Positions 1 to 64,000 of a stretch of 64,000 bases of DNA are shown here, one piece after another. Numbering within the stretch: position 1 is the stretch's first letter; every line of letters begins with the position of its first letter. The stretch comes from Halosimplex rubrum (GTDB taxonomy: Archaea; Halobacteriota; Halobacteria; Halobacteriales; Haloarculaceae). The DNA lies in assembly GCF_013415885.1 (NCBI RefSeq), contig NZ_CP058910.1, positions 4,092,001 through 4,156,000 on the forward strand, in the 5' to 3' direction. The translations under genes and the position numbers were made by a program. The notes under the pieces were generated by a model. It was not told the DNA's origin and ran no database searches. It was given only the letters and a program-made list of their open reading frames with translations.

Positions 1-206
1 TTCATGCGTTTCCTTCGAATCCGGGTCCGCGCCGCGAGAACCGCCGAAAAACCCGACGGCTACCGGGTCGATACCTAGACTCAGTTCGAGCGCGAGTAAG
101 AATCTTCCCTTCCGGACCGAGCGGAGTCGACGCGAACACGCGGGTCGTTCGTCTCCGCGCCCGGGCGACGGAGACGCGCTCCGAGCGATCGGAGCGAGTA
201 ATAGCC

Positions 207-214
207 TTTAATAA
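207..214 (+). promoter_or_regulatory. TATA-like box for nikR
   Basis: The T/A-only octamer TTTAATAA ends 22 bases before the ATG at 237. In a GC-rich haloarchaeal genome this spacing fits a leaderless transcript and supports the ATG at 237 over the in-frame GTG at 225. I did not find a clear NikR operator palindrome here. Confidence 0.5.
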
Positions 215-236
215 TTGTTGACGCGTGTGTTGTTAT

Positions 237-665
237 ATGAGCGTCGTAAGCGTCTCGATGCCGGAGGAACTGCTCGAGCGGATCGACCAGTTCGCGGACG
301 ACCACGGTTACACCGGTCGGAGCGAGGTAGTCCGGGAGGCCAGTCGGAACCTCCTCGGCGAGTTCGAGGACAAGAAACTCGAAGGTCGCGAGCTGATGGG
401 CGTCATCACCGTCGTCTTCGACTACGAGACGACGACCGTCGAGGAGAAGATGATGCACCTCCGCCACGAACACGAGGACCTCGTCGCCTCGAACTTCCAC
501 AGCCACGTCGGCGGCCACCACTGCATGGAGCTGTTCATCCTCGAGGGGTCGCTCGAAGACATCTCGACGTTCGTCGGCAAGATCCGGGCGACGAAGGACA
601 CGCTCACGGTCGACTACTCGGTGCTGCCCGTCGACGACTTCGGGCCGCTCGCCGATATCGACTGA
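237..665 (+). CDS. nikR: NikR-type nickel-responsive transcriptional regulator
   Basis: Ribbon-helix-helix (CopG) regulator with a C-terminal ACT-like metal-sensing domain, 142 aa, the usual NikR length. Residues 1-45 form the DNA-binding part ([17 protein letters not shown], then GRSEVVREA). The nickel ligands of the family keep their exact spacing: His77, His88, His90 and Cys96 (E. coli pattern His-11-His-2-His-6-Cys). In known NikR proteins Ni(II) binding triggers repression of nickel uptake genes. No nickel transporter is visible beside it, so its target probably lies left of the window or elsewhere. The start at 237 follows a TATA-like box; a GTG at 225 would add four residues. Confidence 0.9.
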
Positions 666-847
666 GCCCGTTCTCTCTCCTCGCCGAGTTCAGACCGTAG
701 CAGCGACGGCTGCGGACTCCTCGGAGTGATATTAAGATTCCATCTACAGACCACAGATAGTATTATAATTAACCTTAGAATTGGTACCGCCGATGGTTCG
801 AATGTCGCGCCGAAGACGAGATAATCAACGCCTCGAACAACCTCGCG

Positions 848-961
848 ATGGCCACCAGCGTCGCCTACATGGGCCTGATCAGCCTGGCGTTCCTCTGTAT
901 GGACGGCGGGACCTCGACCGGCCGAACAGCTAAGTCCGCGGGCGTTCACGTTCGGTCGTGA
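848..961 (+). CDS. possible 37-aa membrane peptide, or remnant of a larger gene
   Basis: Short ORF with one hydrophobic segment (SVAYMGLISLAFLCM). Its TGA overlaps the GTG of the next small gene in a GTGA arrangement, typical of translational coupling. The same frame stays open upstream to 779 without a start codon and reads WYRRWFECRAEDEIINASNN, so this may be the tail of a decayed gene. I recognise no family. Confidence 0.25.
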   Translation: MATSVAYMGLISLAFLCMDGGTSTGRTAKSAGVHVRS

Positions 962-1098
962 ACGCGCTCGACCGCTTCGACGAGCCCGCGTGGGTCACTG
1001 CCGCGGCGACGCTGGTCAGCTACGGCCTGATACTCGCGGTCCTGTTCGCGCTGCTGTTCGTCGTCCCATTTCTCGTCTACTCACAAACGATCGCCTGA
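958..1098 (+). CDS. small single-span membrane protein (46 aa)
   Basis: GTG-started ORF encoding an acidic N-terminus (VNALDRFDEPAWV) and one long transmembrane helix (about residues 14-42, LVSYGLILAVLFALLFVVPFLVY). Very short one-helix proteins of this style are common in haloarchaea; I recognise the style but no named function. It overlaps the preceding small ORF by four bases and converges on the lipoprotein gene whose stop lies 37 bases away. The coding-like composition and GTGA overlap support it as a real gene. Confidence 0.55.
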   Translation: MNALDRFDEPAWVTAAATLVSYGLILAVLFALLFVVPFLVYSQTIA

Positions 1099-1135
1099 CC
1101 GACCGCCGGGGATTCGACGGACCGGGACCGACCGG

Positions 1136-1606
1136 TCAGTACGCCCCGGTGGTCACGCTCGTCCCCGCTTCGTACACCGAGCAATCGACGAAGAAGTCGT
1201 CCGCCGGATTTCCGACCTCGACCCAGACGCCGATCCGCTCGCCGTGGTCGGCCGACGCCTCGACGTACAGGAGGCCGGTCGCGCTCGACGATTCCAGCGG
1301 CGCTGCGGCGGCTCCCGGCTCGATCGTCAAGTCGTAGCTATCCGTCCACTCGAACCGAGACTCGTCGACCTCCCCGTCCGCCGCGGCGGCCTCGAAGTCG
1401 TCGCGGAACGAGTCGGTTCGCTCCTCCAGAGGGTCGACCGCACCCACCTTCCAGACCCGCAGGTCGACGCTGCGGGGCGCCCCGCTCTCGTTTTCGACGG
1501 TGTACGGCGGACGGTCCTCGGACTCGGTGCCCGAGACGAGCGAACAGCCGGTGACCGCGACCGCGGCCGGGACGGCGGCGAGCAGGCCGCGCCGCGCCGC
1601 GTCCAT
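1136..1606 (-). CDS. haloarchaeal lipoprotein of unknown function
   Basis: 156-aa secreted protein anchored by lipid. The N-terminus has a hydrophobic stretch ending in a lipobox (AVTGCSLVSG, Cys about residue 20). The mature part is acidic and Ser/Thr-rich with no recognised domain; its segments (PRSVDLRVWKVG, YDLTIEPG, ERIGVWVEVG) suggest a beta-sandwich. The longer open frame to 1846 is rejected because the signal peptide begins exactly at 1606. The start ATG shares one base with the stop of the DUF5800-like gene (TGATG), so the two are probably co-transcribed and translationally coupled. Confidence 0.75.
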   Translation of the reverse strand: MDAARRGLLAAVPAAVAVTGCSLVSGTESEDRPPYTVENESGAPRSVDLRVWKVGAVDPLEERTDSFRDDFEAAAADGEVDESRFEWTDSYDLTIEPGAAAAPLESSSATGLLYVEASADHGERIGVWVEVGNPADDFFVDCSVYEAGTSVTTGAY

Positions 1607-1803
1607 CAGTCGACGAGCTCGGCGATCTGTCGCGCTTCGCCGGAGGGCGAGGCGTTCTTCTCGACCATCCGCAGGACCTCGTGGTCGGTGATCTCGGGGT
1701 AGGGCTTGTCGATGGCGTCCTCGATGAGCGACTTCTCCAGGCGGAAGTCGTGGCCCTCGTAGACCACGTCGACGCCCTGTTCGTCGAACGAGAGAGCGGT
1801 CAT
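1606..1803 (-). CDS. DUF5800-like small haloarchaeal protein
   Basis: 65-aa cytosolic protein, MTALSFDEQGVDVVYEGHDF..., ending in IAELVD. It resembles the small haloarchaeal family I know as DUF5800; function unknown. It has no membrane segment. A TATA-like CTTAAATAT box on the minus strand lies 24-32 bases upstream of the ATG, supporting a leaderless start at 1803. It is the first gene of a two-gene unit with the downstream lipoprotein. Confidence 0.75.
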   Translation of the reverse strand: MTALSFDEQGVDVVYEGHDFRLEKSLIEDAIDKPYPEITDHEVLRMVEKNASPSGEARQIAELVD

Positions 1804-1826
1804 ACGCCGGGGGTAGGCCAGCGCCC

Positions 1827-1835
1827 CTTAAATAT
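1827..1835 (-). promoter_or_regulatory. TATA-like box for the DUF5800/lipoprotein pair
   Basis: AT-only core (plus-strand CTTAAATAT) in otherwise GC-rich sequence, 24-32 bases upstream of the ATG at 1803 on the minus strand. A similar GATTTATCC box at 1888-1896 serves the divergent pentapeptide-repeat gene, so the 120-base gap carries back-to-back promoters. Confidence 0.5.
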
Positions 1836-1923
1836 CTGGAGGTCACGGGAGATCCGCCGACCTGGGTCGCGGACCGCCCGGGGAGCGGATTTATCCGTCG
1901 GGGCCGAGAGTGCGTCGGTACGG

Positions 1924-2703
1924 ATGACAGGGGAGGCGGGCGACGACGGCGACGACCTCAGCGGCCGCGACCTCGCCGGGACGAACTTCCAGGGCGCCGA
2001 CCTCGCGGGCGTCGACCTGAGCGGGACGGACCTCTCGGGAGCGGCGCTGACGGGCGCGAACCTGCGGTACGCCGACCTGAGCGGGGCGGATCTGACCGGT
2101 GCGGACCTCAGAGGCGCCGACCTCGTCGGGGCGGATCTCTCCGACGCGGACCTCTCCGACGCGAGCCTGGTGGGTGTCGATCTGGACAGTACGAACCTCG
2201 ACGGCGCGGAACTCGCCGGCGCGGACCTTCGCGGGGCGAGGGCCGGCGACACCGGCACCGGTGGCGCGAGCGGGGACAAGTCGCTGTCGTCGACGGTCGC
2301 TTCCGTCGCGGGCGTCGGGACGCTCGTCGCCGGTCTGGCGGCCCTGGCCCTCGGCGTGTCGTGGTTCTGGTTGGTATTCGTGGTCGGCTTCCTCGTCGTC
2401 GCGCCGGTCGCCGAGTGGCTCGCGGGTCGCTACGACTCCCACGCCGACGATGCCGGCGACGCCGAGCCCGACGAGGCGGCGGACGCCCTGGCCGAACTGC
2501 GGGACCGCTACGCCCGGGGCGACATCGACGAGGCGGAGTTCGAGCGCCGTGTGGAACGCCTGCTCGAAACCGAGTCGGTCGACGACGCCGAGTCACACTA
2601 CGGCGCGGACGACACCACGGATGCCGACGGGACAGTCACGGCCGGCCGGGGCGTCGAATCGGACCGTGACGGGGACGCCGATCCGGAACGCGAGCCCGAG
2701 TGA
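1924..2703 (+). CDS. pentapeptide-repeat protein fused to membrane helices and a SHOCT-like tail
   Basis: 259 aa in three blocks. Residues about 11-112 are tandem A(D/N)LXX pentapeptides (DLAGTNFQGADLAGVDLSGTD...), which fold as a right-handed quadrilateral beta-helix. Residues about 125-175 carry two hydrophobic helices (VASVAGVGTLVAGLAALALG and WFWLVFVVGFLVVAPVAEWLAG). Residues about 195-225 (DALAELRDRYARGDIDEAEFERRVERLLE) match the SHOCT short C-terminal motif, followed by an acidic tail. The likely layout is a beta-helix presented at the membrane. The longer frame to 1681 is discarded because a TATA-like box at 1888-1896 fits the ATG at 1924. Function unknown. Confidence 0.8.
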   Translation: MTGEAGDDGDDLSGRDLAGTNFQGADLAGVDLSGTDLSGAALTGANLRYADLSGADLTGADLRGADLVGADLSDADLSDASLVGVDLDSTNLDGAELAGADLRGARAGDTGTGGASGDKSLSSTVASVAGVGTLVAGLAALALGVSWFWLVFVVGFLVVAPVAEWLAGRYDSHADDAGDAEPDEAADALAELRDRYARGDIDEAEFERRVERLLETESVDDAESHYGADDTTDADGTVTAGRGVESDRDGDADPEREPE

Positions 2704-2815
2704 GCGCGAGCCCGGCGACCCCGGGACACGGCTGCAGTGTCACCGTCAGACGTGCGTCAGACGCGCGTCGTGCGCGGTGTGAGGCTTTATTACGACCGAA
2801 ATCGCTATAGACGGT

Positions 2816-4027
2816 GTGCCGATCCGCTCGGACCCGCTCGACGAACTGACGATCCCGGACGGGACTACGGTCGAGGAGCACGACCTGGTGACCGACGGGG
2901 ACGTGATCGTCGGCGGGCAGAGCACCGTCGAGTTCGGTGTCCGCGGCGACGACATCATGGCGGGCGAGCGGGTCACCTTCGACGGCCACATCGAGGCCGA
3001 GGGCGACTGTCGTCTGGACATGTGGAGCGAGGTGGAGGAGGACGTACTCGTCGGCGGCGACGCCTACCTCGGCGAGCGGACCCGGGTCGGCGGCGAGCTC
3101 AAGGTCGCCGGCAACGTCGACATCGGCGACGACGTGGACATCGAGGAGAGCTTCGAGGCCAGCGGCCACATCGTCATCCGCAACCCGATGCCGACGGTCG
3201 TCTTCCTGGTCGTTTACCTCTCGCAGCTGCTGCGCATCGGCGAGGAGGAGGCCGCCGAGGACCTGGCGAGCCAGCTCGTCGACGCCGAGGACGAGGAAGA
3301 CGAGCCGGTCGTGATCCCGCGGGGCGCCCGCGTCAGCGACGACGCGTGGCGCGTCTCCACGCCGGCCACCGTCGGCGACGACTGCCGGCTCCACGGGAAC
3401 GTCCGCGCCGAATCGCTCGAGGTGGGAAGCGACAACACGATATTCGGCAGTCTCCGCGCCCGCGGCGACGTGACCGTCGGCCCCGACAGCGAGATCAAAG
3501 GCGACGTGACCACCCGCGGCGGCGACGTGGCCGTCGCGAGGGGCGCGACCGTCTGGGGCGACATCTCCGCCGAGGACGTCGAGCTCCACGAACACGCCGT
3601 CGTCGAGGGGAAGATCCGCGTCAGCGGCGAACTCACCCAGGTCCGCGACGCGCTCGGGCCCGACCCCGCCGACGACGGGACGGACACCGACGCGGACGCG
3701 GCGGACGACGCCGAATCCGAGTCGGCCGACGAGCTCGATTCGGCGGACCCCGAATCGACCGAGAGCGAGACGGACGACCCGACCGAGACCGAACCGGACG
3801 ACCCGACCGACGCTACCGGAGACGACCCGGCCGACGCTACCGGAGACGACCCGGCCGACGCGGACGGCGAGTCCGAGGGCGAACCCGACGACGACCCGCC
3901 GGCGGTCGAGAGCCGCGAGACGGTCGAGGCGGAACTGGACGGCGTCGTCCCGATGATGGGCGAGGACCCGGCCCACAGCGAGAACGGCCACGACGAGGAC
4001 GCGGAAGTCGTCCCGGACGCCGACTGA
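2816..4027 (+). CDS. bactofilin-like polymer-forming beta-helix protein
   Basis: 403 aa. Two beta-helical blocks, about residues 20-125 and 165-290, are made of short hydrophobic/glycine turns (VTDGDVIVGG, GGDAYLGERTRVGGELKVAGNVDIGDD, GDVTVGPDSEIKGDVTTRGG), as in polymer-forming cytoskeletal proteins. Between them lies a hydrophobic stretch (PTVVFLVVYLSQLLRIG) and an acidic helix. The last 110 residues are low-complexity Asp/Glu/Thr with a duplicated DDPADATG unit. Role: probably a membrane-associated scaffold, by family analogy. A GCTTTATTAC box about 30 bases upstream supports the GTG at 2816. It sits 57 bases before the YchF gene on the same strand. Confidence 0.7.
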   Translation: MPIRSDPLDELTIPDGTTVEEHDLVTDGDVIVGGQSTVEFGVRGDDIMAGERVTFDGHIEAEGDCRLDMWSEVEEDVLVGGDAYLGERTRVGGELKVAGNVDIGDDVDIEESFEASGHIVIRNPMPTVVFLVVYLSQLLRIGEEEAAEDLASQLVDAEDEEDEPVVIPRGARVSDDAWRVSTPATVGDDCRLHGNVRAESLEVGSDNTIFGSLRARGDVTVGPDSEIKGDVTTRGGDVAVARGATVWGDISAEDVELHEHAVVEGKIRVSGELTQVRDALGPDPADDGTDTDADAADDAESESADELDSADPESTESETDDPTETEPDDPTDATGDDPADATGDDPADADGESEGEPDDDPPAVESRETVEAELDGVVPMMGEDPAHSENGHDEDAEVVPDAD

Positions 4028-4084
4028 CCGAACGCGGGACGAGCGACCGAAAGCGGCTTTTCCCGGCCGACGGTACCCGGTAGC

Positions 4085-5266
4085 ATGCTCTCTATCGCGC
4101 TCGCCGGCAAGCCCAACGCCGGCAAGTCGACCTTCTACAAGGCCGCGACGATGGCCGACGTGGACGTGGGCAACTACCCCTTTACGACCATCGACGCCAA
4201 CCGCGGCGTCACCCACGTCCGTACCGATTGCCCCTGTCTCGACCGCGAGGAGCGCTGCGGGCAGGAGAACTGCCACGACGGCAAACGCTTCGTCCCCGTC
4301 GAACTGCTCGACGTGGCGGGGCTGGTCCCGGGCGCTCACGAGGGGCGCGGACTGGGCAACCAGTTCCTCGACGAGCTCTCGAACGCCGACGCCATCCTCC
4401 ACGTCGTCGACGCTTCTGGGGGGACGGACGAAGAGGGCGAACCGGTCGAGGTCGGCGAGCACGACCCGGTCGAGGACCTGCAGTTCATCGAGGAGGAGAT
4501 GGACCTGTGGCTGGCGAGCATCGTCGACCGCAACTGGGAGGGCGTCGAGCGGGCCTCGCGCTCGCCCGACTTTGACATCGACGAGGAGCTGACGGAGCTG
4601 CTCACCGGCGTCGGCGCGACCGAGTTGGACGTGGCCCGCACCCTGCGGGACCTCGACTATCCCGACGACCCGATCCAGTGGACCGACGAGCACCGCGAGG
4701 AACTGGCGAGCGAGATCCGCGAGCGCACGAAACCCATCGTCGTCGTCGCGAACAAGGCCGACGTGGCGCCGCCCGAGAACCTTCAGGCGCTCAAGGAGCG
4801 CAACGAGGCGACCATCCCGACGACGGCGGACGGCGAGCTCGCCCTGCGGAAGGCCGCCGAGGCGGGCGTCGTCGACTACGACCCCGGCGACGCCGATTTC
4901 GAGATCGTCGGCGACGTGAGCGACCAGCAGGCGGAGGGCCTCGAACAGATCCGCGAGGTGATGGCCGACCACGGCGGCACCGGCGTCCAGCAGGCGCTGG
5001 ACACCGCCGTCTACGACGTGTTACAACAGATCACGGCCTACCCCGTCCAGGACGAGACCCACTGGACCGACGGCCAGGGCAACGCGCTGCCCGACGCCTT
5101 CCTCCTCGGGTCGGGGTCGACGCCGAAAGACCTCGCCTACGCCGTCCACTCGGACATCGGCGACGGCTACCTCCACGCCGTCGACGCGCGGAAGAGCATG
5201 CGCATCAGCGACGAGGAGGAACTCGACGAGGGCGACGTGATCAAGATCGTCTCGACGGCGAACTGA
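4085..5266 (+). CDS. ychF: YchF/OLA1-type Obg-like GTPase
   Basis: 393 aa, normal for the archaeal YchF subfamily. P-loop GKPNAGKST at residues 8-16, G2/G3 region (YPFTTIDANRG, then ELLDVAGLVPGAHEG), and NKAD as the base-recognition motif. A Cys-rich insertion with four cysteines (CPCLDREERCGQENC) follows switch I. The C-terminal TGS domain (PDAFLLGSGSTPKDLAYAVHSDIGDGYLHAVDARKSMRISDEEELDEGDVIKIV) is complete. Family members bind ribosomes and hydrolyse ATP or GTP. The next gene (5291-5731) faces it with a 24-base gap. Confidence 0.93.
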   Translation: MLSIALAGKPNAGKSTFYKAATMADVDVGNYPFTTIDANRGVTHVRTDCPCLDREERCGQENCHDGKRFVPVELLDVAGLVPGAHEGRGLGNQFLDELSNADAILHVVDASGGTDEEGEPVEVGEHDPVEDLQFIEEEMDLWLASIVDRNWEGVERASRSPDFDIDEELTELLTGVGATELDVARTLRDLDYPDDPIQWTDEHREELASEIRERTKPIVVVANKADVAPPENLQALKERNEATIPTTADGELALRKAAEAGVVDYDPGDADFEIVGDVSDQQAEGLEQIREVMADHGGTGVQQALDTAVYDVLQQITAYPVQDETHWTDGQGNALPDAFLLGSGSTPKDLAYAVHSDIGDGYLHAVDARKSMRISDEEELDEGDVIKIVSTAN

Positions 5267-5290
5267 GCGGGGAGGCGACCGAACGGTCCG

Positions 5291-5731
5291 TCACCCCGTG
5301 ATTCGCGTCCAGAGTCGCGCGAGCAGATCCGATCCGGCCGACCCGGGACCGCCGTCGTCGCCCCCGAGCGACCAGCCGGCGGCGTCGGCCACCTCGGCGG
5401 GCGTGCGGTACTCCCAGCCGGTCGCGTCGGCGATCCGGCGGTCTTCGGGCGTCGTGCCGACGAAGACGTGCCGGGGCGCGTCGCTGGACTCGCGGATCCC
5501 CTCCATCGTCAGCCAGATGTCTCGATCCCCGAGTTCGAAGTCCTGCGCGAGGTCGTGGTCGGCGACGAACTCGACGACCGCGTCGGTGTCGTTGGCGACG
5601 ACGCCGACGTAGCGGCTCCACTCGCGGGCGTCGGCGAAGACCCGCTTTGGGTCCGCGAACTGCTCGATGGCCGCGAGTTCGAACGCGAGGGTCATCTCGC
5701 TGCTCCGGTCGCCCTCGGCGGCAATGCTCAT
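5291..5731 (-). CDS. conserved haloarchaeal protein of unknown function
   Basis: 146 aa, MSIAAEGDRSSEMTLAFELAAIEQFADPKRVFADAREWSRYVGVVAND..., with no signal peptide or membrane helix. I have seen this type as a haloarchaeal DUF (possibly DUF7124) but know no function. The alternating hydrophobic strands and helices (AREWSRYVGVVANDTDAVVEFVADHDL, then HVFVGTTPEDRRIADATGWEY) suggest an alpha/beta fold that might be HAD-like; this is only an impression. The open frame runs on to 5920, but coding character ends at the ATG at 5731. Translation could also begin at the internal MTLAFEL, 12 codons later. Confidence 0.7.
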   Translation of the reverse strand: MSIAAEGDRSSEMTLAFELAAIEQFADPKRVFADAREWSRYVGVVANDTDAVVEFVADHDLAQDFELGDRDIWLTMEGIRESSDAPRHVFVGTTPEDRRIADATGWEYRTPAEVADAAGWSLGGDDGGPGSAGSDLLARLWTRITG

Positions 5732-5983
5732 ACGCGTGTATTCGGGCGCTTCGGGTAAAGCACCTGTCCGCGTGACGTTCAGTTCGGAGCGTGTGCTGGC
5801 CGCGATACACCCTCGATTTTCACACACTTCTCGAAAGGCGTACAAGGTGACAGTGCGTCTCACTGCGTGGCAGATCCCACAAAAAGCTGTGAACCCGTTC
5901 CAAGCGGTTCCCACAAACAAACTCTAAATGAGAGAATATCCGTGCTAAGTTTTAACAGACAGTCGAATGATGGATCAGAAGTA

Positions 5984-6265
5984 ATGCCAGACCCAGAGTT
6001 GCCGATGCTCCCGGACGGCACGACGCTTCGATGGCAATACCTTGAAAAAAGCGAATATTCCGCGATTACGATCTTTGCGGAAGTTCAAGATGGCCGGATC
6101 CAGTTCCAAGGCGAACCGAGGAGTCCCTCGGGCGCAACACGTGATTTTGACACCCTGATTAGAGGGGAAGACGGTTACGCGTGGGACTATCCGTGGGAAG
6201 AGTGGGAGTGGAACACGGGCGAAGAATGGGTTCCGATCAAGAGACTCAGAGAAGGAGATAGCTGA
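5984..6265 (+). CDS. RAMA-domain-like small protein, probably acquired
   Basis: 93 aa, MPDPELPMLPDGTTLRWQYL.... The pattern L-x2-GT-x-L, Y-x-A, DGRIQFQGE, SPSGATRDFD, then GYAWDYPWEEWEW resembles the RAMA domain (a small modification-recognising domain often fused to restriction or repair proteins), though no partner enzyme is present. This is a pattern judgement, not a search result. Codon use is clearly AT-richer than its neighbours, and the flanks 5732-5983 and 6266-6464 are also AT-rich with no other gene that I can support, which suggests horizontal acquisition. The ATG at 5984 is preferred over the longer frame to 5867, whose extension looks non-coding. Confidence 0.55.
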   Translation: MPDPELPMLPDGTTLRWQYLEKSEYSAITIFAEVQDGRIQFQGEPRSPSGATRDFDTLIRGEDGYAWDYPWEEWEWNTGEEWVPIKRLREGDS

Positions 6266-6464
6266 TCCATCGACTCACTCGAAGATGGTTAGACGCCGCA
6301 GGATCGGGAGATTATAAGAGCGACTCTCCGAGTTCAAGGCTGTATCAACACTCCGAGTCTTGCAGTGACGTTCCGATTAGAGATTGATAAGACGAGCAGG
6401 CTCCGGATACTGATTTACCTGCCTTTACTGTCCGCTCACTTATAATTCAAGCTGGCCGTTGACA

Positions 6465-7529
6465 TCAGTCGTCGACGACGATCGTCTCCCAGTCGTGGTC
6501 GCCGTGGGCGCCCTCGCGCTCCTTGGCGGCCTGCTCGACGCGGATGAACTCCGCCTTCTCGCGGGCCGCCTCGATCGTGTGGCCGCCGCAGTAGGAGAGC
6601 CCCGATTTGATGCCGGCGCAGAACTCCGCGGCCACGTCGGCCAGCGGGCCCTTGTACTCGGTGAACCCCTCGACGCCCTCGTCGGCGTCGACCTCGGCGC
6701 CGGCGTCCTCCTTGTCCGAGCGCTCTTCGGCGGCGGCGGTCGTCGCCATGCCGCGGGACTTCTTGTAGCGCTCGCCGTCGACCTCGACGATCGCTGGTGG
6801 CGTCTCCTCCGTGCCGGCGAAGAGGCTGCCCATCATCACCGTGTCGGCGCCGGCCATCAGCGCCTTGACGGCGTCGCCCGACGAGCGGATGCCGCCGTCG
6901 GCGACGATGGGGATACCCAGTTCGTCGGCGGCGTCGGCGCAGTCGTCGACGGCGGTGAGCTGCGGGACGCCCGCGCCGGCGACGCGGCGGGTCGTGCAAT
7001 GACTGCCGGGGCCGATCCCGACTTTCACGCAGTCGGCGCCGGCGGCCGCCAGGTCGCGGACGCCCTGCGGCGTCGCGACGTTGCCGACGACCAGGTCGGT
7101 GTCGGGGAACTCCGCGCGGAGGCGTTCGACGGTGTCGAGACAGCGGTCGAGGTGGCCGTGGGCCACGTCGACCATCACGCAGTCGACGCCCGCGTCGACG
7201 ACCGCCGCGGTGCGGGCGACGGCGTCCTCGGCGATGCCGACCGCGGCGCCGACCGGCTGGCCGGCATCGACGACGCGTTCGACGGCCGCGGCCTGTTCGT
7301 CGACGGTCATGAACCGGTGGATCGTGCCGAACCCGCCGGCCCGGCCGATCGCGACCGCGGCGTCGGGACCCGTCACGGTGTCCATGGGGGCCGAGAGGAG
7401 GGGGTTGTCGAGTTCGATATCGGCAGTCAGGCGCGTCGAGAGATCGACGTCGCTCCGACTGTCGACGGGCGACCGCTGTGGGACCAGCAACACGTCGCCG
7501 TACGAGAGCCCGGTTCGGAGGTCGTTCAT
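6465..7529 (-). CDS. IMP dehydrogenase/GMP reductase-family enzyme without CBS domains
   Basis: 354-aa TIM-barrel enzyme. The catalytic loop [11 protein letters not shown] contains the Cys that attacks C2 of the purine nucleotide. The phosphate-binding strands ([33 protein letters not shown]), flap residues ([22 protein letters not shown]) and the end ([41 protein letters not shown]) are IMPDH-like. The Bateman (CBS) pair that usually interrupts the barrel is absent, as in GMP reductases and in the haloarchaeal paralogue often labelled guaB2. Whether it makes XMP from IMP or reduces GMP cannot be decided from sequence. Monocistronic; starts from ATG at 7529. Confidence 0.85.
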
Positions 7530-7644
7530 ACCGCCACAATCGTAACGCGTCCGACCGTAAAGCGGTGACGGTCCGCGGAGAGCGTAGCCGGTACCTACTC
7601 CCGTCGCCGAGCGGGCGGGTCCGGCGCGGCCTCGCGCCGTCCGG

Positions 7645-8499
7645 TCAGCCCAGCGGGCGGAACCACACCGCGGCGACGAGGACGGCGAGGAAGAGGTACG
7701 ACCCGCGGATGAGCAGCATCGTCGCGAGTTCGGGCTCGGCGCGGCGGGCGACGAGCGCGACCGCGCCGAAGACGAGCGCTGCGAGCCCGGCGCTGGGGGG
7801 GATCGCCCGTAGCCCGAGCGCGAGTGCGACGACGGCGACCATCCCCGTCGCCATCAGCGCGTAGGCCGCCCGGTAGGCGCCGCGTTCGCCCAACACGACG
7901 GCGACCGTCCGCTTGTCGATCGAGCGGTCGTAGTCGAAGTCCTGGGCGTCGTCGACGACCTTGATACCCGAGAGGACGAGGAGAAAGACGCCGGCGAGCC
8001 CGACGATCGCGGGCGTGAGCCGGCCGGTCTGGACGTAGAATCCGCCGACCAGGGCGAGCGCGATCCCCGCCGGATAGCCCGTCGTGGCGCCGACGGTGTT
8101 GGTGTCGAGCTGCGGGGCGTGGAAGTACCCCAGCGCCCACGTCGGCGCCGTCAGCGCGGCCGCGCCCGGCCCGGCGAGCGCCCAGACGGCGGCGAGCGCG
8201 ACCAGAAACCCCGCCGTCGACCCGGCGAGCGCGCGCCGGCAGGTCGAGGCGGAGAGGGGATGGCTGTCGTCCTCGTCGCGGACGTGGAAGTCGACGTAGC
8301 CGTCCTTGACGTGGGCCGTGTAGACGGCGAAAAAGAGCGCGGCGACGTGGGCGCCCGCTGTCGCCGGGTCGACCGCGCCGGCGAAGACGCCGCCGAACAG
8401 CGACGCCGAAAGCGGCGGCAGCATGAACACCGGGTGGACCTGCGAGAGCAGCGCTCGAACGACCGGAACTCCACCACTGGCGTGCGTGGCCTCCCCCAT
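7645..8499 (-). CDS. UbiA-family membrane prenyltransferase
   Basis: 284 aa with about eight or nine hydrophobic helices. Both Asp-rich motifs that bind Mg-diphosphate are present: DGYVDFHVRDEDD (about residues 66-78) and DDAQDFDYDRSIDKRT (about 183-198). The family transfers isoprenoid chains to acceptors such as quinone rings or glycerol ethers; the acceptor here is unknown, with menaquinone, lipid or carotenoid paths all possible. The frame is open to a TTG at 8526, but the ATG at 8499 is the better start. Neighbours give no operon context: the IMPDH-like gene lies downstream on the same strand and a wHTH gene is divergent. Confidence 0.85.
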   Translation of the reverse strand: MGEATHASGGVPVVRALLSQVHPVFMLPPLSASLFGGVFAGAVDPATAGAHVAALFFAVYTAHVKDGYVDFHVRDEDDSHPLSASTCRRALAGSTAGFLVALAAVWALAGPGAAALTAPTWALGYFHAPQLDTNTVGATTGYPAGIALALVGGFYVQTGRLTPAIVGLAGVFLLVLSGIKVVDDAQDFDYDRSIDKRTVAVVLGERGAYRAAYALMATGMVAVVALALGLRAIPPSAGLAALVFGAVALVARRAEPELATMLLIRGSYLFLAVLVAAVWFRPLG

Positions 8500-8595
8500 G
8501 GGGTCCCGTTGGGCCGGGAGCGACAACGTTCTTTCGCAGGATCAGGTCTCGCACCCCGACGACGCCGACGATACTAACAAACATGCCAAACCACT

Positions 8596-8982
8596 ATGGT
8601 CCAACAGCCCCAACATTGGTCTATGTCGAGCGGTGCTATCGATATCGACGAGTTCGAAGACGCTGACGCCAACGAATTCGAGGAACGGAATGATACCGAG
8701 CGAATCGTACTGTTCCTCGACGAGAATGACGACCGGGCGTGGAAGGCTGCGGTGATTGCCGAACGACTCGGGCTGGAGACCGACGCTGTCAGTGCGATCC
8801 TCTCACGATTGAAGGAGCGTGAACTCGTGCGACACAAGCGCCCGTACTGGGCGATCACGGCCGACAAGGAACGACTTCAGTCGGCCTACCGGCTCCACCG
8901 ACATCACGAGACGGCAGACGATCAGTGCGGTGAAGAGCGTCTCGAAGCCCTCCGAACCGAGGAGATGGAAGAGGTACAGTGA
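8596..8982 (+). CDS. winged-helix antitoxin-type regulator
   Basis: 128 aa. Residues about 36-85 (RIVLFLDENDDRAWKAAVIAERLGLETDAVSAILSRLKERELVRHKRPYWAI) form a MarR-like winged helix. The acidic C-terminal tail probably contacts the partner toxin. Its TGA overlaps the GTG of the downstream MazF-like gene (GTGA), the usual toxin-antitoxin coupling. A second ATG at 8623 is possible. A small palindrome, ACCA-CTA-TGGT, surrounds the ATG at 8596 and might be an autoregulatory operator. The gene is AT-richer than its surroundings, consistent with a mobile module. It is intact although the toxin is broken. Confidence 0.7.
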   Translation: MVQQPQHWSMSSGAIDIDEFEDADANEFEERNDTERIVLFLDENDDRAWKAAVIAERLGLETDAVSAILSRLKERELVRHKRPYWAITADKERLQSAYRLHRHHETADDQCGEERLEALRTEEMEEVQ

Positions 8983-9318
8983 CTGCGTTCGAAGAACTGG
9001 AACGCGGTGACATCGTCTGGGCGGCCGATCCGCTCTCGGAGAAAGGTCGCCCGATGCTCGTGCTGGGAACGCCTCGATTCCCGAATCACGGCGGCAACTC
9101 ATCACGGTTCTGATTTCCACGAAGACCTATCACGAAGCGACACTCACGCTCAGAGACGACGACTACGAGGGCGACCCACTCGGGGAACGAGTCACGTTCT
9201 CCCGTGGTCGCTCGCGACTCTCACCAGTGCCGCGGACATTGACCACTACCTGACATCGCTCGTGGACGACCGCACCGAGGATGTGGCGAGTCAGGTGATC
9301 GAGTACATCACCTCGTGA
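8979..9318 (+). pseudogene. MazF/PemK-like toxin gene with two frameshifts
   Basis: Starts from GTG overlapping the antitoxin stop. Frame 1 reads MTAFEELERGDIVWAADPL...GRPMLVLGTPRFPN and then hits a TGA near 9115. Shifting frame near 9088-9095 continues as QLITVLISTKTYHEATLTLRDDDYEGDPLGER. A second shift near 9186-9190 continues as SHVLPWSLATLTSAADIDHY...SQVIEYITS with a TGA at 9316-9318. Both shifts move in the same direction and equal one missing base each. Joined, the three pieces give about 113 aa, a full MazF/PemK-like protein (GDIVW...RPMLVLG is the typical start). Either the toxin is dead or both sites are sequencing errors. Confidence 0.75.
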
Positions 9319-9525
9319 CATCCTCTCCGCGACGGACGGAACAATTCCATCTTCGAAGCAAGACAGGTCGAATACCGCTGATTCGCTCGCGCGCTGTATG
9401 CAGCCCGCTCAGAGCGACAGCTATCGGAACCGGAAGTACATTTCACGACCAGTTCCCAGGAGAAGCGAACACCCTCCGGAAGCGGACCCCGACCGCTCAT
9501 GTGCGTGCGACGACGATACCATGGT

Positions 9526-10089
9526 ATGGATAGCGGTCGCGTGGCTCAGTTCGTTGCCGGCACCTTCGCCCTCGGTATCGTCACGCTCTGGGCGACCGTC
9601 GCGGGCGTCGCGCCGCCGAGCGGCGGTCTGGCGACGGTCGTCTGGCTCGCGACCGCTCTCGTCGTCGCCGCAGGGCCCGTCGAGCGGGCGCCGAACCGGC
9701 TGGTGCTGGGCGGCGCCGCCGGCCTGGTCGCGCTCGCCGCTGCCGTCGCGGCCGAACCGCTCGCCGCTGCTCCGCTCCCCGACATCGGCGTGCTCGGCGC
9801 CTACACCTACCTCGCGACAGAGGTGGTCTTCGGGTCGCTCGCGCTCGCACTCCTCGTCCGGGCGGGCCGAGCGGCACTCCGCCGCGCGGCGGTGACCGTC
9901 GCGGTCATCTACCCGCTGGCGTACGTCTGGGACTGGTACACGCTCGAGGTCGGCGTGTTCGCCGTTCAACTGCGGACGGGCGTCGAGTTCGTCGGGATCC
10001 CCGTCGAGGAACACCTGTTCATGGTCGTCGTGCCGGCGCTGGTGCTGGGCGTTCACGAGACGCTGCACGGTCGGTCCGAGACGGAGTGA
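9526..10089 (+). CDS. lycopene-cyclase-domain membrane protein (single domain)
   Basis: 187 aa with about five transmembrane helices. The C-terminal part, YPLAYVWDWYTLEVGVFAVQ...GVEFVGIPVEEHLFMVVVPALVLG, carries the WD and PxEEhhF signature of the CrtYc/CrtYd-type lycopene cyclase domain. Haloarchaeal lycopene beta-cyclase contains two such domains in about 240 aa or more, so this looks like a half-size relative; it may act as a homodimer, pair with another subunit, or cyclise another isoprenoid. No crtB or crtI is nearby. ATG at 9521 is out of frame; ATG at 9526 opens the membrane protein. Confidence 0.65.
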   Translation: MDSGRVAQFVAGTFALGIVTLWATVAGVAPPSGGLATVVWLATALVVAAGPVERAPNRLVLGGAAGLVALAAAVAAEPLAAAPLPDIGVLGAYTYLATEVVFGSLALALLVRAGRAALRRAAVTVAVIYPLAYVWDWYTLEVGVFAVQLRTGVEFVGIPVEEHLFMVVVPALVLGVHETLHGRSETE

Positions 10090-10135
10090 CGCGAGGGCGA
10101 AGGGCCGACACGCGGGGGCGGAACCGGGGCGGCGC

Positions 10136-10507
10136 CTAAACGAGGTTGTCGTCGTCGAAGACGAACGCGGAGACGTGCGAGGCGAGCCGCCGGGCGTCGT
10201 CTTCGGTCTGGGCGTGGAGCTCGCCGGCGACGTGGCCGGTCTCGCCGCCGACGCCGGCGGTCTGGGAGTCGGGGTCGACGCGGACGGAGTACGAGCGCAG
10301 CGAGCGCACGTGCTCGCGGAGTTTCCGCAGGGCTCGCTCGGAGAGCTGGCCGTCGAGGTGCTGCAGGTCGTAGCGGACGACGTAGCCGCGCTCGCCCTCG
10401 CGGACGGCGACCACGGGGAGCCCGCGGTCGGCACAGCGGTCCCACAGCGAGCGCCCCTCCGCCTTGGTCTCGTAGGTCGGGACGTTCGACGGCGTCAGTT
10501 GGTCCAT
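10136..10507 (-). CDS. conserved haloarchaeal protein of unknown function
   Basis: 123 aa, MDQLTPSNVPTYETKAEGRSLWDRC... ending SAFVFDDDNLV, soluble. The core (VVAVREGERGYVVRYDLQHLDGQLSERALRKLREHVRSLRSYSVRVD) suggests a small alpha/beta domain. I do not recognise a functional family. It lies downstream of the aminotransferase gene on the same strand with a 107-base gap, so it probably has its own promoter. The reading frame continues far upstream as an antisense-type artefact, but coding quality begins at the ATG at 10507. Confidence 0.6.
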   Translation of the reverse strand: MDQLTPSNVPTYETKAEGRSLWDRCADRGLPVVAVREGERGYVVRYDLQHLDGQLSERALRKLREHVRSLRSYSVRVDPDSQTAGVGGETGHVAGELHAQTEDDARRLASHVSAFVFDDDNLV

Positions 10508-10614
10508 CGCCCGCCGGTAGGGTCGCGAGACGTTTCTACGTTCCGCACGCGAATGTCGGCCGGGCTCGAACCGCGACGGGTCGGTCCGGCGGACCACCGG
10601 AGCGCGCCGACGCG

Positions 10615-11736
10615 TCAGGCCACCGCGTCGTAGGCGTCGCCCATGATCGAAAGCGCCTCCTTCAGCGTCTCGACGTTCACCGCGTAGGAGATGCGGGCGT
10701 AGCCCTCGCCGTGCTCGCCGAAGGCCTCGCCGGGGACGACGACGACGCCGCGGTCGATGACCTCGTCGACGAAGCCCTCCGGCACTTCGGGCATCGCGTA
10801 GAAGGCGCCCTTCGGCGTGGGACAGTCCAACCCGATGTCGGCGAGGCCGTCGAGGAGTACGTCGCGCCGTTCCTCGAAGGCCGCGACCATCTCGTCGACG
10901 GGCTCTTGCGGGCCGGTCAGGGCGGCCTCGGCGGCGTGCTGGGCGGCGGCGGTCGCGCAGGCCTGGCCGTACTGGTGGACCCGCAGCATCCGCTCGATCC
11001 GGCGGTTGGAACCGGTGACCCAGCCCAGCCGCCAGCCCGTCATCGAGTAGGTCTTCGAGCAGGCGCTCACGACGACGACGTTGTCGGTCTCCGCGAACTC
11101 GATGGGAGAGCGGTGTTCGCCCTCGAAGACGATGTGTTCGTAGACCTCGTCGGAGATGCAGAGCACGTCGTGCTCGTCGGCGATGCGGGCGAACTCGCGC
11201 ATGTCCTCGGGCGACTGGACCGCGCCCGTGGGATTGGCGGGGCTGTTGACGATGAACGCCGCGGTGTCGTCGGTGATGGCCGCCTCGACCGCCGCGGGGT
11301 CCATCGTGAGGTCGTCTCGGAGCGCGACCGGCTTCGGTTCGCCGCCCGCGAGGTGGGTGAGCGCGTCGTACGAGACGAACCCCGGGTCGGGGAAGACGAC
11401 TTCCTGCCCCTCGTCGACGTGCGCTTCGAGAGCGATGTGCAGCGCCTCGCTCCCGCCCGCGGTGGCGATGACGTCGTCGGGGTCGACCTCGATGTCGCGG
11501 TCCGCGGCGTACCGATGGGAGATGGCCTCGCGGAGCGACTCCGTGCCCTTGTTCGAGGTGTACTCGTCGGCCTCGCCCGCGCGGATGGCCTCGATGGCGC
11601 CCTCGCGAGCGTGCTCGGGCGTCGGGAAGTCCGGCTGGCCCAGCCCGAGGTTGATCGCGTCCTCGCCGGCGGCCTCGAAGACCTCGCGGATCCCGCTTAT
11701 CGACACCTGCTCGACGCGTCGGGAGAACTCCGTCAT
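10615..11736 (-). CDS. class I/II PLP-dependent aminotransferase (aspartate/aromatic type)
   Basis: 373 aa, fold type I. The substrate-side start (INLGLGQPDFPTPEHAREGAIEAI), NSPANPTGA loop, SDEVYEHIVFEG and the PLP-lysine motif SACSKTYSMTGWRLGW are all present, as is the Arg-containing C-terminal region (YARISYAVN), which in the family binds the substrate carboxylate. It transfers amino groups between amino acids and 2-oxo acids; the specificity (Asp, aromatic or Ala) is not decidable. Start taken at MTEFSRRVEQVSISGIREVFE (11736); the frame to 11808 adds a non-coding-like basic extension. Confidence 0.88.
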   Translation of the reverse strand: MTEFSRRVEQVSISGIREVFEAAGEDAINLGLGQPDFPTPEHAREGAIEAIRAGEADEYTSNKGTESLREAISHRYAADRDIEVDPDDVIATAGGSEALHIALEAHVDEGQEVVFPDPGFVSYDALTHLAGGEPKPVALRDDLTMDPAAVEAAITDDTAAFIVNSPANPTGAVQSPEDMREFARIADEHDVLCISDEVYEHIVFEGEHRSPIEFAETDNVVVVSACSKTYSMTGWRLGWVTGSNRRIERMLRVHQYGQACATAAAQHAAEAALTGPQEPVDEMVAAFEERRDVLLDGLADIGLDCPTPKGAFYAMPEVPEGFVDEVIDRGVVVVPGEAFGEHGEGYARISYAVNVETLKEALSIMGDAYDAVA

Positions 11737-11889
11737 ACCACATTCGCGGGCGCGCTCCCCGATAACTGTTGAGGGTCCGCGCCGTCGCGCTCGGTCGAGC
11801 GGAGCCACCGAGTCCGCCGGCCAGTCCCGTCGACGCGCCCGACCCGACCACCAGCAAGCTTACCCGCGTCCCGGCACGACGAGGAGACC

Positions 11890-12537
11890 ATGCACGCACG
11901 ACAGGGGCTGGCGGCGCTGGCGGTCGTCCTCGTGACGGTGACGGCGGGCTGCGGGTTCATCACCGGCCAGAGCGCGCTGGCGTTCGCCGCCTCGCCGGCG
12001 ACGGCGAGCGACGACGCCCTCTCGGAGACGGGCTACGAGGAACTCGCCGTCGCCAACTCGACGGTCACGCGCAACTTCAGCGCCGCGGGTCAGACCCGGC
12101 AGGTCGAGGTGACCAACCAGCAGGCGAGATACGAGCGCGCGGTCGACCTGGGACCGCTGGGCTCCCAGCGGGCGGCCGCGTTCGTCACCTTCGCGAGCCC
12201 CGAAGTGGAGGTCGCGACGCGGACGTTCAACCCCGTCTCGGACATGTCGACCCAGGAGGTTCTGAGCCAGTTCGAATCCCAGTACGAGGGGCTGTCCGTG
12301 GGCAGTCACGTCGACAACCGCAGCGTGCGAGCGCTGGAGGGCCAGCGTACCCTCCAGCAGTTCGAGGGGACGGCGACGCTCTCCGGCAGCGAGGTCGACG
12401 TGTACGTCCACGCCGCGAAGTTCGAACACGAGGGCGACTACATCGTCGCCGTCGGCATCTACCCGCAGCGCCTCGACGGCGAGACCGAGAGCGTCGTCGC
12501 GCTCACCGAAGGCCTCGAACACGACACCGAGGAGTAG
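11890..12537 (+). CDS. DUF6517-like haloarchaeal lipoprotein
   Basis: 215 aa. Signal peptide MHARQGLAALAVVLVTVTAGC with the lipobox Cys at about residue 21. The mature domain (ELAVANSTVTRNFSAAGQTRQVEVTNQQARYER..., later VEVATRTFNPVSDMSTQEVLSQF) resembles the haloarchaeal lipoprotein family I know as DUF6517; function unknown. Acidic, beta-rich and extracellular. Divergent from the aminotransferase with 153 bases between starts. The end is clean (HDTEE, TAG). Confidence 0.75.
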   Translation: MHARQGLAALAVVLVTVTAGCGFITGQSALAFAASPATASDDALSETGYEELAVANSTVTRNFSAAGQTRQVEVTNQQARYERAVDLGPLGSQRAAAFVTFASPEVEVATRTFNPVSDMSTQEVLSQFESQYEGLSVGSHVDNRSVRALEGQRTLQQFEGTATLSGSEVDVYVHAAKFEHEGDYIVAVGIYPQRLDGETESVVALTEGLEHDTEE

Positions 12538-12595
12538 CCGGAACTACTCGACGAACCCGAACGTATTTTCCGGGCCGTCCGCCGACCGCGTGTAC

Positions 12596-13030
12596 TCACC
12601 GGCCGGACCGGCGCAGCGCGTCGAGCAGGACGGCCCACGCCAGCGCCGAGAGGCCCACGTCCCGGACGAACACGTCGACGAAGAAACCGCCCTCGACGAC
12701 CGCCGCGAGGGCGAGATAGGCGGTCGTGGCCGAGAGCGAGACGGCCGCGACGCCGGCCGCGAACGCGGTCGCCCGGTCGGCGAGTATCGCCGCGCCGAAG
12801 CCGACCTCCAGAACACCGTTGACGAGCATGAACGCGACCGGCGAGACGACCAGCCACGGCGCCAGCCAGTCGGTGACGTAGGCGGCCCAGACGCCGGGCG
12901 CGAGCAGTTTGTGGACGCCGGCGAGCAACACCATCGCACCGAGCCCGGCGCGGGCGACCGAGAGCGGCGCCGGTGTGCGGTCGACGAGCCGAGTCACCGG
13001 CTCGTCGCCGACGAGGCGGCGGAGGTCCAT
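12596..13030 (-). CDS. DoxX-family membrane protein
   Basis: 144 aa with four hydrophobic helices. The segments LSVARAGLGAMVLLAGVHKLLAPGVWAAYVTDWLAPWLVVSPVAFMLVNGVLEVGFGAAILADR follow the DoxX/MauE arrangement. DoxX proteins are small quinol- or redox-related membrane proteins; the exact role here is unknown. Start at MDLRRLVGDEPV (13030), since the 12-codon extension looks non-coding. A second DoxX-like gene lies at 41883. The 250 bases upstream (13031-13283) hold no gene that I can support. Confidence 0.72.
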   Translation of the reverse strand: MDLRRLVGDEPVTRLVDRTPAPLSVARAGLGAMVLLAGVHKLLAPGVWAAYVTDWLAPWLVVSPVAFMLVNGVLEVGFGAAILADRATAFAAGVAAVSLSATTAYLALAAVVEGGFFVDVFVRDVGLSALAWAVLLDALRRSGR

Positions 13031-13283
13031 CGACCCGTCGTTGGGGGCGCTGGTCCAAAACGGCACCGGGCCGACCCCGGGATCGGAACGTCACGACGCG
13101 TTCGACCGCTCTCGCCGTGACCGCTCGCTCGTCGGCGGTCTCGGGCGAGCGTGTCGTGAAACGGGAGCGAGCGACGGCGACCGCGCTCGACGGCGCGCCG
13201 CCGCAACCGCGAACCGCGTCGCTCGCACTGGTCGGTCACACGTCGAAAAGGCCGGTCCGCGAAGGAGTGGTAGCCGGGCGGCG

Positions 13284-14255
13284 TTACATGTAGCCGAGGT
13301 CGCGCAGGCGCTCCATCAGGTCCTCTTTGTCCTGGGCGCGGCCGGCGCGTTCGGTCGTCGAGTCGAGATCCTGCTGCCAGGCGGGCTCCTCGGCGGCTTT
13401 GTCGGTACTGACCTCGCTACCGAGCGAGCGGAAGCCGGCGAAGTACTTCGGCGAGACGGGGATGTCGTCCTGTGCGACGCCCTCGGGGAGGTCGTCGTCG
13501 GTCTCGGGGACGTAGCCCTCTTCGGGGAAGTCCTCGACGGTGTCGGGGACGACGAAGTTCCAGAAGGCGTCCCAGACGGCGGCCTCGTCGAACTGGAGGA
13601 TGGTCTGGACGCGGTCGTGGGGCGGGTAGATGTCCGGGTCGTGCCGGGGCGAGAAGAACGTCTCGTCGGCGCGGGACTCCTGCTCGTCCCAGCGGATGCC
13701 CGAGATGATGCCGTCGACGTCGTGCTCCTCGATGGCGTCGTTGAGCGCGACGGTCTTGAGCAGGTGGTTGCCGACGTAGGTGTCCAGCAGGAACGGGAAC
13801 GAGTCCTCCTCGTACTCCAGGATGTTGCGGACGTGGTGCTGGTTGTGCTCCGAGAGGTCGTCGATCTCGATATCGTCGCCGGGCTCGAGCCCCTGCTCGT
13901 CGACGATCTCGCCGACGTCCTCGTTGCGGGCCCAGATCACTTCGAGGTCCCACTCGTCGGCCCAGTGCTCGACGAAGTCGATCAGCTCGTCGAAGTGCTG
14001 GTAGTGGTCGATGAACACGACCGGCGGCACCTCCAGGTCGAACTGGTCGGCGACCTCCTTGACGAAGTAGAGGGTGAGCGTCGAGTCCTTGCCGCCCGTC
14101 CACATCACGACCGGGTTCTCGTACTCCTCGAGGCCCTGTCGCGTGACCTCGATGGCCTTCTCGATCTTGTCGTTGACGTGCGGGTAGTCGGCCGGGTCTT
14201 CGCCTTCGCCTTCGCTGTAGTCGACGTCCAGGTAGTCGGGGAACTCGGCTGACAT
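13284..14255 (-). CDS. PAPS-reductase-family PP-loop protein
   Basis: 323 aa. PP-loop TGGKDSTLT at residues 53-61, in NPVVMWTGGKDSTLTLYFVKEVADQF, then VVFIDHYQHFDELIDFVEHWADEW, as in the phosphoadenosine phosphosulfate reductase/sulfate adenylyltransferase subunit 2 superfamily. The C-terminal half (GIISGIRWDEQESRADETFFSPRHDPD...HDRVQTILQF) holds the Arg-rich loop of these enzymes. No Cys pair typical of assimilatory APS reductases is visible and no other sulfate genes are adjacent, so the true substrate is open. A perfect inverted repeat abuts the start codon, with a TATA-like box just upstream, suggesting tight regulation. Confidence 0.75.
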   Translation of the reverse strand: MSAEFPDYLDVDYSEGEGEDPADYPHVNDKIEKAIEVTRQGLEEYENPVVMWTGGKDSTLTLYFVKEVADQFDLEVPPVVFIDHYQHFDELIDFVEHWADEWDLEVIWARNEDVGEIVDEQGLEPGDDIEIDDLSEHNQHHVRNILEYEEDSFPFLLDTYVGNHLLKTVALNDAIEEHDVDGIISGIRWDEQESRADETFFSPRHDPDIYPPHDRVQTILQFDEAAVWDAFWNFVVPDTVEDFPEEGYVPETDDDLPEGVAQDDIPVSPKYFAGFRSLGSEVSTDKAAEEPAWQQDLDSTTERAGRAQDKEDLMERLRDLGYM

Positions 14256-14277
14256 CGGTAATGAGATGTAATTACCG
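14256..14277. promoter_or_regulatory. inverted repeat abutting the PAPS-reductase-like start codon
   Basis: CGGTAAT-N8-ATTACCG, perfect 7-base arms, beginning at the base directly before the ATG of the minus-strand gene. It covers the expected transcription start, with the TATA-like AACTTAACC (minus strand, 14282-14290) right behind it, an ideal position for a repressor. Confidence 0.55.
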
Positions 14278-14281
14278 GGTC

Positions 14282-14290
14282 GGTTAAGTT
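14282..14290 (-). promoter_or_regulatory. TATA-like box for the PAPS-reductase-like gene
   Basis: Plus-strand GGTTAAGTT (minus AACTTAACC), 27-35 bases upstream of the ATG at 14255, implying a leaderless or very short leader transcript that begins inside the adjacent palindrome. Confidence 0.5.
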
Positions 14291-14448
14291 CTTTTTGGAG
14301 GACCAGTCGTCTGTCGGATGTGGCCAGTTGGCACGGGGCGAGCGGTGATCTGGACCGGCGGTCGGGGCGGGCGATCGGAGCGGGCGGTCGGGGCGGGCGT
14401 TCGTGTCGGTCGGAGGACAGAAGGGGGTCGGGGTCGAACGGGGAGGTG

Positions 14449-15144
14449 ATGAGTGCCGGCACCGACCAGCGCGGCGGAGCGGCGGACGCACCGGATTCCG
14501 AGGAGGGCGCCACCGGCGAGAGGCGGTCGATCCGGGAACTACACCGGGAGGCGCGGTTCACGCGGTGGTTCCGGTGGCACCTGGTCGCGGCGCTGGCCGT
14601 CTTCTTCGGGAGCGCGTTCGCGGCCTACGCGGTCGTCGGGTCGATCCCGATCGCGCAGCTGGAGGCGCTGATCGAGGAGGTTCAGACGGGGATGCCGGCC
14701 GACAGCCCGCTGCCGGAGCTGGCGTTCGCGCCGCTCTTGCTCAACAACCTCAGGGCGCTGCTGTTGATCGCCCTCGGGACGATCACCGGCGGGCTGCTCT
14801 CGCTGTTCGGGCTGGTCGTCAACGGCGCCCTCGTCGGCGCGGTGGTCTCGGTCGTCGTCCGCCAGACCTCGTGGGCGGTGGTTCTCTCCCTGTTGATCCC
14901 CCACGGAGTGATCGAGCTCTCGGCGTTCTTCGCCGCGGCGTCGATCGGGCTGCGGGTCCCCCACCGGATCGTCCGGTATCTCCTGGGCTGGGACGAGACG
15001 CCGCTGTCCCGGGTCGAACTGTACGAACTCGCCGTCATCGCGGCGCTCCTCGTCGCCATGATCGGCGTCGCCGCCTGGATCGAGGTGTACCTCACCCGCG
15101 ACGTGGCCGAGTGGCTCCTGGGTCCCGGCGCCCTCCCGGAGTGA
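14449..15144 (+). CDS. SpoIIM-like (stage II sporulation protein M family) membrane protein
   Basis: 231 aa with about five transmembrane helices. The central segment (LLNNLRALLLIALGTITGGLLSLFGLVVNGALVGAVVSVVVRQTSWAVVLSLLIPHGVIELSAFF) has the NN-R-x-L and PHGxxEhxA signatures of the family. Archaeal members are not sporulation proteins; they are usually assigned to membrane trafficking or export without direct proof. A good ribosome-binding sequence (GGAGGTG) sits just before the ATG at 14449, which decides the start; the frame to 14320 is discarded. Confidence 0.85.
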   Translation: MSAGTDQRGGAADAPDSEEGATGERRSIRELHREARFTRWFRWHLVAALAVFFGSAFAAYAVVGSIPIAQLEALIEEVQTGMPADSPLPELAFAPLLLNNLRALLLIALGTITGGLLSLFGLVVNGALVGAVVSVVVRQTSWAVVLSLLIPHGVIELSAFFAAASIGLRVPHRIVRYLLGWDETPLSRVELYELAVIAALLVAMIGVAAWIEVYLTRDVAEWLLGPGALPE

Positions 15145-15197
15145 CGGGCCCGACCCGGCGTTCAAGTTCGTCGATCGTCGTATGAACCTTCGGTGGA

Positions 15198-15204
15198 GTT
15201 ATAC
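15198..15204 (+). promoter_or_regulatory. TATA-like box for the HalOD1 gene
   Basis: GTTATAC, 25-31 bases before the ATG at 15229, supporting a leaderless transcript and the shorter start over the GTG at 15193. Confidence 0.4.
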
Positions 15205-15228
15205 GTGGGACTGGAGAACCCGCGCTCA

Positions 15229-15483
15229 ATGAGTACGACCGCACCAAGTCACAGCGACGATAGCCGGCCGCCGAGCGAGGTCGTCGTCTCGTCGGTCGCG
15301 GCACACAAGGGTGTCGAGCAGGTCGCGCTCCCGCCGCTGTACGAGGCGCTCGACCCGGACGCGCTCGACGCGCTGTTCACGACGCCCGGCGGGGCCGCCG
15401 GGCGGGTGACGTTCGACTACGCGGGCTGTACGGTCGAGTGCGCGAGCGACGGGAGCGTCGACGTGCGCGACGCCGCGGCGTAG
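15229..15483 (+). CDS. HalOD1 output-domain protein
   Basis: 84 aa. The core VVVSSVAAHKGVEQVALPPLYEALDPDALDALFTTPGGAAGRVTFDYAGCTVECASDGSVDV is a stand-alone HalOD1 domain, a small haloarchaeal output module otherwise found at the ends of signalling proteins. No sensor gene is adjacent. Its molecular partner is unknown. Start set at MSTTAPSHSD by the TATA-like box; the 12 residues upstream in frame are probably untranslated. Confidence 0.82.
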   Translation: MSTTAPSHSDDSRPPSEVVVSSVAAHKGVEQVALPPLYEALDPDALDALFTTPGGAAGRVTFDYAGCTVECASDGSVDVRDAAA

Positions 15484-15557
15484 GACGGGGACAGCGGACC
15501 AGCGGCCGGTAGACCGGTGGGTACGGGAGAGCGAACGGGAACCGATAGGAACGACGG

Positions 15558-16163
15558 CTATCCGCTGATGAACTCGTTGTCGCGCCAGTTGACGCCCTCG
15601 GAGTCCTCGTCGTCGCGGGGGTCCTCGACGACGTTGATCGAGGCGGGCCGGTCCTCGCCGTCGACGATGCGGACGGCTTCCAGATCGTCGTCGGGGCACG
15701 TGATCGCGGTGAGCGTGCCCTTTTCGGCCACGCGGGCGATCTCACAGAGCACGAGGAACATCTCGTACTGGAGGGTACTGTTCTGGAGGACGGTCTCGCG
15801 GTCGCCCTTGAAGCAGGCGTACTCGACGAGCTCCGAGGGGGGTTCCTCCTCCTCCTCTTCGAGGGCGCCCCACTGCGGGCCGCCCGCCGTGTCGGTGGTG
15901 TGGACCGGTGAGCTGTCCTCGTCTTCGTCCTCTTCGATCTCCTCGTAGACGCGGTTCTCCGTGACGCTGGCTTTCAGCTGTGCCGTCGGCGTGTACTTGC
16001 TGATGCTCTCGTCGGCGGAGACCGCGCTGATGATGAGCGTGTTGTTCCGGCGGGTGATGTCGACGTCTTCGATGTCCTCGGGTAGATCCGGGTCATCGAA
16101 GAAGTCGTACACGTCCTCCAGGGGCAGTTCCAGTGTCGAGTGGAGTCTGTATACGCGGGACAT
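15558..16163 (-). CDS. conserved haloarchaeal acidic protein of unknown function
   Basis: 201 aa, MSRVYRLHSTLELPLEDVYDFFDDPDLPEDIEDVDITRRNNTLIISAVSADESISKYTP.... The N-terminal 75 residues look like a compact alpha/beta domain. A highly acidic linker (EEIEEDEDEDSS, EEEEEEP) leads to a second conserved block (VEYACFKGDRETVLQNSTLQYEMFLVLCEIARVAEKGTLTAI). No catalytic motif or membrane segment is visible. This is a family common in haloarchaea (possibly DUF7110), with no known function. Start at 16163; the extension to 16223 is non-coding in character. Confidence 0.7.
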   Translation of the reverse strand: MSRVYRLHSTLELPLEDVYDFFDDPDLPEDIEDVDITRRNNTLIISAVSADESISKYTPTAQLKASVTENRVYEEIEEDEDEDSSPVHTTDTAGGPQWGALEEEEEEPPSELVEYACFKGDRETVLQNSTLQYEMFLVLCEIARVAEKGTLTAITCPDDDLEAVRIVDGEDRPASINVVEDPRDDEDSEGVNWRDNEFISG

Positions 16164-16359
16164 AGTTGATGGAATCGCCGGCCGTCCGCTGACGACGGTG
16201 CTACACCTGCGTAGGACGCCCACCCATATAGGGCCTACCCTTCCGATTCGGCACAGACTTGCCCGTCACCGGCGGGCCCCGGTCCGTCCCCACCCCGCGA
16301 ATCCACCGCGGACGGCGGCATCGCGTGGGTTTTTCACCGTCGAGACCGGATCCCCGACC

Positions 16360-16809
16360 GTGCAAGAGTACGAGCGCAAACAGCTCCTGGAACGCATCGG
16401 CCGCGAGGGAGCCACCGTGGGTGCGACGATCCCCGAGCGCATCGAGATACAGGGGGAGCACATCGACCTGCGGGAGTTCGTCTTCGAGATCAAGCGCCGC
16501 GACACCGTCCCCGCCGGCGAGCGCGAGCGCGTCGATCAGGCCAAGAAGAACCTCCGGCGCGAGCGCCGCGAGCGCAAGGAGATGATCGAGGACGGCGACA
16601 TCTCCCGTACGGAGGGCGAGGAGTTGACCGAGGCGATCGTCGGCATCGACCGCGCGCTCAACGCCCTGGAGAACCTCGGCCCGACGAACCTCGAAGCCGA
16701 GATCGAGGCCCAGGAGACCGCCGACAAGAAGCGCTGGATGAACTTCCTCAAGAAGGCGCTGGGCCAGGACCAGGACAGCCAGGGGAGCCACCGGTCGAGG
16801 TCGCCATGA
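16360..16809 (+). CDS. DUF5788-like helical protein
   Basis: 149 aa from GTG, VQEYERKQLLERIGREGATVGATIPERIEIQGEHIDLREFVFEIKRRD..., followed by charged helices (RERVDQAKKNLRRERRERKEMIEDGDISRTEGEELTEAIVGIDRALNALENL) likely to form a coiled coil. It resembles the haloarchaeal family DUF5788, function unknown. Its TGA overlaps the ATG of the PolX gene (ATGA), so it heads a three-gene operon with PolX and a Mut7-C nuclease, hinting at a role in nucleic-acid repair. The open frame upstream to 15961 is antisense to another gene and is ignored. Confidence 0.75.
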   Translation: MQEYERKQLLERIGREGATVGATIPERIEIQGEHIDLREFVFEIKRRDTVPAGERERVDQAKKNLRRERRERKEMIEDGDISRTEGEELTEAIVGIDRALNALENLGPTNLEAEIEAQETADKKRWMNFLKKALGQDQDSQGSHRSRSP

Positions 16810-18548
16810 GCCGCAACGACGAGATCGCCGACCGCCTCGAGGAGTTCGCCGACCGCCTCGAAGCCGACGGCGTCGAGTACAAACCGCGCGCCTACCGTCG
16901 CGCCGCCGAGAACGTCCGCGACTCGCCCGCCGACGTGGCCGGCCTCGCCGCCGACGACGGCGAGGCCGCCATCGGCGAGATCGAGGGCGTCGGCGACGCC
17001 ATCTCCGCCAAGATCGTCGAGTACGTCGAGACCGGCGAGATCGAGGAGCTGGAAGCCCTGCGCGCGGAGATGCCCGTCGACATTGGCGCACTCACCCGCG
17101 TCGAGGGCGTCGGCCCGAAGACGGTCGGCAGCCTCTACGAGGCGCTCGGCGTCGAGACGCTCGACGACCTCGAGGCGGCGGCCGAGGCCGAGGAGATCCG
17201 CGATGTCAGCGGTTTCGGCGCCAAGACCGAAGGGAACATCCTGGAGAACATCGAATTCGCCCGCGAAGCGACCGAGCGCGAGTTACTGGGCGAGGCCCGC
17301 CCCCGCGGCGAGGGTGTCGTCTCGTATCTGGACGGGCAGTCCGGCGTCGAGCGGATCGACCTCGCGGGGTCGCTGCGGCGCTGGAAGGAGACCATCGGCG
17401 ACGTGGACGTGCTCGTCGGCAGCGACGACGCCGAGGCGGTGGTCGCGGCGTTCGTCGACTGGCCGGAGGCCGACGCCGTCATCGAGGCCGGCGACCAGAA
17501 GGCCAGCGTCCGCTCGGGGGAGGTCCGCGTCGACCTCCGGGTCGTCGACCCCGCTGAGTTCGGGAGCGCGCTGCAGTACTTCACCGGCAGCAAGGACCAC
17601 AACGTCAAACTCCGGAACGTCGCCATCGAGGCGGACCTGAAGATGAACGAGTACGGCGTCTTCGATGTCTCCGACGTGGACGACCCCGACGCCGACCAGC
17701 GAGCGGGCGAGCGCGTGGCGGGGGAGACCGAGGCGGGGATGTACGAGGCGCTGGACCTGCCGTGGATGCCCCCCGAGATCCGGGAGAACTGGGGGGAGAT
17801 CGAGGCCGCGCAGGCGGGCGAACTGCCGGATCTCGTCGAGCCGTCGGCGATCCGCGGCGACCTCCACACCCACACGGGCTGGTCGGACGGCGACCACACG
17901 GTCGCGGAGATGGTCGAGGGCGCCGCCGCCTTCGGCCACGACTACGTCGCGATCACCGACCACGCCACCGGGCCGGGGATGGTCGGCGGCGTCGGCGTCC
18001 CCGACGAGGAGTTGCGCGAGCAACTGGAGGAGGTCCGAGCGGTCGCCGACGAGGCCGACATCGAGGTGTTCTCCGGCGTCGAGGCCAACGTCGGCACCGA
18101 CGGATCGGTCTCGGTGGCCGACGACCTGCTGGCCGAGCTGGACGTGGTCGTCGCCTCGCCCCACGCCGGGCTGGACGGCGACGGCACCGACCGGCTCGTC
18201 GCGGCCGCCGAGCACCCCGAGGTCGATATCATCGGCCACCCGACGGGCCGATACATCAACCAGCGGTCGGGGCTGGACGTGGACGTCGAGCGGCTGGCGT
18301 CGGCCGCGGCCGAGTCCGACACCGCGCTGGAGGTCAACTCGAACCCGGCCCGGCTGGACCTGGGCGGCGGCGCGGTCAAGGCCGCGGTCGATTCGGGAGC
18401 GACGATCGCCGTCGATACCGACGCCCATCGGCCCGAGAGCTACGAACTCGTCCGCTACGGCGTCCACACGGCGCGTCGGGGCTGGGCCCAACAGACCGAC
18501 GTACTCAATACGCGAGGCGTCGAAGGCCTGCGCGAGTTCCTCGAATGA
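16806..18548 (+). CDS. polX: DNA polymerase X family protein with PHP domain
   Basis: 580 aa, the normal bacterial/archaeal PolX length. Helix-hairpin-helix repeats (IGEIEGVGDAISAKIVEYV about 57-74; LTRVEGVGPKTVGSLYEALG about 96-115). Polymerase-beta-like palm GSLRRWKETIGDVDVLV with catalytic Asp199 and Asp201. C-terminal PHP phosphoesterase domain (GDLHTHTGWSDGDHT, YVAITDHATG, DTDAHR). The family fills short gaps in base-excision repair, and the PHP domain gives 3'-5' exonuclease or AP-endonuclease activity. Overlaps both neighbours by four bases (ATGA). Confidence 0.93.
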   Translation: MSRNDEIADRLEEFADRLEADGVEYKPRAYRRAAENVRDSPADVAGLAADDGEAAIGEIEGVGDAISAKIVEYVETGEIEELEALRAEMPVDIGALTRVEGVGPKTVGSLYEALGVETLDDLEAAAEAEEIRDVSGFGAKTEGNILENIEFAREATERELLGEARPRGEGVVSYLDGQSGVERIDLAGSLRRWKETIGDVDVLVGSDDAEAVVAAFVDWPEADAVIEAGDQKASVRSGEVRVDLRVVDPAEFGSALQYFTGSKDHNVKLRNVAIEADLKMNEYGVFDVSDVDDPDADQRAGERVAGETEAGMYEALDLPWMPPEIRENWGEIEAAQAGELPDLVEPSAIRGDLHTHTGWSDGDHTVAEMVEGAAAFGHDYVAITDHATGPGMVGGVGVPDEELREQLEEVRAVADEADIEVFSGVEANVGTDGSVSVADDLLAELDVVVASPHAGLDGDGTDRLVAAAEHPEVDIIGHPTGRYINQRSGLDVDVERLASAAAESDTALEVNSNPARLDLGGGAVKAAVDSGATIAVDTDAHRPESYELVRYGVHTARRGWAQQTDVLNTRGVEGLREFLE

Positions 18549-19147
18549 CCGGCGACGAGTCCGACACCGACGAGCGCGCGAGCGACCGGCGAGCGAGCAC
18601 CGCGACCGCCGACGCGGTCGCGGACGAGGGCGCGGACCGGGGCGACCGCGGTGGTCGCGGCGACGGCGACGGGGGCGAGTTCCCCCAGGAGCCGGCGGGC
18701 GAGACGGCGCTGTTGCTCGACACCATGCTCGGGAAGCTGGCGACGTACCTGCGGATGTGCGGGTACGACGCCGCCTACGCGGGCGAGCGCGGTATCGAGG
18801 CCGACGACGACGTGCTGGCGCTCGCCCACACCGAAGGGCGGGTGCTGGTGACCCGCGACCGCGAGCTGGCGGCCCGCGCCGAGCGGTCCCAGCCCCTCTC
18901 GACGCGGGAGGTGACCGAGCAACTGCTCGAACTGCGGCGGTCGGGATTCGACCTCGAACTCGCCGACGAGCCCGCGCGCTGCTCGGCCTGTAACGGCCCG
19001 CTCGAACGCGTCGACCGGACCGAACCGACGCCCGACTACGCTCCCGAGACTCACGAGGAGACCGTCTGGCGCTGCCGTAACTGCGGTCAGCACTTCTGGA
19101 AAGGCAGCCACTGGGACGACGTGGCGGGCACGCTCGACGACCTGTGA
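18545..19147 (+). CDS. Mut7-C RNase-domain protein (PIN-like fold with zinc ribbon)
   Basis: 200 aa. The first 50 residues are low-complexity and charged (ERASDRRASTATADAVADEG), an unusual lead for the family. Residues about 54-130 (LLLDTMLGKLATYLRMCGYDAAYAGERGIEADDDVLALAHTEGRVLVTRDRELAAR) are the Mut7-C PIN-like nuclease core with its Asp residues. The end carries a zinc ribbon (CSACNGPL...CRNCGQHFWKGSHWDD). Likely an RNase or nucleic-acid-binding protein. Coupled to PolX by an ATGA overlap. Confidence 0.85.
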   Translation: MTGDESDTDERASDRRASTATADAVADEGADRGDRGGRGDGDGGEFPQEPAGETALLLDTMLGKLATYLRMCGYDAAYAGERGIEADDDVLALAHTEGRVLVTRDRELAARAERSQPLSTREVTEQLLELRRSGFDLELADEPARCSACNGPLERVDRTEPTPDYAPETHEETVWRCRNCGQHFWKGSHWDDVAGTLDDL

Positions 19148-19179
19148 GCGAACCGTCGGCGTCCGGCAAGCAACACGGA

Positions 19180-19186
19180 TTAATAA
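19180..19186 (+). promoter_or_regulatory. TATA-like box for the DUF5797-like gene
   Basis: TTAATAA in GC-rich context, 25-31 bases before the ATG at 19211. A GGAGGA stretch directly touches the ATG, too close to act as a normal ribosome-binding site. Confidence 0.45.
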
Positions 19187-19210
19187 CCCGGTGAACCTAC
19201 CCTCGGAGGA

Positions 19211-19705
19211 ATGACGCTATCGGACGAGGCCCGCGAGCGACTCGCGGACGTGGTGGCGCTCCAGCCGACGAAAAACGCCGAGTTGCAGGCCCAGTGGGAC
19301 ATGGACAGCGGGAGCGACGTCCACCAGTACCTCGAATCCGAGCTGAAAGACTACTACTACCGCGACGAGGACAGTCTCATCTGCGCCACCCCGGAGGCCA
19401 ACAGCCTGGTCGGCGACGACGTGGAGGGCGAGATCGACGAACAGGTCGTCACCGTCCCCGCGTTGCAGGCCGCGGCGATCGACGCCCTCCCCGACCACGA
19501 CGACGAGCCCCAGAGCGTCGTCGCGACGCTGCACGACCTGCGCGACGCCGGTCGCGACCCCGAGGTCGACGAGGTGCGCTCGGCGCTGCGCTCGCTCGCC
19601 GAGAAGGGCGTCGTCGAGCGCGTCCAGAAGACCGTCCCGACCTACCGGCTGGCCGTCGAGCGCGACGCGCTCGAAGTGCAGCGGCTCGACGACGAGAGCG
19701 ACTGA
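19211..19705 (+). CDS. DUF5797-like winged-helix protein
   Basis: 164 aa. MTLSDEARERLADVVALQPTKNAELQAQWDMDSGSDVHQYLESELKDYYYRDEDSLICATPEA looks like a winged-helix domain whose wing ends in YYYRDEDSLI. The second half (SVVATLHDLRDAGRDPEVDEVRSALRSLAEKGVVERVQKTVPTYRLAV) reads as another winged helix. It resembles the haloarchaeal family DUF5797, probably a DNA-binding regulator; its targets are unknown. Monocistronic with its own TATA-like box; the next gene begins 98 bases later. Confidence 0.78.
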   Translation: MTLSDEARERLADVVALQPTKNAELQAQWDMDSGSDVHQYLESELKDYYYRDEDSLICATPEANSLVGDDVEGEIDEQVVTVPALQAAAIDALPDHDDEPQSVVATLHDLRDAGRDPEVDEVRSALRSLAEKGVVERVQKTVPTYRLAVERDALEVQRLDDESD

Positions 19706-19803
19706 CCGACGGCGACGACCGACGGCGAACGGTGCGGCCCGCTCGCACCGGTCGGCCCCGTCGAACGGAGTCGTTTACGGGCTCGCGGCCGTACGGCCGG
19801 GCG

Positions 19804-20127
19804 ATGACCGCCTTCGACCCGGAGAAGTTCGAGGACAAGTACGTCCACTACATGGACGAGCTACAGGCCGCGTACAAGAACGCCTACCAGCACTTCCACG
19901 GTCGATACGACTCGACGCTGCTCAAAGCGATCGACCGCCGCGTGCTCGACGAGAGCGAACCGCTGTACCAGGGTGACGGCGAGTTCCGGGTCGAACTCCC
20001 GGAGAATCCGCGCGAACGGGCGGGAGACCTGCCGGTCGACGACGAGACGTTCGACGCCGTCCTCGACGAGTTCGTCGAGCGAATCGAACTGGAGTTGCGG
20101 CGGATCTTCGGGTTCGAGGAGGACTGA
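19804..20127 (+). CDS. DUF5783-like small haloarchaeal protein
   Basis: 107 aa, MTAFDPEKFEDKYVHYMDELQAAYKNAYQHFHGRYDSTLLKAIDRRVLDESEPLYQGDGEFRVELPENP..., ending in a helix (VLDEFVERIELELRRIFGFEED). Soluble, acidic, mostly helical. Resembles the haloarchaeal family DUF5783; function unknown. It converges on the DUF5787-like gene with a 37-base gap. Start at the ATG at 19804; the longer frame to 19294 is a shadow of the preceding gene. Confidence 0.75.
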   Translation: MTAFDPEKFEDKYVHYMDELQAAYKNAYQHFHGRYDSTLLKAIDRRVLDESEPLYQGDGEFRVELPENPRERAGDLPVDDETFDAVLDEFVERIELELRRIFGFEED

Positions 20128-20164
20128 GTGCGGGTCGCGCGCCGTACCGAACGGTCGCAGCCGC

Positions 20165-21247
20165 CTACGCTCTCTCGTCCAGCTCGGGTCGCTGACGCCG
20201 CCGCTGGCGCTCCAGCAGTCGCTTGATCCCCTTGCCCGGCCCGCCGGAGATGGGCCAGTCGCCCGACCGCCACACCGGCGGTTCGGGTTCGAACTCCGAG
20301 CAGGAGCCCGAGCACTCGCCGGCGGTGGGGTGACATTCCTTCGCGGCGCAGTACGGGAGAAACCCCGCGGACTCGTCGGTGAGCCGGAAGTGTCGGCAGT
20401 CGGGGCGCATCGTGTCGGCGTAGGAACGCCAGCCGCGGCCGTAGGCCCGCTCGGCGAGTTCGAGCCGCTTGTCGGCCTTCCACTCCGGATCGGCGTACTC
20501 GAAGCGGGCTGCCGAGGCGTCGCGGTCCCCACCAGCCGGTCGTTCGAGAATTCTGGTACCGGGGTCGTCGACGGGCAGCGAGCGGGGGTGCCAGGACACC
20601 GCCGCGTCGCCCGCCGCGTCGACCGTGAGGACGCCCGCCTCGACGGGCACGTCCTCGATCAGCGCCGGCTCGACGGTCCCGCCTGTCTCGGTCGTGGCGA
20701 CCCACACCTCGTCGGCGAGCGAGATCGCCACGTCGCGCTCCAGTTGCGGGCCGAGCGCGCGGGCGGCGCTGGCGTCCAGATCCGGCTTGTTCTCGATGGC
20801 GACGATCCGCTCGACCCAGTCGGGGTAGACCCACTTTCGCCGGATCTCGACGCGGTTGTTCGACCGGCGACGGGTCTCGACGACCCCGCGGTCGGCCGCC
20901 TCGTGAACCGCCTCGCGGACGTACCGCCAGGGGTAGCCCGGATCCGGGAGAGCGTCGCGGTACCAGGTCCACTCCGCCGGCGCGTTGCGGACGACGTGGA
21001 GCAGGTCCGAGTCGAGTTCGTCGAGCCCGAAGTTCGCCCGCAGGGCCAGTCCCTCGGGGTCGCACTCGACGACGACGGTGTCCCATCGGCGCCGCTTGGT
21101 CCCGATCTGTCGGGCGACGACGGCGACGCTGTCGCCGTCCCCGGTTTCGGTCCCCGCTGGCGGCCACGCCCGCTCGGCCCACTGACAGACCGCCAGCTCG
21201 AAGAGAAACTCCGAGTCGTCGACCGCACCGCCGCCCGTGGGTGACAC
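20165..21247 (-). CDS. DUF5787-like protein (PDDEXK-nuclease-like appearance)
   Basis: 360 aa from GTG at 21247 (the frame is open to 21370). DDSEFLFELAVCQWAERAWPP, WDTVVVECD and VERIVAIENKPDLDASAARALGPQLERDVAISLADEVWVAT resemble a restriction-endonuclease-like core with a D...E-x-K pattern (IENKPD). The middle contains a likely winged helix (WRYVREAVHEAADRGVVETRRRSNNRVEIRRKWVYP). The C-terminus holds a Cys/His cluster (CRHFRL...YCAAKECHPTAGECSGSCSEF), perhaps metal- or Fe-S-binding. I associate it with the haloarchaeal family DUF5787; the nuclease reading is my inference. Confidence 0.65.
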   Translation of the reverse strand: MSPTGGGAVDDSEFLFELAVCQWAERAWPPAGTETGDGDSVAVVARQIGTKRRRWDTVVVECDPEGLALRANFGLDELDSDLLHVVRNAPAEWTWYRDALPDPGYPWRYVREAVHEAADRGVVETRRRSNNRVEIRRKWVYPDWVERIVAIENKPDLDASAARALGPQLERDVAISLADEVWVATTETGGTVEPALIEDVPVEAGVLTVDAAGDAAVSWHPRSLPVDDPGTRILERPAGGDRDASAARFEYADPEWKADKRLELAERAYGRGWRSYADTMRPDCRHFRLTDESAGFLPYCAAKECHPTAGECSGSCSEFEPEPPVWRSGDWPISGGPGKGIKRLLERQRRRQRPELDERA

Positions 21248-21380
21248 GACCCGACGTAGGCGCCGCCGGGCGGATATACGTTTCGCGAACCGGTACCAGT
21301 GCGACGGGTCGTCGACCGGTGCTCGACCTCGATACCCGCGGCCGAACGTCGGAGTGTCCCTACCTGTCACTGGTACGTAG

Positions 21381-21387
21381 TTTTAAA
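21381..21387 (+). promoter_or_regulatory. TATA-like box for the DUF5684-like gene
   Basis: TTTTAAA, 25-31 bases before the ATG at 21412, fitting a leaderless transcript. Confidence 0.5.
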
Positions 21388-21411
21388 TGAGGACGCGCCG
21401 CAGGTGCGACC

Positions 21412-21825
21412 ATGGTCGGAGATCCACAGGGGGTCGGAGTCGGAGCGGTGCTACAGGCGGGTCCGAGCGCGGGCGAGGCGTTCTTCTCGACGTTCCTCGT
21501 CCTGTTCGGCGCGGTGCTGCTGGTGACGCTGGTCAGTGTCGCGGGGGTGTGGAAGACCTTCGAGAAGGCGGGACAGCCCGGCTGGGCCGCCGTCGTCCCG
21601 GTCTACAACGTCTACGTCCTCGTCGCGGAGATCGCCGACCGCGACATCCTGTGGGTGCTGTTGAGCATCTTCGTCCCCATCGCCGCGGTGATCCCGATGA
21701 TCGACGTGGCGAAGGCGTTCGGCAAGGGGACCGGCTACGGGGTCGGGCTCGCGTTCCTCGGGTTCGTCTTCTTCCCGTTGCTGGGCTTCGGCGACGCTCG
21801 CTACCGCGGCGCGTCTCCCTACTGA
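21412..21825 (+). CDS. DUF5684-like membrane protein
   Basis: 137 aa, three or four helices. The signature WKTFEKAGQPGWAAVVPVYNVYVLVAEIADRDILWVLLSIFVPIAAVIPMIDVAKAFGKGTGYGVGLAFLGFVFFPLLGFGDARYRG is that of DUF5684, a domain often attached to signal-peptidase-like or pilus-associated proteins but here alone. Function unknown. Starts at an ATG 25 bases after a strong TATA-like box. Confidence 0.82.
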   Translation: MVGDPQGVGVGAVLQAGPSAGEAFFSTFLVLFGAVLLVTLVSVAGVWKTFEKAGQPGWAAVVPVYNVYVLVAEIADRDILWVLLSIFVPIAAVIPMIDVAKAFGKGTGYGVGLAFLGFVFFPLLGFGDARYRGASPY

Positions 21826-21910
21826 GACCGGCGCGGTCGCTACCGACGCGGCTGGTCGCCGACAGCGGTCGACCGTCCCCGCGCGGGCGGCTCCCGCGAC
21901 GCGGCCGTCG

Positions 21911-22360
21911 TCACTCCTCGTCGTCTTCGTCCTCGTCGTCGGCGAGTTTCTCGTCGAGGAACTCGTGGGCCTCTTCGAGTATCTCGCGGGGGCCGTCCTG
22001 CGTGACGGTGTTGATGGCCTGTTCGTAGTCGCGCCACTGCAGGTCGCGGTGCTCGTGGGAGAGCTCCGCCGACGCCTCGAACGAGCGGGCGATGAACAGG
22101 TGTACGGTCTTGTGGATCGTGTTGCCGTTGGCTTCGAACACGTAGTCGTAGTCCTCTCGGAAGCCGTCCAAGAGCCGGAAATCGCCGATCCCGGCCTCCT
22201 CTTTCACTTCGCGGATGGCGGTCTGCTGGAGCTCCTCCTCGCCCTCGACGCCCCCTTTCGGGAACTCCCAGTCGCCCGGGCGACTCTTCAGGAGGAGGTA
22301 CTCCCGCCGGCCACGCGTATCGCGAAAGAGGATGGCTCCCGCGCTCGTGGCCTCTATCAT
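21911..22360 (-). CDS. Nudix hydrolase, diadenosine-tetraphosphatase type
   Basis: 149 aa. A complete Nudix box (GGVEGEEELQQTAIREVKEEAGI) follows LLLKSRPGDWEFPKG, the typical lead of Ap4A/bis(5'-nucleosyl)-tetraphosphate hydrolases. The C-terminus is very acidic (ADDEDEDDEE). It would cleave nucleoside diphosphate-linked compounds with Mg. The ATG at 22360 is preferred to 22381, because a CTTAAG TATA-like box at 22384-22389 would leave no room for the longer form. Confidence 0.85.
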   Translation of the reverse strand: MIEATSAGAILFRDTRGRREYLLLKSRPGDWEFPKGGVEGEEELQQTAIREVKEEAGIGDFRLLDGFREDYDYVFEANGNTIHKTVHLFIARSFEASAELSHEHRDLQWRDYEQAINTVTQDGPREILEEAHEFLDEKLADDEDEDDEE

Positions 22361-22383
22361 TGCCACTAAGTACTCTATCACTC

Positions 22384-22389
22384 CTTAAG
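22384..22389 (-). promoter_or_regulatory. TATA-like box for the Nudix gene
   Basis: CTTAAG, 24-29 bases upstream of the chosen ATG at 22360; it lies within an imperfect inverted repeat (CACTAAG...CTTAAGTG). Confidence 0.4.
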
Positions 22390-22485
22390 TGAATATCGGA
22401 GCGTCGTCACGGTGACCACTCGGGTTCCCAACATGACCTGGGGGCAAACGCATGGCTTATCCCGGTGCCCGGCGACCGGACGGAC

Positions 22486-22800
22486 ATGCCCTTCGTCACG
22501 AAGCTCACGTTCACGAGCGGGGACCGACGGCTCCTCGACGACGTCGTCGACGGGGTCAAGGCCGCCGCCGAGCGCAAGGGCGTGGAGCTGAAAGGGCCCC
22601 ATCCCCAGCCGCCGACGGACCACCGCGTCCCCCAGTCCAAGCGGCTGGCCGCCGACGGCGGGAGTTTCGAGCCCTGGCAGTACACCGCCTACACCCGCAC
22701 CGTCGAGGTCCACGGCCACGACGACTTCGCCCGCTCGGTCGCCGGCGACGACTACCCCGACCGCATCCACGTCGAAGCCGAGATCGAACAGGTCCGCTGA
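22486..22800 (+). CDS. uS10-like ribosomal-protein paralogue
   Basis: 104 aa, MPFVTKLTFTSGDRRLLDDVVDGVKAAAERKGVELKGPHPQPPTDHRVPQSKRLAADGGSFEPWQYTAYTRTVEVHGHDDF.... The order beta-alpha-beta, KGPHPQPP loop and YTRTVEVHG strand match the S10/mL48 fold. It is not the canonical ribosomal S10, which in archaea usually sits beside EF-1 alpha; the basic rRNA-contact stretch is weaker and the tail differs. Its role may be ribosomal or something else. It is not within a ribosomal operon. Confidence 0.75.
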   Translation: MPFVTKLTFTSGDRRLLDDVVDGVKAAAERKGVELKGPHPQPPTDHRVPQSKRLAADGGSFEPWQYTAYTRTVEVHGHDDFARSVAGDDYPDRIHVEAEIEQVR

Positions 22801-22915
22801 GTTCGAGCCGGCGACGCGTCGCTGTTTTCGAAGGTCTCGCGGCCACGGCGCCGTCCCGGCGATCGAAACCGCCGTCGCCGAAACCGACACGTTCTCGCGG
22901 CGCCCACCACCCCGT

Positions 22916-24196
22916 ATGAGCGCGCCGAGTCGCGAGCGACTGGTCGAGTTACGCAGGGCGTTCCACCGCAGGCCCGAGCCAGCCTGGCGGGAGTTCTGGA
23001 CGACCGCGCGGATCGTCGACGAACTCGAAGCGATGGACGTGGACGAACTCCTGGTCGGCCCGGAGGTGCTCGCCGACGGGGAACGCATCGCCGTCCCGGA
23101 CGACGAGGAACTCCGGCGGTGGTACCGCCAGGCCGAGGAGGCGGGCGCGAACCCAGAGACCCTGGAGCGACTGCGCGGCGGGCACACGGGCGCCGCGGCG
23201 GTCCTCGAACGGGGGTCGGGTCCGACGGTCGCCCTGCGGGTCGACATCGACGGCCTCCCGCGCGCGGAGTCGGACGACGACGCGCACGTCCCCGCTCGCG
23301 AGGGCTTCCGGTCGGAACACGAGGGGGCGATGCACGCCTGCGGCCACGACGCCCACGTGACGATCGGGCTCGGCGTGCTGGAGGCGGTCGCCGGCAGCGA
23401 CTTCTCGGGGACGCTGAAGGTGTGCTTCCAGCCCGCCGAGGAGGCGATCGGCGGCGGGAAACCGATGGCCGAGAGCGGCCTGCTCGACGACGTCGACTAC
23501 CTGCTGGCCGTTCACGTCGGCCTCGACCATCCGACGGGGGAGGTCGTCGCGGGCGTCGAGGGGTTCCTGGCGGTCCACCAGTTCCGGGCGGACTTCTCGG
23601 GCGAGTCGGCCCACGCCGGCGGCCGACCGGGGTCGGGGCGCAACGCCGTCCAGGCGATGGCCGCCGCGGTGGGGAACCTCTACGCGATCCCCCGTCACGA
23701 GGACGGCGTGACCCGGGTCAACGCCGGGAGGGTCGGGGGCGGGAGCGCGACGAACGTGATCCCGGAGACGGCGTACATCGAGGGCGAGGTCCGCGGCGAG
23801 ACGACCGAACTCATGGAGTACATGCGCGACCGCGCCCGCTCGGTGATCGAGGGCGCGGCGGCGATGCACGACTGCGACGCCGAGTTGACGCCCGAGGGCG
23901 AGGCGCCGGGCGCCGAGAGCGACGACGCCGTCGTCGACGTGGTCGAGGCGATCGCGGGGCGGACGGCGGGCGTCGACTCCGTGGTGCGCAACGACGACCT
24001 GGGCGGGAGCGAGGACGCCACCGTCCTGATGAACCGTGTCCACGAGCGGGGCGGGCGAGCGGCGTACGTCGGCGTCGGCACCGACCATCCGGGGGGCCAC
24101 CACACCGCGACCTTCGACGTGGACGAGGACTCGCTGGTCCCGGGCGTCGAGGTGCTGGCCGGGACGATCCTGGCGCTCGCGCGCGACCGGCCCTGA
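22916..24196 (+). CDS. M20-family amidohydrolase, AbgA-like
   Basis: 426 aa. The start LVELRRAFHRRPEPAWREFWTTARIVDELEAM and the insertion EVLADGERIAVPDDEELRRWYRQAEEAGANPETLERLRGGHTGAAAVLERG match the AbgA subunit of p-aminobenzoyl-glutamate hydrolase. Metal-site motifs MHACGHDAHVTIGLG, FQPAEEAIGGGKPM and the lid sequence SGESAHAGGRPGSGRNAVQAM are present. It probably cleaves an N-acyl amino acid or folate-breakdown product; no AbgB partner is adjacent. Monocistronic. Confidence 0.85.
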   Translation: MSAPSRERLVELRRAFHRRPEPAWREFWTTARIVDELEAMDVDELLVGPEVLADGERIAVPDDEELRRWYRQAEEAGANPETLERLRGGHTGAAAVLERGSGPTVALRVDIDGLPRAESDDDAHVPAREGFRSEHEGAMHACGHDAHVTIGLGVLEAVAGSDFSGTLKVCFQPAEEAIGGGKPMAESGLLDDVDYLLAVHVGLDHPTGEVVAGVEGFLAVHQFRADFSGESAHAGGRPGSGRNAVQAMAAAVGNLYAIPRHEDGVTRVNAGRVGGGSATNVIPETAYIEGEVRGETTELMEYMRDRARSVIEGAAAMHDCDAELTPEGEAPGAESDDAVVDVVEAIAGRTAGVDSVVRNDDLGGSEDATVLMNRVHERGGRAAYVGVGTDHPGGHHTATFDVDEDSLVPGVEVLAGTILALARDRP

Positions 24197-24219
24197 GCGG
24201 GGGAAGACGAGCCCCGAAC

Positions 24220-24699
24220 TCAGGCCGCGGGGCCGCGCCAGCGGTAGAGGACCCGTCCGCTCGCGGCACCGGGTTCGACCCACGAGACGGAGATCTCCGT
24301 CCGCGAGAGGTCGAGCCGGCTCGCCGCCGCCGGACAGACCGTCCCGACGGTGACCTGCGCGTCCGTCCCGGCGGCGACGGTCGACCCCGGGAACCCGAGC
24401 TCCCCGAGGTCGTAGCGGTCGGTGACCGACCCGACGCCCCGACACCCCGCGTTAGCGACGTGGACCTCTACGTTCTCGCCGGCCACGACGTCGCCGCCGG
24501 TGAACTCGACCGTGAGTTCGTGACCGCCCCTGTCGACGTCGAACTCGCTCTGGACCGCGACGGTGGGCGACCCCGACAGCGATCCCTCGAACCCCATGAA
24601 GAACGTCGCCGCCGTGGCCGCCAGCAGGACGGTGATCGCGACCATCAGGATGACCCCGATGACCGGTGAAACAGCTCTCGACGAGTCGCTCCCTATCAT
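24220..24699 (-). CDS. archaeal type IV pilin
   Basis: 159 aa. The N-terminus MIGSDSSRAVSPVIGVILMVAITVLLAATAATFFMGF is the haloarchaeal type IV pilin signature: a short charged leader cut by the prepilin peptidase PibD after the Arg (SSR/AVSPVIG), then the hydrophobic assembly helix. The rest is a beta-rich extracellular domain with two Cys (NAGCRG, GTVCPA) that might form a disulfide. No pil ATPase is nearby. Start at 24699; a TATA-like minus-strand TATTTATA lies about 125 bases upstream, implying a leader. Confidence 0.9.
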   Translation of the reverse strand: MIGSDSSRAVSPVIGVILMVAITVLLAATAATFFMGFEGSLSGSPTVAVQSEFDVDRGGHELTVEFTGGDVVAGENVEVHVANAGCRGVGSVTDRYDLGELGFPGSTVAAGTDAQVTVGTVCPAAASRLDLSRTEISVSWVEPGAASGRVLYRWRGPAA

Positions 24700-24952
24700 G
24701 CTTGCCTTCCCCACGCGCGCCTGAACGCTGTCCGGACGCCCCCACGGGGCGGCGACCCCAGCCGACGCCCCGTGCTCGCCCGGACCGTTCCCCACCGCGC
24801 GTTACCGATCGGTACATCGAGGAATACATATAAATATTCGTCATCATCTACGGAGTAGTCACCGCTTACTGTCCAGAATGTCGCGAGTTCCCGGTCGATC
24901 CGGCGGCTCCGGGGTCGGTGGGAAGCGGTCGGGACGGGGACGGCGCGAGCGC

Positions 24953-26323
24953 TCAGTACTTCGGATCGGCGCCGGTCGTCTCGTACACGTCGTCGAGGAT
25001 CTCGTCGCGACGGGCCTGCCAGTCGGCGAAGCCGGCGCGACGCTCGGGGTAGTCCTCGTAGTGGTCGAGCACGCGCTCGGCCAGCTGTTTCGTCTCGTAG
25101 AGGTCGTAGATGGTCCCCCAGTGGCCGACCGACTTGACCGCGGTCTTGAGCTTGAGCCAGAGGCCGATGTCCGTCTCGCCGGCGTACAGTCCCTCGGCGA
25201 TCTTCTCGGCGGGCAGGGCCGCCAGCATGCCCATCAGGCTGTCGATGTCGTAGGCGGTCACGAAGATGTTGTACACGTCCAGCGTGGCGAACCGCGCGCC
25301 GAAGTGGTCCATCACCCGCTTGTTGTACTCCCAGAGGGCGTCCTCGCCCGCGTCGCCGTCCTCGATGGCCGCGATCGCCTGCTCGCCGGCGTACTGCCCG
25401 GAGTAGGCCGCGCCGCCGATGCCGCCGCCGGTGGTGGGGTTGACCAGGCCCGCCGCGTCGCCCGCGGCGATAAAGCCCGGCGCGACCGCCGAGTCGTAGG
25501 GGCGACGGGTCGGCAGCGCGGCGCCGAGCTTGTCCTCGACGGTGGCGCCGTCGAACTCCTCGCGGCCCCGCAGGTCGCGCTTGAGGTCCTCGACCAGATG
25601 CATCGGCTCCTCGTTCATCTGGAAGCCCAGCCCGGCGTTGATCTCGGTGTCGGTCCGCGGGAAGTACCACAGGTAGCCCGCCGCGCGCTCGGTCGGCTTG
25701 AACACCAAGGCGTCGTCCCACTCGACCGGTTCGTCGACCGTGACGACCTCGCGATAGGCCGAGCAGAACTGGCTGTAACTGACGTTCGTGTCGAAGGTCG
25801 TCCCGTCGAAGTCGATCTTGTCCTGGAGGATCGACAGCGCGCCCGCGCCGTCGATCACCATCTCGGCCTCGTAGTCAACGGGGTCACCTTCGTGCATCGC
25901 GCGGACGCCCGTCACGGTGCCGTCGTCGGCCTGGGTCACGTCCTTGACGAGCGTGTCGAAGTGGATCTCCGCGCCGGCGTCGAGCGCGCCCTCGATGACG
26001 GCCTTGCCGTACTCCCAGCGGTCGATGACGGCGAGTTCCCCGGGGACGGGGATCTCCAGCACGGTGTCCTCCTGGGGGATCTCGAAGCGGCCGTGGTCGA
26101 CGCCGGTGTTGGTCATCGCGGGCTCGATCTTCGACTTCGGGATCGCGTCCGGGAAGGAACTCGCGCCCTTGAGGGCGTCGCCGCAGGCGATGTGACCCCC
26201 TTCCTCCTCGGGCTTGCGCTCGAGGACCGCGACGTCGTAGCCCTCGCGGGCGACGGTCGCGGCGGCGTATGAGCCCGCAGTCCCCGCCCCGACGACGACG
26301 ACGTCGTACTCGCGTGTAGTCAT
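24953..26323 (-). CDS. geranylgeranyl reductase-family flavoprotein
   Basis: 456 aa, single FAD-binding domain. N-terminal dinucleotide motif VVVGAGTAGSYAAATVAREGYDVAVLERK, substrate-side CGDALKG, and the second FAD motif FIAAGDAAGLVNPTTGGGIGGAAYSG. The family saturates the isoprenoid chains of archaeal lipids or menaquinone. Substrate not determinable from sequence. Start at MTTREYDVVVVGAG (26323). Monocistronic, with a poorly coding 250-base gap towards the pilin gene. Confidence 0.88.
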   Translation of the reverse strand: MTTREYDVVVVGAGTAGSYAAATVAREGYDVAVLERKPEEEGGHIACGDALKGASSFPDAIPKSKIEPAMTNTGVDHGRFEIPQEDTVLEIPVPGELAVIDRWEYGKAVIEGALDAGAEIHFDTLVKDVTQADDGTVTGVRAMHEGDPVDYEAEMVIDGAGALSILQDKIDFDGTTFDTNVSYSQFCSAYREVVTVDEPVEWDDALVFKPTERAAGYLWYFPRTDTEINAGLGFQMNEEPMHLVEDLKRDLRGREEFDGATVEDKLGAALPTRRPYDSAVAPGFIAAGDAAGLVNPTTGGGIGGAAYSGQYAGEQAIAAIEDGDAGEDALWEYNKRVMDHFGARFATLDVYNIFVTAYDIDSLMGMLAALPAEKIAEGLYAGETDIGLWLKLKTAVKSVGHWGTIYDLYETKQLAERVLDHYEDYPERRAGFADWQARRDEILDDVYETTGADPKY

Positions 26324-26448
26324 GCACTCCCCTGATACGCCCACGGAAAAAACTCTTTACCAACCGTATTTTCGTCCGGAGGGTTCCTCGGTCGCTGTTC
26401 CGTACTGAACGGCGCGGACCCGGACGGGTCTCTCCCCCGACCGACGGG

Positions 26449-26820
26449 CTACCGCGCGGTGTCGGCGGCGTCGAGGTTCTCCAGGGCGATGCCGGTCCCG
26501 GCGGCCGTCCCGAGGATCGCCGTCCCGACCAGACCCAGGATCACCACGGTCGGGTCGGCGTCGGATCCGGCGGTGTCGGCGACGAGCAGCGTCGTGAACG
26601 TGAACAGGCCGGCGAACGCGCCCGACCACAGCGACGGCCGCTTCCACGAGTCGACACGGGATTTCAGGTCGAAGTGGACCCTGCAGAGCAGGCCCAGACC
26701 GACGGCGTACACGAATCCGAAGCCGACGGCACCGAGGTGGAGACCGGCGAACTCCCAGGCGACGGCGGCCACGCCGACGCCGGCGGCGATACTCACCGGC
26801 CAGTAGCGGAGGGCGCGCAT
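26449..26820 (-). CDS. small four-helix membrane protein, unknown function
   Basis: 123 aa, four hydrophobic helices (VSIAAGVGVAAVAWEFAGLHLG, VGFGFVYAVGLGLLCRVHF, SLWSGAFAGLFTFTTLLVA, PTVVILGLVGTAILGTAAGTGIALE) with a short cytosolic loop (DLKSRVDSWKRPS). I do not recognise the family. Same strand as the geranylgeranyl reductase gene with a 125-base gap. Composition is typical of the window. Confidence 0.6.
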   Translation of the reverse strand: MRALRYWPVSIAAGVGVAAVAWEFAGLHLGAVGFGFVYAVGLGLLCRVHFDLKSRVDSWKRPSLWSGAFAGLFTFTTLLVADTAGSDADPTVVILGLVGTAILGTAAGTGIALENLDAADTAR

Positions 26821-26888
26821 AGCTCGGTGTCGTGCCCCTCACCGAAAAGCGTTCCCGAACGGACGGTTCGTGCGGTCTCCGGCCCCGG

Positions 26889-29258
26889 TCAGTTCCCGTC
26901 GGCGCCGACGGGGAGCGTGACGCCGTCGCCGTCGAGGCCGTCCGCTTCGGCCTCGATCTCGACCCGGCCGCCGTCGCGGTCGGCGCGGACGACGGCGATG
27001 CAGGTGCCGTGGTAGGCCGAGCGGGACTCGCCGACCCACGGCTCGTCGCTGTCGAGGTTCCCGTTGTCGACGCCGGCGATCTCGCCCGCGCCGGAGACGG
27101 CGAAGTCGACCTCGTGGTCGGCGCGGGGGACGCGCACGCCCTCGTCGTCGACGACGGTCGCCTCGACGTACACGAGGTCGCGGCCGTCGGCGGCGAGCGT
27201 CTCGCGATCGACCGAGAGTTCGACCGCCGCGGGCTCGCCCGCCGTCTCCAGCTCGTGTTCGTCGACGACCTCGCCGTCCTCCTTCGCCACGGCCCGGAGC
27301 GTCCCGGACTCGTAGGGGACGTACCACTCGATCGGCCGCGGGCCGTAGTCGTCGGCGTGCTGGGTCCCCAGGTACTCGTCGTTCTGGTAGAGTTCGACTT
27401 CCTCGGCGTTGGTGTACGTGTAGACGTTCACGAAGCCCTGGGAGTCCTCGCGGTCGGGGAAGTTCCAGTGCTCGGAGAGGGGCGGGCCGCTCCACGCCGG
27501 GCGACAGGCCGGGCGCTCGCGGTCGTGGTCGACCGCGGCCGCGAAGACGACCGGTTCCTCCGACCAGGCGGCCTGGTGGAACCGTCCCGAGGGCTTGATC
27601 GCCCCGGTCGTGTCGATCAGGCCGGTCGGCCACCCCTTACTGGGCCACTCGCGGGCCTCGCCGAGGTAGTCGATGCCCGGCCAGAGGAACTGGCCGCAGA
27701 CGTCGTCGCGCTCCTCGACGTCGTACCAGGGGTTGCGCGGGACGAAGGCGAGAGGTTCGTCGTCGGCCCCGCGGAAGAAGCGGCGGTTCTCCGACCCGAG
27801 GACGGGCAGGTCGATGCCGGCCTCGCGGTAGTCGTCGTACCAGTGCTCCTGGTAGTTGCCGACGAGCACGTCGACGTGTTCGGCGACGCGCTCGATGTTC
27901 TCGACGACGCCCTCGGTGCCGTCGCCCCACGGCGGGTTGCCGTAGGTGACGGGGCGAGTGGGGTCCATCTCGCTGGCGGCCTCGGTGAGCATCGCCAGGT
28001 CCTCGATCATCTCGTCGGAGCCCTGGTCGAAGTTCTCGTTGCCGACGCTCCAGAGCACGATGGACGGATGGTTGCGGTCGCGGTCGATCATCGCCGACAG
28101 GTCCTCGTCCCACCACTCGTCGAACCACTCCTCGGCGCCGACGTGGCGCCACTTGTCGTACACCTCGTCGACGACGAGGAAGCCCATCCGGTCACAGAGG
28201 TCGAGCAGTTCGGGCTGGGGCGGGTTGTGCGCCGTTCGGATGGCGTTACAGCCCAGCTCTTTGAGCGTCTCCAGCCGGCGCTCCAGCGCGCGCTCGGTGA
28301 CGGCCGCGCCGAGACAGCCGGCGTCGTGGTGGAGGTTGACCCCCTTCATGTCGACGGGCTCGCCGTTGAGGAAGAAGGCCTCGTCGGCCGTCCACTCGAA
28401 GGTGCGGACCCCGAAGGGCGTGACGGAGTCGTCGACGGCGAGGGCGGCGGAGCCGCCCTCGTCTCCCCCGTCCTCCCGGTAGACGACGCTGCGGGCGAAG
28501 TAGCGGGTCGGGTCGTCCAGCGTCCAGCGCTCGGGGTCGGCGACGGAGAGCCGCTGCTCGAACTCGTGGAACGCGCCGGGTTCGACGGTCGCCTCGTCGC
28601 CGGCGGTCGCGACGATTTCGCCGTCGGCGTCGAGGATGTCGGTCTCCAGCGCCACTTCGACCGCCTCGTCGTCGTCGTTGGTGACCTCGGTGAGCACCTG
28701 CACCTCGGCGCGCTGGCGGTTGACCGCGTTGGTCCGCACGTCGGTCCCGAAGGGTGCGACCGAGACGGGGTCCGTCTCGGTGAGGTGTACGTCGCGGTAG
28801 ATGCCCGAGCCCGTGTACCAGCGGGTGTGGGGGTGTTCGTCGTTGGCGACGCGGACGGCCAGCGTCTCGCCGCCGGTGACGCCGAACTCGCTCAGGTCGT
28901 AGTTGACCGTCGAGTAGCCGTAGGGGCGGCTGCCGACGTGTTCGCCGTCAACGTACACGTCGAAGTCGCGGTAGACGCCGTCGAAGCGCAGCGTCGGTTC
29001 GCCCTCGATGTCCTCGGGGAGGTCGCGGCGGTACCAGCCGACGCCCTCGGGGGCGAAGCCGCCCGCGGCCTCGCTGGGGTTGTCGGGGTCGAACGGACCC
29101 TCGATGCTCCAGTCGTGGGGGACCTCGACGGCTTCCCAGTCGCTATCGTCGAGCGCGGGGTCGGCGCCGTCGTCGACGTCGCCACGCGTGAACCGCCAGC
29201 CGGTCTCCAGGCGGCGGCTCCGTCGGTGCTGCTCGTCGGGACCGTCGGCAGTCGACAT
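26889..29258 (-). CDS. glycoside hydrolase family 2 protein (beta-galactosidase-like)
   Basis: 789 aa. N-terminal sugar-binding jelly-roll ([52 protein letters not shown]), Ig-like domain, then the TIM barrel ([58 protein letters not shown]). Acid/base Glu in [10 protein letters not shown]; probable nucleophile Glu in [13 protein letters not shown]-terminal DUF4982-like/Ig-like part follows. Intracellular (no signal peptide). Substrate could be galactosides, glucuronides or mannosides. No sugar-transport partner is adjacent, although a sugar-ABC ATPase occurs at the far right end. Confidence 0.88.
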
Positions 29259-29374
29259 ACGCGCAGGTCGCCCACACGAGTCAACTAGCTTGCGGCATCG
29301 GCGGAGGGTTCCGGAGTCGACAAGGCGAGCCCGGCGGCGGCCATCGTCCGGTCCCGGCCTCGCCGTCACGCAAA

Positions 29375-29381
29375 GCTTTAG
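29375..29381 (+). promoter_or_regulatory. TATA-like box for the cofD operon
   Basis: GCTTTAG, 26-32 bases before the ATG at 29407; leaderless start of a four-gene overlapping operon. Confidence 0.4.
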
Positions 29382-29406
29382 CCCGGGCTCACCCCTACGC
29401 CGGGGT

Positions 29407-30399
29407 ATGGTAACCGCTCTGTCCGGCGGGACGGGCACGCCGAAGCTCCTGTCGGGCGCCGACGCCGTGTTCGAGCCGACCGAGACGACCGTCGTCGGCA
29501 ACACCGGCGACGACGTGGAACTGAGCGGCCACCTCGTCTGCCCGGACGTGGACACCGTCCTCTATCTGCGGGGCGACCGCCTCGACCGCGAGACGTGGTG
29601 GGGCATCGCCGACGACACGGCGACCACCCACGGGGAGCTCGTCGACATCGCCGAGGCGGCCGGGCTGGGCACCGAACCGCGCTACCTCGCCGACGACCGC
29701 CAGACCGCGGGTCGCGATATCGCCCGGTGGCGCCGCTTCTCCGGCGTCGGCGAGTTCATGCTGATCGGCGACGCCGACCGCGCCGTCCACCTGACGCGGA
29801 CGAGCCTGCTCGACGAGGGCCACACGCTCACGGAGGCGACACGGACGCTCGCCGACGCGTTCGGCCTGACCGTCGATTTGCTGCCGATGAGCGACGACCC
29901 CGTCGCGACCATCGTCCACACCGAGGAGGGACCGATGCACTTCCAGGAGTTCTGGGTCGCCCGCGGCGGCGAGCCGGCGATCGAGTCCGTCGAGTTCCGG
30001 GGGAGCGAGGACGCCACTGCTACAGACGCCGTGCTCGACGCGCTGGCCGACCCGGTCGTGGTCGGTCCCTCCAACCCGATCACGAGTCTCGGGCCGATGC
30101 TCGCGGTCGACGGGGTCGCCGACGCGCTCGCCGAGACGCCGGTGGTCGCCGTCTCGCCGTTCGTCGAGGACACCGTCTTCTCGGGGCCGGCGGACGACCT
30201 GATGGAAGCGGAGGGCTACGAGGCCAGCACGGCGGGCGTCGCCGAGGCGTACCCGTTCGCCGACGCGTTCGTCCTCGACGAGGCCGACGGCACGGACCTC
30301 GACCGGCCGGTCGTCCGCACCGACACGCGGATGGGCGACGAGGCCGACGCCGAGCGGGTCGCCCGCGCCGCGTGCGAGGCGCTGGAGGCGGTGCGATGA
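29407..30399 (+). CDS. cofD: 2-phospho-L-lactate transferase (coenzyme F420 biosynthesis)
   Basis: 330 aa, usual for archaeal Cof[20 protein letters not shown] is the nucleotide-binding start. [22 protein letters not shown] and the central [16 protein letters not shown] motif are diagnostic. The enzyme joins the phospholactate unit (as lactyl-2-diphospho-5'-guanosine) to the deazaflavin Fo, forming F420-0. It heads an operon in which every junction overlaps by four bases: cofD, Dus-like, CitG-like, DUF447. Confidence 0.93.
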
Positions 30400-31226
30400 G
30401 CGGTCGCGGCCCCGGTGGCGACGCACCGTTCGCGCCCCGACTGGCGCTGGCGAGTCTGAGCGGGCAGTCCGACGCCGAGTGGGCGCGGGCGGCCGGGGAG
30501 TTCGCCGGCGCGGCCTTCCTCGGCGGGATCGCGCTCGACGGGCCCACCCGGGAGGCCGCCCGCCGCATGGTCGGCCGCGACCGCGAGGAGTTCCTTCCCG
30601 ACGAGCCGCTGGCGTTCGTCGACGAGCAACTGGCCGCGCTGGCCGACGCGCCGCTCCGGCCGGCGTTCAACGTCCGCGCGAGCGAGCCGGGACCGATCCG
30701 CGCGGCCGCCGCTGTCTGCGCGGACCACCGCGCCATCCTCGAAGTCAACGCCCACTGTCGCCAGGACGAAATGTGTGCCGCCGGCGCCGGCGAATCGCTC
30801 CTGTGCGAGCCCGACCGACTCGCCCGGTACGTCGCGGTTGCGGCCGAGACGGGCGCGACGGTGAGCGTCAAGGTCCGAACGGAACTCGCGGGCGTCGACC
30901 CCCCGGCGGTCGCCGCGCGGCTGGACGACGCGGGCGCCGACATCGTCCACGTCGACGCGATGGACTCGGAGGGCGTCGTCGCCGAGGTGGTCGACGCGAC
31001 CGACGCGTTCGTCGTCGCCAACAACGGCGTCCGCGACCGCGAGACGGTGCGAGAGTACCTCGACCACGGCGCCGACGCGGTGAGCGTCGGCCGACCGAGC
31101 GACGACCCGCGCGTCCTCCGGCGAGTCCGCGCCGCCGTCGACGAGCGGTTCGGCGGCCGCAGCGACCCCGGCGGCGGGTTTCGCGGCCGTGCGACACCGG
31201 CCGACACGGGAGGGCGCAACTCGTGA
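30396..31226 (+). CDS. Dus-like FMN-barrel protein (tRNA-dihydrouridine-synthase relative)
   Basis: 276 aa. TIM-barrel pattern: [50 protein letters not shown] matches the Dus active-site loop with its Cys and Lys region; the phosphate site is [29 protein letters not shown]. Shorter than a full tRNA-dihydrouridine synthase and without the C-terminal tRNA-binding helices, so another flavin reductase or oxidoreductase reaction is likely. Its position between cofD and the CitG-like gene suggests cofactor metabolism rather than tRNA modification. ATGA overlap upstream, GTGA overlap downstream. Confidence 0.75.
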
Positions 31227-32068
31227 GGACCGTCGCCCAGAACGCCGAACTCGCACTGCTGCTCGAAGTCGCCGGGACGCCCAAGCCCGGCAACGTCGAC
31301 CGCCACCGCGACCACGACGACCTGCGTTTCGAACACTTCCTCGCCGGCGCGGTGGGCGCCCGTGACGGGCTGGACGCGGCCGCCCGCGGCGAACCCCTGG
31401 GCGAGTCGTTCCGCCGCGCGATCGAGGGGATGAGCGCACAGCGCGGCGGCAACACCCAGTTCGGTGCGATCCTGCTCCAGGCACCCCTCGTCGCCGCCGC
31501 GGGCGCCGAGGACCGCACGCTCTCGCCCGAGGGCGCTACTGCCGTGGTCGACGCGACCACCGTCGCCGACGCGGCGGACTTCTACCGGGCGTTCGAGGCC
31601 GTCGACGTGGCCGTCGACGACCCGCCCGAGGACATGGCGGCGCTGGACGTGCGCCGCGGGAGCGACGCCGTCCCCGCCCTGAAGGAGCGCGGACTGACCC
31701 TCGCCGCCGTCATGGAGCGGTCGGCCGACCGCGACGGCGTCGCCCGAGAGTGGGTTCAGGGGTTCGACCGGACGTTCGCCGCCGCCGAGTCGATCCTGTC
31801 GGCGGACTCCGAGCGGCCCGTCGCCGACCGCGCCGCCGACGCGTTCCTCGAACTGCTGGCCGCCGAGGTCGACACCTTCGTCGTCACCCAGCACGACCGC
31901 GCGACCGCCGAGCGGGCGACCGAGCGCGCGCGGGCGGCGCTGGACGGCGATATCGACCCGGAGGAGCTGGCCGAGGAGTTCGCGGCGGAAGATATCAACC
32001 CGGGGACGACCGCCGACACGGTCGCCGCTGCGCTGTTCGTCGCGCTCGAACGGGGGCTCGAGGTGTGA
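31223..32068 (+). CDS. CitG-like (triphosphoribosyl-dephospho-CoA synthase family) protein
   Basis: 281 aa from GTG overlapping the previous stop. LLLEVAGTPKPGNVDRHRDHDDLRFEHFLAGA is the conserved KPGNVxxxxD motif; MSAQRGGNTQFGAILLQAPL and EDINPGTTADTVAAALFVAL also match the family. True CitG makes the citrate-lyase prosthetic group, but there is no citrate lyase here. Archaeal relatives co-occur with DUF447 and cofactor genes, so a cofactor-related transferase is more likely. Inference from context only. Confidence 0.8.
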   Translation: MRTVAQNAELALLLEVAGTPKPGNVDRHRDHDDLRFEHFLAGAVGARDGLDAAARGEPLGESFRRAIEGMSAQRGGNTQFGAILLQAPLVAAAGAEDRTLSPEGATAVVDATTVADAADFYRAFEAVDVAVDDPPEDMAALDVRRGSDAVPALKERGLTLAAVMERSADRDGVAREWVQGFDRTFAAAESILSADSERPVADRAADAFLELLAAEVDTFVVTQHDRATAERATERARAALDGDIDPEELAEEFAAEDINPGTTADTVAAALFVALERGLEV

Positions 32069-32667
32069 GCGACGGCGACGGCGCCAGCGGGAGCACCAAC
32101 GCGGAGTGGCCCGTCGAGATCGCGGGCGTCGTCGAGTCGGTCGTCACCACGCTCGGCCCGAACGACCGCTGGAACGTCGCCGCGCTCGGCCTCCACGCCG
32201 GCGACCCGGTCACCGCCCGGACCTACGGCCGTACCCGCACCTGGCGCAACTTCCGCGAGCGCGGCGGCGGCGTCGTCCAGTTCACCCGCGACCCCGTCGA
32301 CTTCGTCGACGCCGCGCTCTCGGTCCGCGAGGTCGACGACCCCGTCCTCGACAGCGCCGACGCCTGGGTCGAGGTCGACGCCGAGCGCGTCGGGACCGAC
32401 CGCGAGGGAGACACCGAGATCGTCACCTGGGAACTCCGACCGGTCGACGGCGGCGTCGAGCGACGGGTCGTGCCGACGACGAACCGCGGCTTCTCCGCCG
32501 TCGTCGAGGCCACCGTCGCGGCCTCGCGGCTGGACGTGCCCGGCTACGACCGCGAGACGCTGCTCGACCGACTCGCCTACTTCGAGGGCGTCGTCGAGAC
32601 CGCCGGTAGCGACCGCGACCGCGCCGCCTTCGACCGGCTCGACGAGCTGGTCGACGCCGAGTGGTAG
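32065..32667 (+). CDS. DUF447-family protein (flavin-reductase-like barrel)
   Basis: 200 aa from GTG (GTGTGA junction with the CitG-like gene). VVESVVTTLGPNDRWNVAALGLHAGDPVTARTYGRTRTWRNFRERGGGVVQFTRDPVDFVDAALS is the FMN-binding split-barrel type start expected for DUF447. The C-terminal helices (NRGFSAVVEATVAASRLDVPGYDRETLLDRLAYFEGVVETAGSDRDRAAFDRLDELV) complete the family. Function unproven; its constant pairing with CitG-like proteins argues for a shared pathway. Last gene of the cofD operon. Confidence 0.82.
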   Translation: MSDGDGASGSTNAEWPVEIAGVVESVVTTLGPNDRWNVAALGLHAGDPVTARTYGRTRTWRNFRERGGGVVQFTRDPVDFVDAALSVREVDDPVLDSADAWVEVDAERVGTDREGDTEIVTWELRPVDGGVERRVVPTTNRGFSAVVEATVAASRLDVPGYDRETLLDRLAYFEGVVETAGSDRDRAAFDRLDELVDAEW

Positions 32668-32748
32668 CCGCGCCGCCTGGCCCCGCTCGGCCCCTCGACG
32701 CGGTCCGGAGGCCGAAAGCATTTGGTCGGACGGTCCCGGACGGCGTGT

Positions 32749-33708
32749 ATGGACTACGACGAGGCGGGGCGGACCTGCCGGCGGATCCTCGACGCGGTGA
32801 GCGAGGCGGTCATCGCCGACGATCGGTTCCTCGAGCAGGTCCTGACGGGCGTCCTCGCACAGGGACACGTGCTGCTGGAGGACGTGCCCGGGACCGGGAA
32901 GACGCTGACGGCGCGGTCGTTCGCCAGCGCGCTCGGCCTGTCGTTCTCGCGCATCCAGTTCACGCCGGACCTGCTGCCCTCGGACATCACCGGGTCGAAC
33001 GTCTACAACGAGGGGACCGGGGAGTTCGAGTTCGTCCCCGGACCGGTCTTCTCGAACGTCGTGCTCGCCGACGAGATCAACCGCGCGCCGCCCAAGACCC
33101 AGGCGGCGCTGCTGGAGGCGATGGGCGAGGGGCAGGTCACCGTCGACGGCGAGACGACGGCCCTGCCGGATCCGTTCTTCGTCATCGCGACGCAGAACCC
33201 GATCGAGCAGGAGGGCACGTTCGGTCTGCCGGAGGCCCAGCGCGACCGCTTCGTGTTCAAACTCGCGATGGGCTACCCCGGGTTCGACGACGAGCGGACG
33301 CTGATCGACCGCCGGGCCGACCGGACCAGCCAGTCGCCGAGCGTCGACCCCGTGGTCGGCCCCGAGACCGTCGCGGAGCTGCAGGCGGTCCCCGAGACGG
33401 TCTCGGTCGACGGGAAGCTGCGGGACTACGTGGTCGAACTCGGGCGGGCGACCCGGGCGGACGACCGCGTCGACGTGGGCGTCTCGCCGCGGGGCGTGCA
33501 GCGGCTGTTCGAGGCGGCGCGGGCGGCGGCCGTCATCGAGGGACGGAGTTACGTCGTGCCCGACGACGTGCGAGGGGTCGTCCACGCGACGTTCGCCCAC
33601 CGGCTCGTGCTGACGACGGAGGCGAGCGTCCGCGACGCCGACCCCGTCCAGGTCGTCGACGACGTACTGGATCGGGTCGCCGTCCCGGCCGTCGACGAAC
33701 CGCGGTAG
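32749..33708 (+). CDS. MoxR-family AAA+ ATPase
   Basis: 319 aa. Walker A in LEDVPGTGKTLTARSFA (about residues 45-52), Walker B VVLADEINRAPPKTQAALLEAM (about 104-110), sensor 1 FFVIATQNPIEQEGTFGLPEAQRDRF, and sensor 2 in GVSPRGVQRLFEAARAAA. MoxR ATPases act as chaperones for DUF58/vWA partners in envelope or enzyme maturation. A DUF58 gene is 1.8 kb away but on the opposite strand, so MoxR is not in its operon here. Start at MDYDEAGRTC; the frame to 32722 adds nine residues. Confidence 0.9.
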   Translation: MDYDEAGRTCRRILDAVSEAVIADDRFLEQVLTGVLAQGHVLLEDVPGTGKTLTARSFASALGLSFSRIQFTPDLLPSDITGSNVYNEGTGEFEFVPGPVFSNVVLADEINRAPPKTQAALLEAMGEGQVTVDGETTALPDPFFVIATQNPIEQEGTFGLPEAQRDRFVFKLAMGYPGFDDERTLIDRRADRTSQSPSVDPVVGPETVAELQAVPETVSVDGKLRDYVVELGRATRADDRVDVGVSPRGVQRLFEAARAAAVIEGRSYVVPDDVRGVVHATFAHRLVLTTEASVRDADPVQVVDDVLDRVAVPAVDEPR

Positions 33709-33744
33709 CGCCGTCGGGTTCGAGTCGGGTCTGTGTTTTCGGGG

Positions 33745-35472
33745 CTACCGTAGCGCGGCGACGAGCAACAGGAGCCCGGCGACGACGACGGCGAGGGCGA
33801 AGGGGACGGTCGTCACGTCGGCGATCGTCGCGTTCGCGGCGACGCGGTGGACGGCCGCGGCGAGGACGGCGCCGCCGGCGCCGACGGCGAGCGTGGCGCC
33901 GACGTGGACCGATTCGGGGGCGAGCGTGTCGGCGGCGGTTCCGACCTCGCGACCGAGGGCGGCCCCGTACTCGCCGGCGTCCCAGACGACGAAACTGGCG
34001 ACGACGGCGCCGAGGACGAGCGGCGCGCCGACGCCCGCACCGGTGGCGAACGCGGCGGCGACGAAGGTGCCGAGGGCCGCGAGCGCCGGGCCCGGCGCCG
34101 ACTCGGGGAGCGCGCCGGCACTCGCGACCAGCGCGAGCGCGAGCGAGAGCGCGGCGGTCATGCCGACGAGGACGGCCGCGAGCGTCGTGACGACCGGGAG
34201 CGAGCCGTAGAACTCGACGACCGCGCCGGACTGTCGGGTGAACGTCGTCTCGAACGCCCCGGGGAGCGCGTCGGCGACGAACGACAGCGTCGGCGAGAGG
34301 ACGACCCCGTGGAGCGCGACGGCGAGCGCGACGACCGCGCCGCCCCCGAGGAACGGCGTGAGCGCGACGACGGCGTCCGCCGCTCGCCCCCGGGCCAACC
34401 GCCCGAGCAGCCAGACCGCCGCGGCGGTCCCGCCGGCGACGAGCGCGGTCGCGAGCAGGAGCGCGCGAAGCGCGTGGCTCGCGGTCACGGCCGCGAGGAC
34501 GCCGTAGACCCCCGGCGTGACCAGCGAGCGGAGGTCAGCCGGGACGAGGACGAACTCGACCAGCGTCAGGGGGAGCGCGAACGCGGTGCCGACGAGCGTC
34601 CGTCGGGCACCGCGGACGACCGCTTCGGCCGCCGCCTCGACGCGGTCGTCGGTCCGCGGCGTCGACAGTTCGGCGACGGGGAGCGCGTCGACGCCGCGAG
34701 CGACCGTCAGCGACGCCGCCGCGACGAGGAGCGCGAACGTGAGCAGGTGCGTGCGGCCGGGGACCGGCGCGACGACGGCGCCGACGGCCCTGCCGACGCG
34801 CTCGACGAGCGGGGCGAACACCGGTGCCTCGCTCGCACCGCCGAAGCGCGCGAACAGTGCGGTCAGGAGCATGACCGCGGCGGCGACCAGCGAGACGACG
34901 AACGTCTTGACGGCGAGTTTCGCGTACGCCCAGACGGTCCCCGAGTGGAGTCGCCCCGAGACCGTCGCGAACCCGCCGACCAGCGCGAGCGTCCCGCCGA
35001 GGACGACGGCGGTCGCGCTGACGATCCGGAGTCCGCGAGGGCGGATCTGCGAGACCGCCGTGACCGGGTACGCGGCGGCGAGCAGGTCGAGGAACGCGTA
35101 GCCGACCGCGACGGCGAAGCTCGCCCCGACGCCGAGGGCGAGCACGCCCGCGGCCGCCGTCGCCGGTCCGCGCCACCGGTCGCGGTCGACCAGCCACAGA
35201 CTCGCCGCGAAGACAGCCGCGTGTGCGACCGCGACGACGACGGAAAGCGTCGGTCCGGCGCCCCCGATCAACGCCACGGCCGCCGCCAGCGAGACGACGA
35301 GGACGACCGCGGCGCTGGCCCTCGTCGGCGCACCGCCTCCCCCGGACTCCCCGCTCCGTTCGACCGCTCCGCTCGCTCCCGCTCGCGACTCCCCGGGCGA
35401 GTCGGCGGCGGTCGCGGGGGGTATCGCGGCCGCGTCGTCGGTCGCCGCATCGCGAGCGTGTTCGTCAGCCAC
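33745..35472 (-). CDS. DUF7519-like polytopic membrane protein
   Basis: 575 aa from GTG. After a charged, Ala-rich N-terminus (about 50 residues) come at least a dozen hydrophobic helices (SAAVVLVVSLAAAVALIGG, GPATAAAGVLALGVGASFAVAVGYAFL, LAVGAGGAVLAAAVHRVA and others). This is the family I know as DUF7519, typically the last gene of haloarchaeal MoxR-DUF58-transglutaminase clusters. Function unknown; probably the membrane partner of that system. Overlaps the stop of the DUF58 gene by eight bases. It converges on moxR with 36 bases between the stops. Confidence 0.72.
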   Translation of the reverse strand: MADEHARDAATDDAAAIPPATAADSPGESRAGASGAVERSGESGGGGAPTRASAAVVLVVSLAAAVALIGGAGPTLSVVVAVAHAAVFAASLWLVDRDRWRGPATAAAGVLALGVGASFAVAVGYAFLDLLAAAYPVTAVSQIRPRGLRIVSATAVVLGGTLALVGGFATVSGRLHSGTVWAYAKLAVKTFVVSLVAAAVMLLTALFARFGGASEAPVFAPLVERVGRAVGAVVAPVPGRTHLLTFALLVAAASLTVARGVDALPVAELSTPRTDDRVEAAAEAVVRGARRTLVGTAFALPLTLVEFVLVPADLRSLVTPGVYGVLAAVTASHALRALLLATALVAGGTAAAVWLLGRLARGRAADAVVALTPFLGGGAVVALAVALHGVVLSPTLSFVADALPGAFETTFTRQSGAVVEFYGSLPVVTTLAAVLVGMTAALSLALALVASAGALPESAPGPALAALGTFVAAAFATGAGVGAPLVLGAVVASFVVWDAGEYGAALGREVGTAADTLAPESVHVGATLAVGAGGAVLAAAVHRVAANATIADVTTVPFALAVVVAGLLLLVAALR

Positions 35473-36904
35473 GGGGCCCTCCCGACAGCCGCGACAGCGC
35501 GGCCGCCAGCGCGCCCTCGATGGGGTCGTCCCGGTCCCAGTCGACGGCGGTCGCGCCGGTCGCGGACACGTCCGCCAAGCGAACGCCGCGCTCGTGGCCG
35601 GCGACGCGCCCGCCCAGCGACGCCTCGCTCGTGGCGCCCGGGCTGAGGACCACCACCGGGTAGCCGCGGCGGCGGAGCCGACGGACGAACGAGACCGGCC
35701 AGTCGTCGACCAGCGGCGTCACGAGGACGACCTGCGCGGTCGCCGGGAACTGCGAGAGGAGGATATCAACGGCGTTCGCGCCGCCGTCGGGCGCCGCCGG
35801 TTCGCGACGGGTCGTCGATTCCGCCCGGTCGCCGGCCGCCCCGTCTTCGCTCACCGCTCCGTCGTCCGCTGGTCCGTCGTCGCCGACCGCCCCGTCGGTC
35901 GCCGTCACGCTCCCCTCGCCGGCGTCGGGGTCGTCGGCGACGCGCTGGACGGCGTCGAACAGCGTCCGCGCGATCGCGGTCGCGTCGTCGCGCTCGCCGT
36001 CGACCCAGGGGACCGGTCCCGCCCCGGTCGGCACCGACGAGGCGGTCTCGTCGATCCCGAACGCGGCGACGCTCGTCGTTACGTCGCCGTCGACCAGCGT
36101 CTCGTAGATCCGCTCGGCCGCGTAGCCGCCCAGCGAGGCGGCCGTGGGCGCGCCGGCGTGGGGGCGGACCCGTCCGACCGCCCGCGCGTCGACGGCGACG
36201 ACGACCCGGACCGCCCGCTCCTCGCGGTAGGAGACCGTCGACAGCTCCTTGGTCTTCGCGAACCGGCGCCAGTCGATGCGGCCGATCGAGTCGCCCGGGC
36301 GGTACTCCCGCGTCGAGTGGAACTCCAGGCCCTCGCCGCCGCTGTCGGTCGGGTGCGTCCCCGCGCTGACCGGCGTCGCCGACCCGACCGGCGCCGCCGA
36401 CATCGGGTCGAGCGAGGACAGCTCCCGCTCGCCCGCCGCCGGCACGGTTTCGGTGACGAGGCGCCCCGCGCTCAGCGACCGCAGGCGTACGACCGGGTCG
36501 GCAAAGGCGAAGTCGCCGCGCTTGGCCACCACGTCGTAGGCGACCGTCGCCGTCTCGTCCGGCCGGAGGACGAACGAGCCTCGGGGCGAGCCGTCGACGA
36601 CCGCCAGGTCGTCCGGCACGCCGTCGACGACCCGCAGGTCCGACAGGGTCGCCTCGGAGACGTTCTCGACGGTGAGTCGGACCGTCACCGACTCGCCCGG
36701 CGGCGGCGTCGCCTCCGAAAACGACCGCTCGACCGCGACCGCCGCGTCCGCCGGGACCGACGAAACCGCGCCGTAGACGACGTATCCCAGCGGTATCGCC
36801 GTCGCGGCCAGCAACAGCGGCGACGCGTACAGCAGCCCGAGCGCGACGAGCGCGCCCGCCGCGACCGCGCCGACCCGAAAGCGGTAGACGCGCTCGTGGC
36901 TCAC
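35465..36904 (-). CDS. DUF58-domain membrane protein
   Basis: 479 aa from GTG overlapping the upstream stop. Two N-terminal helices (VGAVAAGALVALGLLYASPLLLAATAIPLGYVVYG), an extracytoplasmic-type beta domain (VTVRLTVENVSEATLSDLRVVDGVPDDLAVVDGSPRG), then the DUF58 motif GLEFHSTREYRPGDSIGRIDWRRFAKTKELSTVSYREE and a vWA-like part (VVVAVDARAVG). DUF58 proteins work with MoxR ATPases. A low-complexity Asp/Gly/Ala insert (about 350-395) is a haloarchaeal loop. Confidence 0.85.
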   Translation of the reverse strand: MSHERVYRFRVGAVAAGALVALGLLYASPLLLAATAIPLGYVVYGAVSSVPADAAVAVERSFSEATPPPGESVTVRLTVENVSEATLSDLRVVDGVPDDLAVVDGSPRGSFVLRPDETATVAYDVVAKRGDFAFADPVVRLRSLSAGRLVTETVPAAGERELSSLDPMSAAPVGSATPVSAGTHPTDSGGEGLEFHSTREYRPGDSIGRIDWRRFAKTKELSTVSYREERAVRVVVAVDARAVGRVRPHAGAPTAASLGGYAAERIYETLVDGDVTTSVAAFGIDETASSVPTGAGPVPWVDGERDDATAIARTLFDAVQRVADDPDAGEGSVTATDGAVGDDGPADDGAVSEDGAAGDRAESTTRREPAAPDGGANAVDILLSQFPATAQVVLVTPLVDDWPVSFVRRLRRRGYPVVVLSPGATSEASLGGRVAGHERGVRLADVSATGATAVDWDRDDPIEGALAAALSRLSGGPRG

Positions 36905-37656
36905 GACTCGACACCTCCGGCCGGCTCGCGTTCGGTGTCTTCGGATCCGGTGTTCGCGGCCGCTTGGGAGTCGTCGCTCGCGGCCGCTTGGGAGTCGTCG
37001 CTCGCGGCCGCTTTGGGGTCGTCGCTCGCGGCCGACTCGGCGACCTCGTCCAGCGCGTCGACCGTCCGCCGGATCCGGCGTTCGCGTTCGCGCTCGGGGT
37101 CGAGCCAGAGTCGGAGTCGCGACCGAAGCGTCGCGACGGGGCCGTCGTCCCCCGAGAGAACGGCCGCCGCGGTGCGGTCGTCGGTCCACGTCCCGGTCGC
37201 GACGGCGCGGTCCGCGGACTCGCGGTCCCGCCCCTCACGAGCGAGCCGCGCGACGGCGAGCCGGCGGAGTCGCTCGCCGACTTCCTCGCCGGCCCGCTCG
37301 TCGCCGCCGACCGCCCGGTCGACCGTCTCGTCGAACGCCTCGGCCGCCAGCGTCCCGTCGGGCGCGGTCGCGGTCTCCGGTTCGTCGGCGACGACGGCCG
37401 CGAACCGCCGGCTCCCCGCCGGCGAGCCGGAGACCAGTCGCGACTCGCGCGCGGTGACGGCCGCCCGGAGCAGCGAGAGGCCGAGCGCGGCGCTCCCGAC
37501 GACGAACAGGTCCCGCGGCCCGACGGCCGCGGCCGCGCTCACCAGCGTCGAGAGCGGTGCGGTCTCGGCGACCGCCGTCGGCGCCGCGACCGCCAGCGCC
37601 CCCAGCAGCGTCGCGAGGACGCCGAGCCCGCCCAGCGCCGCCCGAAGCGTCCCCAT
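36901..37656 (-). CDS. DUF7269-like membrane protein
   Basis: 251 aa. Two N-terminal helices (LGGLGVLATLLGALAVAAPTAVA and GPRDLFVVGSAALGLSLLRAAVTA), a helical cytosolic domain (EAFDETVDRAVGGDERAGEEVGERLRRLAVARLAR), and a C-terminal tail holding three near-identical copies of an eight-residue unit (ASDDPKAA, ASDDSQAA, ASDDSQAA). Matches the small partner usually encoded between the transglutaminase and DUF58 genes (DUF7269). Start shares a base with the transglutaminase stop (TGATG). Confidence 0.68.
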   Translation of the reverse strand: MGTLRAALGGLGVLATLLGALAVAAPTAVAETAPLSTLVSAAAAVGPRDLFVVGSAALGLSLLRAAVTARESRLVSGSPAGSRRFAAVVADEPETATAPDGTLAAEAFDETVDRAVGGDERAGEEVGERLRRLAVARLAREGRDRESADRAVATGTWTDDRTAAAVLSGDDGPVATLRSRLRLWLDPERERERRIRRTVDALDEVAESAASDDPKAAASDDSQAAASDDSQAAANTGSEDTEREPAGGVES

Positions 37657-40529
37657 CAGTTCCCTCCCGCCTCCCCGTCGCCCGCCCCGTCGGCGTCGTC
37701 ACGGGTGCTCTCGGTGGCGTCGAGCGCCGATTCGATACGCTCGATAGCGCCCTCCACGGCCGGGACGGACTCGTCGGGCGAGCGGGGGCCGTACTCGACT
37801 GCGCGGAACTCGTCGCGCAGCGTCGCGACCGCCTCGGCCGGGAGGCCGTCGGCCGTCACCGCGTGGTCAGCCAGTTGCCCCGGCGTCTTCGTCCGCGGCC
37901 GCCGGACCGAGACGCTGTCGAGGAACCGACCCCACGCCTCCCGGATCGTCAGGTGAGCGGCGTCGCCGTCGCCCTCGCCGCGTCCGGCCGTCGAGTCGCC
38001 GCTCCGTCCGGCCGCTCCGCCCGCAGACACGCCGGGGCGGAGCCGCCGCGACAGGTCGTCGAGCCACCCGCCCAGCGCCGCAAGCAGTTCGGCCGGCGAG
38101 CGCTCGCCCGCGACCAGTCCGCGGAGGTACACGAGCGTCGCCCGGACGCGCGCCGCCGCGGCGACCGCGGCGCCGACGAACCCGCGGACGACCCAGCGAG
38201 CGAGCCTCCGGGCCCCGACCGCGACCCGCCGCGGGACCGCTCGCGGGTCGAACGACCGGCGCGCGGCGCCGACCGCCGCGAACGCGACCAGCGCGACCGT
38301 CGCGAGCGCGAGCGCCGCCGTGTTGACCAGCGGGTTCGCGACCGTCGTCCGCGCGGTCTGTCCGCTCGCGGCGACGGCGACCGACGCCGACGACGCGAAC
38401 GGGAGCGTCACCGCCAGCGTCCCGTCGACGCCCGTCGTCCCGACGAGCTCGCCGTCGACGCGGACCGGCGCCCCGCCGACCGACTCGTTGCCGAGCCGCG
38501 CCGTCACCTCGACGGGCGTGCCGGCGATCGGAAGCGGCCAGAGCGGGTCGGTCCCGACGGTCAGCCCGTCGAGTTCGAGCGTCCGCTCCCCCGCGATCGG
38601 GTCACGGGCGACTCCCAGCGTGGCGTTCCCCGGCGACTCGGGGAGCGCCACGTTCGCTCGGCCGTCGGCGTCGGTCCGTGCGACCGCCTCGCCGTCGATC
38701 GTCACGGTCGCGTCGGGGACAGCCACGCCGTCGACCGTCGCCGTGAGGAGCACGGTCGCCCCGGTCCGCACGTCGCCGGAGACCGACAGCGTCGCGTTCG
38801 TCGCCACGTCGAACGACCGCGAGGTGTCGTTAGCCGCCTGCCGGCGCGACGCGCCGTTCGACACCCGGCGCGAGGCGTTGTCCGCCAGCGTACGGGAGAC
38901 GGCCGCGGCCTTCCGGTCGGCGAACCACCCGCTCGCTGACGCGGACCGCGGCTCCGGTGCGTCGATCGCCGCCGGGCCGCCGGCTCGAACGTCCGACCCC
39001 GTCGTCGTCCCGCCCGAGACGGTCACCGTCAGGTTCTCCGCGAACGGGACGCGGCCGGTGACCGTCCCATCGCGGCCACTCCAGCCGACCTGTTCCCCGT
39101 TGAACGCGACCCACGCGCCCGCGACCGGCTGGGCGCCCGCTTCGACCGTCACCTCCACGGTCGCCCCGGGCGCGGCCGTCCGGTTGAGCGATACGTCGTA
39201 CCCGCTCGTCGGTTCGTCGGGCTCGCTCGGCGGCGTCTCGACCGGGCCGCTGGGGGTCACCGGCGTCGACGGCGGCGGCGTCGCCACCGGCCCAGACTGG
39301 GTCCCCGGGTCGGTGGCCGTTCCCGGCCCCGTCCCGTTCTCGCCGGCGTCGGCCGAGAACGTCTCGCCCGGGCTGCCCTCCTCCTGTGGCGCGTACCGCC
39401 CCGGCGCGCCGCTCTCCTCGTAGGCCGACTGCTCGGCCCGCAGCCGCTCGGCGCCCGGCGTCGGGTCGAACCGGACCCACCCCACGTCGGCGAAGTACAC
39501 CTCCACCCACGCGTGGGCGTTCATCGCCCGCACCTGGAACGTGTTCGCGCCGACCTGCCGGCCCGTCGAGTAGCCGACGACGTAGCGGGCGGGGATCTCC
39601 TGACTGCGCAGCATCGTCACCATCGCCGTCGCGAAGTGCTCGCAGTAGCCCGCGTCCATCCGCGTGACGAACTCCCGCGCGACGTTACCCCCCGAGGGCC
39701 GCGAGGCGTTCAGCGAGTACTCCTTGTTCGCCTCCAGCCACCGCTCGATCCGCGCCGCCGTCTCGTAGGGGTTCTCCGTCCCCTCCGTGACGTTGTTCGT
39801 GAACGGCCGCAGCGACACCGCCGTGCTCGGCGGCAATCGGGTGTACCGCCGCTCGATCTCGTCCGGGTAGTCCCGCCCGCTCGCCCGGAGGACCGCCGGG
39901 TCCCGCGGCGGCGTCCGGCTCACCCCGACGTAGCTGGCGCCCGCCGACAACCGGTCGTTCGCGCGGGCCAGCCCGCCCTCGGTCAGCGAGACGCCCGCCG
40001 CCCGTTCGAGGTCCGTCGGCCGCCACACCGTCGGCGCGGCGCTCGCCGCCTGGACGAGTTCGACGCGGTAACGCGTCTCCTCCCCCCGGACCGGCGCCGT
40101 CGCGTCGCTCGGCCCCGAGCGCGACCACCCGCTCCCCGTGTAGGTGTCGTACGCCCCCGTGCGCCAGTAGTTCGAGTCCTGACTCCGCACCCGGAAGTGG
40201 ACCTCCGTGTCCTGCGAGCGGAAGGGGTTCCCCCCGCCCTCCCCGATCGGTTCGCCCACCGACGTGCTGTTACCGACGTTCAGCGCGCCGAACCCGCTCC
40301 CGCCCGATTCCGGCGGGCCCGCGCCGTCGCCCGACCGGTTCTCGGCGCCGGCGGGCAGCGGTATCAGCGACTCCGCCGGTGCGTCGCCGAGCCCGACCGA
40401 CGCCGCCGCCGGGATCAGCGCCGTCGCCAGAATCGCTGCGACGACGCAGGCGACCGCCAGCGCCGCGACCCCGTACTCGCGGGTCGGCGCCGTCTCGCCG
40501 AACTCGAAGCGCTCGTCGGCGTCGCTCAT
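37656..40529 (-). CDS. membrane transglutaminase-like protein with DUF4129-type tail
   Basis: 957 aa. N-terminal helix (about 21-45), an extracellular beta region, then the transglutaminase core with its Cys-His-Asp triad: Cys296 (DAGYCEHFATAMVTMLR), His339 (NAHAWVEVYF) and Asp355 (WVRFDPTPG). A Pro/Thr-rich linker (about 390-440) precedes two or more Ig-like modules, a second transmembrane helix (AALALATVALVAFAAVGAA), and a cytosolic end with RTKTPGQLADHAV...FRAVEYG as in DUF4129. Probably modifies or cleaves surface proteins. First gene of the DUF7269-DUF58-DUF7519 operon. An IS6-type element inserted 147 bases upstream. Confidence 0.88.
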   Translation of the reverse strand: MSDADERFEFGETAPTREYGVAALAVACVVAAILATALIPAAASVGLGDAPAESLIPLPAGAENRSGDGAGPPESGGSGFGALNVGNSTSVGEPIGEGGGNPFRSQDTEVHFRVRSQDSNYWRTGAYDTYTGSGWSRSGPSDATAPVRGEETRYRVELVQAASAAPTVWRPTDLERAAGVSLTEGGLARANDRLSAGASYVGVSRTPPRDPAVLRASGRDYPDEIERRYTRLPPSTAVSLRPFTNNVTEGTENPYETAARIERWLEANKEYSLNASRPSGGNVAREFVTRMDAGYCEHFATAMVTMLRSQEIPARYVVGYSTGRQVGANTFQVRAMNAHAWVEVYFADVGWVRFDPTPGAERLRAEQSAYEESGAPGRYAPQEEGSPGETFSADAGENGTGPGTATDPGTQSGPVATPPPSTPVTPSGPVETPPSEPDEPTSGYDVSLNRTAAPGATVEVTVEAGAQPVAGAWVAFNGEQVGWSGRDGTVTGRVPFAENLTVTVSGGTTTGSDVRAGGPAAIDAPEPRSASASGWFADRKAAAVSRTLADNASRRVSNGASRRQAANDTSRSFDVATNATLSVSGDVRTGATVLLTATVDGVAVPDATVTIDGEAVARTDADGRANVALPESPGNATLGVARDPIAGERTLELDGLTVGTDPLWPLPIAGTPVEVTARLGNESVGGAPVRVDGELVGTTGVDGTLAVTLPFASSASVAVAASGQTARTTVANPLVNTAALALATVALVAFAAVGAARRSFDPRAVPRRVAVGARRLARWVVRGFVGAAVAAAARVRATLVYLRGLVAGERSPAELLAALGGWLDDLSRRLRPGVSAGGAAGRSGDSTAGRGEGDGDAAHLTIREAWGRFLDSVSVRRPRTKTPGQLADHAVTADGLPAEAVATLRDEFRAVEYGPRSPDESVPAVEGAIERIESALDATESTRDDADGAGDGEAGGN

Positions 40530-40662
40530 CGGTCAGTCCCGGCGGGGAGGGCGGACAGAAACGGTCCACTCCGGGCGATGCATTCACTGAGAGGTGGGGT
40601 GCCAGAAACAAATACTTCGTGGTCACACGCTCGTTTCCGGCGCTCGCGCCGGTCTCGCGCGA

Positions 40663-40671
40663 CCCGCGAGG
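40663..40671 (+). repeat. 9-bp direct repeat left of IS copy 1
   Basis: CCCGCGAGG recurs at 41369-41377. It stops four bases short of the element's left inverted repeat, and the right copy begins four bases after the right inverted repeat. Perhaps a displaced target duplication, perhaps chance in GC-rich sequence. Confidence 0.35.
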
Positions 40672-40675
40672 GGCG

Positions 40676-41364
40676 GTGTTCAGATAAGGATGAAGGGTGA
40701 GGCGGTACGTTTTCAAAGTGATCTATGCCCGAAAACGACCGCCTCGGTGGATGTTTGGACGAGATTGACTTAGAGTTTGTTGAACGCGAGGCGACACCGA
40801 AGCTGCTGATGAAGCTCAGTATTCAGCTGCATCTTGCTGGACTTTCGCTTTCGAATACTGTTTCGTTTCTTGAAGTATTCGGTGTCGACCGGGCACGATC
40901 CACCGTTCATAATTGGGTTCACAAGGCCGATCTACAGCCGGAGACTGGTCGCTCACCGGATCACGTTGCGGTCGACGAAACCGTGATCCAAATCGACGAC
41001 CAGCAATACTGGCTGTACGCAGCGGTCGATCCCGAATCGAACGAATTACTCCATACACGGCTTGAAACAACGAGAACAAACGCTCTCGCAGAACGGTTCT
41101 TCGGTGAGATTCGCCAGAAACACGATGTCGACGACGCCGTGTTTCTCGTCGATGGCGCTACCCCACTGAAAGAAGCCTGTCACCGACACGGCCTCGATTT
41201 CAGATACGAACGCCACGGAAATCGTAACAGTGTCGAACGTGTCTTTCGTGAAATAAAACGCCGTACCTCTTCGTTCTCAAACTGCTTCAGTCACGTCGAT
41301 CCAGAAACTGCCGCCGACTGGCTCAGATCATTCGCTTTCGCATGGAATCGGCTTATCTGAACAC
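40676..41364 (+). mobile_element. IS6-family-like insertion sequence, copy 1 (689 bp)
   Basis: Bounded by a perfect 13-bp inverted repeat, GTGTTCAGATAAG at 40676-40688 and its complement at 41352-41364. It contains one transposase gene, whose stop codon lies inside the right repeat. Base composition is much AT-richer than its surroundings. No 8-bp duplication touches the ends directly; a 9-bp repeat lies four bases outside each end. Inserted between the transglutaminase operon and the zinc-ribbon/tRNA-Phe region. Confidence 0.9.
40725..41360 (+). CDS. IS6-family-like DDE transposase (copy 1)
   Basis: 211 aa. N-terminal helix-turn-helix (LLMKLSIQLHLAGLSLSNTVSFLEVFGVDRARSTVHNWVHKADLQ), then the DDE residues: Asp in DHVAVDETVIQ, Asp in DAVFLVDGATPL, Glu in VERVFREIKRRT. 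Complete and apparently functional. About 77% identical (49 differences in 211, counted by eye) to the copy at 60399, so the two are not recent duplicates. Confidence 0.92.
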   Translation: MPENDRLGGCLDEIDLEFVEREATPKLLMKLSIQLHLAGLSLSNTVSFLEVFGVDRARSTVHNWVHKADLQPETGRSPDHVAVDETVIQIDDQQYWLYAAVDPESNELLHTRLETTRTNALAERFFGEIRQKHDVDDAVFLVDGATPLKEACHRHGLDFRYERHGNRNSVERVFREIKRRTSSFSNCFSHVDPETAADWLRSFAFAWNRLI

Positions 41365-41417
41365 TACCCCCGCGAGGACGCGCAAGGGCTATGTGTCCCG
41401 CCGAGAGAGGGGCGGCT

Positions 41418-41537
41418 ATGATCGACGGCTCCACCTGCCCCAAGTGCGACGGGCACGTCAGCACCACCGACGGCACCACCTACGTCTGCGACGACTGCGG
41501 CGCCGAGTTCGACTCCGCCGACCTGTTTCTGCCCTGA
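41418..41537 (+). CDS. 39-aa zinc-ribbon peptide
   Basis: MIDGSTCPKCDGHVSTTDG...YVCDDCGAEFDSADLFLP, with two CxxC knuckles (CPKC and CDDC) spaced as in a rubredoxin-like zinc ribbon. Small zinc-finger proteins of this size are common in haloarchaea and mostly uncharacterised. It lies 54 bases after IS copy 1, so the element may have separated it from its native promoter. A T6 run at 41585-41590 downstream may end its transcript. Confidence 0.75.
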   Translation: MIDGSTCPKCDGHVSTTDGTTYVCDDCGAEFDSADLFLP

Positions 41538-41584
41538 TCGCGGCGCGTCAACGAGTCGAACGGTCGGGCCGGCTTTCGAAATCC

Positions 41585-41590
41585 TTTTTT
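41585..41590 (+). terminator. T-run terminator
   Basis: Six T in a row followed by a C-rich stretch, 48 bases after the zinc-ribbon stop and 37 before tRNA-Phe. Oligo-T runs are the usual archaeal terminators. Confidence 0.4.
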
Positions 41591-41627
41591 CTCCCCTCCC
41601 CGCACTCGGAGATACGCCCGACGGCGA

Positions 41628-41701
41628 GCCGCCTTAGCTCAGACTGGGAGAGCACTCGACTGAAGATCGAGCTGTCCCCGGTTCAAATCCGGGAGGCGGC
41701 A
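41628..41701 (+). tRNA. tRNA-Phe (GAA)
   Basis: Acceptor stem GCCGCCT paired with AGGCGGC, discriminator A, anticodon stem CTCGA/TCGAG around loop CTGAAGA (anticodon GAA), T-arm CCCGG-TTCAAAT-CCGGG. No intron; no encoded CCA. Its last 24 bases plus three downstream bases are duplicated at 41799-41825. Confidence 0.95.
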
Positions 41702-41704
41702 TTT
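41678..41704 (+). repeat. 27-bp direct repeat, tRNA-Phe 3' end (att-like, left copy)
   Basis: The T-arm and acceptor 3' half of tRNA-Phe plus CATTT is repeated exactly at 41799-41825. Duplication of a tRNA 3' end is the mark left when an integrase inserts an element at a tRNA gene. Confidence 0.7.
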
Positions 41705-41798
41705 TCCTGCGAACGACGTGAGCAGTGAAAATGCTCACGAGCGCGATTCGAACCCCGGAAGTCACGCGCAGCGAGCGGAGCGAGTGAGCATGTCTCCT

Positions 41799-41825
41799 CC
41801 GGTTCAAATCCGGGAGGCGGCATTT
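41799..41825 (+). repeat. 27-bp direct repeat, tRNA-Phe 3' end (att-like, right copy)
   Basis: Exact copy of 41678-41704. The mere 94 bases between the copies contain no gene. They include a GAGCGCGATTCGAACC stretch and a palindrome-rich GCGAGCGGAGCGAG segment. Consistent with a scar left after loss of an integrated element. Confidence 0.7.
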
Positions 41826-41882
41826 CCCGATCCCGACCGACGGGAGGAAGCCTTTCGGCCATCGCTCTCGAACGATGTACCC

Positions 41883-42314
41883 GTGCGCTCCACGCTCCTC
41901 GCCCGCTCGAAACGGCCGCTCCGGTACGTCATGGGTCTCTCGTACGTCCTCGCGGGAGTGCTCCACTTCGTCGCTCCGAAGACGTACGAACGGGTCGTGC
42001 CGCCGCAGTTCCCGCGGCCGCGGACGCTCGTCTACCTGTCCGGACTCGCGGAAGTCGGACTCGGCATCGGTGTGTTGTTCGAACGGACGCGTCGCCGCTC
42101 GGCGTGGGGCATAATCGCGCTGCTCGTTGCGGTGTTCCCCGCGAACGTCTACATGGCGACCGGCGACGACTTCGAGCTGGGGGACGTTCCGGCGCAGTTG
42201 CGTGACCCGCACGACGCGGCGCTGTGGGCGCGGTTGCCGCTCCAGGCCGTCCTCGTCGCGTGGGCGTGGTGGTACACCGACGAGTCGTCGGAGTCGAACG
42301 ATCGGAGAATTTGA
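41883..42314 (+). CDS. DoxX-like membrane protein
   Basis: 143 aa from GTG. MGLSYVLAGVLHFVAPKTYERVVPPQFPRPRTLVYLSGLAEVGLGIGVLFERTRRRSAWGIIALLVAVFPANVYMA is typical of the DoxX-like group; four helices with a PAQLRDPHDAALWARLPLQ loop before the last. Function unknown, perhaps redox-linked. The frame is open back to 41718 through the tRNA scar but starts properly here. The archaeosine genes follow on the same strand after a 118-base gap. Confidence 0.75.
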   Translation: MRSTLLARSKRPLRYVMGLSYVLAGVLHFVAPKTYERVVPPQFPRPRTLVYLSGLAEVGLGIGVLFERTRRRSAWGIIALLVAVFPANVYMATGDDFELGDVPAQLRDPHDAALWARLPLQAVLVAWAWWYTDESSESNDRRI

Positions 42315-42402
42315 AAGCGTCCGCACGGTCGAGTGAGAGTCATCGCACACCGCAGCGGGCTCGTAGTCGCGACGCCCGACCCGGAATCAGCTCGATGAGC
42401 AC

Positions 42403-42411
42403 ATTTTAGTA
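42403..42411 (+). promoter_or_regulatory. TATA-like box for the queDEC operon
   Basis: ATTTTAGTA, 22-30 bases before the ATG at 42433; AT-rich block in GC-rich DNA. Confidence 0.4.
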
Positions 42412-42432
42412 CACCTTAGATAATACCCGAGT

Positions 42433-42882
42433 ATGACTCGACGGGGGCGAAGCGGATCGGACGCGACCGGAAGCGAGGAGCGGACGCTCGTCGTCGGCGG
42501 CGACCGGCCGATCCGGATCAGCGCCGGGCACAGACTCCAGCATCACGACGGGAAGTGTGCGCGACCGCACGGACACAACTACGAGATCCGCGTCGAGGTG
42601 ACGGGACGGCTCCGCGAGGAGGGATGGGTCGTCGACAAAGGCGATATTACTGCAGTCATCTCCGAATGGGACCACATGTTCCTGCTGGAGCGGGGCGACC
42701 CGCTGGTCGAGGCGTTCGAGGCGAGCGGCGACGGCGACGCGGCCGTCGTTCTCGACCACCCGCCGACGGCGGAGGTGATGGCGGTCGTCCTCGAACGGAA
42801 GCTGCGCGAGACGTTCCCCGAGACGGTCTCCGACGTGGCGGTCGAAGTGAGCGAGACGAGCGAACTCCGCGCGGCGTACTGA
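42433..42882 (+). CDS. queD: 6-carboxy-tetrahydropterin synthase (archaeosine pathway)
   Basis: 149 aa. Zinc ligands in SAGHRLQHHDGKCARPHGHNYEIRVEV, with the catalytic Cys in GKCARPHGHNY; then VVDKGDITAVISEWDHMFLLERGDP and the PTAEVMA motif with its Glu. Converts dihydroneopterin triphosphate to 6-carboxy-tetrahydropterin, the first committed step to preQ0. Its TGA overlaps the ATG of queE (TGATG). Confidence 0.92.
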   Translation: MTRRGRSGSDATGSEERTLVVGGDRPIRISAGHRLQHHDGKCARPHGHNYEIRVEVTGRLREEGWVVDKGDITAVISEWDHMFLLERGDPLVEAFEASGDGDAAVVLDHPPTAEVMAVVLERKLRETFPETVSDVAVEVSETSELRAAY

Positions 42883-43658
42883 TGCCGGTGAACGACGCGG
42901 TCGACGGCGAGACGGCCGACCGCCCCGACGGCGAGGCGGCGCTGCCGGTCAACGAGCTGTTCTACTCGCTGCAGGGGGAGGGGAAGCTGGCGGGCGTCCC
43001 GAGCGTGTTCGTCCGGACAAGCGGCTGTAACCTCCGGTGCTGGTTCTGTGACTCCTATCACACGTCGTGGGAGCCGACCCACGCCCGGATGGGGATCGAC
43101 GAGGTCGTCGACGCGGTGGGCGAACACGACGAGGCCGACCACGTCGTCGTGACCGGGGGCGAACCGATGATCCACGACGAGGTGGTCGCGCTGCTCGACC
43201 GGCTCGACGACGCGGGCTATCACACCACCGTCGAGACGAACGGGACGGTCCATCGGGACGCGCCGATCGACCTGGCGAGCGTCAGCCCGAAGCTGGCGAG
43301 CAGCACGCCGACCGCCGATCGGGACCCGAAGGGCGACGGCGAGTGGGCCGACCGCCACGAGGACCGACGGGTCGACGTCGAGGCGCTCGCGGCGCTCGTC
43401 GACGACTACGAGACCCAGCTGAAGTTCGTCGTCACCGGCCGCGACGATATGGCGGAGATCGAATCGCTCGTCGACCGCGTGCGCGAGGCGGCGGGGACAC
43501 CGATCCCGGACTCGGACGTGCTGTTGATGCCCGAGGGGCAGACTCGCGAGCGGCTGGACGAGACGCGTGCGGCGGTCGCCGAGCTGGCGACGGAGTACGG
43601 CTACCGGTACACGCCGCGGCTGCACGTCGACCTGTGGAACGACGCGCCGGGGACCTGA
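42882..43658 (+). CDS. queE: 7-carboxy-7-deazaguanine synthase (radical SAM)
   Basis: 258 aa. Radical-SAM cluster motif CNLRCWFC (Cx3Cx2C) in FYSLQGEGKLAGVPSVFVRTSGCNLRCWFCDSYHTSW, then VVVTGGEPMIHD and VETNGTV. Forms the deazapurine ring from 6-carboxy-tetrahydropterin. A longer-than-typical acidic loop (SSTPTADRDPKGDGEWADRHEDRR) lies mid-protein. Second gene of queD-queE-queC. Confidence 0.93.
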   Translation: MPVNDAVDGETADRPDGEAALPVNELFYSLQGEGKLAGVPSVFVRTSGCNLRCWFCDSYHTSWEPTHARMGIDEVVDAVGEHDEADHVVVTGGEPMIHDEVVALLDRLDDAGYHTTVETNGTVHRDAPIDLASVSPKLASSTPTADRDPKGDGEWADRHEDRRVDVEALAALVDDYETQLKFVVTGRDDMAEIESLVDRVREAAGTPIPDSDVLLMPEGQTRERLDETRAAVAELATEYGYRYTPRLHVDLWNDAPGT

Positions 43659-43680
43659 ACGCGGACACGAGAGACAAACG

Positions 43681-44370
43681 ATGACTGACAACGACCGAGC
43701 GGTGATTCTGGTATCGGGCGGGATGGACAGCGCGACCGCGGTCTACGAGGCGATAGATCGGGGCTACGAACCGTACTTCTTCCACACGTCCTACGGTCAG
43801 GAGACCGAGACCAGAGAACGGGAGTGCGCCGAGGCGCTCGCCGACGAGGTCGACGCCGCCGACTTCTGTCACGTCGAGACGCGCCACCTCGCGGCGATCG
43901 GCGCGTCGAGCCTGACGGACGACGAGATGGACGTGGCCGACGCGGACCTCGACAGCGAGGCGGTCCCGACCTCCTACGTCCCCTTCCGGAACGCGAACCT
44001 GCTCGCGATGGCGACCTCCTACGCGGAGGCCAACGACTGCTCGGCGGTGTTCATCGGCGCCCACAGCGAGGACTTCTCGGGGTATCCGGACTGTCGACCG
44101 GAGTTCTTCGACGCCTTCCAGCGGGTGATGAACGTGGGGACGAAACCGGAGACGGAGATCGAACTCGTCGCCCCGTTCGTCGAGTGGTCGAAGACCGACA
44201 TCGCCGAACGCGGGCTCGAACTCGGCGTGCCCTACGGGATCACCTGGAGCTGCTACCGCGAGGAAGCGCCGGCGTGCGGAACCTGCGACGCCTGCGCGTT
44301 CCGGCTCCAGGCGTTCCAGCGAGCCGGCGTCGCGGACCCCATCGACTACGCCGAACGGCCGGAGTACTGA
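43681..44370 (+). CDS. queC: 7-cyano-7-deazaguanine (preQ0) synthase
   Basis: 229 aa. ATP pyrophosphatase loop LVSGGMDSATAVYEA and the zinc-binding end SCYREEAPACGTCDACAFRLQAFQRAG. Makes preQ0, which the archaeal transglycosylase inserts into tRNA position 15 on the way to archaeosine. Separated from queE by 22 bases; no tgtA or arcS is present in the window. Confidence 0.94.
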   Translation: MTDNDRAVILVSGGMDSATAVYEAIDRGYEPYFFHTSYGQETETRERECAEALADEVDAADFCHVETRHLAAIGASSLTDDEMDVADADLDSEAVPTSYVPFRNANLLAMATSYAEANDCSAVFIGAHSEDFSGYPDCRPEFFDAFQRVMNVGTKPETEIELVAPFVEWSKTDIAERGLELGVPYGITWSCYREEAPACGTCDACAFRLQAFQRAGVADPIDYAERPEY

Positions 44371-44393
44371 CCGCGAGGGGCGCGACCGTCCGA

Positions 44394-44627
44394 CTACCGC
44401 TTCGGGAGCGTCGCGATGAACTCGTCGGGGCCGACGCGGTCGACCGTGTATCCCTCGGCGTCAAACGACTCGACTTCGGCGGCCATCTGGTGATACAGCG
44501 GCGCCGGTTCGTGGTCGTTGACCAGCGTCAGCGCCTCGCCGCTCTCCAGGTCCTCGAACGCGTCGAAGATCTTCGGGTGTCGCTTCGGCGGCGGGATCTC
44601 GCGGAGGTCCAGTTGCTGTCCTGCCAT
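44394..44627 (-). CDS. DUF2249-domain protein
   Basis: 77 aa, MAGQQLDLREIPPPKRHPKIFDAFEDLESGEALTLVNDHEPAPLYHQMAAEVE...IATLPKR. The LDLREIPPPKRHPKIF...NDHEPAPLYHQM pattern is DUF2249, a small domain related in fold to TusA/SirA, often near nitrogen-oxide or copper genes. No such partner is visible. Converges on queC with a 23-base gap. Confidence 0.85.
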   Translation of the reverse strand: MAGQQLDLREIPPPKRHPKIFDAFEDLESGEALTLVNDHEPAPLYHQMAAEVESFDAEGYTVDRVGPDEFIATLPKR

Positions 44628-44694
44628 CGTCGGGACGGACGTGCCCCTCCCGCGAGTCGGTTTCCCGGAAGATGTTCGCCCGGCGGAGCGTGAG

Positions 44695-44871
44695 TCACGC
44701 GGAGGGTCCCGCCGTGACCGCCCAGACCGTGCTCTGGATCGACTTCCCGAGGAAGTACCCGACGAGCGCCCACAGGACGGCCCGCTCGGGACTCTGGACG
44801 GCGGCACCCACGGCGCCACAGGACGCCGCGAGGAGGAGCCCCGGACGCGCCAGCGTCGACAGCGATGGCAT
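44695..44871 (-). CDS. 58-aa membrane peptide, unknown function
   Basis: MPSLSTLARPGLLLAASCGAVGAAVQ...VLWALVGYFLGKSIQSTVWAVTAGPSA, two hydrophobic segments. Not recognised. The frame extends to 44946 with a basic, non-coding-looking lead, so the ATG at 44871 is chosen. Same strand as the DUF2249 gene, 67 bases away. Confidence 0.5.
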   Translation of the reverse strand: MPSLSTLARPGLLLAASCGAVGAAVQSPERAVLWALVGYFLGKSIQSTVWAVTAGPSA

Positions 44872-44965
44872 GGTGCGTCCTCGGTCGGGCCGCGACAAGA
44901 GCGTTCGTCCGAACGGGTTCGGTCCGGGGAGAGGCGGGCGAGGCACCTGGCGGGGACCGCGGCCG

Positions 44966-45352
44966 TCACCCGAAATCCGTTCGACAGGCCACCGACCACT
45001 CGCAGTCGGATTCCCGACAGATTCGGTCGTAGAAGCGGCTCAGCCCCTCCGAATCCGTCTCCGGGAGGACGTGCAACTGGACGGCGCGGTTGCGGACGGT
45101 GACGCGGAACACGTCGGCGGTCGCCTCGTCGCGGACGAGATACAGCGGCATGGGCAGCTCCATAAAATCACCCGAGCGGTAGGTGTCGGCGTCGATCACG
45201 TCGGTGACGAGCGCTTCGAGGTCGCCGTCCGAGCGGTCGGCCTCCGGGGTGAGGACGAAGACCGTCTCGCCCTCGTACTCGACTCCGCCGCTACGAGGGT
45301 AGGTTCGCTCCGGTCGCCCGGGGATGGCGAACGAGGGGTCACGCGCCGGCAT
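44966..45352 (-). CDS. conserved haloarchaeal protein of unknown function
   Basis: 128 aa, MPARDPSFAIPGRPERTYPRSGGVEYEGETVFVLTPEADRSDGDLEALVTDVIDADTYRSGDFMELPMPLYLVRDEATADVFRVTVRNRAVQLHVLPETDSEGLSRFYDRICRES. The tail (YDRICRESDCEWSVACRTDFG) holds three Cys. The beta-rich pattern suggests a small barrel or ferredoxin-like fold. No membrane segment. It precedes the HalX gene on the same strand order and might belong to the same signalling group. Confidence 0.6.
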   Translation of the reverse strand: MPARDPSFAIPGRPERTYPRSGGVEYEGETVFVLTPEADRSDGDLEALVTDVIDADTYRSGDFMELPMPLYLVRDEATADVFRVTVRNRAVQLHVLPETDSEGLSRFYDRICRESDCEWSVACRTDFG

Positions 45353-45413
45353 GTGGTCGCCTCGCCCGGAGATACGGCGCCATCCCTTTTAACTTCTCGC
45401 GCGAGCCGTTGGC

Positions 45414-46025
45414 TCACGTGTCGTCGCGCTCCGTGCGCTCGTTCGAACCGTCGGCAGACGCGTCGCCGTCTCCGCGGGAGTCGAGATCGCGTTCCTCGGG
45501 CGCGAGCGCGGCGTCGAACGCCGAGGTGTCGTCCAGTCCGTCGAACATCTCCGCGAGGTCGTGGCGCAGCCGGTCGAGCTGTCGGTCCAGTCGGTCGAGC
45601 GCGTCCTCCTCGTCGGCCAGCGCCGCTCGGCGTTCGGCGAGGTCGTAGAACTCCTCCAGCCCCGCCCGGTATCGTGCGCGCGCCGCGAGCCACTGCACCG
45701 TCTCCCGGACGGCCACCGGGTCCCGCCTCACGACCGCGTCGACGGTGTCGGTCTCGACGGCCGTCCGGCCCGAGTCGGACACCGACACCCCGACCTGACA
45801 GTCGAACTCGCGCGCGCGAACGTCCGTCAGGAGGGAGTCGATCGACCCGTCGACCAGTTCGGCGTCGACGAGGACGACGTCGACTTCCTCGTCGAGGCTT
45901 TCGCGGAGGGCGTCGGCGCTGTAGGCGGTCCGGACGGTACCGTCGTCGCGAAGCGCGCTCGCCAGTGCGTCGGTGGCCGCGGGCTCGGCACCGGCGACGA
46001 CGACGAGGTGCCGTGCCGGGGGCAT
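45414..46025 (-). CDS. degenerate receiver-HalX domain protein
   Basis: 203 aa. Residues 1-110 resemble a response-regulator receiver: the phospho-accepting position is kept (DVVLVDAELVDGS), but the acidic pair at the start of the domain has become AGAEP, so normal phosphorylation is doubtful. Residues about 118-175 (RARYRAGLEEFYDLAERRAALADEEDALDRLDRQLDRLRHDLAEMF) are a HalX helical domain. The end is low-complexity and acidic. Divergently or co-located signalling genes flank it. Likely a phosphorylation-independent regulator. Confidence 0.75.
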   Translation of the reverse strand: MPPARHLVVVAGAEPAATDALASALRDDGTVRTAYSADALRESLDEEVDVVLVDAELVDGSIDSLLTDVRAREFDCQVGVSVSDSGRTAVETDTVDAVVRRDPVAVRETVQWLAARARYRAGLEEFYDLAERRAALADEEDALDRLDRQLDRLRHDLAEMFDGLDDTSAFDAALAPEERDLDSRGDGDASADGSNERTERDDT

Positions 46026-46083
46026 ATCCGGCGGGAAGGACGGGAAGTATAAAGAGCCACCCCTTTCCTGTCCCTCGATTACG

Positions 46084-46689
46084 TCAGAGACCGGCCCCGG
46101 CCGAGCGGCCGCGGTCGGCGTCGACGACCGCGTCGCAGACGATCCGGAACGTCTCGACGGTCTCGTCGTCGTGAGCCGCGGGATCCAGATGGAAGACGAC
46201 GACGCCGTCGACGCGTCGAGCCACCTCGCCGAGCGTGTAGACGAACTTGAACGCGGTCGGTTCGTCGACGTAGCCGAGCACGCCGGTCAGCGAGTGGACC
46301 GCGACGCCGACGCGGTCGCCGGCGTCGTCGGCCCGCTGGAGCACGTCGCTGACCCGGCGACCGATCGCCTCCAGATCCGTCGGGTCGACGACGCGTTCGA
46401 CCGGCACGGGACCGTCGGCGTCGGCCGTCTCCGTTGTCGAGCGCGTCGTCCGATCCACGTCCACGCACGCGGCGAGCGGCGGCCCGGTGTCGGCCTCGCG
46501 CTCCCACAGCGACAGCCACTCCGACGCCGGCTGAGAGATCGTGACCGGGACCGCCCGGTCGATCCGGTCGTCGAGACCGTCGAGAACGGTCAGACAGGCG
46601 TCCGTCGGCCGGTCGGACACGTCGGGAGCCAGCAACAGCACCGTCGTCGCGTCGCCGATATCCGCCGCTCCCCGGATGCGGACGGTCAC
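46084..46689 (-). CDS. degenerate KaiC/RecA-like haloarchaeal signalling protein (DUF7504-like)
   Basis: 201 aa from GTG. The start ATTVLLLAPDVSDRPTDACLTVLDGL sits where a P-loop would be but lacks the Gly-Lys-Ser/Thr. The second half, DRVGVAVHSLTGVLGYVDEPTAFKFVYTLGEVARRVDGVVVFHLDPAAHDDETVETFRIVCDAVV, is the conserved core of the haloarchaeal family I know as DUF7504. It probably binds partners rather than ATP. Lies divergent to the 46-aa membrane peptide across a 250-base AT-rich region with two inverted repeats. Confidence 0.65.
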   Translation of the reverse strand: MTVRIRGAADIGDATTVLLLAPDVSDRPTDACLTVLDGLDDRIDRAVPVTISQPASEWLSLWEREADTGPPLAACVDVDRTTRSTTETADADGPVPVERVVDPTDLEAIGRRVSDVLQRADDAGDRVGVAVHSLTGVLGYVDEPTAFKFVYTLGEVARRVDGVVVFHLDPAAHDDETVETFRIVCDAVVDADRGRSAGAGL

Positions 46690-46796
46690 GAACTCCCCCT
46701 CCCGAACGGACGGAACTGCATCACTTCCTATCAGTCCACCGGGTCCACACGACTATGAGTGTTGTCGTTCCCTGACACCCGTCCGCCATCCCCGGG

Positions 46797-46835
46797 TTTC
46801 AGAACCTATTAGCGAATTTTGAGGTATGTCTGAAA
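46797..46835. promoter_or_regulatory. inverted repeat 1 upstream of the 46-aa peptide
   Basis: TTTCAGA-N25-TCTGAAA, perfect 7-base arms in the AT-rich spacer between the divergent DUF7504-like gene and the peptide gene. Possible regulator site; function not shown. Confidence 0.35.
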
Positions 46836-46880
46836 TATCGTTTTCTAATCTCTGTCGAAGATACTGATAATACAAGTCTT

Positions 46881-46907
46881 AATTTATCCCGAACTTTTAG
46901 ATAAATT
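46881..46907. promoter_or_regulatory. inverted repeat 2 overlapping the peptide promoter
   Basis: AATTTATC-N11-GATAAATT, perfect 8-base arms, ending 32 bases before the ATG at 46940, exactly where a TATA box is expected. A protein bound here would control transcription of the peptide. Confidence 0.55.
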
Positions 46908-46939
46908 CAATCACAGACGGCCTGAATAAACACTTGGCT

Positions 46940-47080
46940 ATGAGCCAAGAATCAACGCGACTCCGCGAATTCCTCGAAGAGAACCCCAAATGGATCGGCG
47001 TCATGTTCAGCGCGCTGCTGCTGCTCTCGCAGGCCGGCTCGGTGACGGCCGCGTCCGGTGGTTCGCTGACCGGACCGTAG
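46940..47080 (+). CDS. 46-aa single-span membrane peptide (DUF7503-like)
   Basis: Charged amphipathic N-terminus (MSQESTRLREFLEENPKWIG), one hydrophobic helix (VMFSALLLLSQAGSVTA), and a small Gly/Ser tail (ASGGSLTGP). It resembles tiny haloarchaeal proteins I know as DUF7503, usually near signalling genes. The SVTAASGG stretch could be a signal-peptidase or protease site. Its stop lies two bases from the stop of the convergent CHAT gene, so the two transcripts must overlap unless one ends very sharply. Function unknown. Confidence 0.75.
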   Translation: MSQESTRLREFLEENPKWIGVMFSALLLLSQAGSVTAASGGSLTGP

Positions 47081-47082
47081 TT

Positions 47083-49203
47083 TCAGATATCGTTTAGTTC
47101 GCTGCTCCATCGCAGGGCACCATCGAACTCCACGGGGAGATCCTGTTTGTAGATGAAACTCCGCAGCTGTTCGTCGGATAACTCGTACTCGTCCATCTTA
47201 CCCGAGTTCATGTAGAATCGGTTGATGCCGTCTATCACCGGAGAGAAGACCGTCCCCATCGGTGTAGAGAGTGACGGGTATCCGTAGATAGAGACCCGAT
47301 ACTCGCTCGGATCCGGCCGATCGACCACGACCCGGTGCGGCGTCCCGGACTGGTTCTCGACGATCGACGCGCTCGCGTCGCCGACGACGAGGTAGTGGTG
47401 GCCGATCTGTTCGTACTCCTTGATGATCGAAACCGTGGCGGCGAGCGAAAAGCCCTGATTGAGCAGTTTCGCAGCGGTATGGCCGACTGAGGTGGCGGCC
47501 TCGTTGACGATGTCGGTGACCGTGGCGATGCCGGCCATGGCGCCGGCGTCGACGAGGCCGCGGCCCTGCTCGTAGGAGTCGCAGGCGTTGAGGAGGAACG
47601 CGCTGACGTTGACCTCCGAGAGGTGCCGGGTGTCGAGGTAGCCGTCGGCACAGCGGATCCCCTCGTCGTCGACGTGGCCGATGTAGTGGAGGAAATCGAT
47701 CTCCGACCGCAACAGTTCGCGCATCTCCATCGCGGTCAGTTGCTCGTGGGCTTCGATGCCGAACTCGATCCAGTCGCGCGTGCCGTAGATCTCGGAGACG
47801 ACGTTCTCGTCGGTCATCTCCTGGTCGTTGCAGACGACAGCGACCTGAATCTGGGGGTCGGTCGTCGGCTCGAACTCCAGCCGCCGGTAGTAGGCGTCGA
47901 CGGTCATCTTGCTCGCGCCGACCGGAAGCCCCTCGCCGACGTAGGCCTGCTCGATGCTGTCGGCGGGTTCGGGGCGGAAGATCTCGGAGGTCGCAGTCGA
48001 GGGCGACGACTCGGAGCGGGTCTGTGTCCGGGTACTCCGCCGGAGCGCCTCGGGGTTGTTTCTGAAGAAGGACTCGACCTGGTCGGTGAGTTCCTGCAGC
48101 GCTTCGTCGCGGGTTTCCTGAGAGTGCGGACAGCGGACGACGGCGAGTTCGTTCGCGAGGAACGGGAGCGCGCTGACGTTCGCGGCGTCGGGTCGCACGT
48201 CGGCGGTGAGCTTCCACTTGGGTACGACCTCGGCGACCGCGTCGAACGGCACGTCCAGATACGCCCGCAACTGCTCCGACAGGGGCCGCTCGTAGACGTC
48301 CGCGAAGTCCAGGTCGACCAGGGATTCGACCGCCGCCCGCTCGTGGAGGTCGACCTCGTAGTACCCTTCGGTGCGCGTGACGCAGTCCATGAGGAACACG
48401 TGTTTCAGCACGCGCTCGACTTCGGCCTCGAAGCCGTCGTCGCCGTCGAGCGGGAACGACCAGTCCTCGCCGGCGATCCGCGGCGACGGACCGGGTTCGA
48501 TCCGCGCACCCGTGTAGTACGCCAGCGGCACGACGGGGTAGATGTACTCCTCTATCGGCGGCACCTCGATGCCGACCCCCGTCTCCGGAGCGGCGATCGA
48601 GTCCGGTACGTCCAGCCGGTCGCCGAGCTCCACGAGCGGTGGATGGCCGCGTAGCGACGGGAACGACCGCTCGCAGCTGGTGGTCTTCAGCGCCGAACCG
48701 AGCGTCGAGAGCGCCCGCATCAGGTCCTCCGGCTGCTCGGTCGTCGTGACGGTCGCCGCCGGCTGTTCGTGGACCGACCGCGCGCCGACGTGGATCCGGT
48801 CGGTCTCGGAGAGTGCGATCCGAACGGTGTCTCCCATCGACGTGACTTCGATCCCGCCCTCGATGGCGAACTGGAGCTTGACCTGCGTCGTCGCCAGTTC
48901 GACGTTGTACCGGCCGGGCGGCACGCTGACGGACTCCTGGTCCGAGACCTCCGCGACGGTGTTCCCCTCGGCGTCGCGGATCCACAGCGGGACGAAGTAG
49001 GGCGTCTCGACGGCCGTGGTCCGCACGGTCGCGCCGGCGTCGGCGGGGAAGTAGAACTCGTCGGGGTCGCAGTCGTCGATCCCGGGCTCGTCGGGCGTCA
49101 ACAGCGAGAACTGGGTCTCCTGGATCGGGTCGGTAACCTGGATACCGTCGCGACTCGGATGCGGGCGGATCTGCGGTCGAGTGGCGTCCGGGTCGACGTT
49201 CAT
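47083..49203 (-). CDS. CHAT-domain (caspase-like) protein
   Basis: 706 aa. N-terminal beta-rich domain (about 1-145, including VPPGRYNVELATTQVKLQFAIEGG), a central helical region with a low-complexity linker (about 388-412), and a C-terminal CHAT protease fold. The probable catalytic dyad is His510 (FLHYIGHVDDEGIRCADGYL) and Cys541 (SAFLLNACDSYEQGRGLVDAGAMAGIATV), followed by the strand-helix pattern of the family (HHYLVVGDASASIV). CHAT proteases act in bacterial defence and cell-death systems, e.g. cutting gasdermins. Here the only partner candidates are the convergent membrane peptide and the DUF7504-like protein. Extra Cys residues are rare elsewhere. Confidence 0.8.
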   Translation of the reverse strand: MNVDPDATRPQIRPHPSRDGIQVTDPIQETQFSLLTPDEPGIDDCDPDEFYFPADAGATVRTTAVETPYFVPLWIRDAEGNTVAEVSDQESVSVPPGRYNVELATTQVKLQFAIEGGIEVTSMGDTVRIALSETDRIHVGARSVHEQPAATVTTTEQPEDLMRALSTLGSALKTTSCERSFPSLRGHPPLVELGDRLDVPDSIAAPETGVGIEVPPIEEYIYPVVPLAYYTGARIEPGPSPRIAGEDWSFPLDGDDGFEAEVERVLKHVFLMDCVTRTEGYYEVDLHERAAVESLVDLDFADVYERPLSEQLRAYLDVPFDAVAEVVPKWKLTADVRPDAANVSALPFLANELAVVRCPHSQETRDEALQELTDQVESFFRNNPEALRRSTRTQTRSESSPSTATSEIFRPEPADSIEQAYVGEGLPVGASKMTVDAYYRRLEFEPTTDPQIQVAVVCNDQEMTDENVVSEIYGTRDWIEFGIEAHEQLTAMEMRELLRSEIDFLHYIGHVDDEGIRCADGYLDTRHLSEVNVSAFLLNACDSYEQGRGLVDAGAMAGIATVTDIVNEAATSVGHTAAKLLNQGFSLAATVSIIKEYEQIGHHYLVVGDASASIVENQSGTPHRVVVDRPDPSEYRVSIYGYPSLSTPMGTVFSPVIDGINRFYMNSGKMDEYELSDEQLRSFIYKQDLPVEFDGALRWSSELNDI

Positions 49204-49294
49204 GTTCGGAGGGTTCCGTCGGCTCTCACGGCGTCACAGGGGAGACCCACGCCTGACCCGTGCGAGCGAATAGGCGTGAGAACGCGGTGAGGAG

Positions 49295-49300
49295 AAAAAA
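49295..49300 (-). terminator. oligo-T terminator after metX
   Basis: Six A on the plus strand, i.e. TTTTTT on the minus strand, 23 bases downstream of the metX stop and preceded by G/C-rich sequence; the expected end of the metY-metX transcript. Confidence 0.5.
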
Positions 49301-49322
49301 GCCTGTTGGCCCCGAGCACGTC

Positions 49323-50534
49323 TCAATCGGAGAACAGGCTGGTGTGGACGGGCGCGAACGAGGGGTCGTCGTCCTCGGGCGGCTCGTCCGTGTCCGTGAC
49401 GGCCGTCCCCTCGACGCCGTCGGCGAGGAAGTCGGCGAGCGGCGGCCCGACGCTCTCCGGTTCGACGAGGAAGGCGTCGTGGCCGTGGTCGGACTCGACG
49501 AGGTGGTGGGCGGCGGCCACGTCGGCCGCGCGGAGCGCGTCGGCCAGCTCTTCGGCCTGCGTGGGCGTGAAGTGCCAGTCGCCGGTAAAGGACATCACGA
49601 GCGCCTCGCCGTCGAAGGCGGCCAGGGCGTCCTCGTCGGACTCGAAGCCCGCGGCGAGGTCGTAGTTGTCCATCGCTCGCGTGAGATAGAGATACGAGTT
49701 GGCGTCGAAGCGTTCGACGAAGCTCTCGGCGTTGTAGTCGAGATACGACTCCACGTCGCGGTAGGGGAAGAAGCCGGCGGCGGGGTCGGTCGGGAACGAC
49801 CGGGCGGCGTCGCGGCCCGCCGCGCGGCGGCCGAACTTCTGCTCCATCGAGGCCTTCGAGAGATACATGACGTGGCCGATCTGGCGGGCGAGCGCGAGCC
49901 CGTCGGTCGGTTTCGGACCGTCGCCGTAGTAGTCGCCGCCCTGCCAGTCGTCGTCGGTGGTGATGGCGCGGCGGGCGATGGCGTCCATGGCGAGACACTG
50001 CACGTCGAGTCGCGCGGCGGCGGCGATGGGGGCGATGCGCTCGACGTGGTCGGGGTGTTGTTTGGCCCACTCGATGACGTTCATGCCGCCGACGCTGCCG
50101 CCGACGACGGCGTGGAGGTGCGGGACCCCGAGTTCGTCGAGCAACTGACGCTGGGCGTCGGTCCAGTCGGTGACGGTGACCGCCGGGAAATCCGTGCCGT
50201 AGGGCTCGCCGGTCTCGGGATTGGTGCTCTCGGGGCCGGTCGTGCCGTAACACGAGCCCGGGACGTTGGCACAGAGGACGTAGTACTCGCGGGTGTCGAT
50301 GGCCTTGCCCGGGCCGACGATGTCGTCCCACCAGGCGCGGGCCTGCCCGTCGGTCTCGTCGTCGGGGTGGCGCCCGGCGACGTGGGCGCTGCCGGTCAGC
50401 GCGTGACAGACCAGCACCGCGTTGTCGCCCGTGAACTCGCCGTAGGCCTCGTAGGAGACCTCCAGCTCGGGGATCGAGCGGCCGCACTCGAACTCGAACT
50501 CGCCGAGCGCGACGGCGTCGCGTTCGATCTCCAT
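49323..50534 (-). CDS. metX: homoserine O-acetyltransferase
   Basis: 403 aa alpha/beta hydrolase. Nucleophile Ser147 in [14 protein letters not shown], acid Asp in [13 protein letters not shown], and His in [12 protein letters not shown]. The oxyanion segment [13 protein letters not shown] and [17 protein letters not shown] are typical. Uses acetyl-CoA to activate homoserine for methionine synthesis; the product is used by the enzyme of the adjacent upstream gene. The ATG follows the metY stop without any gap (TAGATG). A 30-residue acidic tail is haloarchaeal. Confidence 0.93.
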
Positions 50535-51860
50535 CTACGAGTCACCCGCGTTCGGCGTTCCGTCGCTCGCCCCGGCGTTGGCGCGCTCGATGGCGCCGTC
50601 GACGTCCGCGAGGATGTCCTCCGCGTCCTCGATGCCGACCGACAGCCGCACCAGGTCGGGCGTGACGCCGCTGGCGCGCTGTTCCTCGGGAGTGAGCTGC
50701 GCGTGGGTCGTGCTGGCGGGGTGGATGACTAAGGTCTTCGCGTCGCCGATGTTGGCGAGGAACTGCGCCAGGTCGGTCTCCTCGCAGAAGCGCTTGCCCG
50801 CCTCGAAGCCGCCCGCGAGGCCGAAGGCGACCATGCCGCCGTACCCACCGTTCAGATACTCGCTGGCGTGGTCGTGGGTCTCGTGGGAGTCGAGCCCGGG
50901 GTAGGTGACCCACTCGACGCCGTCGTGGTCGGCCAAGAACTCGGCGACGCGCTGGGCGTTCTCGCAGTGGCGTTCCATCCGGAGCTCGAGCGTCTCGGTC
51001 CCCTGGAGGGTCGCCCAGGCGTCGAAGGGCTTCTGGCCGTCGCCCAGCGAGCGGACGGCGCGCTGGCGGGCGGCCGTCGCGAAGGCGCGATCGCCGAACC
51101 GCTCGGCGAAGGTGACGCCGTCGAAGGCGTCGTTGGGTGCGCCCAGCTCGGGGAACTTCTCGGGGTGCTCCGCCCACGGGAACGAGCCGCCGTCGACGAG
51201 GACGCCGCCGACGGTGGTGCCCGAGCCGTGGATCCACTTGGTGGTGGACTCCCAGACGATGTCGGCGCCGTGGTCGAGCGGGTTGCACAGCGCGGGCGTC
51301 CCGAAGGTGTTGTCGACGAAGACGGGGACGCCCCGCTCGTGGGCGACCTCGGCGATGGCCGCCATCGGCGGCGTCACCAGCGAGGGGTTGCCGATGGTCT
51401 CGTAGTGGACGTAGGCGGTGCGGTCGTCGATGGCCTCGGCGTAGGCCTGCGGGTCGAGCGTGTCGACGAAGCGAGTCTCGATCCCGCGGCGACTGCCCAT
51501 GTTCGAGAGATAGGAGTGGGTGCCGCCGTAGATGGAGGAGGCGGTGACGACGTTGTCGCCCGCCCGGGCGAGGATCGAGGTCGCGGCGTCGAGGGCGGCC
51601 ATCCCCGAGCCCGTGGCGACGGCCGCGGTCCCGTTCTCCAGCGCGGCGAGCCGGCGTTCCAGCGTGGAGACGGTCGGGTTGTCGAACCGCGAGTAGACGT
51701 TGCCCCCGTCGTCCAGCGCGTACCGGTCGGCCGCCGTGTCGGCGTCGTCGAACACGTAGGAAGTGGTCTGGTAGATCGGCGGCGCTCGCGCGCCTGTCGC
51801 CGGGTCCACGTCCTGGCCGGCGTGGACACAGCGCGTCCCGAAGGCGTACGGATCGGTCAT
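50535..51860 (-). CDS. metY: O-acetylhomoserine aminocarboxypropyltransferase (sulfhydrylase)
   Basis: 441 aa, Cys/Met-metabolism PLP family. PPIYQTTSYVFDDADTAADRYALDDGGNVYSRFDNPTVSTLERRLAALENG is diagnostic; PLP-lysine in DIVWESTTKWIHGSGTTVGG; C-terminal TLVIHPASTTHAQLTPEEQRASGVTPDLVRLSVGIEDAEDI. It makes homocysteine from O-acetylhomoserine and sulfide. First gene of metY-metX; promoter GGTTATAG on the minus strand about 28-35 bases upstream supports the ATG at 51860. Confidence 0.94.
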   Translation of the reverse strand: MTDPYAFGTRCVHAGQDVDPATGARAPPIYQTTSYVFDDADTAADRYALDDGGNVYSRFDNPTVSTLERRLAALENGTAAVATGSGMAALDAATSILARAGDNVVTASSIYGGTHSYLSNMGSRRGIETRFVDTLDPQAYAEAIDDRTAYVHYETIGNPSLVTPPMAAIAEVAHERGVPVFVDNTFGTPALCNPLDHGADIVWESTTKWIHGSGTTVGGVLVDGGSFPWAEHPEKFPELGAPNDAFDGVTFAERFGDRAFATAARQRAVRSLGDGQKPFDAWATLQGTETLELRMERHCENAQRVAEFLADHDGVEWVTYPGLDSHETHDHASEYLNGGYGGMVAFGLAGGFEAGKRFCEETDLAQFLANIGDAKTLVIHPASTTHAQLTPEEQRASGVTPDLVRLSVGIEDAEDILADVDGAIERANAGASDGTPNAGDS

Positions 51861-51887
51861 GTGTGTCGTGCATATATCCACAAACAT

Positions 51888-51895
51888 CTATAACC
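51888..51895 (-). promoter_or_regulatory. TATA-like box for metY-metX
   Basis: Plus-strand CTATAACC (minus GGTTATAG), 28-35 bases upstream of the metY ATG at 51860. Confidence 0.45.
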
Positions 51896-51911
51896 ACGAG
51901 TTACGGCAAAT

Positions 51912-51928
51912 ATCTCAGCGTCTGAGAT
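51912..51928. promoter_or_regulatory. short perfect hairpin between metY and the zinc-ribbon regulator gene
   Basis: ATCTCAG-CGT-CTGAGAT, 7-base arms with a 3-base loop. It lies 40-56 bases downstream of the regulator's stop and 17 bases upstream of the metY TATA box, so it could be a terminator hairpin for one gene or an operator for the other. Confidence 0.4.
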
Positions 51929-51967
51929 CCTCTCGCACGCCGTGCGAGCGGGGTCCGGCGCACGCGC

Positions 51968-52867
51968 TCACGGGCGCTCGGTCTCGATCACGGACAGCGA
52001 GCGGTCGACGGTCACGTCGAGGCGGTCGTCGCCGGCTCGGAGCGGGACGGTGACGTGGAGGGGGTCGTCCCGGGCGACCGCGATGTCGTCCGGGTCGCAG
52101 GCGTCGACGGTCCACAGCGGGTCGGTCAGCAGGTCGGGCGCGTTGGCGGCGACGAACGGCAGCACCTCGGGGTGGTAGATCAGGATCTCGGGGAGGTCGG
52201 TGCAGAAGAAGTTCTTGCAGTACGAGCAGTGGTGGACCACCGCGGGGCCGGGCATCGCCTGTTCGAGCTCGCTCGACTTCTCCCCGTCCGGCACCACGTC
52301 GTGGTACATCTCGCTCGCGCAGGTGGGACAGACGTGGCTGGCGACGGTCAGCAGGTCCCGGCGGGCGTAGAGGCTCGCCGCCGACAGCACGGCGTCGGGG
52401 TCGTTCGACCGGATCGCGCCCGGCGGGAGGTGGTACTTGAACGCGAGCGCGCCGCAGTCCCCACAGCGGACGACGAGCATGCTGTTGCGGTAGGTCGCTT
52501 CCAGTCTCGCCCCGCAGTCGGCGCAGTCGGCGTCGACGGGGAACGGCTCGACGGTCGTCCGGTCGGTGAAGCTGTCGGCCTTGATCGCCTGATAGAGGAT
52601 GACACCGGGGTACAGCAGGCCGTACCCCTCCGCTTTCTCCTGGACGAACACGCCGAGTAGCTCCTGGAGGTGGTAGTTGAACCGACCGCTGTCGGACACG
52701 TCACAGCGCTGGCGCAGCTCCTCGAAGGGGAGCGGGCGGGGCTGGCTGCCCTCCTTGGCGTCGCCGAGTTCCAGCAGGATGGTGACGCGCAGTTCGTTGC
52801 CCAGCAGGGAGAACGCCTCCGCGGGCGGGACCGACCGTCGCTCGGAGACCTGAAAGCCGTCGGTCAT
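51968..52867 (-). CDS. ArsR-like winged-helix protein with two zinc ribbons (DUF7351-like)
   Basis: 299 aa. Residues about 8-90 (SVPPAEAFSLLGNELRVTILLELGDAK...FEELRQRCDVSDSGRFNYHLQELLGVFVQEKAEGYGL) are an ArsR-type winged helix. Two zinc-ribbon blocks follow: CADCGARLEATYRNSMLVVRCGDCG and CPTCASEMYHDVV...HHCSYCKNFFC. Known for haloarchaeal regulators grouped as DUF7351; the targets are unknown. Lies upstream of metY-metX on the same strand but 107 bases away, so a regulatory link to methionine synthesis is possible, not shown. Confidence 0.8.
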   Translation of the reverse strand: MTDGFQVSERRSVPPAEAFSLLGNELRVTILLELGDAKEGSQPRPLPFEELRQRCDVSDSGRFNYHLQELLGVFVQEKAEGYGLLYPGVILYQAIKADSFTDRTTVEPFPVDADCADCGARLEATYRNSMLVVRCGDCGALAFKYHLPPGAIRSNDPDAVLSAASLYARRDLLTVASHVCPTCASEMYHDVVPDGEKSSELEQAMPGPAVVHHCSYCKNFFCTDLPEILIYHPEVLPFVAANAPDLLTDPLWTVDACDPDDIAVARDDPLHVTVPLRAGDDRLDVTVDRSLSVIETERP

Positions 52868-53012
52868 CGGCACACATCTCGCGCACCCAGCCATTTATGA
52901 CTGTCTCTCGGTTCGGAGGTCGCGCTCCGAGGCGAACCGGACCCGCCGGAGCGCCGGGAGCCGACGACGGTCGACCCGAAAGGACTTGGCCCGTCGACAG
53001 ATTCCTCCCGCT

Positions 53013-53216
53013 ATGGGCCGCCTCGGCGACTTCGCCGCCATCTGGTTCGGGACGCTCCTCGCCCTGAACTTCGCCGTCTTCCCCGCCCTCGGAGCGCCGC
53101 TGGGCATCTACGTCGAGACCGCCCTCTCCGCGCTCGCCGGCCTCGTCCTCGCGACCGTGCTGGTCTTCGGACGGGGCGCATCCCTGCCGACGGTCGTCGG
53201 TTCCGATTCGCGCTGA
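53013..53216 (+). CDS. 67-aa two-helix membrane protein
   Basis: MGRLGDFAAIWFGTLLALNFAVFPALGAPLGIYVETALSALAGLVLATVLVFGRGASLPT...; two transmembrane helices with a short loop. Not recognised. The ATG at 53013 is chosen over the frame to 52986. Divergent from the zinc-ribbon regulator. Confidence 0.55.
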   Translation: MGRLGDFAAIWFGTLLALNFAVFPALGAPLGIYVETALSALAGLVLATVLVFGRGASLPTVVGSDSR

Positions 53217-53375
53217 CCCGTCGGGAACGAGTGACCCGCGAGGCGGACCGCCCCGCCCGTGACGTCGGTCGGCGGGCGTTCGTCCGCGGAGTAGAGGCCC
53301 GTTAACGGGAGCGGGTCGAGCGTTTGACCGACACAAGCCGAGCATAACGAAGGTAGTGTGACCGTAGGTGTCGGT

Positions 53376-54173
53376 ATGCTCGTCTCAGAGTCGCAGTTGC
53401 TCCGGGCGTGGCGGACGGTCGCGTTCGTGGGTCACTTCTCGCGGGTCGAGTCGCTGTCCTCGCGCGGCACGAACAAGATTCTCGCGTACCACTCGGTCGG
53501 CGGCGGGTTCCACGACGACATCGACCCCGACCGGCTGCGTCGCGACATCGCGTACCTCGACAGGCACTACGAACTCGTCGACCTCCCGGCCGTCCGCCGG
53601 CCCAGCGACGAGAAACGGGTCGCCCTCATCTTCGAGGACGGCTACCGCGACTTCGCCGAGAACGTCGTGCCCGTCCTCCGCGAGTACGACGTGCCGGCCA
53701 CCGTCTTCGTGATCGCCGACGCCATCGGCGACCCCTCGTTCACCCACAACGACCGCTTCGAGTACGAGTACATGGACCGCGAGGACCTCCTCGCGCTCCT
53801 CGACGAGGACCTGGTCACCATCGGCAACCACACGCGGACCCACCCGAAGCTCGCCGAGGTCCCGCCGGACCGCCTCGAACGGGAGATCGTCGGCGCCAAG
53901 CGCCGCCTCGAACGCGTGCTCGGCGTCGAGGTCGACCGCTTCAGCTACCCCTACAACAGCTGCACCGACCGCGCCGCCGCGGTCGTCCGCGAGTCCCACG
54001 ACATCGGCGTCGCCGGCCGCGGCCGCCGCGAGCACATCTCCGCCGAGACCAACCCCGAAGTGATCCCGCAGGTCAACGGCGCCAACCCGTTCTGGGAAGT
54101 GCGCTGGGACCTCTCCGACGCCGGCACGTTCGTCGGCTCCCTCGCCGACCGCCTCGTCGGGCGGGCGGTCTGA
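53376..54173 (+). CDS. polysaccharide-deacetylase (NodB-fold) protein
   Basis: 265 aa. Motif 1 reads RVALIFEDGYRDFAENVVPVL where most NodB proteins have FDDGY, so the catalytic-base/metal Asp pair is Glu-Asp here. Motif 2 IGNHTRTHPKLAEV carries the two metal His. Motif 3 resembles DRFSYPYNSC, followed by a terminal region (VIPQVNGANPFWEV). Family members remove N-acetyl groups from surface sugars. No signal peptide is visible, so it may act in the cytosol. ATG at 53376 preferred to the GTG at 53358. Confidence 0.8.
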   Translation: MLVSESQLLRAWRTVAFVGHFSRVESLSSRGTNKILAYHSVGGGFHDDIDPDRLRRDIAYLDRHYELVDLPAVRRPSDEKRVALIFEDGYRDFAENVVPVLREYDVPATVFVIADAIGDPSFTHNDRFEYEYMDREDLLALLDEDLVTIGNHTRTHPKLAEVPPDRLEREIVGAKRRLERVLGVEVDRFSYPYNSCTDRAAAVVRESHDIGVAGRGRREHISAETNPEVIPQVNGANPFWEVRWDLSDAGTFVGSLADRLVGRAV

Positions 54174-54231
54174 CTGGGCGACTCGACGGCGCGGCGACGC
54201 GACTCGCCGAGCGAGACGACGAACCGCAGAA

Positions 54232-54334
54232 CGCCACCGCCAGGACTCGAACCTGGGACAACCTCGTGTCTGCGGCACGCAGGTGACCTGCGCACCCTAA
54301 CAGCGAGGTGCTCTACCAACTGAGCTACGGCGGC
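54232..54334 (-). tRNA. tRNA-Asn (GTT) with a 30-nt intron
   Basis: Minus strand: acceptor GCCGCCG with CGGTGGC (one G-U pair), discriminator G, D-arm TAGCTCAGTTGGTAGAGC, anticodon stem CCTCG/CGAGG, anticodon GTT in loop CTGTTA-A, T-arm CCAGG-TTCGAGT-CCTGG. An intron of about 30 nt (plus-strand 54268-54297) sits at the canonical 37/38 position and folds internally (CGCAGG/CCTGCG), compatible with bulge-helix-bulge splicing. Mature length 73. A TATA-like element (minus CTATAC) at 54362-54367 lies 28 bases upstream. Confidence 0.9.
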
Positions 54335-54481
54335 ACGCATGCATCCATAGCCGGAGTTGTTGTATAGGGATTTCGTTTTTCCTTCGCCACGACACGGAGT
54401 CACGTACGGCGATTCGACCGATGGTCCCCGCCCTCGCGACACATCGGACGGGTTTTCACCGGTCCCGAACAACCCCGACCC

Positions 54482-55858
54482 ATGAGCGACGAGTTCGACG
54501 CCGTCGTCGAGCGGGTCCGCGAGCGGGTGACGCCCGACGACGACGAACGCGAGCGACTCGGCCGCGTCGTCGACGACCTCCGCGAGCGCACGCGCGACGC
54601 CGTCGCGGATCTGCCGGTCGACGCCGACGTGGTCCAGGTCGGGTCGACGGCCCGTGACACCTGGCTGGCGGGCGACCGCGACATCGACCTGTTCGTCTCG
54701 TTCCCGACGAGCGTCGGCCGCGATGAGCTGGAGTCCTACGGCCTCGAAATCGGCCACGCCGTGTTACCCGACGGCCACGAGGAGTTCGCCGAACACCCCT
54801 ACGTCAAGGGGACCTACGGGGGGTTCGACGTGGATCTCGTGCCCTGCTACGCGGTCGCCGACGCCACCGCGATCCGGTCGGCGGTCGACCGCACGCCCTT
54901 CCACACCGAGTACCTCGCCGAACGCATCGACGCCGACCTGGCGGGCGAGGTGCGGGTCGCCAAGCGGTTCCTCGCCGGGATCGGCGTCTACGGGAGCGAC
55001 CTCCGGACCCGGGGGTTCTCCGGGTATCTGACCGAACTGCTCGTCCACGAGTACGGCGGCTTCCGGCCGTTCGTCGAGGCCGCCGCCGAGTGGCACCCGC
55101 CCGTCGCGTTCGACCCCGAGGACCACGCCGACGCGTCGTTCGACGACCCGCTCGTCGTGATCGACCCGACCGACCCCGAGCGCAACGTCGCCGCCGTCTG
55201 TAGCGCCGAGGCGGTCGCACGGCTCCAGCATTACGCTCGCGACCTGCTCGCCGAGCCCCGACCGGCGCTGTTCGTTCCCGACGACCCCGAACCCGTCGAC
55301 CACGACGCGGTCGCCGCGGCGTTCGAGCGCCGCGGGACCGCGCCGGTCGCCGTCCGGTTCGACGCGCCCGACATCGTCGACGACCAGCTGTACCCGCAGC
55401 TCGACCGCTCGCTGGCGGGGCTCGTCGGCGAACTCGACCGCCGCGGGTTCGACGTGCTGCGGGCGGCCGCGTGGGCCGAGGAGACGGTCGTCCTGTTCGC
55501 CGAACTCGAAGTCGCCGAGCGGCCGGCCGTCGAGCGCCACGAGGGACCGCCGGTCGGCGTCCGCGACCACGCCGAGGGGTTCTACGACGCGTACGCCGAC
55601 GAGGTCGCCGCGCCCGACGACGGACCGGGCACCTACGGTCCGTTCCTCGACGGCGACCGCTACGTCGTCGAGCGGCCCCGCGAGTTCCGGACGGCGGTCG
55701 GACTGCTGGAGAGCGACGCCGTCTTCGACGTGGCGCTGGGCGCGCGAGTCGAGGCGGCCATGGACGAGGAGTACGCGGTGCTGTCGGGCGACGACGTGGG
55801 CGCGCTCGCCGGCGAGTTCGGCGTCGAACTGGCGCGCTATCTCGACCCGCGACCCTGA
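54482..55858 (+). CDS. cca: archaeal class I CCA-adding enzyme
   Basis: 458 aa, the usual archaeal length. Nucleotidyltransferase head VVQVGSTARDTWLAGDRDIDLFVSF with catalytic Asp67 and Asp69; third carboxylate in GFDVDLVPCYAV. The tRNA-binding domains follow (VAKRFLAGIGVYGSDLRTRGFSGYLTELLVHEYGGF). It adds CCA to tRNA 3' ends, which haloarchaeal tRNA genes, including both in this window, do not encode. Divergent from tRNA-Asn with 147 bases between. Confidence 0.94.
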   Translation: MSDEFDAVVERVRERVTPDDDERERLGRVVDDLRERTRDAVADLPVDADVVQVGSTARDTWLAGDRDIDLFVSFPTSVGRDELESYGLEIGHAVLPDGHEEFAEHPYVKGTYGGFDVDLVPCYAVADATAIRSAVDRTPFHTEYLAERIDADLAGEVRVAKRFLAGIGVYGSDLRTRGFSGYLTELLVHEYGGFRPFVEAAAEWHPPVAFDPEDHADASFDDPLVVIDPTDPERNVAAVCSAEAVARLQHYARDLLAEPRPALFVPDDPEPVDHDAVAAAFERRGTAPVAVRFDAPDIVDDQLYPQLDRSLAGLVGELDRRGFDVLRAAAWAEETVVLFAELEVAERPAVERHEGPPVGVRDHAEGFYDAYADEVAAPDDGPGTYGPFLDGDRYVVERPREFRTAVGLLESDAVFDVALGARVEAAMDEEYAVLSGDDVGALAGEFGVELARYLDPRP

Positions 55859-55963
55859 CGGCGGTTCTCGGTCACGTCACGACCGGTCTCGGCCGCGTCA
55901 CGACCGCTCACGCCGTCGACGACGAATAAAAACAGTCGACACGTCCGGTCCCGTCGGACGGAG

Positions 55964-56218
55964 TCACTCGGTGTCGATAGCGTAGAGCCGCTGGCGGGCG
56001 TCCGCCGGGTAGATCCGTTCTTCGACGATGTCGGCGTCCGTCAGGTCCGACAGCGCGCTGCGCACGCTGCGCTGGGAGAGGCGCGTCTCCTCGGCGAGCG
56101 TCTTCTGAGTCAGTGGGCCTTCGTACTCGAGGACCGTGTACACGAACTTCGCGCTCGGTGTCAGATCGTCGAGTTGCGATTCCCAGTCACGATACGATTG
56201 TTCCGTACAACAGCACAC
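55964..56218 (-). CDS. small winged-helix transcriptional regulator
   Basis: 84 aa. SQLDDLTPSAKFVYTVLEYEGPLTQKTLAEETRLSQRSVRSALSDLTDADIVEERIYPADARQRLYAIDTE is a MarR-type winged helix almost without extensions; such single-domain haloarchaeal HTH proteins act as local regulators. The N-terminus is unusually Cys-rich (MCCCTEQSYRDW), which could sense metal or redox if expressed from this ATG. The 200 bases upstream (56219-56420) hold no gene I can support. Confidence 0.72.
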   Translation of the reverse strand: MCCCTEQSYRDWESQLDDLTPSAKFVYTVLEYEGPLTQKTLAEETRLSQRSVRSALSDLTDADIVEERIYPADARQRLYAIDTE

Positions 56219-56420
56219 GGGGAAAGGTCACCAACAGCACGGTTCCGCACGCTCCCATGTATAGATTTCCGCGGTGCGTTGATGTGTATCCCGGTACCCA
56301 TCAGATCACGGACTGATACTCGGGACCCGGTCGCTCTCGGGAGACTGACAGACCGAACGCTACCCCGGGACAGTGCCGGTCACCCGGAGGACGCCCCTCG
56401 ACGCGGTGTCGGACGGGCGG

Positions 56421-57437
56421 TCACTCGTCGGCGAGGTCGAACCCCTGGCCGCGCACGTCGTCGACGACCTGACGCGCGGCGTCCTGCACGTCCTCGTTGG
56501 GTTCGGCGGGGGTGTAGCCGTCGAACACCTCGTGGACGGTGCGGATGCTCTCGGTCAGCGTGTCGAGGCCGTAGCCGCCCTCGAGGACGAACCCGAGGCC
56601 GGTGCCGACGCGGTCCGCGAACTCGTCGACGCGCCGGGCCAGCAGGCCGTAGCCCTCCGTGGAGACGCGCATCCGCGAGATGGGATCGTGTTCGTGGGCG
56701 TCGAAGCCCGCGGAGACCAGCAGTAGGTCCGGGTCGAACGCCTCGAAGGCGGGGAGGATCAGGTCGTCGACGGCGGCGAGGTAGCCGCTGGTGGTCGTCC
56801 CCGGCGGGAACGGGACGTTCATGGTGGTGCCCCGGGCGTCGCCGGTTCCCGTCTCGGTCGCGTCGCCGGTCCCGGGGTAGATGCCGTCCTCGTGGATCGA
56901 GACGAAGAAGACGTCCTCGCGGTCGTCGAAGATGTCCTGGGTGCCGTTGCCGTGGTGGACGTCCCAGTCGAGGATGGCGACGCGGTCGGCGTCGCGGTCG
57001 TCGATGGCGTGCTGGGCGGCGACGGCGACGTTGTTGAAGAAACAGAAGCCCATCGCGTCGTCGTAGACGGCGTGGTGACCCGGCGGGCGGCCGAGCGCGA
57101 AGGGAGTGTTCCGTCCGTCCGCCCCGTCGAGCGCCTCGTCTGCGGCCCAGTTGGCCATGCCGGCGGCGGCCAGGGTGGCGTCCCAGGTGGCCTCGACGGC
57201 GACGGTGTCGGCGTCCCAGTCGCCGCCGCCGTCGGCGCAGAACGCCTCGACCGAGTCGACGTAGTCCGCGTCGTGGGCGGCGGAGACCTGCTCGACGGTC
57301 GCGTCCTCGGGGGAGACGTACCTGACGCCGTGACACTCCGAGAGGCCCTGGCGGATGGCCCGCAGGCGGTCGGGGCTCTCGGGGTGGCGCTTGCCGGTGT
57401 CGTGGTCGAGACAGGCCTCCCGGTAGCCGAAGTTCAT
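56421..57437 (-). CDS. hdaI: histone deacetylase family (class II-like) protein
   Basis: 338 aa. Zinc/deacetylase motifs [52 protein letters not shown] and FVLEGGYGL are all intact. Such archaeal enzymes remove acetyl groups from lysine of proteins; acetoin or polyamine substrates are alternatives. Its start lies four bases after the stop of the histone gene, forming a two-gene operon. The symbol follows the Haloferax gene I recall as HdaI. Confidence 0.88.
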
Positions 57438-57441
57438 GCGG

Positions 57442-57879
57442 TCACTCGTAGTACTGGCTCAGTCGAAAGTAGGCCTCGACGTCCTCGGCTTTGACGGTCC
57501 GCCGGTCGGCGTGGCGCGCCAGGTCCGCGGCGGCCGCCGCCACCCGGTCGGCGTACGACTCTAGTTCGGCCGCCAGCGCGAGGCGAGCGTCCATGGAGAC
57601 GCGGTAGTCGTCGATGTCGAGGCGAGCGATGCGGTCGACCGGCGCGATCGGGAGTTCCAGATCGTCCTTGTCCCCGGTCGCTTCGGTGCCGAAATCCGAC
57701 GCCATCAGCGTCTTCCGCCCGTCCGCGGTCGCCACGTCCGCCGCGTCGACCGCTCGCTCGGCCCCGCGCTCCTGGATGCGGCGGGCGAGTTCCTCGGCGG
57801 CCTCGGCGCTGACGCGCAAACTCCCGGCGTTGCGCCGGATAATAGTGTCGACCGGCGCGAACGGTAGCTCGACGCTCAT
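57442..57879 (-). CDS. hstA: archaeal histone, two fused histone folds
   Basis: 145 aa. First fold [59 protein letters not shown]; second fold [63 protein letters not shown]. Tandem fold in one chain is the haloarchaeal pattern. DNA-binding residues are less basic than in methanogen histones. A CTTAAG TATA-like box lies 25 bases upstream of the ATG at 57879. Start at [11 protein letters not shown]; the frame to 57972 is upstream DNA. Confidence 0.93.
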
Positions 57880-57903
57880 AGAACACAGGCGGGCCGTTCC
57901 GGC

Positions 57904-57909
57904 CTTAAG
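57904..57909 (-). promoter_or_regulatory. TATA-like box for the histone/deacetylase operon
   Basis: CTTAAG (palindromic), 25-30 bases upstream of the histone ATG. Confidence 0.45.
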
Positions 57910-58017
57910 CGTTTCCGAAACCCGCTCTGGGCCCTCGACGGCCGATCTGCCGTCGCGATCCACTGTTGGCACACAATCACGTCGGCAGCGACTGGCCGAC
58001 AGCGGCCGTCTACGCGG

Positions 58018-59496
58018 TCAGAACACGTCGTCGGCGTCGAGCCGGTCGTCGACCATCGCGCCGCGGGCGGTCACTTCCTGCCCGAGCGTCAGCGCCGCCC
58101 CGGTCTCGACCTGCATCGTCTCCTGGCCGTCGTCGAGGATGACCGGGTCGCCCGTCTGGACGACCGTCCCCGTGAACTCCACCTCCTCCGCGGCGGCCGC
58201 CGCTGCCCCGCCGGACGCCGCTCCGTCGGACGCCGCTCCGTCGGACCCGTCTGCGTCGCTCGTCCCCGAGTCGCCGCCGTCACCGTCACCGGTGAACGCG
58301 CCGAGTCCGGCGTCCGCGTTCGAACCGCCGTTCCCGCCGTCACCGGCGCCCGTACCGCCAGCCGAGGGCGCGGCCGAGCCCGCACCGGTGTCCTCGTCGA
58401 GGACGACCACGGTCGACTGCCAGCCCGCCGACGCCTCCAGGTCGTCCTGCCAGCCGTCCTGGATCTCGGCGTCGGCGACGAACACCTCGTCGCCCGGCGC
58501 GATCTCCTTGTCCGCCTTCTCGCCCCACAGCGCGACGCGGATGTCCCCGGTGTCGTCCTGCACGCGGACGTTCCGGACCTGCCCCTCCGAGCCGTCGTCG
58601 CGGTCGAAGGTCCGCTTGGGGTCGGCCGACCGGACGACCCCCGCCAGGTCGACCACCTGGTCCATCTCGACGCCCCCGATGGCGTCGGCCTCCGGCGTGA
58701 ACTCGACCGTCTCGTCGATCTCGTCGATGGCGCCGTGGTCGCCGACGTGCAGTTCGAGGTCGCCCTCGCGCTCGCGGACGTAGCCGTCGACCACCTCGAC
58801 GGCGGTCCCCGGGTCGAGTTCCGTCGCGCGGTCGGCCCGCTCGTCCCACATCGTCACGCGCACGCGACCGGTCTCGTCGCCCAGCAGGAGGTTCGACACC
58901 TTCCCCTCGCTCCCGTCGTCGCGGTCGAACGTCCGGATCGAGTCCGTCTCCAGGACGATCCCCCGGACGTTCACGTCGGACTGGCCCATCGTCAGCGCGT
59001 CGACGGTCGACCCCTCGCCCAGCTCCACGTCGATCTCGGCGTCGTCGTCCGGTTCTGCTTTGTCGACCGACACTTCGAGACCGTTGTAGCCGTCCTTCGG
59101 TCGGCCGGCGATCCGGAGCACCTGGCCCTCTTCGAGCATCCCCTCGGTGATGGCCTCGGCCTCCTGGTCCCAGAAGGCCAGCCGGACGGTCCCGGTCTCG
59201 TCGGCGGCCTCGACGTTGACGACGCGGCCGTCCTCGTCCTCGCCGTCCCGTTCGAACGTGCGCAGGTCGCCGATCGAGACCACCTTCGCGAGGAACTTCA
59301 CCTCCTCCATCCCCGGTTCGATGTCCGCGACGGTGTCGACCTCCCCTTCGTTGAGCTCGTGGGCGATCAGCATCGCCGCCGTCTCCTCGTCCGCGAGCCC
59401 GCCCATCTGCTCGACCTTCTGTTCGACGGCCTCGCGGAACTCCTCCTCGGAGACGTCCGTATCGAGATCCGCGTAGACCTCCTCGATCGCTCCCAT
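58018..59496 (-). CDS. replication protein A-type ssDNA-binding protein (multiple OB folds)
   Basis: 492 aa. N-terminal helical domain (MGAIEEVYADLDTDVSEEEFREAVEQKVEQMGG), then three OB-fold repeats, each with the motif F(D/E)R(D)DGx(E)G(K/R)V.N......TG.(V/I)R(L/V)..WD/E (about residues 65-160, 175-265, 280-370). A Gly/Ser/Asp-rich linker (about 385-440) leads to a C-terminal OB-like end (VEFTGTVVQTGDPVILDDG). Binds single-stranded DNA in replication and repair. No RPA-associated gene follows. ATG 59496 chosen over the ATG at 59514 because of a GCTTAAGC TATA box 31-38 bases upstream. Confidence 0.9.
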   Translation of the reverse strand: MGAIEEVYADLDTDVSEEEFREAVEQKVEQMGGLADEETAAMLIAHELNEGEVDTVADIEPGMEEVKFLAKVVSIGDLRTFERDGEDEDGRVVNVEAADETGTVRLAFWDQEAEAITEGMLEEGQVLRIAGRPKDGYNGLEVSVDKAEPDDDAEIDVELGEGSTVDALTMGQSDVNVRGIVLETDSIRTFDRDDGSEGKVSNLLLGDETGRVRVTMWDERADRATELDPGTAVEVVDGYVREREGDLELHVGDHGAIDEIDETVEFTPEADAIGGVEMDQVVDLAGVVRSADPKRTFDRDDGSEGQVRNVRVQDDTGDIRVALWGEKADKEIAPGDEVFVADAEIQDGWQDDLEASAGWQSTVVVLDEDTGAGSAAPSAGGTGAGDGGNGGSNADAGLGAFTGDGDGGDSGTSDADGSDGAASDGAASGGAAAAAAEEVEFTGTVVQTGDPVILDDGQETMQVETGAALTLGQEVTARGAMVDDRLDADDVF

Positions 59497-59526
59497 TAGT
59501 ATAGCCGTTGGCATGGTTGCGCTCCG

Positions 59527-59534
59527 CTTAAGCG
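59527..59534 (-). promoter_or_regulatory. TATA-like box for the RPA gene
   Basis: GCTTAAGC (palindrome), 31-38 bases upstream of the ATG at 59496. Confidence 0.4.
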
Positions 59535-59730
59535 TTGTCGTTGCCTCGCTACCCCGCTCGCGTCGCTCGATTTCGGCGCGGCGCCGAACGACGGTCTCTC
59601 CGCCGCTGGGACCGGTTCCGCCACCGCCGTCGCGTTCATAGCACGGACTGGTCGGACCCTCCGATATAAAGTTGCGGACGGACGACCGCTCGTCGTCGGC
59701 GTCCCCGACGGCCGATCCTTCTTGTAGTCG

Positions 59731-60330
59731 GTGACCCAACGCACGGTCGTGTCCCGGAGTCCGACCCTGACGCTGGTCGTCGCCTTCGTCGCCGTCTTCC
59801 TCGTCCAGCGCGTCGTGGCGCTGCTGCAGATCCCCTTCGCGTTCGCGCTCGCGCCGCCGGTCGGCGACCGACCGTGGACGCTCCTCACCAGCGTCTACGC
59901 CCACCTCTCGGTCGGCCACCTGCTTGCCAACGTCGCCGTCCTCCTGCTGGTCGGGCTGTACCTCGAACGCCGGACCTCGCGGCTGCGCTTTCACGCCTTC
60001 TTCCTCGCGACCGGCGCGCTCGCCGGGCTCGCCGAGGTGTGGGTCAGCGGCCTGCTCGGCCCCGGCCCCGGCGTCGCGGTGCTGGGCGCCAGCGGCGGCA
60101 TCGCCGGGCTGGTCGGGTACGTGCTGGCGGGCAACCGCATGAGCGACACGCTGCTGGACCGGACGCCGCTGTCCCCGCGAGCGCAACTCGGCGTGTTCGT
60201 CGTCGTCGCCGGCGCCGTCACCGTCGTCACCGCCGGCCCCGGCGTCGCCCTGATCGCCCACTTCACCGGGCTGCTGATCGGGCTGGCTGCGGGGCGCGCG
60301 CACCTGTTGCGGCCGTCCGGGTCGGTGTGA
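59731..60330 (+). CDS. rhomboid-family intramembrane serine protease
   Basis: 199 aa from GTG, about six helices. Catalytic dyad Ser121 (LGASGGIAGLVGYVLAGN) and His177 (ALIAHFTGLLIGLAAGR); oxyanion-type segment WTLLTSVYAHLSVGHLLANVAVLLLVGLYLERR with the HLLAN motif. Cleaves within membrane helices. Its substrate is unknown. The IS copy 2 begins 18 bases after its stop, so the element did not interrupt the gene. Confidence 0.88.
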   Translation: MTQRTVVSRSPTLTLVVAFVAVFLVQRVVALLQIPFAFALAPPVGDRPWTLLTSVYAHLSVGHLLANVAVLLLVGLYLERRTSRLRFHAFFLATGALAGLAEVWVSGLLGPGPGVAVLGASGGIAGLVGYVLAGNRMSDTLLDRTPLSPRAQLGVFVVVAGAVTVVTAGPGVALIAHFTGLLIGLAAGRAHLLRPSGSV

Positions 60331-60336
60331 GCGTCC

Positions 60337-60346
60337 CGGCGGGCCG
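60337..60346 (+). repeat. 10-bp direct repeat left of IS copy 2
   Basis: CGGCGGGCCG recurs at 61043-61052. The two starts lie 706 bases apart, the same spacing as the repeat pair around copy 1. Confidence 0.35.
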
Positions 60347-60348
60347 CG

Positions 60349-61038
60349 GTGTTCAGATAAGGTTTGAAAGGTGAGGCGTAGCGTTTTCTGAGTGATTCAT
60401 GCCCGAAAACGCTAGCCTCGGCGGTAATCTCGACCAATTCGACTTAGATTTTGTGGATCGAGAAGCGACACCGCGACTGTTGATGAAGCTGAGTATTCAG
60501 TTGCATCTGGCTGGACTCTCACTTTCGAATACTGTTTCTGTTCTTGATGTATTCGGTGTCAAACGTGCTCGTTCAACTGTTCATAATTGGGTTCACAAGG
60601 CTGATTTACAGCCCGAAGGTGGACACTCACCGGATCACGTCGCGGTTGACGAGACCGTGATCCGACTCAACGACGAGCAGTATTGGCTGTACGCTGCTGT
60701 CGATCCGGAAACGAACAAACTGCTGCATACAAAGCTGAGACCAACTACAACGAAGGTTCTTGCTCAGTCATTTCTCGCCGAGCTCAGCGAGAAACACGAC
60801 GTTGACGATGCCGTGTTTCTCGTCGATGGCTCCAAATCGTTACAAGCTGCGTGTCACCGACATGGCTTCGATTTCAGATACGAAAAACATGGAAATCGGA
60901 ACGCTGTTGAACGTGTCTTTAGAGAAATAAAGCGGCGAACTATATGCTTCTCAAACTGTTTCAGCAACGCCGAAACAGAAACAGCTGACGATTGGCTCAG
61001 ATCGTTCAGCTTCGCATGGAATCAGCTTATCTGAACAC
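60349..61038 (+). mobile_element. IS6-family-like insertion sequence, copy 2 (690 bp)
   Basis: Same 13-bp terminal inverted repeat as copy 1, at 60349-60361 and 61026-61038; transposase stop again inside the right repeat. One base longer in the 5' leader. About 77% amino-acid identity to copy 1, so a related but distinct isoform. No adjacent 8-bp target duplication; a 10-bp repeat lies slightly outside both ends. Confidence 0.9.
60399..61034 (+). CDS. IS6-family-like DDE transposase (copy 2)
   Basis: 211 aa. Conserved helix-turn-helix start (LLMKLSIQLHLAGLSLSNTVSVLDVFGVKRARSTVHNWVHKADLQ); DDE residues in DHVAVDETVIR, DAVFLVDGSKSL and VERVFREIKRRT. Intact. Most differences from copy 1 cluster in the centre (HTKLRPTTTKVLAQSFLAELSEKHD) and are mainly surface-type changes, suggesting selection for function. 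Confidence 0.92.
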   Translation: MPENASLGGNLDQFDLDFVDREATPRLLMKLSIQLHLAGLSLSNTVSVLDVFGVKRARSTVHNWVHKADLQPEGGHSPDHVAVDETVIRLNDEQYWLYAAVDPETNKLLHTKLRPTTTKVLAQSFLAELSEKHDVDDAVFLVDGSKSLQAACHRHGFDFRYEKHGNRNAVERVFREIKRRTICFSNCFSNAETETADDWLRSFSFAWNQLI

Positions 61039-61089
61039 GATGCGGCGGGCCGGCCGAACCTATTTCCAACTGGAGCGACACGTCGGACC

Positions 61090-61815
61090 GTGACACCGAC
61101 TCGTCGGAGTCTCTTGCGAACCGTCGGGACCGGCTCGCTCGCCGGCCTCACTGGCTGCGGCGCCATCGGCGGACGGACGGCCACACCCGACTGCGACGTG
61201 GCCTGCTTCGAGAGCGACCGCGAGCGCGCCGACGACGGCCCCGACAGCCTCACGCTCACCCACGTCGCCGGTCGGGACCTGTCCGCCGGGGAAGTCGCCG
61301 TCTCCGGGGTCGCGTTCGACTGGCCGCCCGCCCGCGAGTCCGGTTTCACCTACTCGTGGGCCGAGCTGGCCGATGTAGGCCCCAAAGACGGGATCGCCGG
61401 CCGGTCGCTGGTCGTCGAGCCTGCGCTGGTCGACGCCGTCCGGATCTCGTGGATTCGCGACGGCGAACCGGTCGAACTCGGCGCGTTCCGCGTGGCGGAC
61501 TGCGAGCGCGGCGTGGCCTGTTTCGAGGCCATCCACCGGGGTGCCGACGACGCGCTGGACCGGTTGACCGTCCGCCACGTCGACGGCCAGGATCTGCCCG
61601 CCGAGGAGGTGTTCCTGACCGGCGTCGCCGAGGAGTACCCGCCCGACCCCGAGACCGGTCGGACGGTCGCCTGGCACGAACTGAGCGACCTGGCGCCCGG
61701 CGACGGCATCGCCGGCGCGACGGTCCAAGCGAAGCTCGGCCTCGTCGAGCGAGTTTCCGTGCTGTGGCGCCGCGGCGGCGAGGAGTCCGCCGTCGAGTCC
61801 TTCCAGTTGTACTAG
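61090..61815 (+). CDS. Tat-exported lipoprotein with an internal duplication
   Basis: 241 aa from GTG. Twin-arginine signal TRRSLLRTVGTGSLAGLTGCG with the lipobox Cys about residue 23, so Tat-exported and lipid-anchored. The mature part contains two homologous domains of about 100 residues (VACFESDRERADDGPDSLTLTHVAGRDLSAGEVAVSG and VACFEAIHRGADDALDRLTVRHVDGQDLPAEEVFLTG). The LTLTHVAG.DL.AEEV pattern resembles domains of haloarchaeal pilin-like proteins. Function unknown. Starts 52 bases after IS copy 2. Confidence 0.75.
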   Translation: MTPTRRSLLRTVGTGSLAGLTGCGAIGGRTATPDCDVACFESDRERADDGPDSLTLTHVAGRDLSAGEVAVSGVAFDWPPARESGFTYSWAELADVGPKDGIAGRSLVVEPALVDAVRISWIRDGEPVELGAFRVADCERGVACFEAIHRGADDALDRLTVRHVDGQDLPAEEVFLTGVAEEYPPDPETGRTVAWHELSDLAPGDGIAGATVQAKLGLVERVSVLWRRGGEESAVESFQLY

Positions 61816-61852
61816 TCGTCGATCGCCCGTGGGGCGGTACGAACCCCCTATC

Positions 61853-62380
61853 TCACAGAAAATCCGCCGCTGTCACGCTCTCCAGATACGACTCGCTGAC
61901 GTACCGGTATTCGATCTGTCCCTCGAACCCGTGCTCTGGAAGTAACCGCTCGGCCGCCCGTCCAGCCGGTCTGTCCGTCGTCAGGAGGTCGACACCCTCT
62001 GCGTCACCGCCGTCGAGTAACTGGGCGGCGAGGCCGACCAGTGCCGTATCCGCCTTTTCGATACCGTCTTCCTCACGCCCGGTTTCGTTCGCGATCACTC
62101 GCCGCGCGTCGTCCATGACCGTCGAGACGAGTGGGTTCGCGTAGTCGAGTTCCGCGGCGACGACGATCCATCCTTCCTCAAAGCCCGTCGAACACGGGAT
62201 ATCTCCGGACGGGTACTCGTCGGCGATCGAGTCACCGCCGAGTTCTTCGTACACGCGCCGCGGCACGCTGAGCGTAACGCCAGCCCGACAGACCGCCCCG
62301 CGCAGCCGCTGGAACTTGTCGTTGTCGGGGCCACCACAGCGGACGAAAACGCCGGTATCGGCGACGTAGGCGGTCGTCAT
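61853..62380 (-). CDS. PIN-like nuclease/toxin-type protein
   Basis: 175 aa. AYVADTGVFVRCGGPDNDKFQRLRGAVCRAGVTLSVPRRVYEELGGD starts with the first PIN Asp and the conserved Glu; EDGIEKADTALVGLAAQLLDGGDAEGVDLLTTDRPAGRAAERLL gives the later acidic residues (ADTALV, TTDRPA). This fits the PIN/VapC-like fold in order and spacing. Its ATG overlaps the stop of the upstream regulator gene (ATGA), the arrangement of a toxin with its antitoxin or regulator. Confidence 0.72.
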   Translation of the reverse strand: MTTAYVADTGVFVRCGGPDNDKFQRLRGAVCRAGVTLSVPRRVYEELGGDSIADEYPSGDIPCSTGFEEGWIVVAAELDYANPLVSTVMDDARRVIANETGREEDGIEKADTALVGLAAQLLDGGDAEGVDLLTTDRPAGRAAERLLPEHGFEGQIEYRYVSESYLESVTAADFL

Positions 62381-62910
62381 TCTCCGACGGCGTAGGTTTC
62401 GACGACCGGTTCGAGCGCCTGCAAGACGATCTCGGCTTCGAGCGGTGAGACGTCGAGTTCGCGGGCCGCGATGCGGGCGTTGACCGAGCCCTCGACGTAC
62501 TCGGCGGCGTAATCGAGCGCCTGAGCGAGGCCGTCGAGGCCGTGACGGTCGACGAAGGTGTCGATGTCGCCGTCGTCCTCGCGACGCGCGACGGCCGCGA
62601 TCAACGCCGGAGCGATGGTTCGGGAGTTCCCGTCCGTCGTCAGCGTGAGCGTGACTGGCTCGGCGGCGTACTCGCACGGCCGCTGGTCGCGGACCTTCTC
62701 GACGAGGCCGGCAGTCTCCAGTTTCTCGACGTAGTCGTACGCCGTTCCCTGCGGCACGCCGAGATCCTCGACGAGGTCGGCGACGGTCACCGGACCATCA
62801 TCGAGAATGTGAGCGTAGATCCGGGCCAGTGCGGGCGTCTCCAACACGTCGACCACAGTCTGGAGGTGTCGGATCGGCGGGTGGCTCGACCCCGTCGGGG
62901 ACTTCGCCAT
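62377..62910 (-). CDS. winged-helix regulator, possible antitoxin of the PIN-like gene
   Basis: 177 aa. Residues about 17-75 (TVVDVLETPALARIYAHILDDGPVTVADLVEDLGVPQGTAYDYVEKLETAGLVEKV) are a winged-helix DNA-binding domain; the rest (LIAAVARREDDGDIDTFVDRHGLDGLAQALDYAAEYVEGSVNARIAARELDVSPLEAEIVLQALEPVV) is helical and could bind the nuclease. Related to haloarchaeal regulators paired with PIN proteins. ATGA-coupled to the PIN-like gene. Confidence 0.75.
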   Translation of the reverse strand: MAKSPTGSSHPPIRHLQTVVDVLETPALARIYAHILDDGPVTVADLVEDLGVPQGTAYDYVEKLETAGLVEKVRDQRPCEYAAEPVTLTLTTDGNSRTIAPALIAAVARREDDGDIDTFVDRHGLDGLAQALDYAAEYVEGSVNARIAARELDVSPLEAEIVLQALEPVVETYAVGE

Positions 62911-62982
62911 CTCGGTTACGAATTGCAGATAATTCGTGATAAGGGTTCCGGCGGTCGGGGGAACCGTCGGCGGGACGACAAT

Positions 62983-63187
62983 TCAATACAGCTGCTTCTC
63001 CTTCTCCTCGCGCTCCCGTTCGCGCTCCTGCTCGGCCTTCGACTCCCGGCGACGGGCGATCCACTCCCGCACACCCGGAACGTACGTCCGGCGCATGTCG
63101 CGGGCGAACGCCCAGATGCCGTAGACCCAGAAAAAAAAACAGCAGGGTCCCCATGCCGAAGTACAGCCAGGTGGCGGTCGAGACCAT
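62983..63187 (-). pseudogene. small membrane protein of the sugar-ABC cluster, frameshifted at a poly-A run
   Basis: Starts at ATG overlapping the ABC-ATPase stop (TGATG): [19 protein letters not shown], then nine A (63131-63139, T9 on the coding strand). Reading on in frame gives an unlikely basic sequence, whereas dropping one T gives WVYGIWAFARDMRRTYVPGVREWIARRRESKAEQERER...KEKQLY with a proper TGA at 62983-62985. The corrected product is about 67 aa: one or two helices and a charged coiled coil, as seen in small genes next to haloarchaeal sugar-ABC ATPases. Probably a homopolymer length error or slippage. Confidence 0.7.
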
Positions 63188-64000
63188 CAGGTCTCCTCCC
63201 GGGCGCCGGGGTGGCCGCCGCCCATCGCCTCCGAGCGGAGGATGTCGTGGCAGACCGCGTCGCCGGTCTCCGTGTCGAAGACGTGGATCTTCCGGCGGTC
63301 GAGGACGACCTCGATGTCCTCGTCGCCGGCCAGGTCGCTGTCGGGCTCGACGCTCATCAGCAGTTCGTCGGCGCCGTGGGCGCTGGCGGCGCCGCTGGTA
63401 CCGGTGTCGGCGCCGGCGGCGTCCTCGCCGCGCAGGACGAGGTAGACGAATATCTGGTCGCCCATCGGTTCGAGCACGTCCGTCCGGGCGCGGATGCGCC
63501 GGGTGGGGTTGGCGAGTTCGCCGGCCTCGCTGGCGGGGTAGACGTCCTCGGGGCGGACGCCGATGGTCACGTCGTCGCCCTCGACGAGTTCGGGGACCTG
63601 CGCGGGGTCGAACGCCACGTCGAACCCCTCGGTCCGTATCTCCTCGGCCTCGACGGTCCCCTCGACGAAGTTCATGCCGGGCGAGCCGATGAACCCCGCG
63701 ACGAACAGGTTCGCCGGCTCGTCGTAACACACCAGCGGCGGCGCGATCTGCTGGAGGTGGCCCTCGTTCATGACGGCGATGCGGTCGGACATCGTCATCG
63801 CCTCGGCCTGGTCGTGGGTGACGTAGATGATGGTCGTGTCTAGTTCCTTGTGGAGGCGCTGGAGTTCCGTGCGCATGTGGACCCGGAGCTTGGCGTCGAG
63901 GTTGGCCAGCGGCTCGTCCATGAGGAAGACGGCGGGTTCGCGGACGATGGCGCGGCCGATGGCGACCCGCTGGCGCTGGCCGCCCGAGAGCTCGTCGGGC
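63187..64000 (-). CDS. sugar ABC transporter ATP-binding protein (UgpC/MsmX type), partial
   Basis: The N-terminus lies beyond the window. Visible: signature [15 protein letters not shown], Walker [14 protein letters not shown], switch His in [13 protein letters not shown], and the C-terminal regulatory OB-like domain ([11 protein letters not shown]...[14 protein letters not shown], later [19 protein letters not shown]). The linker [19 protein letters not shown] is a haloarchaeal insertion. It energises uptake of sugars or glycerol-phosphate. Overlaps the small downstream gene. Confidence 0.92.

Follow-up and report, generated by a model that had tools for sequence, protein, structure and literature searches.

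A convergent gene pair of a CHAT-type caspase-fold protein and a small tail-bearing partner in Halobacteria

The locus and its CHAT-type protein

The window, a stretch of 64,000 nucleotides from Halosimplex rubrum, holds two convergent ORFs of 46 and 706 codons whose stop codons (47078-47080 and 47083-47085) lie two bases apart, exactly as the original prediction had read them. The short ORF encodes a DUF7503 peptide, the long one a CHAT-type protein, and a genome search recovered one CHAT gene and one DUF7503 gene in this genome. The features of the locus, in window coordinates, are as follows:

46084-46689, minus strand: DUF7504 gene with a KaiC/RecA-like predicted fold, likely a third component of the locus (PF24336, 97.8 bits against a curated cut-off of 27)
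46890-46912, plus strand: AT-rich BRE/TATA-like element of the peptide gene, a putative promoter (72 aligned loci)
46940-47080, plus strand: DUF7503 peptide gene, 46 amino acids, MSQESTRLREFLEENPKWIGVMFSALLLLSQAGSVTAASGGSLTGP (ORF; PF24335, 59.4 bits against a curated cut-off of 27, E = 2.5e-16)
46982-46990, plus strand: Asn-Pro-Lys of the peptide's [HN]P[RK] motif, at the membrane boundary (family alignment)
46991-47053, plus strand: single hydrophobic helix of the peptide, residues 18-38 (sequence; kept in class A)
47054-47077, plus strand: C-terminal tail SGGSLTGP of the peptide, coevolving with CHAT (conservation and coevolution)
47083-49203, minus strand: gene for the CHAT-type caspase-fold protein, 706 amino acids (ORF, homologues, AlphaFold2 fold)
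47134-47268, minus strand: CHAT residues 646-690, C-terminal subdomain and putative tail docking site (replicated coevolution)
47356-48219, minus strand: caspase/gingipain/separase-fold region of CHAT, residues about 329-616 (VIA-align to gingipain R)
47581-47583, minus strand: CHAT Cys541, predicted catalytic Cys, motif LNACxS (invariant in 32/32)
47674-47676, minus strand: CHAT His510, predicted catalytic His, motif HYIGH (invariant in 32/32)

A match to an IS240-type DDE transposase lies about 6 kb from the pair (40725-41360, plus strand).

The larger protein is predicted to have the fold of a CHAT-, gingipain- and separase-type protease and is a putative protease in activity. An AlphaFold2 model, built with 32 homologues as input (pLDDT 87.7, pTM 0.87), matched many clan CD structures in Foldseek and VIA-align (Z 12-20.6), the highest score being that of gingipain R (20.6 over 239 residues), followed by SAVED-CHAT (17.8), separase (15.8), TPR-CHAT (about 13-14) and caspases (12). 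Six residues, His506, Gly509, His510, Asn539, Cys541 and Ser543, are invariant in the 32 homologues, down to 26% identity; they include both members of the His510-Cys541 dyad proposed earlier, the numbering of which is correct. At the sequence level, the protein had no Pfam match at E ≤ 1, no meaningful match in NCBIfam or PADLOC and no match in a search of the PDB. Its relatives are mostly 'hypothetical protein' in public records, with some plasmid records reading 'caspase family' or 'CHAT domain-containing'.

Conservation of the pair, its tail carriers and its neighbours

CHAT relatives are encoded in 317/341 Halobacteria genomes and DUF7503 in 294/341. A small convergent partner sits beside 211 of 240 CHAT genes, mostly with overlapping or touching stops, and the other 29 have no recognised partner. 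In the best CHAT loci (30/30) the peptide gene converges on the CHAT 3' end, and the stop-to-stop distance falls between -17 and +17 nt in 29 of these 30. Twenty-six genomes, selected because their copies were numerous or divergent, gave 69 DUF7503 matches; 64 of these have a CHAT gene within 1 kb, and all 64 are convergent with it. Eighty named loci from many genera placed a peptide with 76/83 CHATs; a 4-nt overlap of the two genes was seen in 22 pairs and direct abutment in 20. Of 100 further CHATs, 94 have a convergent partner; genomes are partly shared among these four sets. Gaps of 50-300 nt between peptide and CHAT also occur. A convergent ORF ending in Gly-Pro within 20 nt accompanies 153/240 CHATs, compared with 4/2103 other long ORFs taken as a control from the same loci. 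The original prediction hinged on a conserved neighbourhood in other genomes, and the convergent pair is indeed kept across Halobacteria; the pairing is far stronger than could be known when it was proposed.

Several loci depart from the common layout. At L184 (12050-14720), a stretch of about 2.7 kb that holds other ORFs separates the peptide from its convergent CHAT, possibly through an insertion into a once-adjacent pair. A single DUF7503 match above the cut-off, at L172 in genome G173, has no CHAT inside 1 kb. Genomes G273, G173 and G124 carry CHAT expansions of 12 to 16 matches each, some of which are fragments of one gene. Outside Halobacteria, CHAT relatives were found in only four genomes of one family (L253-L256; G348, G357, G366 and G375); these distant proteins have no recognised partner, and their active-site motifs are altered or unrecognised, not all being intact.

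In the DUF7503 peptides, here class A partners, the motif [YF]Lxx[HN]P[RK]M[IM]GVLF is followed by a hydrophobic helix, then by QAG and V/A-x-A, and lastly by a tail of variable sequence. In the [HN]P[RK] motif, Pro is present in 163/163 unique sequences and Arg or Lys in 162/163; the distance from this motif to the C terminus is 31-32 residues in 136/140 family members, and the C terminus is Gly-Pro in 145/163 unique sequences. Within the 240-CHAT set, 17 of 159 class A peptides end otherwise, and the Gly-Pro end has apparently been lost several times. Such tails (for example, GGTIR, GSTIG and SLGT) occur at L083-L088, L104, L128-L130, L201, L223, L225 and L245. The AT-rich element of the peptide gene lies about 28 to 43 nt upstream of the ATG.

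Two lineages encode partners of other kinds. In Haloplanus (L212, L227 and L257-L262), the partner has the same gene start and no membrane segment, and runs on into a 13-residue unit, TADGNGGGISGPY or close variants, repeated in tandem 2-13 times; an ordinary DUF7503-type peptide is still present in the Haloplanus species at L263 and L264. Across 48 units, within-array pS was 0.43 and pN 0.002 (pN/pS about 0.005), and these common synonymous but near-absent amino acid changes indicate that each copy is under purifying selection. At L265-L294 and in 48 genomes of one family, which includes Natronococcus and was taken as Natrialbaceae (f3), the partner is a soluble protein of about 45 amino acids that ends in [IV]STYGGP (the RVSTYGGP form), usually after Lys-Arg. 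This protein is unrelated to the DUF7503 peptide, has no membrane segment and is convergent in 28/28 loci with a CHAT in range. The small partners of very divergent CHATs differ again and have nothing but the Gly-Pro end in common. In a FastTree phylogeny of 134 CHATs, Gly-Pro-ending partners fall on both sides of the deepest Halobacteria split; the Natrialbaceae type arose once, as did the Haloplanus type. The partner is therefore not always a membrane peptide, and the conserved element is its C-terminal tail. The membrane helix, noted originally in the peptide, is not what defines the partner: it is missing in Haloplanus and Natrialbaceae, which keep instead a short tail that usually ends in Gly-Pro. 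Cleavage at [HN]P[RK], an attractive idea because gingipain and separase are basic-specific, was rejected as a general mechanism, the motif being absent from the partners of these same two lineages.

DUF7504 adjoins CHAT in 52 of the 80 named loci, and all nearby copies lie on the CHAT strand, mostly just upstream of CHAT and, in 14 cases, beyond the peptide as in the window. No Walker A motif was evident by inspection of the window copy. HalOD1, which serves haloarchaeal signalling proteins as an output domain, is fused to some copies of DUF7504, and certain genera have HalX response regulators close by. In the window, the nearest genes checked, metX and DUF7504 among them, are not CRISPR genes, and clustering of neighbours across the 80 loci, from rough gene calls, gave no constant CRISPR gene. 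In Haloferax, the locus has constant neighbours and occupies the same chromosomal sites repeatedly.

This context bears on the proposal that the pair acts as a defence or programmed-death switch, for which it lends no support. The pair has no defence-system match in PADLOC, pattern scans of IMG/VR viral contigs found no CHAT or peptide relatives, and, within the limits of such scans, a virus-borne defence or counter-defence function was likewise rejected. A pair that is near-universal, occupies fixed sites in some genera and was found neither in viral contigs nor by PADLOC is more suggestive of core regulation than of defence, and the physiological output is probably stress or membrane signalling.

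Tail recognition and alternative readings

Coevolution between the two proteins was scored as mutual information with average-product correction over 17316 column pairs, covering CHAT from about residue 200 onwards, in a discovery set of 156 CHAT-peptide pairs and a replication set of 60 pairs drawn from 100 new loci, each <85% identical to any discovery pair. Strong couplings in the discovery set were mostly at tail columns. CHAT 656 with tail position -6 was the top pair in discovery and ranked 1 of 17316 in replication, where 654/-6 ranked second, 647/-3 fifth, 663/-4 sixth and 683/-8 fourteenth. For all 248 pairs, the maximum z was 11.5, against at most 7.5 in 40 runs of a local re-pairing null in which peptides were swapped between near neighbours. 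The block formed by CHAT 646-690 and tail -8 to -3 makes up 270/17316 cells and holds 11/38 couplings above z 4 (hypergeometric P = 9e-12, indicative only as cells are not independent). Replication was selective: only 6 of the top 20 discovery couplings reached z > 2, and none of the couplings that linked the Gly-Pro end to CHAT 419, 422 and 434 recurred in the 60-pair set. CHAT 646-690 showed no coupling to the peptide helix columns, and CHAT 691-706, the segment nearest the DNA junction, showed none to the tail; joint recombination of adjoining DNA would alone be a poor explanation of this pattern. Conserved convergence and replicated coevolution thus back the functional pairing of peptide and CHAT that was originally conjectured, and the covariation suggests that CHAT binds the partner tail through its C-terminal subdomain.

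The reading that we consider the most probable, with some reservation, is a dedicated and ancient pair of the Halobacteria in which the CHAT protease recognises the short C-terminal tail of its partner through residues 646-690. A cytosolic CHAT-type cysteine protease would recognise a tail of about eight residues, usually Gly-Pro-ending, on the protein encoded tail-to-tail with it, and the tail would rest against the C-terminal subdomain beside the caspase fold, presumably by direct binding. The tail would most likely serve as a substrate, with cleavage by CHAT, or as an activating or tethering ligand. In most species the tail sits on a one-helix membrane peptide, which may bring the protease to the membrane; Haloplanus would have multiplied the tail in tandem, and in Natrialbaceae a soluble carrier would have taken over. 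A regulatory signal probably reaches the pair through the KaiC-like DUF7504 protein encoded beside CHAT. This reading draws on computed evidence, namely convergent pairing, catalytic residues, fold, tail conservation, carrier replacement and replicated coevolution. Against it stand the limited replication of the discovery couplings, the 29 CHATs without a recognised partner and the 17 class A peptides without a Gly-Pro end. In addition, the usual membrane topology rules would put the class A tail outside the cell, and no export signal is present on CHAT. Export signals are also missing from the carriers of Haloplanus and Natrialbaceae, suggesting that the tail acts in the cytosol. More tentatively, and a shade less plausibly than not, this would be a new kind of protease-partner system, in which the recognised tail would have moved among unrelated carriers (membrane, soluble and tandem-repeat), always tail-to-tail with its own CHAT, such that each of several paralogous pairs in a cell would form a private and specific signalling line.

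Other readings account for part of these data. The partner may hold CHAT inactive in the manner of a securin or an antitoxin, its tail blocking the groove until loss or breakdown of the partner frees the protease. Such a role would suit a partner that has its own conserved promoter-like element and almost never occurs without CHAT, and tandem tails would raise inhibitor capacity; separase, a fold relative of CHAT, is held by a pseudosubstrate partner. However, the 29/240 CHATs without a recognised partner have intact catalytic residues where aligned, and the pairs are chromosomal and near-universal whereas addiction modules are patchy, so that inhibition appears unlikely. Peptide signalling is more doubtful still. 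Here the helix would be a signal peptide, processing at V/A-x-A would free a Gly-Pro tail of 8-9 residues, and CHAT would bind or process the tail later. V/A-x-A does lie directly before the class A tail, Lys-Arg directly before VSTYGGP, and the tandem units resemble multi-copy peptide precursors, but a signal peptide is lacking on the carriers of Haloplanus and Natrialbaceae, the residues of class A tails are mostly small and polar, and no transporter or receptor gene is a constant neighbour.

The constant orientation across the class, with stops that overlap by 4 nt or abut in many pairs, would also fit regulation at the RNA level, in which the two transcripts, overlapping at their 3' ends, would hinder one another or trigger mutual degradation. 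That scheme leaves unexplained the conservation of the tail as amino acids, its replacement in other carriers and its residue-specific coevolution with an internal CHAT segment, and some pairs are separated by gaps of 50 nt or more; we regard it as improbable. The least credible reading is a SecM-type ribosome-arrest signal formed by the terminal Gly-Pro. Ribosomes have difficulty with Gly-Pro immediately 5' of a stop codon, but there is no co-directional downstream gene to regulate, and the ribosome must pass up to 13 internal conserved copies in Haloplanus, each under purifying selection, on which ground arrest at Gly-Pro-stop was rejected. Recognition of the tail by the CHAT C-terminal subdomain remains our preferred reading.

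Comparison with known systems

No paper on DUF7503, on DUF7504, on their pairing with CHAT or on CHAT with haloarchaea was found in a literature search that reached few subscription papers. The present analysis gives a shared context and a specific predicted contact to two uncharacterised Pfam families, DUF7503 and DUF7504, and to a caspase-fold protein that is near-universal in this archaeal class yet unannotated, and the membrane, soluble and tandem-repeat carriers form a natural series that isolates the recognition element. Haloferax volcanii has strong, Asp-specific caspase-like activity, the gene for which is not known (PMC3615174). This activity is likewise haloarchaeal and caspase-like, and Haloferax species carry the CHAT-peptide pair; the CHAT family is a natural candidate to test for it, shared specificity not being implied. 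Genetics are available, since Haloferax volcanii has a DUF7503 gene and the pair is present in other Haloferax species.

By fold, the closest relatives in VIA-align are gingipains R and K and the separases, yet identity is 12-15%, and a convergent small partner with putative docking to a C-terminal subdomain was seen here only in the haloarchaeal family. The best Foldseek match, the SAVED-CHAT protein of type III CRISPR (PDB 8tl0), has the caspase-fold domain in common, but the haloarchaeal CHAT has no SAVED match, a different N-terminal architecture and no CRISPR genes noticed nearby. Bacterial gasdermin-protease modules, the analogy drawn originally, likewise place a caspase-like protease beside a small membrane-acting protein. 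Unlike these, the haloarchaeal partner, at 40-50 amino acids, lacks a gasdermin-type pore-forming domain, is convergent rather than operonic, and has no membrane segment in two lineages. Toxin-antitoxin systems encode a toxic and a neutralising product in a co-directional operon or an antisense pair; CHAT and its partner are convergent in every pair.

Other CHAT proteases that work with a dedicated partner protein are already known. Craspase, which combines the TPR-CHAT protein Csx29 with its substrate Csx30, likewise joins a CHAT protease to a dedicated, genetically linked protein partner. It differs from the haloarchaeal pair in that no RNA-guided Cas7-11/gRAMP was found among the genes checked at the locus described here, in that the haloarchaeal partner is convergent, short and defined by its tail, and in that this pair is near-universal in one archaeal class. 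A convergent, tail-defined CHAT partner is, as far as we can tell, new.
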